Shown here piece after piece: positions 1 through 26,024 of a stretch of DNA of 26,024 nt (within the stretch, counting starts at the first letter, position 1; each line of letters opens with the position of its first letter). This DNA comes from a virus. The position numbers and the translations under genes were made by a program. The stretch lies in the IMG/VR virus record IMGVR_UViG_3300036766_000418, positions 1 through 26,024 of that record; one strand, written 5' to 3'. The notes under the pieces were generated by a model, which worked only from the letters and a program-made list of their open reading frames with translations, made no database searches and was not told where the DNA came from.

Positions 1-294
1 CGCGATCGTCGCGACCTCGCCCGCTGGCGCGGCGCACATGTCGGACATGTCGAGCGCGAATGCGCCGATCATCTCGTCGGTCGGGATCTCGCCGTCGCCA
101 TCTCTCTTGCGCGTCGTCAGGAGCATGTCCGCCGCGGCCACGAACCGCTGGTGGTTGTCCATGACGTCGCGCCAGTCTGAACAGGGCGTGGCGCCGTAGG
201 CCTTCGCCCAGGTCTGCGTGTACTTCGTCGAGGTCGGTTCGCTCCCGCAGCCGACCATCAGCACCGCCATAAGGACCAGCACTCTCAGCATCAT
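1..294 (-). CDS. Small lipoprotein, C-terminus cut off by the window edge
   Basis: The frame stays open from ATG at 294 to base 1, giving 98 residues without a stop. The N-terminus is a lipoprotein signal peptide: MMLR, then a hydrophobic run (VLVLMAVLMVG), then a lipobox LMVGC with Cys16 as the lipidated residue. A strong GGGGG-type ribosome binding site lies just upstream. The mature part has the pattern Cys-x-x-Trp, a Gln/Arg-Phe-x-Ala-Ala helix, Arg-Lys-Arg, Pro-Thr-Asp and a second Cys about 50 residues later. This resembles small secreted helical proteins with one disulfide, although I cannot name the family. It lies downstream of and co-oriented with the repressor, so it could be expressed in the prophage state. 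A role in superinfection exclusion or lysogenic conversion is inference. It is not yet excluded that it belongs to the host side of a junction. Confidence 0.8.
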   Translation of the reverse strand, partial: MMLRVLVLMAVLMVGCGSEPTSTKYTQTWAKAYGATPCSDWRDVMDNHQRFVAAADMLLTTRKRDGDGEIPTDEMIGAFALDMSDMCAAPAGEVATIA

Positions 295-413
295 TCCCCC
301 TCTCGTACTACCGCGCCCTGCCGGTGGTCCCGGCCCCTTGCGCCGCGCGAGCACCTGTCGGACGGTGAGAAGCAGGAGGCCCGTTCCGGGCCCACCAGCC
401 TGGGGAGGAACCC

Positions 414-581
414 GTGCCCGAGCGTTCTGTCGATCCGGAGATCATCGAGGCTATCCGGCTTGCGATTCGAGCAGAGTCAGCGCCAATCATCGCGCGCCTC
501 GATCGAGTTCTAGCAGCTCGATCAGGCGATCGACGCGAGCCAAGAGAGGACGCATCTCCTCAGCGACGGCCGCCGCGATAG
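414..581 (+). CDS. Possible 55-residue protein resembling the repressor tail helix
   Basis: A GTG start at 414 follows a good ribosome binding site (GGGGAGGA, 402-409) and opens 55 codons to a TAG at 579-581. The first 36 residues form a plausible amphipathic helix with alternating Ile/Leu and Arg/Glu. Residues 13-33 align without gaps to repressor residues 91-111: 9 of 21 are identical and 6 more are conservative. The ORF runs convergently into the repressor gene and shares bases 487-581 with it on the opposite strand. Third-position GC is lower than in neighbouring genes, so coding is uncertain. On the other strand a 60-codon frame (308-490) competes for the same DNA. No promoter for this ORF was recognised. 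Confidence 0.4.
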   Translation: MPERSVDPEIIEAIRLAIRAESAPIIARLDRVLAARSGDRREPREDASPQRRPPR

Positions 582-852
582 CAGCCGCCATCGACTCCCG
601 GGCGGGCGCTTTGGACCCGTAGACGAGGCCCTCCAGGAAGCTCAACTCCACGTCCGTCGCTCGCGCGAGCCCGGACAGGTTCGGCGGTTCCAGCGTCTTC
701 ACGGCTCCGGTCGCCCACTGGCTGATCAGTCCCTTGCTCACACCGATATCGGTGGCGAGGGCGGCATGCGTTATCTCGGGGTGATCGGCTAGCCATCCGG
801 TTAGCCAGACCCCGAGGGCCGTGCTCGGCGGGGCGCTCGGTTGCTTCGGCAC
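487..852 (-). CDS. XRE-family phage repressor
   Basis: This 121-residue protein is the likely immunity repressor. Residues 29-49 form a helix-turn-helix of the lambda-repressor/XRE type (ALATDIGVSKGLISQW), followed by the usual third and fourth helices with PPNLSGLARA. Residues 85-115 are a long Ala/Leu/Arg helix that probably oligomerises. The protein is shorter than CI repressors and has no LexA-like autoprotease domain, so induction is unlikely to go through RecA-stimulated self-cleavage. The start is GTG at 852. An AGGGA sits only 2-3 nt before it and an ACGATA-like -10 sits 6 nt before it, so a leaderless message is possible. It is divergent from the Cro-like gene, and two GGYTAGCC motifs lie inside its own first codons, which suggests autoregulation. 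Confidence 0.85.
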   Translation of the reverse strand: MPKQPSAPPSTALGVWLTGWLADHPEITHAALATDIGVSKGLISQWATGAVKTLEPPNLSGLARATDVELSFLEGLVYGSKAPARESMAAAIAAAVAEEMRPLLARVDRLIELLELDRGAR

Positions 853-930
853 GTCCCTATCGTGGCGGGTTGGCTAGCGTTTTGGTCAGTGGGATTGACA
901 CGGGCGCTAGGCATGGCTAGCATGCTAACC
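787..930. promoter_or_regulatory. Cluster of GGYTAGC operator-like sites
   Basis: A short motif recurs in the divergent control region: GGCTAGCC at 787-794 (a perfect palindrome), GGTTAGCC at 799-806, GGCTAGCG at 872-879, GGCTAGCA at 915-922 and, inverted, TGCTAACC at 923-930. A weaker GCGCTAGGC lies near 903-911. The copies at 915-930 overlap the -10 element of the rightward promoter and the two at 787-806 lie in the repressor's first codons. This is the arrangement expected for repressor and Cro operators. CTAG-containing words are usually rare in bacterial DNA, which makes the cluster stand out. Binding itself is inferred. Confidence 0.65.
895..923 (+). promoter_or_regulatory. Rightward early promoter, probably leaderless
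   Basis: TTGACA at 895-900 is a perfect sigma70-type -35 box. It is followed by a 17-bp spacer and TAGCAT at 918-923 as -10 (4 of 6 matches). Transcription would start about 7 nt later, at or next to the ATG at 931, so the first message would have no 5' leader. Operator-like sites cover the -10 box, so the repressor would be expected to shut off this promoter. Confidence 0.75.
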
Positions 931-1140
931 ATGACCGGAACAGAACTCCGCGCTCGGCGCGACAAGGCCAACGTCAAGGTCTACGAGCTGGCAGCCGAGA
1001 TGCACGTGCACTCGTCGCGGGTCTCGCAGATCGAGGCTCTGGCTTCCGTGACCACATCTACTGAGGCCCGATACCTCGCGGCGCTCGGCCGATGCCTAGT
1101 AGCCACGACCGCCACGCCGTCCGCTGAGGCCGTCTCGTGA
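931..1140 (+). CDS. Cro-like small HTH protein
   Basis: A 69-residue protein with an XRE-type helix-turn-helix (VYELAAEMHVHSSRVSQIEA, about residues 17-36). It is divergent from the repressor, where Cro normally lies. ATG at 931 was chosen over the upstream in-frame starts because the protein begins MTGTELRARRDKA just before helix 1 and because the promoter's expected transcription start falls at this ATG. The upstream codons lie inside the operator and promoter region. The gene is probably the first of the rightward operon and would compete with the repressor for the GGYTAGC sites. An excisionase-like role is an alternative for such a small HTH protein, but the position favours Cro. Confidence 0.75.
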   Translation: MTGTELRARRDKANVKVYELAAEMHVHSSRVSQIEALASVTTSTEARYLAALGRCLVATTATPSAEAVS

Positions 1141-1463
1141 CCGCCGTGCGCCGAAGCGCCACTCGGCCTCCCGCCGCCCGTCAGCGGCCGGATTTCGGCG
1201 CCGTGCGCGTCCTGGACGGTGGCCGGCGGGGCGTCCCGGCGCTCGTCACCGTCCGACGCGCTCATGTCGAGGCGCTGGAGGCCGAGGTAGTCGCCCTCGC
1301 GGCCGAGGGACTCGACTTCGCGACCTCGATGCGCGCCCGGGCGGACCGCCTGTACCTCGCCATCACGGCCGAGCGGCTCGACCTGGCGGCCCACGAGGCG
1401 GCCGCGATCCACGTCGAGGCGGAGCGCCGGCTGCGCCAGCTCACCCCGGACGGTGCGGCATGA
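1137..1463 (+). CDS. Hypothetical helical early protein
   Basis: A 108-residue protein of unknown function. It starts at GTG 1137, overlapping the stop of the Cro-like gene by 4 nt (GTGA), and ends by overlapping the next gene in the same way. The first 20 residues are Arg/Ala/Pro-rich and likely disordered. Residues 40-100 form long Ala/Glu/Arg helices (HVEALEAEVVALAAEG and AITAERLDLAAHEAAAI) with coiled-coil character. No catalytic motif, Cys cluster or membrane segment is visible. The coupled position right after the switch suggests an early-expressed accessory or host-takeover protein, which is inference. Confidence 0.65.
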   Translation: MTAVRRSATRPPAARQRPDFGAVRVLDGGRRGVPALVTVRRAHVEALEAEVVALAAEGLDFATSMRARADRLYLAITAERLDLAAHEAAAIHVEAERRLRQLTPDGAA

Positions 1464-1687
1464 ACCCGCGCTACGCGGCCTATGCCCGGGCGAACGGCCT
1501 GACGCCCGAAGCCCAGCTCGCCGCTGATCGCGCGGCATGGCCGGGCGGCGCGATGGCTGGCTACATCCTCTGGATGCACGCCCGGTGGGCGGAGTGGCGG
1601 CAGGCACACGGGCCCGGCCCGAACGAGCCGATCTCCGAGACGGGTCACGTCGCGTTCGACGCCTGGCTGACGGGGCCGGTGGCATGA
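1460..1687 (+). CDS. Small hypothetical early protein
   Basis: A 75-residue protein starting with ATG inside the ATGA overlap with the previous stop. It is rich in Ala and Trp (WPGG, LWMHARWAEWRQAHG, AFDAWLTG), which suggests a compact helical fold with an aromatic core. No motif that I recognise is present. Small early genes of this size and style are common in phages of high-GC hosts. The next gene overlaps its stop by 4 nt. Confidence 0.65.
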   Translation: MNPRYAAYARANGLTPEAQLAADRAAWPGGAMAGYILWMHARWAEWRQAHGPGPNEPISETGHVAFDAWLTGPVA

Positions 1688-1818
1688 ACCGCCAGCCGCA
1701 CGCCCACCGACCCACCACCACCCTCCGCTCCATCGCCTGGATGCTCCTACCCGCCATCGCGACGGTCGTGGGGCTTTGGGTGGCCCTCGTGGTCGTCCTG
1801 ACGGGAGGCCCGTCGTGA
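1684..1818 (+). CDS. Single-pass small membrane protein
   Basis: A 44-residue protein starting at ATG 1684 in an ATGA overlap. Residues 1-16 are polar and basic (RQPHAHRPTTTLR). Residues 17-40 form one strongly hydrophobic segment (IAWMLLPAIATVVGLWVALV), followed by a short tail. The topology is probably N-in. Its position in the early operon rather than by the lysis genes argues against a holin. A membrane-acting host modulator is possible but unproven. Confidence 0.6.
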   Translation: MNRQPHAHRPTTTLRSIAWMLLPAIATVVGLWVALVVVLTGGPS

Positions 1819-2003
1819 AGCTCAAGTCCATCGCCGGCGAAGCCGCCTGTGACCTGCGCAACCACCACCTCCGAGTCCGCCACATCCACGATCTGACCGC
1901 CCTGTTCCTCGACTCCCCGGTGAGCGCGCGAGAAGTGCACCCTCTCGGCTCGCGCGCTCACCGGGGAGGCGAAGGCCAGCCCCAGCCGGTTAGCGCCGGC
2001 TGA
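1815..2003 (+). CDS. Small hypothetical protein whose 3' half contains a large hairpin
   Basis: A 62-residue frame starting at GTG 1815, again coupled by GTGA. The first 35 residues look like a real protein (KLKSIAGEAACDLRNHHL, then RHIHDLTALFLD). The last 25 residues fall in a 20-bp perfect inverted repeat and read as low-complexity sequence (SRAHRGGEGQPQPVSAG). The coding frame may have been extended or remodelled by the repeat. It is the last gene before a 65-nt gap, so it probably closes the first early gene block. Confidence 0.5.
   Translation: MKLKSIAGEAACDLRNHHLRVRHIHDLTALFLDSPVSAREVHPLGSRAHRGGEGQPQPVSAG
1913..1968. repeat. 20-bp perfect inverted repeat (hairpin)
   Basis: Bases 1913-1932 and 1949-1968 are exact reverse complements (left arm starts CTCCCCGGTGAGCG), separated by a 16-nt loop. 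The stem is very GC-rich, so the RNA hairpin should be stable. No T-tract follows, so it is not a standard intrinsic terminator. A smaller stem (AGCCGG, 6-nt loop, CCGGCT) at 1984-2001 follows and contains a GGTTAGCG word like the operator motif. Attenuation, RNA processing or protein binding are possible roles. Confidence 0.85.
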
Positions 2004-2068
2004 CAACAGCCCCCCGGCGCGCCAATCGAAGGGACCGCCCTGGGGCCACAACGAGAGGGAGCACACAC

Positions 2069-2737
2069 ATGGCGAGCATCCAGCGCCATCGACGCCGAGC
2101 CCCCGGCCGAGTGGACGCGGGCATGAGCACGGTCGAGGTCCGCACACAGGCCGCGCTGGACGAGGCGCTGGCCAAGGCGAATCCGGGCGACATCATCGCC
2201 ATCCGTGGCAAGGGCGTCTTTGACCTCAGGGCCTCCGGCTCAGCCGTGGTCAGGGCCTCCGACTCAGCCGTGGTCACGGCCGGCAAGTTCGTCGCCGTCC
2301 ACCTCGCCGCATCGGGTCGGGATCGCCCGACGATCACCGGGGGCGTCGTGATCGAGACACCCGACGTGACGGATGCCGAGACCTGGGTGGCATACCACGG
2401 GGCCCAGGTCACGCCCGGCGGGATGCTGCCAGTCTGGAAGGCGCTGGACGACGACTGGTCCACAGACTCTGCCCGCCGCCACGGCCTCACCTACGCCCCC
2501 GGCACGGAGGCCGTGGCGGCGCCCGACTGGCAGGCGACGGCGCAGTGCGGCAACGGGCTCCACGCCTCGGCCAGCCCGCACGATGCGACCCAGCACAACC
2601 CCACCGCGACGCGGTGGGTCCGGTGCCTCGCCCGGCTGGACGAGGTCGTCGTCATCGACGCGACCAAACTCAAGGCCCCGCGCCTCTACGGCCCGTTCGT
2701 CGCGGTGGACATCCTGGACAGGGCGGTGACGGCATGA
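2069..2737 (+). CDS. DUF7666-like protein with beta-repeat insert
   Basis: A 222-residue protein with a good ribosome binding site (GAGAGGGAG, 7 nt before ATG 2069); ATG 2123 is an alternative start. Residues 35-95 contain short repeats of the type RASGSAVV / RASDSAVV, as in beta-solenoid-like proteins. The C-terminal part has WVAYHGA, then CGNGLHASASP and VRCLARLDEVVVID. The Cys-x-x-Gly-Leu-His element followed by a strand resembles a domain of unknown function common in phages, which I recall as DUF7666; the exact family assignment is from memory. No enzymatic motif is evident. It starts a new translational block after a 65-nt gap and leads into the recombination genes. Function is unknown. 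Confidence 0.7.
   Translation: MASIQRHRRRAPGRVDAGMSTVEVRTQAALDEALAKANPGDIIAIRGKGVFDLRASGSAVVRASDSAVVTAGKFVAVHLAASGRDRPTITGGVVIETPDVTDAETWVAYHGAQVTPGGMLPVWKALDDDWSTDSARRHGLTYAPGTEAVAAPDWQATAQCGNGLHASASPHDATQHNPTATRWVRCLARLDEVVVIDATKLKAPRLYGPFVAVDILDRAVTA
2226..2273 (+). repeat. 24-bp tandem duplication inside a coding region
   Basis: Bases 2226-2249 and 2250-2273 are tandem copies with a single mismatch (G to A), encoding two eight-residue units of the RASGSAVV type. A third, decayed copy seems to begin at 2274. The near identity at DNA level indicates a recent in-frame expansion of the solenoid repeat. Confidence 0.9.
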
Positions 2738-2787
2738 CCGGCTGTCGGCCTGATGGCTTCCCGCCCTATCCCGAGCCCGGGCGATGA
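2734..2787 (+). CDS. Possible 17-residue coupled ORF
   Basis: ATG at 2734 overlaps the stop of the preceding gene (ATGA). The frame ends at 2787 with a TGA that is itself overlapped by the ATG of the exonuclease gene (ATGA). The product would be MTGCRPDGFPPYPEPGR. Its value may lie in passing ribosomes to the next cistron rather than in the peptide. The peptide cannot be shown to be functional from sequence alone. Confidence 0.35.
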   Translation: MTGCRPDGFPPYPEPGR

Positions 2788-3722
2788 CCGGCGTGGCGCT
2801 GGCGCTGCGACAGGGCTCGACCGAGTGGCTCGACGCCCGCCGCGCCCTCATCACGGGGACTGATCTGCCGATCCTGCTCGGCATCAGCCCCTACCGCTGC
2901 GAGGCCGACCTGGCGGACGAGAAGCTGGGCGGGCCGTCGCAGGAATCAACCCTGCGGATGCGGATCGGGTCGGCCCTCGAGGACCTGATCGCCGCCGAGT
3001 ACACCGCCGTCACCGGCCGCCGCGTCCGCCGCTACCGCGCGATGGTCCGGCACCCTGAATACGCGTGGGCCGCCGCCAGCCCGGACGCCGCCGTCATCGG
3101 CGAGCGCCGCCTGGTGGAGATGAAGCGCACCGGCTCCCGGACGCGGTTCGCCGACGGCATCCCGCAGGACGTGGAGGCACAGGTCGCCTGGCAGCTGGGC
3201 TGCACCGGCTACCCGGTGGCGGACATTGCGGTGCTGACCGACGACAGCCTCACGGTCTATGAACAGGCCGCAGACCCCGCGCTGTTCGCCAACCTCGTCG
3301 CGGTCGCCGTTGACTTCCGCCGGCGGCTGCTGGCCGGTGGCCCGTTCGCCCGCGACGCCGCGCGCATCCGGCGCGACCACCCGACCGACGACGGCACCGA
3401 GATGGACGCCGATGGCGATCTCATCGAAGCGGTCCGGGCGCTCATCGACGTGCAGTCGGCCCTCAAGCTCCACGGCGAGACGGAGAAGGCCCTCAAGCGG
3501 GCGATCACCGACCGGATGGGCGATGCGGCGGTGCTCCGCGGGCCGGACTGGCACTGCACTTGGAAGACCAGCAAGGCGCCCGTGGTGACGGACTGGGAGT
3601 CCATTGCCACCGGCCTGCTCACGACCCTGCCCGAGACGGAGCGCGCTGCGTTCGTCGGGCTTCACCAGACGACCGGGAAGGCACAGAGGCCACTCCGCGT
3701 CTGGATGGACAAGGAGGACTAG
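2784..3722 (+). CDS. YqaJ/lambda-Exo-type recombination exonuclease
   Basis: A 312-residue PD-(D/E)XK nuclease of the YqaJ viral recombinase family. These enzymes resect double-stranded DNA 5' to 3' to give single strands for annealing. Visible motifs in order are: substrate-binding Arg/Gly segment GTDLPILLGISPY (25-37), helix with Glu66 (RIGSALEDLI), Ser-Pro-Asp101, Glu112-Met-Lys114 (the E-x-K metal and catalytic pair), and the helix EAQVAWQLGCTG (131-142) that follows the active site in this family. The C-terminal 100 residues are helical. The next gene is a Bet-like annealing protein, the normal partner (as Exo/Bet). Start ATG 2784 overlaps the preceding 17-codon ORF. Confidence 0.9.
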   Translation: MTGVALALRQGSTEWLDARRALITGTDLPILLGISPYRCEADLADEKLGGPSQESTLRMRIGSALEDLIAAEYTAVTGRRVRRYRAMVRHPEYAWAAASPDAAVIGERRLVEMKRTGSRTRFADGIPQDVEAQVAWQLGCTGYPVADIAVLTDDSLTVYEQAADPALFANLVAVAVDFRRRLLAGGPFARDAARIRRDHPTDDGTEMDADGDLIEAVRALIDVQSALKLHGETEKALKRAITDRMGDAAVLRGPDWHCTWKTSKAPVVTDWESIATGLLTTLPETERAAFVGLHQTTGKAQRPLRVWMDKED

Positions 3723-4469
3723 GTGACCGAGAACATGCTCCCCGCGACGACCCAGGGCACCGATGAGAAGCGCGGGCTGGCACTTCTCAGGGCCATCGGC
3801 CTGGACAAGTGCGCACCTGAGCAGCGCGAGCTCGCGCTAGCCATCGCGGACCGCTACGACCTCGACATGATGCTGCGGCACATCGTCATGGTCGAGGGCA
3901 AGCCGTTCATCACCCGCGACGGGCTGCTGCACATCGCCCACCGTTCCGGCGTGTTCGACGGGATCGCGGTGACGACGCCCGAGAAGGTCGACCGCTACTG
4001 GCGCTGCACCGCCACCGTCTGGCGCAAGGACATGACCCGGCCGTTCATCTACCCCGGCCGCTACCCGGCTGGCGCCAAGAACGACGAAGAGATGGGCATC
4101 AAGGTCGCCGAGTCGATGGCGCTGCGCCGTGGCTTCGACGTGTCGGCTCCCACACTTGACGAACGCTGGGCCAGCGATGACGGAGAGGTCCCCGCGACCC
4201 CCGAGCCACCCAAGGTGGCGTCCCTCTCGGAGCTCGCTCGCGCCCGCGCTACCGCCATTGAGGCCGACCAGTCCGTCCAGGATGCCCCACAGCCCGAGGA
4301 GGGCACGTTCCGGGAGGGCGCAGACGCCACCCCGGATCCTGTCGCCGCTCCTGCCCCCACCGGCTGCGGGCACGTTGCCGGTGACGGGCTCATGGCGGGC
4401 GCTGTCTGCATCCTCGACCCCCACGAGACAGGCGCGCACCGGAGCGATGGCGGGAGCTGGCCGCGATGA
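3723..4469 (+). CDS. bet: Bet/RecT-like single-strand annealing protein
   Basis: A 248-residue protein of the phage recombination protein Bet family, which anneals complementary single strands made by the partner exonuclease. The family core is clear: CAPEQRELALAIADRYDLDMMLRHIV, then VEGKPFITRDGLLHIAHRSG (57-76), the WRCTATVWRKD strand (93-103), and the AESMALRRGFDV helix (129-140). GTG 3723 directly follows the exonuclease stop. The ribosome binding site AAGGAGG lies at 3710-3717. The linker from about 155 to 210 is acidic and disordered. The last 37 residues carry a small Cys/His-rich tail (Cys-Gly-His, Cys-Ile-Leu, His-Glu-Thr-Gly-Ala-His, Gly-x-Trp). This tail may bind zinc and could recruit SSB or host factors, which is inference. 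Confidence 0.9.
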   Translation: MTENMLPATTQGTDEKRGLALLRAIGLDKCAPEQRELALAIADRYDLDMMLRHIVMVEGKPFITRDGLLHIAHRSGVFDGIAVTTPEKVDRYWRCTATVWRKDMTRPFIYPGRYPAGAKNDEEMGIKVAESMALRRGFDVSAPTLDERWASDDGEVPATPEPPKVASLSELARARATAIEADQSVQDAPQPEEGTFREGADATPDPVAAPAPTGCGHVAGDGLMAGAVCILDPHETGAHRSDGGSWPR

Positions 4470-5464
4470 CGACCGAACCAGAGCTGGTGCTGTTCCCGGA
4501 GGACGAGACGCCCTACGACCCGGTCGGGTCCATCACGGTCCCGGCGCGGGATCTCCTGCGCGCCCTCGTCGCGGTCGTCCACGCGGCGAGCACCGACGAC
4601 GACCGGCCGATCCTGGCGTCTGTAGCCATCCAGCCACGCGAGGCCGCCGACGCGGTGCGCCTCGTGGCGACGGACAACTACCGCATTGCGATGTGCGAGG
4701 TCGACGCCGACCTCGACGATGCCGGCGACTGGCGTGGGCGCGTCCCGGCTGCGCTCGAGGACGTGAAGCGGCTGATCGTGGTCCTGAAGTCCATCCCTGA
4801 CGTCAAGGCCGATACCTGCTCGACACGGGTGGTCCTGACCCTTGGTCGGCAGAACCTGGGGAGCGAGGTCGACGGTCCACGCCGGCTGGACGCGTTCGTC
4901 GACGACGACACCCCGATCGCCCGCCTCCCGTTGCGGGTGATCGACGGGATCTATCCCGACGTTGGGCTCGTCATCCCGCGCGACGCCGAGCACGTCGGGG
5001 CGTTCACCGGCAAGTACCTGGCCGAGGCCGCGCGGTTCGCGGGCGAGTTCGGGACGGCGGGCATCGTCCTCCAGTCCCGGTCCGACAAGGGCGCGACGGG
5101 GCCGTTCGTCTTTCGGAGTGATCGGTTCACCGAGATCGTCATGCCGGTCAAGACCGGCGAGGACCTCGGCCGCCAGGTGGCCGAGGCGATGGTGGACGCG
5201 GCCGAGTCCGACGCGGACATCACCGCCCCCCTGCGCGAGCTCGCCGAGAGCATGGGGACCGACATCACCATCGAGGCGCACGGGCGCACCGCCACCATCC
5301 ACGGCCGCAAGGTGGATACCGACACGGGCGAGATCCTCCCATCGAGCGACGTGGACGCATGGACGCCTTCGCCCGCGCCCTGCGTCCGGGACGGGGAGCA
5401 CTGCGCGACACACAACGCGCCCTGGCCTAACGAGGCGAAGGCCTGCTGGGCGGTGCCGCGGTGA
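4466..5464 (+). CDS. Phage DnaN-like sliding clamp
   Basis: A 332-residue protein resembling the bacterial beta clamp. Its opening strand-helix (SITVPARDLLRALVAVVHAA, from residue 22) and the segment DDDRPILASVAIQP...VRLVATDNYRIAM match domain I of DnaN. Later DAEHVGAFTGKYLAEAARFAG and FVFRSDRFTEIVMPVKT match the last domain, where host DnaN ends in a similar strand (the LLMPVR type). It is slightly shorter than host clamps (about 370) and appears to have a compressed middle domain. After the clamp it continues with about 60 residues ending in a Cys/His-rich tail (CVRDGEHCATHNAPW...C). It overlaps bet by 4 nt. It probably tethers a polymerase or recombination enzymes to phage DNA. Whether it forms a ring by itself is unknown. 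Confidence 0.8.
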   Translation: MTTEPELVLFPEDETPYDPVGSITVPARDLLRALVAVVHAASTDDDRPILASVAIQPREAADAVRLVATDNYRIAMCEVDADLDDAGDWRGRVPAALEDVKRLIVVLKSIPDVKADTCSTRVVLTLGRQNLGSEVDGPRRLDAFVDDDTPIARLPLRVIDGIYPDVGLVIPRDAEHVGAFTGKYLAEAARFAGEFGTAGIVLQSRSDKGATGPFVFRSDRFTEIVMPVKTGEDLGRQVAEAMVDAAESDADITAPLRELAESMGTDITIEAHGRTATIHGRKVDTDTGEILPSSDVDAWTPSPAPCVRDGEHCATHNAPWPNEAKACWAVPR

Positions 5465-5598
5465 TCCGCGAGGTCGTGTCCTTCGCCTGGGCGCAGAGCC
5501 CGGGCCAGGTCGTCGCCGCGGTCCTGCTCACGCCGGTCGCGGTCCTGGTGTGCTGGGCGCTCCTGGTCGTCGCGATCGTTGCGGGGACGCCGGCATGA
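5461..5598 (+). CDS. Small single-pass membrane protein
   Basis: A 45-residue protein beginning with GTG 5461 in a GTGA overlap with the clamp stop. Residues 16-42 are one continuous hydrophobic segment (VVAAVLLTPVAVLVCWALLVVAIVAG is the general character). The short N-terminus is IREVVSFAWAQSPGQ. The last codons overlap the following gene by 4 nt. No function can be assigned. It is the second small membrane protein in the early operon. Confidence 0.6.
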   Translation: MIREVVSFAWAQSPGQVVAAVLLTPVAVLVCWALLVVAIVAGTPA

Positions 5599-5783
5599 CC
5601 GAAGCCATCCAGACGCACAGCCGTAGCCACTACGACGAGCACGGCACCTACATCGGCGACCCCCTCTGCGCCCGGTGCCAGGACGCGCAACGCAACCTCG
5701 AGCTCGCGCTGATCGAGGAGGCGTCCTGGGCGGACGGCCACGTGCCCGTCGCCGAGTGGACGCGCGGGGCCGCTCCAGCATGA
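5595..5783 (+). CDS. Small Cys-x-x-Cys protein
   Basis: A 62-residue protein from ATG 5595 (ATGA overlap). It has a His-rich N-terminus (THSRSHYDEHGTYIGD) followed by PLCARCQDA, a single Cys-x-x-Cys knuckle flanked by histidines, so one zinc could be bound by two Cys and two His. The second half is an acidic helix (LELALIEEASWADG). It is one of a series of tiny Cys-containing early genes. Function is unknown. Confidence 0.6.
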   Translation: MTEAIQTHSRSHYDEHGTYIGDPLCARCQDAQRNLELALIEEASWADGHVPVAEWTRGAAPA

Positions 5784-5989
5784 GCGGCCTGTTCGACGAC
5801 CAGGCGACGAAGCCCGGGTGGTCGGTCCCGCTCGGCTGGACGGCCGACAACGAGGGCTCCTGTCGCTCCTGCCGCGCCGACGTCCTCTGGTGCATCACGC
5901 CGGCAGGCAAGCGGGCGCCGGTCAACCGCGACGGCACCTCCCATTTTGCGAACTGCCCGCAGGCCGCTGCCTGGCGGAAGCGCGCGTGA
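5780..5989 (+). CDS. Zinc-ribbon small protein
   Basis: A 69-residue protein from ATG 5780 (ATGA overlap). The pattern Cys-Arg-Ser-Cys, Trp-Cys, Gly-Lys-Arg-x-Pro-Val, His-Phe-x-x-Cys-Pro is familiar from small phage and bacterial zinc-ribbon proteins, in which the C-terminal motif 'SHFANCP' closes the metal site. It probably binds one zinc ion. DNA, RNA or protein binding cannot be decided. It sits between other coupled small genes of the replication block. Confidence 0.7.
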   Translation: MSGLFDDQATKPGWSVPLGWTADNEGSCRSCRADVLWCITPAGKRAPVNRDGTSHFANCPQAAAWRKRA

Positions 5990-6234
5990 TGGCGACCGCC
6001 CGCGCGGACGGTGCGCACTTTGTGAACGCCATCGTCCGTGCCCCGAGCCTCGACAGCTACCCGCCGCTCCGGAGCGTGGGCGAGGGGCCCCCGCTCCCCC
6101 TGGTGGCGGCCGTCCGATGCGCATGTGGCGGTGTGCTCCGCCAGCACGCCGGCGACGCCCTGGTGGCCATCGTGGGCGCCCACAACGCAACGGACGAGCA
6201 CCGCGCATGGCGGATCGAGAGGGAAGCGCTGTGA
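5989..6234 (+). CDS. Small hypothetical protein
   Basis: An 81-residue protein. The start is ATG 5989 (TGATG with the previous stop) or GTG 5986 (GTGA overlap); ATG is preferred. It has a Cys-Ala-Cys-Gly-Gly turn in the middle (AVRCACGGVLRQHAGDA) and a C-terminal segment with HNATDEHRAWRIERE that looks like a helix with His and Arg. Two Cys and several His could hold a metal. No family was recognised. Confidence 0.55.
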   Translation: MATARADGAHFVNAIVRAPSLDSYPPLRSVGEGPPLPLVAAVRCACGGVLRQHAGDALVAIVGAHNATDEHRAWRIEREAL

Positions 6235-6758
6235 GAGCCCGTCTGATCCGACCGTCCTACTGGACCGACTCCGACCTGCACGTCCGGCTCACCGCCGAGG
6301 TCCGCGAGTTCTACATCGGCCTCTGGATGGCGTCCGACGACGCCGGCTACGTCACCTGGGACGTCGACCGTCTCGGCGCCGAGCTCTACCCGTACCGGCC
6401 CCACGACGTCCGCGTGGCGCAGATGCAGGAGTGGCTCGTCCTCCTGGGGCCCGAGCACGCGTCGCTGCTCCAGTGCGGGCGCCACGTCCTGCTCCCGAAC
6501 CTCGAGCGCCACCAGACGACACCGCGCCCCAGCTACACGAACCGGAAGGCCCATGCAGAGTGCCGTCCGCTGCGACCTGTACGTGCAAGCACAGACGAGC
6601 ACGTGCACGTCCGTGAAGAGCAGACCCAAAGTGAAGTGGGTTCTAAGGGAAGTGGTTTGAATGGGGGCGCCGCCGCGCTCGATCTGGATGAGGACGGAGA
6701 GACGGAGTTCCAGCGCCTCGTCCCGCGTCCGATCGCTCTCGGAGGGAAGGCGTCGTGA
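6231..6758 (+). CDS. Replication-initiator-like winged-helix protein
   Basis: A 175-residue protein starting with GTG 6231 (GTGA overlap). The N-terminal 95 residues follow the pattern of phage replication proteins: ARLIRPSYWTDSDLHVRLTAEVREFYIGLWMASDDAGYVTWDVDRLGAELYPY. The W/F-T-x-x-D-L, the 'R-x-x-Y-I-G-L-W' helix and the 'D-x-x-G' turn before a basic 'Lys/Arg-x-x-Leu-x-P-Y' element resemble the first domain of DnaD/lambda O-like initiators. The rest is Thr/Arg-rich and disordered, with no second DnaD-like domain seen. It is shorter than typical initiators (about 250-300), so it may only bind DNA and recruit the host helicase loader. The assignment is by pattern memory, not by alignment. 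Confidence 0.65.
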   Translation: MRARLIRPSYWTDSDLHVRLTAEVREFYIGLWMASDDAGYVTWDVDRLGAELYPYRPHDVRVAQMQEWLVLLGPEHASLLQCGRHVLLPNLERHQTTPRPSYTNRKAHAECRPLRPVRASTDEHVHVREEQTQSEVGSKGSGLNGGAAALDLDEDGETEFQRLVPRPIALGGKAS

Positions 6759-6970
6759 CGACCTGCGCGCGGTGCGGGTGGCACGACCGCCAGGACCGCT
6801 TCCGCATGTCGCTTGTCGCGCTCGGCCGCGAAGCGCGGCGCGAAGGGCTGCTCTACGCGGGGCCCGAGTACGACCACCAGGTGCGCTGCGTCGACCGCGA
6901 GGCGTGCGAGCGCCGGCACCAGGCCGAACGCGATCGCTCACTTGCGCGCCAGGACGGAGACGTCAAGTGA
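6755..6970 (+). CDS. Small Cys-rich protein
   Basis: A 71-residue protein from GTG 6755 (GTGA overlap). It has Cys-Ala-Arg-Cys-Gly-Trp at the N-terminus and, about 40 residues later, VRCVDREACERRH, giving four cysteines in a CxxC...C(x5)C layout that fits one structural zinc. The middle is a basic helix (MSLVALGREARREG). The charged C-terminus (RDRSLARQDGDVK) looks flexible. It probably binds nucleic acid or protein. Function is unknown. Confidence 0.65.
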   Translation: MTTCARCGWHDRQDRFRMSLVALGREARREGLLYAGPEYDHQVRCVDREACERRHQAERDRSLARQDGDVK

Positions 6971-7296
6971 CCGGCGACCAGATGCGGCTCCGCTTCTCCC
7001 TGGTCGACGGGCCCGAGCTGCGCTGCCCGCACTGCGGGGAGTGGTGGGCGATCACGCCGGACTGCTGGCGGACGAACAAGTGGGACCGCTGCCTCGCATG
7101 CAACCGCGAGCGCGGTCGTCTGTACCAGGCGCTCCGCAGGCGCGATCCCGCGTTCCGGGCGGACGCGGCGCTCTACCAGCGTCGCTACCGATCCTGGCTC
7201 CGGCGCTCGGCGCCCGAGCTCATGGCAGCGTACGAGCGCGAGCGATCCGCTCGACGCCGGCAGCAGGCGCGAGAGCGGAGGGCCCGGGCGGCATGA
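6967..7296 (+). CDS. Zinc-ribbon basic protein
   Basis: A 109-residue protein from GTG 6967 (GTGA overlap). CPHCGEWW (about 20-27) and CLACNRERG (about 44-52) form a CxxC...CxxC zinc ribbon. What follows is very basic: RLYQALRRRD, YQRRYRSWLRR and a C-terminal Arg/Gln helix. The layout suggests nucleic-acid binding. HNH endonucleases can begin in the same way, but no HNH catalytic His-Asn-His set follows here. It directly precedes two RusA-type resolvases, so a role in the same branch-processing step is possible. Confidence 0.65.
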   Translation: MTGDQMRLRFSLVDGPELRCPHCGEWWAITPDCWRTNKWDRCLACNRERGRLYQALRRRDPAFRADAALYQRRYRSWLRRSAPELMAAYERERSARRRQQARERRARAA

Positions 7297-7760
7297 GCGA
7301 CAGCCTCGAGTTCACCGTCCGCGGCCTCCCCGTCCCCCAAGGATCCGGACGCTCGTTCGTCGCCGGCGGGAAGGCGGTCCACGTCACGACGTCGTCGCCC
7401 CTGCTCGCCTGGCGCGGCGCGATCGCCAAGGATGCGCGCGACGCGGTCGGGGGACGCCCGCTGCTCACGGGCCCGGTCGGGCTGACGCTCGCCTTCCGCC
7501 CCGCCGTCCGGCCGGCCTCGCACTACCTGCCGGCGAACAGCCGGCGTCCCGTCCGCGTCCTCCGGCCCGACGCCCCCGTCTACCACACCGGCCGGCCCGA
7601 CGCCGACAAGCTCGGCCGCGCCGCGATGGACGCGCTGACCGCCGTCGCGTTCGACGACGACTGCCGCGTCGCCGACCTCCGCATCACGAAGCGATGGCCG
7701 GACGACGGCGAGGCGCCCGGCGTCGACGTCCGCGTCCGCCCTTTGGAGGAAGCCCGATGA
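7293..7760 (+). CDS. rusA: RusA-type Holliday junction resolvase (first copy)
   Basis: A 155-residue protein from ATG 7293 (ATGA overlap). RusA enzymes are dimers that cut four-way DNA junctions with metal-bound aspartates. The N-terminal LEFTVRGLPVPQGSGR strand-loop is typical. The catalytic set is at RPDADKLGRAAMDAL with Asp103, Asp105 and Asp113, then VAFDDDCRVADLRITKRW with Asp121-123 and a conserved Lys133. The length fits the family (about 120-160). It probably resolves recombination or replication intermediates before packaging. A second, clearly different RusA-type gene follows with a 4-nt overlap. Confidence 0.85.
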   Translation: MSDSLEFTVRGLPVPQGSGRSFVAGGKAVHVTTSSPLLAWRGAIAKDARDAVGGRPLLTGPVGLTLAFRPAVRPASHYLPANSRRPVRVLRPDAPVYHTGRPDADKLGRAAMDALTAVAFDDDCRVADLRITKRWPDDGEAPGVDVRVRPLEEAR

Positions 7761-8125
7761 GCGCGCCCCTCGTCGCCTTCACCGTGCCCGGCACCCCGCC
7801 GTCCCCGAACACCACCCGGACGCGCAACTGGCACCAGAACGCCGGCGAGGCGCACGCCTGGAAGGACGCCGCCTACATCGCGCTCCATGAGGCCACGGGC
7901 GGGCGCTGGCCCCGGATCACGTCCTGTCGGCTGGTCCTCGTCCACCTCGCTGCGACGCGCCGCAAGCGCGACCCCGACAACCTCGTGGCCGCCTGCAAGC
8001 CGATCATCGACGCCCTCGTGGTGGCCGGACTCCTGCCCGGTGACGACTTCGATGTGGTCCGCGAGCTGACGGTCCGCCGGGAGATGGCAGCCGTGACGGG
8101 AGTCCGGGTGGAGGTGTGGCGATGA
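7757..8125 (+). CDS. RusA-type Holliday junction resolvase (second copy)
   Basis: A 122-residue protein from ATG 7757 (ATGA overlap with the first RusA gene). FTVPGTPPSPNTTRTRNWH begins the fold. RKRDPDNLVAACKPIIDALVVAGLLPGDDFDVVREL carries the metal site, with Asp72, Asp74, Asp85 and Asp96/97. It differs from the first copy in length, N-terminal loop and active-site spacing, so it looks like a separate lineage rather than a recent duplication. The two could form a heterodimer or act on different junctions. Both readings are inference. Confidence 0.8.
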   Translation: MSAPLVAFTVPGTPPSPNTTRTRNWHQNAGEAHAWKDAAYIALHEATGGRWPRITSCRLVLVHLAATRRKRDPDNLVAACKPIIDALVVAGLLPGDDFDVVRELTVRREMAAVTGVRVEVWR

Positions 8126-8778
8126 CCCCCTGCCGCTGCTCCGAGACGGCCGACGCCATGGACCACCGCCTGCTGGACGGTGCGCTGTCCGTGCCTCGCT
8201 GGCGCCGGGTCCTCGTCGCCTGCGCGCTGCTCGTCCTCGCTTCGCTCGTCCTCGGCTACACGGCCGGCGTCGTCATCGGCCGGGTCACCGCGACATCGCG
8301 GTCAGCGCAGACCACGGAGGCCGTCGACGTGTCCGGCCCCTCGTCCGCTGCGCTGACCGGGGTGCCGCCCGATCCGGCCCTCGTGCCGGCAGCCGCGACC
8401 GCAGACGTGCGGCCGGTAGGTGCTCCATCGCCGGCGGCTGCGACAACGCAGCCCACGCCAACGGTAGTCGGATCGGCTACGCCCGGCGCGTCCATGTCGG
8501 GGTTCGATGCCTGGATGCGCGACGGCCTGCTTGCGTGGGCCGACGAGAGCCACGGGCCGGCCTACCTCGCGGTGCCGTGGGGTCCGGGCTACCTCGTGAC
8601 GGTGTGCGGCCCCGGAGGCTGTCTCACCCTCACCTCGACCGATGCCGGGCCCGACCTCGCGATGCAGCGTGCGCGCCGCGTCGGGGATCTCGCGGTCGGG
8701 CTCTGGGAGTCGGTCTGTGGCGTCCCGCGAACGATAGGCCTGTGCCCGGCGTCCGTCGTCGTGAAGCACCGACCGTGA
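8122..8778 (+). CDS. Membrane-anchored extracytoplasmic protein with DPBB-like domain
   Basis: A 218-residue protein from ATG 8122 (ATGA overlap). Residues 1-30 are cytoplasmic, with Arg-Trp-Arg-Arg before a transmembrane segment VLVACALLVLASLVLGYTAG (about 31-50). A linker rich in Ala, Pro, Thr and Ser (about 60-125) follows. The C-terminal domain (about 128-218) has four cysteines in VCGPGGC and VCGVPRTIGLC, a TDAGPD turn, and an Arg-Val-Gly-Asp-Leu strand. The order 'GGC-strand-T/D-x-GP-R-x-x-D-L' recalls double-psi beta-barrel (RlpA/3D-like) domains, with two likely disulfides. It could act on or bind the cell wall in lysogeny or lysis. The catalytic Asp is plausible, but the assignment is moderate. 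Confidence 0.65.
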   Translation: MTPCRCSETADAMDHRLLDGALSVPRWRRVLVACALLVLASLVLGYTAGVVIGRVTATSRSAQTTEAVDVSGPSSAALTGVPPDPALVPAAATADVRPVGAPSPAAATTQPTPTVVGSATPGASMSGFDAWMRDGLLAWADESHGPAYLAVPWGPGYLVTVCGPGGCLTLTSTDAGPDLAMQRARRVGDLAVGLWESVCGVPRTIGLCPASVVVKHRP

Positions 8779-8924
8779 CTGCACCGCCGCGCCGGCCGGT
8801 CGATCCGATCGTGCTCGCCCTGGCGGCCGCCATCCGGGAGATCGCTGCCCGCCAGGCAACCGAGCGAGCCGCCCGGCGCGCTACGCTACGACTCGTGGAA
8901 GGCAAGCGAGGCGAGGCTGCGTGA
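8775..8924 (+). CDS. Small helical protein before the integrase
   Basis: A 49-residue protein from GTG 8775 (GTGA overlap). After VTAPPRRPVDP it is a single Ala/Arg/Glu amphipathic helix (ALAAAIREIAARQATERAAR) with a basic end. The integrase gene overlaps its stop by 4 nt. No family was recognised. Its size and position next to the integrase would also suit a recombination cofactor, but nothing in the sequence proves that. Confidence 0.5.
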   Translation: MTAPPRRPVDPIVLALAAAIREIAARQATERAARRATLRLVEGKRGEAA

Positions 8925-10465
8925 ACCGGCTCCCGGGATCCGTCGACGACCTCCGCGGTCTCCGCGCCGCCCGCTGGGTTCGTGAGTCGACCGCCGGCCA
9001 GTTCGATCGATACGGCCCGGACGCTCAGCGCGAGCTGCAGAATGTCTCAATCCGTCGACTCGGCCTCGTCGACACCGGCCTCGAGTGGTCGGCGGCGCAG
9101 TCGGGTTCGACCGTCCACTCATCGCCGGCAATGCAGGCGATGCTCGCAGCCGCCCGGGCGAGCGAGTTCGACCTCCTCGTCGTCGGCTACGTCGCTCGCT
9201 GGCAGCGCAACCTGCGCCAGACGCTCAACCTCCTCGAGGAGGACCTTCACCCGGCCGGCGTCGCGGTCTGGTTCGCCGACGAGGAGCTCCTCTCCTCGAA
9301 CGAGCGCCACTGGGACCAGCTCGTCGACGAGGCGAAGGGCGCCGATTCCTGGCTCCGCAAGCACCGCCGGCGCGTCCGTGAGGGCCTCGCCGCGAAGCGC
9401 AGCGTCAAGCACGACCCGGGCGGTCGCCCGCCGATCGGGTTCCGCCGAGATCCGGAGACGAAGCTCGTCATCCCCGACGAGGCGATGCTCCCGGTCGTCC
9501 GTCGCGCCTTCGAGCTCGCCGGGGCGCGGCTGACCGATCGCGAGGTCGCCGCGGCGACCGGCCTCGGGCTCTTCACGGTCCGAGGCATCCTCACGAGCCC
9601 GCTGTACGTCGGCCGGCTCCGCACCGGGGAGCGCGCCCATTGGGCCCCGGTCGTCGACGTCATGCTCTGGGAGACCGTCCAGGCGGTCCGAGCGCGCCGG
9701 CGGACCCGCGACGGCCGACCCGGCATCCGGCGGCCCTACGCGCTGACGATGCTCCACTGTGCAAGCTGCGGGCGGCACCTGATCGGCGACACCGGCCGGT
9801 ACCGTCATCCCGAACCCTGCGAGGCGTTCACCGCGGTCCACCGCGAGCCGCGCCGCCGGCTCCGTGGCCAGCGCGTCGGCATGCCCGGGCACAGCTACCG
9901 CGCCGACGAGTACGAGGCGATCGTCCGGGACCTCCTCGACGCCGTCTCGGCCCGCGCTGACCTGGTTGCCGATGTCGTCGCCCTCACCCGGGCGCCGGCG
10001 TCCGACCAGCTCGCCCTGGTCCGGATCGGTCGTGAACGCGATGCGGCGCTCGCCCGGTATCGACGGGTCCGGGATGCACGCAGCCTCGAGACGACGATGG
10101 CCGCGCTCGACGAGCAGGAGGCGGCAGCGCACGCCGCTGGGCCCGAGCCGATGGCCGCGGCCGACGTCGTCGAGCACTTGCGGAACCTGCCAGGCGTCTG
10201 GGACGCCGCGCCGGCGTCACGTCGAGGGATCGCCGAGTCGCTCTTCGAGCGGATCGATGTCCTGGGACTCCGGAAGATGCGTATCGCGCCGACCGAGGCG
10301 GCGATCGCTCGTGGCCTCGCCGAGGCGTTTTCGAGCGCATCTGCTGGTTATGGTCGGGGCGAGAGGAGTTGCGCCTCCGGTACCCGGCAGATCAGGGGCT
10401 GTCTCGTCTCGTTCGACATGCCGCCAGCCCCGCTGGCCCGAGCCGCACGGATCCGCTCCGCGTGA
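8921..10465 (+). CDS. int: Large serine recombinase (phage integrase)
   Basis: A 514-residue serine integrase that joins attP to attB through a Ser-DNA intermediate. The catalytic motif is RWVRESTAGQFDRYGPDAQ, with nucleophile Ser23 and Arg21. The resolvase domain continues with LLVVGYVARWQRNLRQTLNLLEE and ends near 160 in the long helix WLRKHRRRVREGLAAKR. The recombinase domain follows, with GRPPIGFR, AGARLTDREVAAATGL and ILTSPLYVGRL. A zinc ribbon at about 278-300 has CASC and a later Cys, with the fourth Cys not obvious. A coiled-coil-like segment lies at about 350-410. The start is GTG 8921, overlapping the preceding stop. In a prophage its expression could depend on the early promoter, because no separate promoter is seen. 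Confidence 0.92.
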   Translation: MNRLPGSVDDLRGLRAARWVRESTAGQFDRYGPDAQRELQNVSIRRLGLVDTGLEWSAAQSGSTVHSSPAMQAMLAAARASEFDLLVVGYVARWQRNLRQTLNLLEEDLHPAGVAVWFADEELLSSNERHWDQLVDEAKGADSWLRKHRRRVREGLAAKRSVKHDPGGRPPIGFRRDPETKLVIPDEAMLPVVRRAFELAGARLTDREVAAATGLGLFTVRGILTSPLYVGRLRTGERAHWAPVVDVMLWETVQAVRARRRTRDGRPGIRRPYALTMLHCASCGRHLIGDTGRYRHPEPCEAFTAVHREPRRRLRGQRVGMPGHSYRADEYEAIVRDLLDAVSARADLVADVVALTRAPASDQLALVRIGRERDAALARYRRVRDARSLETTMAALDEQEAAAHAAGPEPMAAADVVEHLRNLPGVWDAAPASRRGIAESLFERIDVLGLRKMRIAPTEAAIARGLAEAFSSASAGYGRGERSCASGTRQIRGCLVSFDMPPAPLARAARIRSA

Positions 10466-10674
10466 GCGATCCGGCGACGATCGCTCGCCTCGGCACCGCG
10501 CTGACGCCGGCGGAATGGCGCGTCATCGAGGTGATGCGCACGGCGCGGTCCGAGGGCGAGGCGGCGGCGGCCCTCGGACTCAGCCGGCACACGGTTCACC
10601 AGCACCTTCGGAACGCCCGTTCACGCACTGGAGCCCGCTCGACCCGCGAGCTGCTCATGACGGTGCTCGTATGA
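10462..10674 (+). CDS. LuxR-type HTH protein coupled to the integrase
   Basis: A 70-residue protein from GTG 10462, overlapping the integrase stop by GTGA. ALTPAEWRVIEVMRTARSEGEAAAALGLSRHTVHQHLRNARSRTGARS is a full LuxR/GerE (sigma region 4-like) helix-turn-helix, which binds DNA through the SRHTVHQHL recognition helix. There is no sensor domain. Co-translation with the integrase suggests control of integration or excision, or of downstream late transcription. Which of these is inference. Confidence 0.8.
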   Translation: MSDPATIARLGTALTPAEWRVIEVMRTARSEGEAAAALGLSRHTVHQHLRNARSRTGARSTRELLMTVLV

Positions 10675-10681
10675 CACGATC

Positions 10682-10700
10682 AGGCGGTAGCTAACCGCCT
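10682..10700. repeat. Palindromic stem after the integrase/HTH genes
   Basis: AGGCGGT (10682-10688) and ACCGCCT (10694-10700) are perfect complements around the 5-nt loop AGCTA. The centre includes an inverted GGTTAGCT word like the switch operators. No T-tract follows, so it is not a usual terminator. It sits in the 284-nt stretch 10675-10958 that otherwise holds only the tRNA, just after the integrase, where serine-integrase attP sites commonly lie. Confidence 0.5.
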
Positions 10701-10795
10701 CCGTCGCAGCTACCGTCTTGGCTGCATGGCTCTCTCCTCCCTCCACGCCGCGGGATCCGTCGCCAAGGACGCGGCGGCGGGTCCCGGGTCGCCTT

Positions 10796-10870
10796 CGCCC
10801 CTTGGCGCAGCGGCAGCGCGTCGGGCTCATACCCCGAAGGCCGTCGGTTCGAGTCCGACAGGGGCAACCA
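10796..10870 (+). tRNA. tRNA with CAT anticodon, initiator-like (fMet)
   Basis: A full cloverleaf is present. The acceptor is CGCCCCT with AGGGGCA. The D stem is GCGC/GCGC with a 7-nt loop. The anticodon stem is TCGGG/CCCGA with loop CTCATAC (anticodon CAT, 10828-10830). The variable loop is AGGCC, the T stem GTCGG/CCGAC with TTCGAGT, the discriminator A, and CCA is encoded at 10868-10870. Position 1 (C) faces position 72 (A) unpaired, and the anticodon stem has three consecutive G:C pairs. Both are hallmarks of bacterial initiator tRNA. The C11:G24 pair is less initiator-like. Elongator Met or tRNA-Ile2 remain alternatives. Confidence 0.92.
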
Positions 10871-10958
10871 CCGACTGGCAAGCCCACCCGCCCATCGCCT
10901 GCCCGGTTCCGACGGGACGGTCCGCATCCGCCGTCACTTCCCCGGCGTCCGGGAGGTG

Positions 10959-11171
10959 ATGCCCGGTGCTGAGCCGGACGATGGCAGCGCGCCAGCCGTA
11001 AGCATCCGCTCCATGGTCCTCGACCACGATCGCAAGATCGACGGGTTGCTCGCCTGGCGGAGCGAGATCCGCGGAGCGCTCGGCCTCATGAAGGTCGCCT
11101 TCGGTGCGTCGATCCTCAGCGCGGTCGTGTCGATTCTTGCGGTCGCCCAGATGATGGGTGGGACGCGATGA
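10959..11171 (+). CDS. Small membrane protein, XhlA/holin-like
   Basis: About 70 residues from ATG 10959; GTG 10956 or ATG 11013 are alternatives. The upstream GGGAGG is very close to the first two, so the start is unsure. After a polar N-terminus comes VLDHDRKIDGLLAWRSEIRGALG, a short amphipathic or coiled region, then the transmembrane segment VAFGASILSAVVSILAVAQM. This layout resembles hemolysin XhlA-type accessory holins. It opens the gene group that includes a peptidase and a larger holin-like protein, which supports a lysis role. Confidence 0.6.
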   Translation: MPGAEPDDGSAPAVSIRSMVLDHDRKIDGLLAWRSEIRGALGLMKVAFGASILSAVVSILAVAQMMGGTR

Positions 11172-11212
11172 GCGCGACCGAGATCCGGTATCGGACGGGA
11201 CGGGAGCCGTGA
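11168..11212 (+). CDS. Possible 14-residue coupled ORF
   Basis: ATG 11168 overlaps the preceding stop (ATGA). The 14-codon frame (MSATEIRYRTGREP) ends at 11212 with a TGA overlapped by the GTG start of the peptidase gene. It contains GACGGGAGCC just before that GTG, so it may serve as a leader that carries ribosomes to the peptidase start. The peptide itself has no recognised feature. Confidence 0.3.
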   Translation: MSATEIRYRTGREP

Positions 11213-12354
11213 GCACGCAGCCGTTCCCGACCGGCGCCCTGCCGACACCACCCGAGAAGCTGGCACTCGGCTGGCCGATCACCCTCGCCCTTGCAGCGGC
11301 CCCCACTGCCGCGCCGGCGAAGTTCCACCACCCCGGGTGCGGCCCGACGCTCAACCAGCTCCCCTACGGGGCCTGCGTCGGGATGGCCGTGACCAACATC
11401 CACGCCGCCCAGGAATTCGCCGACGAGGGCCGGCAGCTCCTCCCGAACGTGCTGGATGCGCTCCGGTTGTACGCCGACTCCAAGGGCCTCCCATGGCCCG
11501 CGACCGGGCAGGGCTGGGATCCCGTCGAGGGGACCTGGCCGGCGCTCGTGCTCGCCCATGCGAAGGCGCGGGGGATCCCGACACAGGACGGATCACCTCC
11601 GCGCCGGATCGCCGCGTACTACCTGCTCGGCGTGCCTGACGGGTCGGCGGCGTTCCTCGACCTCTACCAGCGGACCCTCATGGAGCTCGGGCCGGTCCTG
11701 CTCTCCACCGTGTGGCCGTGGAACTGGTTCAGCGTCCTCGCCGGCGGGTTCATGCAGCCGCCCGACCTGTCCCGCCCGCCATCGGGTCATGCGTTCGAGG
11801 CGTGCGGCTGGCAAGTGGGGTGCGCTCAGGCCGTGCCCGGGTGCTCGTGGGACCTCATCGCTCATCAGAGCTGGGGACCGTGGGGCAAGGATCCCGAGTG
11901 CCCGGACCACTTCCGGGTCCACTCGCACCACCTCGCGATGGTCGGGCGCGAGGCGTGGGAGTCGATCGACATCACGGGCGACGCCCCGGCACCAAAGCCA
12001 GCCCCGGAGGACACGATGACACTGCCGATCCATGACCCGGCCCCGAAGCACCAGCTCGTTGACATCGCCGTCGGGACGCAGCTCTACGCCGTCGACGGCA
12101 AGACGCCGCTCGTCAAGTTGAGTTCGGGCGGGACCGGGATCCAGAGCCCGTTCGCGACGAGCGCAACGCAGCGCCTCGTCCGGGTGAGCGTCGGCGGGGT
12201 CATCCAGGGCGCGATCGCCGCGCTCGCCGCCTGCAAGAACCTCCGGCCGATCAGCACGCCGGCGGATCCCACGGCGGCCGCCGCGGCCGAGGCCAAGGGT
12301 GCTCGGGCCGTGAAGCAAGCGGCGATCGACGAAGCACTGTTGCACGGAGGGTAG
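11209..12354 (+). CDS. Papain-like (C1-type) cysteine peptidase
   Basis: A 381-residue protein from GTG 11209 (GTGA overlap). The papain fold is visible: NQLPYGACVGMAVTNIHAAQ has the oxyanion Gln50 and nucleophile Cys56, SGHAFEACGW has His194, and LIAHQSWGPWGKD is the segment that in papain reads Asn-Ser-Trp-Gly. Here Gln220 replaces the usual Asn. The first 40 residues are Pro/Ala-rich, without a clear cleaved signal. Residues after 275 form a separate beta-rich part (HQLVDIAVGTQLYAVDG) with an Ala-rich tail that could bind the cell wall or another target. Followed by a holin-like gene, it is the best endolysin candidate in the window. A virion-associated or maturation peptidase is an alternative. 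Confidence 0.75.
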   Translation: MSTQPFPTGALPTPPEKLALGWPITLALAAAPTAAPAKFHHPGCGPTLNQLPYGACVGMAVTNIHAAQEFADEGRQLLPNVLDALRLYADSKGLPWPATGQGWDPVEGTWPALVLAHAKARGIPTQDGSPPRRIAAYYLLGVPDGSAAFLDLYQRTLMELGPVLLSTVWPWNWFSVLAGGFMQPPDLSRPPSGHAFEACGWQVGCAQAVPGCSWDLIAHQSWGPWGKDPECPDHFRVHSHHLAMVGREAWESIDITGDAPAPKPAPEDTMTLPIHDPAPKHQLVDIAVGTQLYAVDGKTPLVKLSSGGTGIQSPFATSATQRLVRVSVGGVIQGAIAALAACKNLRPISTPADPTAAAAAEAKGARAVKQAAIDEALLHGG

Positions 12355-12356
12355 CC

Positions 12357-12683
12357 ATGATCCCCGAAGTCACCGTCGCCGACCTGCTCACCCTGGTCGG
12401 CCTCACCCCGATGGTCATGATCTTCGTCGAGGCCGTGAAACGGCTCCTGGCGCTCACTGACGCCACGATCAAGCGCGTCGGCCCGGTCCTCTCGATCGGC
12501 TCTGGGATCCTCATGGCCCTCGGGGCAGCGGGCTGGCTCACGACGCAGGGGCAGGTCGTCGATGTCGGGCAGGCCGTCCTCACCGGCTTCGTCGCCGGGG
12601 CTTTGTCCTCTGGCCTCTACAACGTCGTCGGTGATCCGGTCGGCAAGCTGATCGAGCGCGCCACCGGGGGCCGGATCACCTGA
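12357..12683 (+). CDS. Holin-like membrane protein
   Basis: A 108-residue protein from ATG 12357 with GGAGG just upstream. Three hydrophobic segments are visible: LLTLVGLTPMVMIFVEAV (9-26), VLSIGSGILMALGAAGWL (44-61), and AVLTGFVAGALSSGLYNVVG (73-92). Between the first two lies KRLLALTDATIKRVG, and a charged C-terminus KLIERATGG follows. Size, topology and position after the peptidase fit a phage holin, which would open the membrane at lysis. No sequence-specific holin family was identified. Confidence 0.7.
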   Translation: MIPEVTVADLLTLVGLTPMVMIFVEAVKRLLALTDATIKRVGPVLSIGSGILMALGAAGWLTTQGQVVDVGQAVLTGFVAGALSSGLYNVVGDPVGKLIERATGGRIT

Positions 12684-12686
12684 ACG

Positions 12687-13091
12687 GTGAAGCTGTGCAG
12701 CGTCTGCGGTGTCGCCACGAGCCGGGGGGCCCGGTGCGGGGCGCATCCAGCCCTATCCGGGCCGAGCCATCCCGTGCACGTCGATCCGCGCTGGACGCGC
12801 CTGTCGCGCCGGATGATCGCCCGTCACGTCGGCCAGTACGGTTGGGTCTGTCCGGGCGATGGCCCCGACCATCCGGCTCATCCGACGCGGGACCTGACGC
12901 TCGATCATGTCGTGGCCATCGTCGAGGGCGGCGCCCCGTTCGACTCCGCCAACACCCGCGTGCTCTGTCGTTCGCGGAACTCGGAGCTCGGAGCGCGCCT
13001 CGCGAACGCTCGCCGATTGGGGAACGTGCTGCCTCCCGTCGCTTCGGTGTTGGACGAGCGGGCGCAGATCCGGGCACGGTTCCTCGGGTGA
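12687..13091 (+). CDS. HNH endonuclease
   Basis: A 134-residue protein from GTG 12687. The N-terminus has LCSVCGVATSRGARCGAH, a CxxC...CxxH zinc knuckle. The core is YGWVCPGDGP, then LTLDHVVAIVEGGAPFDSANTRVLCRSRNSELGAR, in which the Asp-His pair, the Asn of ANTRVLC and the downstream residues form the HNH metal-binding nuclease site. HNH proteins beside the terminase are common in HK97-like phages and help cos cleavage and packaging. Here the usual C-x-x-C-N-S of the second knuckle reads C-R-S-R-N-S, so that zinc ligand is lost. No strong ribosome binding site precedes it. Confidence 0.85.
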   Translation: MKLCSVCGVATSRGARCGAHPALSGPSHPVHVDPRWTRLSRRMIARHVGQYGWVCPGDGPDHPAHPTRDLTLDHVVAIVEGGAPFDSANTRVLCRSRNSELGARLANARRLGNVLPPVASVLDERAQIRARFLG

Positions 13092-13228
13092 CGGCATGGG
13101 GGGTGGGGTACCACCACGGCCAGACCGGATCGCGGAAGACCGCGCCTTCCCTTTTCGCACGCCGAGGCGAAATCCGGACCCCCTCTATCCACTCGGGTCT
13201 GCAGCGTGAGCGCCGTTATGCAGTCTGA
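13088..13228 (+). CDS. Possible small protein between HNH and TerS
   Basis: GTG 13088 overlaps the HNH stop by GTGA and opens 46 codons that end 9 nt before the TerS start. The product is basic (HHGQTGSRKTAPSLFARRG and RTPSIHSGLQRERRYAV). It fills what would otherwise be a 146-nt gap, and the coupling matches the rest of the operon. A small stem (TTTCGC at 13153-13158 with GCGAAA at 13167-13172) lies inside it. The gap could instead hold packaging (cos-like) DNA, so coding is uncertain. Confidence 0.35.
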   Translation: MTAWGVGYHHGQTGSRKTAPSLFARRGEIRTPSIHSGLQRERRYAV

Positions 13229-13237
13229 GGTCGCCCC

Positions 13238-13717
13238 GTGGTAGCCGGCCGCAAGCCCGTCCCGGCCGAGACGCGCCGTCAGCGTGGCGAACGGTCCCGC
13301 CCCCTGCCGGTCGTCATCGGTGGCCGCGTCGCACCCGCGATGCCGCATGGACTCAACGAGCGTATGAAGACGTGCTGGCGCGCCATCGTCACCGACCTCT
13401 CCCGGGCGGATGCCATCGATCACGCCGACGCCGGGATCATCGAGGCAGCCGCGGTCGCCTGGGCACGGGCCCGCGAGGCACGCGCCGCGATGAACGGCCA
13501 GTCGCTCATCATCGTGACGCCGCAGGGGCAGGTCCCGAACCGGCTGCTCGACATCGAGCGCGCCTCCTGGAAGGAGTTCCGCGCGCTCGCCGAGTCGCTG
13601 CCGCTCTCGCCATGGGGCCGCGCGCGACTCGGGCTGAAGTCCGCTGGTCCCAGCGAGCCGGTCGACGCCGACCTCGGTCTTCCTCCGCGTCTCCGGGCGG
13701 TCGGCAATGAGGGCTGA
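13238..13717 (+). CDS. terS: Terminase small subunit, P27 family
   Basis: A 159-residue protein from GTG 13238, with GAGG 8 nt upstream. It follows the P27 small-terminase pattern: GRKPVPAETRRQRGERSRPLP at the N-terminus, PAMPHGLNERMKTCWRAIVTDLSRADAID, the helix GIIEAAAVAWARAREARAAM, and LIIVTPQGQVPNRLLDIERASWKEFRALAESLPLSPWGRARLGL near the C-terminus. It recognises phage DNA and stimulates the large subunit for packaging. TerL starts 3 nt after its stop. Confidence 0.9.
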   Translation: MVAGRKPVPAETRRQRGERSRPLPVVIGGRVAPAMPHGLNERMKTCWRAIVTDLSRADAIDHADAGIIEAAAVAWARAREARAAMNGQSLIIVTPQGQVPNRLLDIERASWKEFRALAESLPLSPWGRARLGLKSAGPSEPVDADLGLPPRLRAVGNEG

Positions 13718-13720
13718 GTC

Positions 13721-15250
13721 GTGGACCCCTTCCTCGGCGGCGAACGCTTCTGCACGTATGGCGCGAAGTACGTCCGGCACACGAAGGGACGGTGGGCCGG
13801 TCGGCCGCTGGTCTATGAAGGTTGGCAGCGAGCCTTCTGGCTCGAGGCGCTCGAGGTCGACCCCGACACCGGCCTCCGGATCTACAACCAGGCCGGGCTC
13901 GGACTCCCTCGCAAGAACACGAAGTCCACGATGGCCAGCCACGCCGGCCTTTACTTCCTCGACAACCGCGGGGACGGCGAGAACGAGCCTGAAGTCCTCG
14001 TCGCAGCCGCCGCCAAGAACCAGGCCGGCATCGTCATGGGCCAATCGATCAGCATGGTCTGGCGATCGCCGCTCCTGCTTGATCGCCTCCGGCCGTCCAA
14101 GTTCCGGATCGAATGCCCGCTCAACGGCGGGATCATGCGATCCCTGTCCTCGGCGGCGGCCCTCCAACATGGGTTCAATCCCTCGCTCGGCCTCATCGAC
14201 GAGCTGCACGCCCATGACGACGACGGCGCCCTCTTCACAGCACTCACCACCGGCGGCGGGGCCCGCGAGCAGCCCTTCACCTTCTGGTTCTCGACCGCTG
14301 GCGTCGCCGGCCAGGGCATCCTCGCCGACCTCTACGAGTCGATGTTCAGCGGGACCGGCAGCCTCGAAGTCCGCAACGACGGGACGCTGCTCATCTACCG
14401 CGACCGGGTCAACGGCATCCTCATCTTCTGGTACGGAGCCCCGCGCGATGCCGACATCGAGAATCCAGCGGTCTGGCGTGCCTGCAACCCGATCAGCTAC
14501 CTCCAGGACTGCCGGTACCTGGGTAAGCAATTCGGACTGCTCAAGGCCCGCGGTGCGCTCCTCGAATGGCGGCGCTACCACCTCAACCAGTTCCTCGGCG
14601 TCTTGGACGCGTGGCTTCGTGAGGGTGCGTGGGCTGCATGCAAGGGCGACCTCCCGCTCAACGTCGCCCTGCCCATCGGCGTCGGGATCGACCGGAGCCC
14701 GGACGGCCAGCATGCCGCGATCGTCGTGGCGCAGCGCCAGGGGGATCGTGTCGTGACGAGGAGCCAGGTCTTCGCCCCCGAATCCGCCACGGGCATCGTC
14801 TCCACCGAGGCCATGCGCGTCGCGCTCCGGGATCTCCGGGCCATCTACCCGCTGCCGATGACGGCCGATGAGAAGACCCGCCGGGCGATCCCCGGCCCGG
14901 CGTTCGCCTTCGATCGGCACGCCTTCGGCGAGTCCGCCGAGATGCTCGAGCAGGACGGCCTCAACATGGTCGACGTGCCGATGACGGCGAACGTCATGGC
15001 GCCGCCCTCGACGCTCACGTTCGATCTCATTACGACCGGCCGCCTGGTCCACGACGGGGATCCCGTCCTCGCCGAGCACGTCGCGAACACGACGGCGGTC
15101 CTCACGGACCGGGGCATGAAGGTGACCCGCTCCAAACACGGCTCGACGCGCCCGAATGTCGCAGCAGTGGCGATGGTCCGCGCGATCGCGATGGCGAACC
15201 AGGAGCCGCCGCCGGCCCCCAAGCCTCGCATATTCGGGAGTTTCAACTGA
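13721..15250 (+). CDS. terL: Terminase large subunit
   Basis: A 509-residue packaging motor from GTG 13721. The adenine-side motif YEGWQRAFW (32-40) precedes the Walker A GLPRKNTKST (61-70), an unusual but common phage form with Arg-Lys in the loop. Walker B is LGLIDELHAH (about 156-164) with the catalytic Glu. The coupling motif FWFSTAG follows. The C-terminal nuclease begins with GIDRSPDGQHA (first metal Asp near 323) and continues to FAFDRHAFGE and VRAIAMAN. Length and order match full terminases, with no break. ATP-driven packaging into the prohead and headful or site-specific cutting are the expected roles. Confidence 0.95.
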   Translation: MDPFLGGERFCTYGAKYVRHTKGRWAGRPLVYEGWQRAFWLEALEVDPDTGLRIYNQAGLGLPRKNTKSTMASHAGLYFLDNRGDGENEPEVLVAAAAKNQAGIVMGQSISMVWRSPLLLDRLRPSKFRIECPLNGGIMRSLSSAAALQHGFNPSLGLIDELHAHDDDGALFTALTTGGGAREQPFTFWFSTAGVAGQGILADLYESMFSGTGSLEVRNDGTLLIYRDRVNGILIFWYGAPRDADIENPAVWRACNPISYLQDCRYLGKQFGLLKARGALLEWRRYHLNQFLGVLDAWLREGAWAACKGDLPLNVALPIGVGIDRSPDGQHAAIVVAQRQGDRVVTRSQVFAPESATGIVSTEAMRVALRDLRAIYPLPMTADEKTRRAIPGPAFAFDRHAFGESAEMLEQDGLNMVDVPMTANVMAPPSTLTFDLITTGRLVHDGDPVLAEHVANTTAVLTDRGMKVTRSKHGSTRPNVAAVAMVRAIAMANQEPPPAPKPRIFGSFN

Positions 15251-16752
15251 TGCCCGATTTCATTGACTTCAGCAAGGCCGCTTCCGGATCCGCCGAGTGG
15301 TGGCTACCCCGTCTCGAGCGCCGCCTGCTCGCCCGCCAGTCGGACATGAAGATCTCCGACGACTACTACCACGGTCGCCACCGGATGACCTACCACACGG
15401 CCCGAGTGCTGGGCGCCTTCGGGACCACGTTCCGCGACCTGCGCATGAACTACTGCGGGGTTGTCGTGGACAGCCTGAACGAGCGCCTGGAGATCCAGGG
15501 CTTCCGATTCGGAAAGGACCAGGCCGCCGCGGACGCTGCGTGGTCCATTTGGCAGCGCAATCGCCTCGAGGCACTGTTCGCCCGGGGGACCCGTTCGGGG
15601 CTGACCAAGCGAGAGTTCAGCCTGTCGGTGTGGGTCACGGCATCGGGCGAGCCGCGGATCGCCGTCGAGGATGGCTCCGAAGTCTACGTCGCAACGAATC
15701 CGGGCGACCCGCACGACCGGCGGGCCGCGATCAAGCGCTGGTACGACGAGGACGAACGCCGCCTGTACGCGGTCGTCTATCTAACTGACGGCATCTACTG
15801 GTTCCGGTCGGGCCAGATGGATGCGCCCATGGGCGCCCAGCTCGGCGAGCTCCCCGCCGGCTTCGGTCTCGGCGGCGGAGCAGGCACGAAGGCCGCAGGC
15901 ACACCGCCGGCCGACTCCGTCAAGTGGGAGCGCTACATCGTCGAGGGCGCTCCGTGGCCTCTGCTAAATCCGGTCGGCGTGGTGCCCGTCGTCCCGATTC
16001 CCAACAAGCCCGACATCTTCGGCGTGGGCGAGTCGGAGCTGGCGGCGATCATTCCGATCCAGGACGCGATCAACGCCAACATCGTAAATGTCATGCTGGC
16101 CGGCCAGTTCAGCGCGTTCCGCCAGCGGTACGCGAGCAACGTGCGGCTGGAGACCGATCCGGATACCGGCAAGGCGATCGAGCCCTGGAAGATCGCCGTC
16201 GATAGCTTGCTCACGGCGCCACCGCCCGAACCGGGCGAGGCCGAGACGAAGTTCGGGGAGTTCGGTCAGACCGACCTCTCAGGCTATATCTCGCTCCACG
16301 AGGGCTATGTCCAGGGCATGGCGACCATTAGCCGGACCCCGCCACACTACTTCCTCGGACAGTCCGGAGCGTTCCCGTCGGGCGAGTCCCTGCGGTCCGC
16401 CGAGGCGGGCCTGACGTTCAAGGCCCGCGACCGGATCCGCGACAACTCCGACCCGGTCGAGGAGGCGATGATCCTCGCGTTCCTCCTGAAGTCGCGCCAG
16501 GCAGGCATGAGTTCGGGAACCTCGGCGCGATACGTGAAGTGGGCCGCCGCGACCGACTCCGAGGCCCTGTGGCGCGACCCGGAGACCAAGACCGAGAGCG
16601 AGCACGTCGACGCGCTCGTCAAGCTCCGGTCGCTCGACGTCCCGACAGAGGTCCTTTGGTCGAAGATCCCAGCCACCCCCCAGGAGATCCAGCTCTGGAA
16701 GGCGATGCCGCCGCCAGCCATCCCAGTCCCCGTTATCCAGCCGCCCGCGTAA
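15250..16752 (+). CDS. Portal protein, SPP1 gp6-like
   Basis: A 500-residue portal from ATG 15250 (TGATG with the TerL stop). The N-terminus has LERRLLARQSDMKISDDYYHGRHRM, typical of the SPP1 gp6 portal family, then MNYCGVVVDSLNERLEIQGFRF, IPNKPDIFGVGESELAAIIPIQDAINANIVN (clip and wing region) and ISRTPPHYFLGQSGAFPSGESLRSAE before the crown helices. The portal forms a dodecamer at the capsid vertex through which DNA passes. The Pro-rich C-terminus (PPPAIPVPVIQPPA) is followed by the equally Pro-rich start of the scaffold gene. Confidence 0.92.
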   Translation: MPDFIDFSKAASGSAEWWLPRLERRLLARQSDMKISDDYYHGRHRMTYHTARVLGAFGTTFRDLRMNYCGVVVDSLNERLEIQGFRFGKDQAAADAAWSIWQRNRLEALFARGTRSGLTKREFSLSVWVTASGEPRIAVEDGSEVYVATNPGDPHDRRAAIKRWYDEDERRLYAVVYLTDGIYWFRSGQMDAPMGAQLGELPAGFGLGGGAGTKAAGTPPADSVKWERYIVEGAPWPLLNPVGVVPVVPIPNKPDIFGVGESELAAIIPIQDAINANIVNVMLAGQFSAFRQRYASNVRLETDPDTGKAIEPWKIAVDSLLTAPPPEPGEAETKFGEFGQTDLSGYISLHEGYVQGMATISRTPPHYFLGQSGAFPSGESLRSAEAGLTFKARDRIRDNSDPVEEAMILAFLLKSRQAGMSSGTSARYVKWAAATDSEALWRDPETKTESEHVDALVKLRSLDVPTEVLWSKIPATPQEIQLWKAMPPPAIPVPVIQPPA

Positions 16753-16770
16753 GAGATAGAGGAGGTCCCC

Positions 16771-17406
16771 GTGCCGCCCGAACCCACCCCGCCGCCGCCG
16801 GCCCCACCTGCGCCGCCCGATCCCCCGCCGGCTCCCACTCCCCCACCCCCGCCCGCCGACGGCCCGCCGCCCGATCCTCCGCCTGAGCCGAAGCTCGGCC
16901 ACGACGAGGCCATCGCCGAGCTGGCCAAGGTCCGTGCGGAGGCCGCAAAGTACCGGACCGAGAACACGAAGCTCACAGCCGCGCAGAAGGCCGCCGCCGA
17001 CGCGAAGCTCTCGGATGAAGAGAAGCGCACGGCGCGGATCGCGGAGCTCGAGGCGAAGGTCATCGAGACCGAATCCAAGGCAAAGGACCGAGCGGTGTAC
17101 GCCGCGATCGTCGACGCCGCGGCCCGTCTCGGGGCCGGCAAGCCGCAGATGATCCAGCGCCTGCTCGATCCAGCGGCGATCGAGTACGACGAGGCGGGCG
17201 ACCCGAAGAATATCGACGCCTTGGTAAGCGCCTTTCTCAAGGTCAACCCCGAGTTCACATCGACCGCCGGGCGCCCCGCCGGGGATGCTGGTCAGGGCGC
17301 GCGCGGCAAGTCCACGCTGACCGCTGCCGACATCAAGAAGATGAAGCCCGACGAGATCAATTCGCGATGGGCCGAAGTGAGCGAGGTGCTTGCACGCGGC
17401 GCTTGA
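16771..17406 (+). CDS. Capsid scaffold-like protein with polyproline N-terminus
   Basis: A 211-residue protein from GTG 16771, with GAGGAGG upstream. Residues 2-40 are 27 prolines among Ala, Asp, Thr and Glu, a striking disordered tract. Residues 45-110 are a charged coiled coil (AIAELAKVRAEAAKYRTEN, then ARIAELEAKVIETESKAKD) typical of phage scaffolding proteins. The C-terminal third has LTAADIKKMKPDEINSRWAEV, a short helix-turn-helix-like hook that may bind the coat protein. Its place between portal and major capsid supports the scaffold role. No protease is visible nearby, so scaffold removal may not need one. Confidence 0.8.
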   Translation: MPPEPTPPPPAPPAPPDPPPAPTPPPPPADGPPPDPPPEPKLGHDEAIAELAKVRAEAAKYRTENTKLTAAQKAAADAKLSDEEKRTARIAELEAKVIETESKAKDRAVYAAIVDAAARLGAGKPQMIQRLLDPAAIEYDEAGDPKNIDALVSAFLKVNPEFTSTAGRPAGDAGQGARGKSTLTAADIKKMKPDEINSRWAEVSEVLARGA

Positions 17407-17438
17407 CCAGGGGCGTATAGTCGCCCTGAACACGACGG

Positions 17439-17471
17439 GCGCGATCGCTGGCCAGGTGCCGACGATCGCGC
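17439..17471. repeat. Hairpin in the leader of the major capsid gene
   Basis: GCGCGATCG (17439-17447) and CGATCGCGC (17463-17471) are perfect complements with a 15-nt loop. They lie within the 170-nt gap 17407-17576 before the capsid gene. No T-run follows. The stem could stabilise or separate the highly expressed capsid message from the scaffold message. A TATAGT lies at 17416-17421, but no matching -35 is at the right distance. Confidence 0.6.
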
Positions 17472-17576
17472 AGCCCCAGGAGGGCACCGCTCAGCCGCGC
17501 AGCAGTCCCAGGCGGACGGCGCGAGAGGCGAGCCGGGTACCGGACCACCGGAACCTTCCTTCCTGAGGAGCACCCA

Positions 17577-18425
17577 ATGTCAGTCGACACGTTCATCCCC
17601 GAGGTCTGGGCTGCCCGCCTGCTTGAGAATCTGCGCAAGGCGCAGGTCTTCACCCAGGCCGGCGTCGTCAACCGTGACTACGAAGGCGACATCGCCAACG
17701 CCGGCGACACCGTGCGGATCCAGGCGATCGGCGCGATCACGATCGGCACGTTCACGAAGAACACCGACATCGCCGCGCCCGAGACGCTGACCGATGCCGA
17801 GACCACCCTGCTCATCGATCAGGCCAAGTACTTCAACTTCCAGGTCGACGACGTCGACAAGCGCCAGATCAGCGTCAACCTGATCGACGGCGCCATGCGC
17901 GAGGCCGCCTACGCCCTGCGAGACGTGGCCGACAAGCTCGTGGCCGGCCTCTACGCCTCCGCCGGATCCTCGGTCGGAACGTCCGGGTCGCCCAAGACGG
18001 ACCTCGGCACCGCGACCAACGCCTACGTCCATCTCGTGGAGCTGGGCACGCAGCTCGATCAGCTCGACATCCCGACGGATGGGCGCTGGGTGGCCGTTCC
18101 GCCGTGGTACCACGGCAAGCTCCTGCTCGACGACCGCTTCGTGAAGTCGGGCACCGACAGCGCAGCCGTGGTCCTCGCGAACGGCGAGGTCGGCCAGGCG
18201 GCCGGCTTCCGGATCCTCAAGTCGAACAACGTCAGCAATGACGGCACGACCTACCGGATCATGGCCGGGTCTGCCGCGGCGATCAGCTACGCCGAGCAGA
18301 TCAACAAGGTCGAGGCATTCCGGCCCGAGCGGCGCTTCGCCGACGCGGTCAAGGGCCTTCACCTGTACGGCGTGAAGGTCATCCGACCGGCTGCCCTGTC
18401 CACGCTGTACGCCAACGTCGCCTGA
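17577..18425 (+). CDS. Major capsid protein
   Basis: A 282-residue protein from ATG 17577 with TGAGGAG 6 nt upstream. SVDTFIPEVWAARLLENLRKAQVFTQAGVVNRDYEGDIANAGDTVRI is the extended N-arm and start of the HK97-fold core as in P22 coat-like proteins. Later come YFNFQVDDVDKRQISV, the spine-helix region MREAAYALRDVADKLVAGLY, and RWVAVPPWYHGKLLLDDRFVKSGT, and the chain ends in KVIRPAALSTLYANV. It assembles the icosahedral shell around the scaffold. The gap and strong ribosome binding site upstream are consistent with high expression. Confidence 0.9.
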   Translation: MSVDTFIPEVWAARLLENLRKAQVFTQAGVVNRDYEGDIANAGDTVRIQAIGAITIGTFTKNTDIAAPETLTDAETTLLIDQAKYFNFQVDDVDKRQISVNLIDGAMREAAYALRDVADKLVAGLYASAGSSVGTSGSPKTDLGTATNAYVHLVELGTQLDQLDIPTDGRWVAVPPWYHGKLLLDDRFVKSGTDSAAVVLANGEVGQAAGFRILKSNNVSNDGTTYRIMAGSAAAISYAEQINKVEAFRPERRFADAVKGLHLYGVKVIRPAALSTLYANVA

Positions 18426-18432
18426 TCGCCAT

Positions 18433-18747
18433 ATGACGACGAAGAAGGAACGCGCGGCGGCGCTGGAAGCGGCACTCGCCGAAGAGTCGCCGTTCCACGC
18501 TGCCGTTCCACGGCTGGCCACTCCGGGGGCCGACCTCACCTCGGATGTGCTCGGTCCTCGGATCGAACTGCTGGCGGACGAGTTCGGCATCGTCCGCCCA
18601 GCCAGTACCGATGCGGTCCGGCTGGCCGACGCCCTCGGCCTGCCGGTCCTGCGGTCTGCCCGCCAGGAGCCGCCGGCCGAGACGGTCGCCGAAGAGCCAG
18701 CCGATGAAGCAGCGGCCGAGACGGTCGCCGAAGAGGAGAACACCTGA
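18433..18747 (+). CDS. Small head-region protein with acidic repeats
   Basis: A 104-residue protein from ATG 18433. The N-terminal half is helical (KKERAAALEAALAEES). The middle has LTSDVLGPRIELLADEFGIVRPAS and a small folded region ending LPVLRSARQE. The last 30 residues are acidic repeats of the type ETVAEE, encoded by a direct DNA repeat. It lies between the capsid and a decoration-like gene, so it may act in head assembly. It is not recognised further. Confidence 0.6.
   Translation: MTTKKERAAALEAALAEESPFHAAVPRLATPGADLTSDVLGPRIELLADEFGIVRPASTDAVRLADALGLPVLRSARQEPPAETVAEEPADEAAAETVAEEENT
18674..18735 (+). repeat. 23-bp direct repeat in an acidic tail
   Basis: Bases 18674-18696 and 18713-18735 are identical and in frame (39-nt period), encoding two copies of the AETVAEE unit. 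It marks recent internal duplication in the C-terminal tail of the 104-residue head-region gene. Confidence 0.9.
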
Positions 18748-19142
18748 TGGCGAACGCAACCGCGATCACGATCAACGACCTGACCCCGAACGGGAGCATC
18801 ATCGCTCCGACCGCCCAGGTCCTCGACACGGGCACCGTGGCGGTCACCCTCGAGACGCCGGCGACCAGCGACATGGATCGCCTCGTCATCGAGGTGTCCA
18901 ACACGCACGCGACCGCGACCCTCGCGGTGACCATCGAGGCAGGGGTAAGCCCGCCCGCCTTCCGCCAGGCGCTCGGCGACGTCGTCAACACGGCAATCGT
19001 GGCCGTCTCCGGCCGACGCATCTTCGGACCCTTCGAGTCCGCCCGCTTCGCACAGGCGGGCGGCAAACTCCAGGTGACGTTCACGCCCTCGGCTGGCACG
19101 ATCACCGCCAGCTTCGTCTGCTACCGCCTGCCCAAGGTCTGA
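18747..19142 (+). CDS. Head decoration-like beta protein
   Basis: A 131-residue protein starting at ATG 18747 (TGATG overlap). It is almost entirely beta strands: NATAITINDLTPNGSIIAP, VAVTLETPATSDMDRLVIEVSNT, TLAVTIEAGVSPPAFR, then ESARFAQAGGKLQVTF and TASFVCYRLPKV. The layout FGPFESARFAQ-GGKL is common in small proteins found next to major capsid genes in actinophage-like genomes. It probably decorates or stabilises the capsid. A minor tail role is an alternative. Confidence 0.6.
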   Translation: MANATAITINDLTPNGSIIAPTAQVLDTGTVAVTLETPATSDMDRLVIEVSNTHATATLAVTIEAGVSPPAFRQALGDVVNTAIVAVSGRRIFGPFESARFAQAGGKLQVTFTPSAGTITASFVCYRLPKV

Positions 19143-19157
19143 GCAGGGGCCTGACCC

Positions 19158-19712
19158 ATGTCCCTCCTGACGTTCGCCGAGGCCCGCGCTCTCATCGAGA
19201 CGAGCCTCGGCGACGTCGCCTTCCAGGGCGTCATCGACCGCGAGGAGGCCTGGCTTGCTCGTCGGATCGGGGCGCTGAGCGGATCGCGGACGCAGACGTT
19301 CCACGTCCGCGCCGCCGATGCCGACGACCCGCTGTGGCTGCGCCGCCCCACGTCCGCCGTGACGGTGACCGACGATGGCGTGGTCCTCGGCGGGACCGAT
19401 GTCCGGCTGCTCCGCGATGGCGCCGTGATCGAGAAGGTCACCGGCGCGTGGACCGGGCCAGTCGCCGTCCTCTACACGCCCAACGATGCCGAAGAGGTCC
19501 GTCGGGTCATCGTCGAGCTGATCCGCCTCGGCACCAGTGCCAGCCCGTATGACTCCGAGACGATCGGCGACTACAGCTACTCGCGGGGCAGCGTTCGCGC
19601 GCCGTCCACCCAGCGAGAGGATCTCGTCCGCGGCCTCATGCCGCGACGCGGCCCCGGCACGATCCGCCTGCGCTCGCCCTACGGCTCGGAGCGCGTCGGA
19701 GCGGTGCTGTGA
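19158..19712 (+). CDS. Head-tail connector protein (adaptor)
   Basis: A 184-residue protein from ATG 19158. Its first half has LTFAEARALIETSLGDVAFQGVIDREEAWLARRIG, the helical start common in head-tail connector adaptors, followed by beta strands (SAVTVTDDGVVLGGTDVRLL). The C-terminus is polar and basic (VRAPSTQREDLVRGLMPRRG). It should sit below the portal and start the neck. Position and pattern support this, but no exact family can be named. Confidence 0.7.
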   Translation: MSLLTFAEARALIETSLGDVAFQGVIDREEAWLARRIGALSGSRTQTFHVRAADADDPLWLRRPTSAVTVTDDGVVLGGTDVRLLRDGAVIEKVTGAWTGPVAVLYTPNDAEEVRRVIVELIRLGTSASPYDSETIGDYSYSRGSVRAPSTQREDLVRGLMPRRGPGTIRLRSPYGSERVGAVL

Positions 19713-20050
19713 GCTTCGACGACCTCCTCATCCACAGCCTCGCCGTGGAGCGAGCGACGTCCGGCGCCCTCGACGGGTACGGACAGCCAGCGCGGACCTA
19801 TGCGACGCTCGCGACGTTCCGCGGCCGGATCGAGCCCAAGTCCGCCCGCGAGATGGCCCAGGTCAACCAGGCGGGAGCCGTCGTGTCCGACCATGCGCTG
19901 CGCACCCGCCCGCGGGATCTCCGGGCTGCCGACCGGATCAGGTTCGAGCCGACCGATGGTCGCCTGTTCGAGATCACCGGGATCCGCGACATTGCCGGCG
20001 CCGGCCACCACCTGACCGTTGATCTCGTGCTCATCGAGGCGGGCGCCTGA
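19709..20050 (+). CDS. Head-tail connector/stopper protein
   Basis: A 113-residue protein from GTG 19709 (GTGA overlap). FDDLLIHSLAVERATSGALDGYGQPARTYATLATFRGRIEPKS resembles the head-closure (SPP1 gp16/HK97 stopper) family, which carries 'V-x-R-x-G-x-x-D-x-Y-G' followed by a barrel. RTRPRDLRAADRIRFEPTDGRLFEITGIRDI continues the barrel. It would close the capsid after packaging and bind the tail terminator. Confidence 0.75.
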   Translation: MSFDDLLIHSLAVERATSGALDGYGQPARTYATLATFRGRIEPKSAREMAQVNQAGAVVSDHALRTRPRDLRAADRIRFEPTDGRLFEITGIRDIAGAGHHLTVDLVLIEAGA

Positions 20051-20565
20051 TGCCGTCTCCGAAGATCGCATCCGCCCGCACGATCGCCAACCGGAAGGCG
20101 CGCGTCGTATTCAACCGCGCCGCCCTCGATGACCTCCAGCGAGGCATGGCCGACGGCCTGCTCACGGTCGGAGAGAAGATCCTCGCCGACGCCGTGGCGA
20201 ACGCCCCGCGCGACCCCGAGACCGCTGAGCGGCGCGGCGTCCCGATGATGGCCGACACGGGCCACGTCGTCGTCTACGCCCTCGGGAAGAAGGTCGGTGG
20301 CGACGAGGGGAACACCGGCAAGCCGCGGGCAATGAAGACCCCAAAGAACCAGGCCGTGCTCGGCGTCTGGTTCAGCAGCCCGGTCAGCCACTTCGCCGAG
20401 CTCGGGACGATCAAGGAACGAGCCCGACCGTTCCTGACGCCGGCCATCCTTGCGAACGTGGGTGATGCCGGACCGGCCGTCCTGGCAGGCATGGCTCGCC
20501 GCGCGGCGACCTCTGGCCAGCGAGCGGAGATCTCGGCCGCGATCAAGGCGAGGTCGGCACCGTGA
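20050..20565 (+). CDS. HK97 gp10-like tail completion protein
   Basis: A 171-residue protein from ATG 20050 (TGATG overlap). VFNRAALDDLQRGMADGLLTVGEKILADAVANAPR and ADTGHVVVYA precede the family signature SHFAELGTIKERARPFLTPAI (near 117-137). This resembles HK97 gp10/neck and tail completion proteins, in which the 'Glu-x-Gly-Thr...Pro-Phe-x-x-Pro-Ala' region is typical. It ends overlapping the next gene by 4 nt. It joins the head-closure complex to the tail tube. Confidence 0.85.
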   Translation: MPSPKIASARTIANRKARVVFNRAALDDLQRGMADGLLTVGEKILADAVANAPRDPETAERRGVPMMADTGHVVVYALGKKVGGDEGNTGKPRAMKTPKNQAVLGVWFSSPVSHFAELGTIKERARPFLTPAILANVGDAGPAVLAGMARRAATSGQRAEISAAIKARSAP

Positions 20566-20984
20566 TCGATCCGCTCGGCTACACCCTCACGACCATCCGC
20601 GACTACCCAGCCGTGGCCGCACTCACGACGCGCGTCCGCGGCGGCGAGCCCGCACCGGGCGACGCGCTCGGCGCAGGCAGCTACCAGCGGTTCGTCGTGC
20701 TGGTCAATCTCGGGACACGGCGCGACAAGCGCGCCCCGGTGCAAGAGACCCGGATCGTCGCCCGCTGCTACGGGGCCACCTACCAGGATGCGGCGGTCCT
20801 CGCTGGGGCTGTCAGTGATGCGATTCACAACGTCGGCCCGCGGATCAACGCGGCCGGAGTGCTGATCTATCGCAGCTTCGATGACATCGGGCTCGGAGCC
20901 GAGAAGGACCCCGACACGGGGCAACCGCACCAGGACCTGATCATCGAGGCCTTCGCGGCGACGCAGGCCGTGCCTATCGTCTAA
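20562..20984 (+). CDS. Tail terminator-like protein
   Basis: A 140-residue protein from GTG 20562 (GTGA overlap). The pattern LTTIRDYPAVAALTTRVRGGEPAP, then FVVLVNLGTRRDKRAPVQETRIVARCYGATYQDAAVLAGAVSDAIHN and LIIEAF at the end resembles tail terminator proteins (Gp17/gpU-like), with a strand-helix-strand core. These cap the tail at fixed length. The assignment rests on pattern and position between the completion and major tail genes. Confidence 0.75.
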   Translation: MIDPLGYTLTTIRDYPAVAALTTRVRGGEPAPGDALGAGSYQRFVVLVNLGTRRDKRAPVQETRIVARCYGATYQDAAVLAGAVSDAIHNVGPRINAAGVLIYRSFDDIGLGAEKDPDTGQPHQDLIIEAFAATQAVPIV

Positions 20985-21027
20985 CCCCCTCCATCGTCGC
21001 GGCCCAGGCCGCACGTCACGAGCAGCG

Positions 21028-21041
21028 TGCCCCATGGGGCA
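21028..21041. repeat. 14-bp perfect palindrome before the major tail gene
   Basis: TGCCCCATGGGGCA reads the same on both strands. It lies in the 80-nt gap 20985-21064, about 10 nt before the AAAGGAG ribosome binding site. The hairpin would have almost no loop, so a dimeric protein site on DNA is more likely than an RNA structure. Confidence 0.5.
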
Positions 21042-21064
21042 TGGAAAGCGAAAGGAGCACCAAA

Positions 21065-21868
21065 GTGCCAACGGTCATCGATCCCAAGGCCTACATCATC
21101 GGCGCGGCCGATGTCTATTACCGCGCCATCGCCAGCGTTGGGGCGTGGACCTCGGTCGGCGCCACCGTCGACGACGTCACCGTGCGGATCAAGCAGACCA
21201 CGTTCAACCCGTCGGACAAGTTCAACGGCGTGCTCGAGCTGATTCGCGAGATGGACTACCTGTCCAAGCAGTCGGCCGAGGCCGAGTTCACGATGCCGGA
21301 GTTTGCCGGCCCGAAGCTCGCACTCGCCATTCTCGGCGCGACGAGTTCCACGTCCCCCATCACCGAGACAGGCGCTGGGCCCACGACCACACTCGCGGCC
21401 GCCTCAGTGGCGGGCGCCACGAGCATCAAGGTCACAGCGATCACGGGCATCGTGGCCGGCATGTACATGGGCATCGACGTCGTGGCCGGTGGCCTGCGCG
21501 AGTACCGCGTCATCGACGTCGTGGGCACGGCTGGCGCCGGCGGCACCGGGCTCACGTTCCGCGATCCGCTCCTCCAGGCCCACGCCTCGGGCGTCGTGGT
21601 CCTCCAGACCGACGGCGACGGGAAGTCCATCATCGTCCCGGGCGCGACCCGTCGTCAGCCGCTGACCGCGTACAACGACTGGGCTCTCGTTGCCCAGAGC
21701 CCGTCGAACTATTACGAGCTCTACCTGTACAACGCGATCTCCGCGACCGACTCGGCCGATCTGGCATTCGGGAACGAGACCATGGCGGCGATCAAGGTCA
21801 TGCTCGGCACCCGGAAGAACGGAGCCGACCTCTCCCTGCCGTCCTGGCGCCTGCGCGTCCCGGCCTGA
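21065..21868 (+). CDS. Major tail protein with inserted beta module
   Basis: A 267-residue protein. GTG 21065 was chosen because AAAGGAG (21052-21058) sits at correct spacing and the protein then begins PTVIDPKAYIIGAADVYYRA; ATG 21041 is an alternative that lacks a ribosome binding site. The tail-tube core includes IKQTTFNPSDKFNGVLELIREMDYLSKQSAEAEFTMPEF and the final LAFGNETMAAIKVMLG. Between about 104 and 182 lies a Gly/Ala/Thr-rich beta module (AGATSIKVTAITGIVAGMYMG, then GTAGAGGTGLTFRDPLLQAHASGVVV). That module resembles surface repeats seen in fibres and other secreted proteins. Position before the G/GT genes supports the tail-tube role. Confidence 0.82.
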   Translation: MPTVIDPKAYIIGAADVYYRAIASVGAWTSVGATVDDVTVRIKQTTFNPSDKFNGVLELIREMDYLSKQSAEAEFTMPEFAGPKLALAILGATSSTSPITETGAGPTTTLAAASVAGATSIKVTAITGIVAGMYMGIDVVAGGLREYRVIDVVGTAGAGGTGLTFRDPLLQAHASGVVVLQTDGDGKSIIVPGATRRQPLTAYNDWALVAQSPSNYYELYLYNAISATDSADLAFGNETMAAIKVMLGTRKNGADLSLPSWRLRVPA

Positions 21869-21869
21869 C

Positions 21870-22349
21870 ATGGGCGAGCGCACGCCGGAGGAGATCGTCA
21901 GCGGTCTCCTCCAGGTCTCGGTGGGCGACACCGTGAAAACGGTGCCGACCCTGCCGATCAAGCACGTCCCCGAATGGGCGCGCCTGCTCGATGCGCTGAC
22001 GCCATCGACGGCGAAGATCGACCCGCGCGACGGGTTCACAGCCATCGCAACGGTGACGATGTCCGCGTTCCTCGATCTTGTCGTCGCCTACGACCGGACC
22101 GGGGCGCTCGGCGGGCGGGAGTGGCTCGAAGAGCATGCCGACGCGCAGCAACTCAAGGCCGCCGCCGTCCAGATGGCGGAGAACGCCTTCCCTTTAGGGG
22201 ACGGCGCCAGCGTGGTGGCGCAGATGATCGCGACGATGCTGGTCCCACTGGCCGCCGCGTCGAACCCGACGAACTCTACGAATGGTGCCTCGCGCAATGG
22301 GGCCTCGCCCCGGAAACGGTCCGCTCGCAGTTCGACCCGGAGCAGCTGA
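21870..22349 (+). CDS. Tail assembly chaperone G
   Basis: A 159-residue protein from ATG 21870. GERTPEEIVSGLLQVSVGDTVKTVPTLPIKHVPEWARLLDALTP and VTMSAFLDLVVAYDRTGALGGREWLEEHADAQQLKAAAVQMAENAFP form the helical N-terminal domain. The zero-frame end (ASNPTNSTNGASRNGASPRKRS) is low-complexity, as is often seen past a frameshift site. G and the longer GT protein assist tube assembly around the tape measure. The slippery site is at 22190-22196. Confidence 0.85.
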   Translation: MGERTPEEIVSGLLQVSVGDTVKTVPTLPIKHVPEWARLLDALTPSTAKIDPRDGFTAIATVTMSAFLDLVVAYDRTGALGGREWLEEHADAQQLKAAAVQMAENAFPLGDGASVVAQMIATMLVPLAAASNPTNSTNGASRNGASPRKRSARSSTRSS

Positions 22350-22597
22350 TGACGCTCTGGGACGCCGGCCAACGGCGCGTCGTGCGGGAGGGCCGGGAGC
22401 GGCTCGCCGAGCTGTATGTCGGCGTCCGTGACGGCTACGTCGCGGGCAACGTCGCCACGGGCAAGGCCCGCTGGAGCGGCGGCGACCACATCCCGTCCTA
22501 TGTCCGCCCGGAGCGGTCATCGAGCGGACGCGGGCTCGCACAGTTGATGCGCGACTTCCCGGGTAACATCGCCCCTGGATCAGAGTTCACCCACTGA
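21870..22597 (+). CDS. Tail assembly chaperone GT (made by -1 frameshift)
   Basis: The same start as G, but ribosomes slip back one base at CCCTTTA (22190-22196) and continue in the -1 frame from 22196 to the stop at 22595-22597, giving about 242 residues. The T part includes PDELYEWCLAQWGLAPETVRSQFDPEQL and RERLAELYVGVRDGYVAGNV, which looks like a real folded domain, unlike the zero-frame tail. Its stop overlaps the tape measure ATG (TGATG). Alternative slip sites in the overlap were not as good. Confidence 0.85.
22190..22221 (+). promoter_or_regulatory. -1 programmed frameshift signal
   Basis: The heptamer CCCTTTA at 22190-22196 fits X-XXY-YYZ exactly in the G frame (C-CCT-TTA), with P-site CCU and A-site UUA re-pairing on CCC and UUU. 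After a 7-nt spacer, GCGCCA (22204-22209) pairs with TGGCGC (22216-22221) around a 6-nt loop, a GC-rich stem at the usual distance. The A-site TTA is a rare codon in this high-GC genome, which would favour pausing. Confidence 0.88.
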
Positions 22598-24945
22598 TGG
22601 CCAGCATCGCCGACATCTTCGCGTCCGTCCGGCTCAATCTCGAGACCGGCGAGTTCGAGGCGCAGGCGCAGAAGGCCGGCGACAGGGCCGGGCAGTCGTT
22701 CGGCTCCAAGCTCAAGGCAGCGGCCGGTGGCGCGATCGGGGCTGCCCTCGGGGCGGGTCTCGGGATGGCCCTGACCGGTGCCAACCAGCTGGACGCCGCG
22801 ACGCGCCAGCTCGCGGCCGACGCCGGGCTCACTGCCGAGGAAGCCGGGAAGGCACAGCACGCAATGGCCGGCATGTATCGCAACAACCTCCAGGGCTTCG
22901 ATGCGATCGGCGCCGCGATGGCGAAGGTCCACAACGACCTCGGGCTCGTCGGCAAGGACGCGGACGCGATGACCGCGAAGTTCCTGAAGTTCAGCACGGC
23001 GACCGGTCAGGACGCTGCCGGTGCCGTGGCCGCGTTCGACGACATCCTCGACGCCTGGAACCTCACCGCCGCCGATGCGGGCGGGCTCATGGACAAGCTG
23101 ATCGTGAGCCACCAGAAGTTCGGCGGCGTGATCAGCGAGAGCCAGTCCGCCCTCGCCGAGATGGCCCCGGCGATGCAGGCGGCCAACATGACCGTCGACG
23201 ACGGGATCGCCCTCCTGAACCTGTTCGCCACGGCTGGCATCGATGCGTCGAAGGCGCCCACCATGCTGGCCAAGGCTGTGAAGCAACTCAAGCCCGGGCA
23301 GGACATCAATGACCTGATCGCCCAGATCGGGGCCATCGAAGACCCAACGCTGCGGGCACAGAAGGCGATGGAGATCTTCGGCGCGAAGACGGGCATCGGC
23401 ATGGCCCAGGCGATCAAGCCCGGCATGACATCGCTCGACGAGCTGAAGGCGAGCCTGGGGGACACTGCGGGCGCCACCGAGGGTGCCGCCGCCGTGATCG
23501 AGGAGAGCTGGGGCAACCGCTTCCAGCTCCTCATGAAGAACGCCGGCGGCGCGCTGGCCGAGTTCGGGACGAAGTTCGGGCCCCTGCTCATGGTCGCCAG
23601 CGCGTTCGGCCCACAACTCACGAAGGCCATCGGCGCCGGGCTCGGGGGCCTCACCGGCATCCTCATTCCGAAGGTCGTCGGTGGCGTCGCCGCGACGGCC
23701 GTCCCCGGTGCCGTGGCCGGCACAGGCGTAGGCGCGACGATCGGGGCCGCGATCGGGGCCGCGATCCCCATCGCGATCGCCGCCGGTCTCGGGCTCGGGA
23801 TCGCCCTCGTGTTCAAGAAGGTCTTCCTCGACCCGGGCCTCGAAAAGCAGGCGAAGGAAATCGGGGCGGCGGTCGGGAAGCAGGTCGTCAGCGGGACGCT
23901 CGATCAGCTCGAACAGAGCAAGGCGGCGCTCGAGCAGGGCATCGCGGACCTCAACGCCCTCCCGTTCGGAGGGTTCCTCGCCGGCGATCAGATCAGCAGC
24001 CTCCAGCGTGATCTCGACGCGGTCGATGCGGAGATCCTCCGCCGAGCGACCGCCACTGGGGCCAGCCTCCCCGTTGCCCTGGCTGATGGCGCCGCCTCGA
24101 CGAAACCCGTCTGGGACGGCGAGATCGCGACGCTTGTCGCGACGTTCACGACCTCGATGTCGGGCGTCGTGCAGGCGTCGCGGGTGACCGGCGCGGACGG
24201 CATGGCCGCGATGGCGGCCGGGATCGGCGCGGCGCGCAAGAAGCCCCTCGATGCGTTCGACACGCTCACCGAGATGCTCAAGCACGCGATGTCCCCGTCG
24301 GCCGAGGCAGCCCGTTTGGCCGGCCAGCTCACGAGCAAGGAACTCGCCGCCGGCCTCAAGAGTGCGGACCCCGAGGTGCGGGCGCAGGCGCTCGCGGTGA
24401 AGCAATCGATCCTCGACCGGCTCACCGAGCTCGGGGCGTCGCGGAACATCGGCGAGAACGCGATGAAGGCGCTCGAGGCGGGGTTGAAGAGCAAGGACCC
24501 CGAGATCCGCGCGGCCGCGCAGGCGGCCAAGGCGACCGTCGAGGAAGGGCTCGGTGCAATCAAGGCGAAGGAAGCAGCCGAGACGGCCGCCGCAGAATAC
24601 GCGGCCTACTGGGCCGGCCCGGAGGGCAAGGCGAAGATCCTCGGCGCGATCGGCAGCATCACCTCGAGTGTCCAAGGACTCCTGGGCGGTCTCGGCATCG
24701 GCTCGGGTGGATCGTCGACCCCGCGTGGCGTCCAGAAGTTCGCGATGGGCACGCCGTTCGTCGAGCGCGACCAGCTCGCGTTCATCCACCGCGGCGAGGC
24801 GATCATCCCCGCTGCGCGCAACAATCCCGGTGCGATCGGCGGTCAGACCGTCAACGTCGTCATCAACAACCCCAAGCCCGAGCCGGCGTCGACCAGCGTC
24901 AGCCGAGCGCTCCAGCACCTCGCGTTCCTGGGGTCGACCGGATGA
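22597..24945 (+). CDS. Tape measure protein
   Basis: A 782-residue protein from ATG 22597 (TGATG overlap). SIADIFASVRLNLETGEFEAQAQKAGDRAG is a typical N-terminus, followed by hydrophobic AAAGGAIGAALGAGLGMALT (about 42-61). The middle is helical and contains DAATRQLAADAGLTAEEAG, AGAVAAFDDILDAW and IALLNLFATAGIDASKAP. Residues about 340-410 form long hydrophobic Gly/Ala/Ile segments that could insert into the host membrane during DNA entry. The end (FAMGTPFVERDQLAFIHRGEAIIPA) matches tape measure C-termini. By the usual 0.15 nm per residue, the tail would be about 115-120 nm. Confidence 0.92.
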   Translation: MASIADIFASVRLNLETGEFEAQAQKAGDRAGQSFGSKLKAAAGGAIGAALGAGLGMALTGANQLDAATRQLAADAGLTAEEAGKAQHAMAGMYRNNLQGFDAIGAAMAKVHNDLGLVGKDADAMTAKFLKFSTATGQDAAGAVAAFDDILDAWNLTAADAGGLMDKLIVSHQKFGGVISESQSALAEMAPAMQAANMTVDDGIALLNLFATAGIDASKAPTMLAKAVKQLKPGQDINDLIAQIGAIEDPTLRAQKAMEIFGAKTGIGMAQAIKPGMTSLDELKASLGDTAGATEGAAAVIEESWGNRFQLLMKNAGGALAEFGTKFGPLLMVASAFGPQLTKAIGAGLGGLTGILIPKVVGGVAATAVPGAVAGTGVGATIGAAIGAAIPIAIAAGLGLGIALVFKKVFLDPGLEKQAKEIGAAVGKQVVSGTLDQLEQSKAALEQGIADLNALPFGGFLAGDQISSLQRDLDAVDAEILRRATATGASLPVALADGAASTKPVWDGEIATLVATFTTSMSGVVQASRVTGADGMAAMAAGIGAARKKPLDAFDTLTEMLKHAMSPSAEAARLAGQLTSKELAAGLKSADPEVRAQALAVKQSILDRLTELGASRNIGENAMKALEAGLKSKDPEIRAAAQAAKATVEEGLGAIKAKEAAETAAAEYAAYWAGPEGKAKILGAIGSITSSVQGLLGGLGIGSGGSSTPRGVQKFAMGTPFVERDQLAFIHRGEAIIPAARNNPGAIGGQTVNVVINNPKPEPASTSVSRALQHLAFLGSTG

Positions 24946-25781
24946 CCACGATCCCCATCTCCCCCGACCGCTGGACGATCGACGGGCTCGACCTGAGTAG
25001 CTACGCCTACCTCGTGACCGAGCTCGACGGCGGCGAGGATCTGCCGCCGATGCGCGGCGAGAACGTCGTCGCGCCCGGCACGCCCGGCCGGCGGCACGTG
25101 CCCAAGCTCGACGATGCGAAGCGCTTCGCCCTCGCGCTCTGGATCAGCCAGACGAACGCCGCCGGCGGCTGGGACGGCGGGGTGACCAGCGACGATGTCC
25201 AGGCACAGCGCAACCTCGACGCGCTCCGGACGATCCTGGGCAAGCGCTACGCTCTGCGGACGATCGTCCACTACCTGCCCGACGGCACCTCCCGGACCGC
25301 GACCGGGGAGTGCGTCAGCTTCCGGGCGAGCGACTCGCCGGCGGGCCGGGGGCCGTTGCTCGCGGTCGCCGACTTCGAGCTCCCGGATCCGTACTTCTAC
25401 GGCGCCGACACCGTCGACGCGTCCCGCGCGATCGCGAGCTCGCCAACCGCTTTCACGCTCACCCATCCGGGTACCGCGCGTGCCTGGCGCTCGACGCTCG
25501 ACTTCCTCGGCCCGATCGCGAACCCGCGGATCACCAACGCGACCAACGGCATCTACGTCGAGTGCCTCGTGACGGTCGCGGCGACCAAGCACCTGATCAT
25601 CGACACCGACGCGATGACCGCGTTCAACGACGGCGTGGCTGCGGGCGGCTCGATCCGCCACTCGGGCGACGCCCGCTGGCTCGTCGTCGAACCGGGTGCC
25701 AACTCGATCAGCGTGACGGGGACCGGACTCTCTGGCGCGACCCGCCTGACCACCACCCTGAAGACGCCCTACGGGGCGTAG
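24942..25781 (+). CDS. Distal tail (Dit-like) protein
   Basis: A 279-residue protein from ATG 24942 (ATGA overlap with the tape measure). WTIDGLDLSSYAYLVTELDGGEDLPPMRGENVVAPGTPGRR is the N-terminal barrel start of siphovirus distal tail proteins. VQAQRNLDALRTILGKRYALRTIVHYLPDG, with PYFYGADTVDA, closes the first domain. The second half is a beta-sandwich (TRITNATNGIYVECLV in character, then VVEPGANSISVTGTGLSGA). It joins the tail tube to the baseplate or tip. Confidence 0.8.
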   Translation: MTTIPISPDRWTIDGLDLSSYAYLVTELDGGEDLPPMRGENVVAPGTPGRRHVPKLDDAKRFALALWISQTNAAGGWDGGVTSDDVQAQRNLDALRTILGKRYALRTIVHYLPDGTSRTATGECVSFRASDSPAGRGPLLAVADFELPDPYFYGADTVDASRAIASSPTAFTLTHPGTARAWRSTLDFLGPIANPRITNATNGIYVECLVTVAATKHLIIDTDAMTAFNDGVAAGGSIRHSGDARWLVVEPGANSISVTGTGLSGATRLTTTLKTPYGA

Positions 25782-25792
25782 AGAGGACCGCC

Positions 25793-26024
25793 ATGCCGAC
25801 GAAGACGAAGCCCACACCCGCCCCGCCTCGCGGTCGCGCCGCCATCCACGATCCGGCGGGCGAGGCCTGGCACGCCGAGGCGCGGGCTCGTTGGGATGCC
25901 GCCGAGGGCGACATCGAACGGTACGACGCGCCGGCGCTGCCCGCCTTCACCGCCCCGCCGCACGTCACCCGCGAGCTGCTCGGGCGGTTCCTCCACGACC
26001 GCGACACGGGCGTCCTCCATGACG
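25793..26024 (+). CDS. Tail-region protein, cut by the window edge
   Basis: ATG 25793 follows GAGAGGA at 5-nt spacing and opens 77 codons to the window end without a stop. The N-terminus is Pro/Lys-rich (PTKTKPTPAPPRGRAAIHD) and then carries GEAWHAEARARWDAAEGDIERYDAPALPAF and HVTRELLGRFLHDRDTG. Position after the Dit-like gene makes a tail-tip or minor tail protein likely. The visible part does not identify it. Confidence 0.65.
   Translation, partial: MPTKTKPTPAPPRGRAAIHDPAGEAWHAEARARWDAAEGDIERYDAPALPAFTAPPHVTRELLGRFLHDRDTGVLHD

Follow-up and report, generated by a model that had tools for sequence, protein, structure and literature searches.

The window analysed here, a 26,024-nucleotide stretch of an IMG/VR virus record, carries genes for a YqaJ recombinase, a phage-encoded DNA polymerase III beta-clamp-like protein (PF02767, positions 4466-5464), a serine integrase with a Resolvase domain (8921-10465, plus strand), a terminase, a portal, a capsid and a tape measure protein. 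The phage origin assumed in the sequence-only reading of this DNA was thus right. A single tRNA gene was called by ARAGORN, a tRNA-Met(cat) at 10796-10870 on the plus strand. It is preceded by the integrase and a small HTH gene, and followed by a small ORF and then the late genes (holin, lysin and terminase). A strong hairpin (-35 kcal/mol, z -2.8) is predicted just 5' of the tRNA, at 10746-10791 on the plus strand. A search for sigma-70-type promoters and for terminators near the tRNA was negative, although Chloroflexota and phage promoters may differ. The search yielded no relatives of the protein encoded by ORF 11158-12354. On the reverse strand of the tRNA (10691-10927, minus strand) an open frame reads SNRRPSGYEPDALPLRQGA, and spurious protein annotations are likely to arise from there.

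The tRNA gene comprises 75 nt including the encoded CCA. It matches the Rfam tRNA model RF00005 over its full length with 64.0 bits (E 5.7e-12), while the likely host's own initiator reaches 62.4 bits under the same model. The 5' side of the acceptor stem, CGCCCCT (10796-10802), starts with C1 (10796), which is mismatched with A72 (10866). After TG follows the D arm, with GCGC on the 5' side (10805-10808), the loop AGCGGCA and GCGC on the 3' side (10816-10819); pair 11:24 is C:G here (10806/10818). A single G leads into the anticodon arm TCGGG-CTCATAC-CCCGA (10821-10837), which holds the CAT anticodon at 10828-10830, a C at base 38 (10832) and three G:C pairs at 29-31/39-41 (10823-10825 with 10833-10835). 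AGGCC connects it to the T arm GTCGG-TTCGAGT-CCGAC (10843-10859), and the gene ends with AGGGGCA, the discriminator A73 and the CCA (10867-10870, with CCA at 10868-10870). The anticodon, the unpaired C1/A72, the three G:C pairs and the encoded CCA had all been read from the letters before, and each was found again at these positions. For the isolated RNA the predicted minimum-energy structure is another fold. The host initiator misfolds likewise, so that this prediction is weak counter-evidence.

The closest relatives of the integrase in genomes are found in Chloroflexi MAGs (72% for L031). The likely host is therefore a Chloroflexota bacterium, an assignment made via these integrase relatives rather than by direct linkage. 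For this host class, a set of 38 initiator copies (12 distinct) was compared. They contain the D arm GAGC-AGCGGCA-GCTC or nearly so, the pair A11:U24, the anticodon arm TCGGG-CTCATAA-CCCGA with the three G:C pairs, an encoded CCA and a variable position 1 opposite A72. The window tRNA is identical to the commonest of these at 60 of 75 positions, with equal length and an equal D loop. Identity is at most 47 of 75 with the host-class elongator Met tRNAs and at most 49 with the remaining tRNAs of 75 nt in one host genome. The position weight matrices gave 64.5 for the initiator and 14.0 for the elongator Met.

The determinants of formylation point in the same direction. The main determinant of the formyltransferase is the 1-72 mismatch (C1-A72), and A73, G2:C71, C3:G70 and G4:C69 are minor ones (PMC9976931). 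The window tRNA displays the bacterial initiator features, i.e. the CAU anticodon, the lack of a Watson-Crick pair at 1:72 and the three G:C pairs at 29-31/39-41, and of the secondary determinants A73, G2:C71 and C3:G70 are all present. G4:C69, a secondary determinant in E. coli and a minor element there, is absent and replaced by C4:G69. The purine11:pyrimidine24 pair, usual but secondary, has been substituted by C11:G24; it is also missing in a CAT tRNA of Bordetella phage PHB04. Since the major determinants are present, the tRNA was filed as an initiator, and because of 11:24 as a variant one. An elongator Met identity was rejected, as the host elongator (GGCGGAG...CTCCGCT) has a paired 1:72 and a different anticodon stem. 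A tRNA-Ile2, in which CAT would be read with lysidine, was rejected on account of the unpaired 1:72; the host tRNA-Ile (TAT) aligns to the window tRNA with a score of 4 (that host genome yielded no Ile2 gene for direct comparison). The formylmethionine classification proposed from the letters is hence supported by direct comparison with host-class tRNAs, and the two outcomes named there as refuting it, elongator Met and Ile2, both fit poorly. Both its ancestry and its main determinants, read from sequence, make the window tRNA an initiator. A base-call error at position 1 or 72, the other reservation raised, is unlikely because C opposite A is the very state most often seen in the host.

The tRNA could nevertheless work partly or mainly in elongation, where C11:G24, a C:G pair as in host elongators, could permit the binding of EF-Tu. 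At 1:72, a weak A:U or U:A pair occurs in many phage CAT tRNAs that have the three G:C pairs. However, elongation is blocked mainly by the C1×A72 mismatch, which the window tRNA has together with an initiator-type anticodon arm and a low similarity to elongator Met. Such a role is therefore quite improbable.

Fifteen differences separate the window tRNA from the commonest host sequence. Twelve of these positions make up six base pairs (4:69, 5:68, 6:67, 7:66, 11:24 and one pair of the T stem), in all six of which both sides were altered and the pairing was kept. The remaining three concern the unpaired bases A38C, U47C and A59G. As none of the 15 differences breaks the fold, the gene looks maintained, and the compensated pattern is, judged from the alignment, the trace expected of selection for a functional tRNA. 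A pseudogene was rejected by these compensated changes together with the covariance model score (64.0 versus 62.4 for the host).

Two of the departures from host initiators, the C:G at 11:24 and the C at base 38, had not been mentioned in the sequence-only reading. The pattern GCGCG followed by TCGGGCTCATANCCCGA was used as a marker of the C11:G24 form. It was found in none of 400 Chloroflexota genomes. A slightly wider version, run without a positive control, was likewise absent from the 149 genomes searched in a second group (the phylum to which an Actinomycetes MAG belongs). Ten other IMG/VR contigs contain the pattern. For base 38, 101 host-class genomes were searched: the initiator arm with A38 occurs in 74, one copy each; an initiator arm with a base other than A at this position was found in 0 of these 101 genomes and in 0 of the 149 genomes of the second group. 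In IMG/VR, arms without A38 are present in 65 stretches, 44 of them tRNA-like (40 with T38 and four with C38), next to at least 105 tRNA-like copies with A38. Outside the window, the combination of C38 and C1×A72 was found in IMG/VR only in the identical L004 and L005. L006 from the same collection has the same C38 arm, but as part of a partial tRNA at the start of a contig. The U38 (T38) tRNAs, about 40 phage-borne CAT tRNAs in IMG/VR (loci L069-L128), combine this base with three G:C pairs, and at 1:72 most of them form a weak U:A or A:U pair. They are possibly a distinct phage class, and not all of them may be initiators.

The view that a phage-borne initiator is uncommon holds as a rate, but such tRNAs were already known: with the host initiator as BLAST query, 380 of 50,697 phage records match, some of which are host contamination, and tRNA-fMet genes have been annotated in Caulobacter phage CcrSC and Stenotrophomonas phage vB_Sm_QDWS359. 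The plasmid and phage BLAST matches of the window tRNA itself (about 80% over most of the length) are mostly ordinary bacterial initiators. As a gene, the window tRNA is of an ordinary kind, but the variant is unusual. With the Chloroflexota chromosomal initiators (e.g. L057 and L058) it shares the length, the D loop, C1×A72, G2:C71, C3:G70, the three G:C pairs, CAT, A73 and CCA. These chromosomal genes contain A11:U24 and A38, in contrast to the C11:G24, the C38, the flipped pairs 4-7/66-69 and the one altered T-stem pair of the window. The tRNA-fMet genes of vB_Sm_QDWS359 and of Variovorax phage VBv52 are, like the window tRNA, phage-borne and of the initiator type with C1×A72; that of CcrSC is also of this type, but has T1 at its 5' end. 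Unlike the window tRNA, all three have kept A11:U24 and A38, and their hosts are Proteobacteria. An unannotated CAT tRNA of Bordetella phage vB_BbrM_PHB04 (L359) provides a known precedent for C11:G24, which it combines with C1×A72 and three G:C pairs just as in the window. It differs in its A38 and in its acceptor and T stems, and it belongs to a larger phage (94 kb) of another phylum. Finally, over 55 nt covering the D and anticodon arms, the CAT tRNAs of the IMG/VR phages L073 (2413-2487) and L104 (12475-12549) share 92.7% identity with the window tRNA, including C11:G24, whereas their 1:72 is a paired A:T and their base 38 is a T. No protein similarity of these two phages to the window phage was found. 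The likeness of the tRNAs without shared proteins possibly reflects transfer or convergence. Whether phage initiators generally have an altered base 38 was also tested, and such a rule is unsupported: A38 has been kept in all compared CAT tRNAs of the phage collection but one (T38 in Aeromonas phage avDM5).

The conserved 3' end of the neighbouring integrase gene contains a putative attP core of 17 nt, TGGTCGGGGCGAGAGGA (10351-10367, plus strand), the reverse complement of the 3' end of the host tRNA-Pro(CGG). Because of these 17 nt, the attachment site is most likely tRNA-Pro(CGG), and the enzyme, a serine integrase of the Resolvase family, seems to use the 3' end of that gene as its insertion point. 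In L031, L033, L038 and the viral contig L025, a complete tRNA-Pro(CGG) forms the end of the integrase gene, and the prophage relatives end at this same sequence. The window is continuous through the putative attP, as expected of a free phage. Few serine integrases are known to target a tRNA through such a block of identity. More distant relatives of the integrase adjoin tRNA-Arg(CCG) in other MAGs. The initiator tRNA as attachment site or its remnant was rejected, since it lies about 430 bp beyond the site with tRNA-Pro(CGG) as the target.

The tRNA is absent from the phages with related integrases (L022, L023, L024 and L027), and where comparable the order of the next genes is the same (L027). 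The stretch just 3' of the tRNA (10874-10906, plus strand) can still be made out in these relatives, in L024 as 33 nt at 85%. The tRNA thus fills a variable slot within an intergenic region that is otherwise shared. A conserved element ACTGGCRAGC...GCCCGG, 3' of hairpins, lies between the HTH gene and the next ORF in all four relatives and at 10874-10940 in the window; in L022 it occurs with a promoter-like site TTGACA-17-TAGTAA. This element may be a structured late leader. The gene might be a mere passenger, a host tRNA acquired by accident or as a remnant of an attachment site, and both its short distance from the putative site and its absence in relatives would fit such a history. It is improbable, as the stem changes are all compensated, the gene is complete with its CCA and the attachment site is another tRNA. 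The record is a metagenomic contig, and in principle an assembly join or a contig end could have placed a host tRNA beside phage genes. This can hardly be the case, since the tRNA lies in the middle of the contig with phage genes on both sides, its 3' flank matches the intergenic region of relatives without a tRNA, and the tRNA itself is absent from every host genome searched. The data come from one contig, and the search found no other one that carries the window tRNA.

Taken as a functional phage initiator tRNA derived from a Chloroflexota host initiator, the gene would supplement or replace the product of the host's single gene; the probability of this reading is put at roughly 0.78. The tRNA is probably charged with Met, formylated and delivered to the ribosomal P site. 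Loss of G4:C69 and R11:Y24 may lower the efficiency of formylation compared to the host tRNA. Given its place after the integrase/HTH genes and before the holin-lysin-terminase genes, the gene would perhaps be transcribed at the start of the late region. Its product would add to or replace the single host initiator while the phage is expressed, to the presumed benefit of the phage, and would probably keep protein synthesis starting during infection. Its absence in related phages implies that it is dispensable in the family. The many overlapping starts of the phage messages, which had been put forward as favouring such a tRNA, are usual among phages and no specific evidence for an initiator function.

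The initiator is needed for every protein and is apparently encoded by one gene in the likely hosts, which makes it an efficient target for abortive defence. According to the passage of PMC4105405 that cites Winther and Gerdes 2011, the VapC toxins of the enteric bacteria Shigella and Salmonella cut tRNA-fMet between A38 and C39. A VapC from Bosea also acts on tRNA-fMet, and extra initiator genes rescue partially (PMC8522696). Changes in the anticodon loop of phage tRNAs may block VapC, and phages mostly avoid encoding tRNA-fMet where it is the target (van den Berg et al. 2023, PMC10264068). The window tRNA resembles the tRNAs of that study in being altered at a published cut site of an anticodon nuclease; in contrast to those phages, the window phage encodes the initiator itself. 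Since base 38, a C in the window, lies at the published A38|C39 cut, resistance to host nucleases is possible. The replacement of a host tRNA cut by defence nucleases, one of the roles put forward in the sequence-only reading, becomes somewhat more credible through this A38C change. It may tentatively be suggested that infection triggers VapC-type toxins of the host, which cut the host initiator at A38/C39 while the phage C38 escapes. Such a nuclease-resistant replacement is compatible with the functional phage initiator and would give it a purpose. In its favour are the A38 arm of the host class, the 4-19 PIN-domain genes per host genome, the published phage precedents and the recurrence of arms without A38 in IMG/VR. 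Against it, nearly all sampled Met tRNAs of the phage collection and the A38 copies of IMG/VR have kept this base, no host VapC that targets the initiator tRNA is known here and a single change, A38C, could be drift. That one resistant phage tRNA would rescue all protein synthesis from a toxin cutting the single host initiator at this site is somewhat more doubtful still.

In the evolution of this initiator, C1×A72 and the three G:C pairs have been kept, while 11:24, base 38 and the lower acceptor stem have been released. Because this phage tRNA is intact in its initiator hallmarks but altered at the known VapC site, whether phages protect translation initiation becomes a directly testable question.
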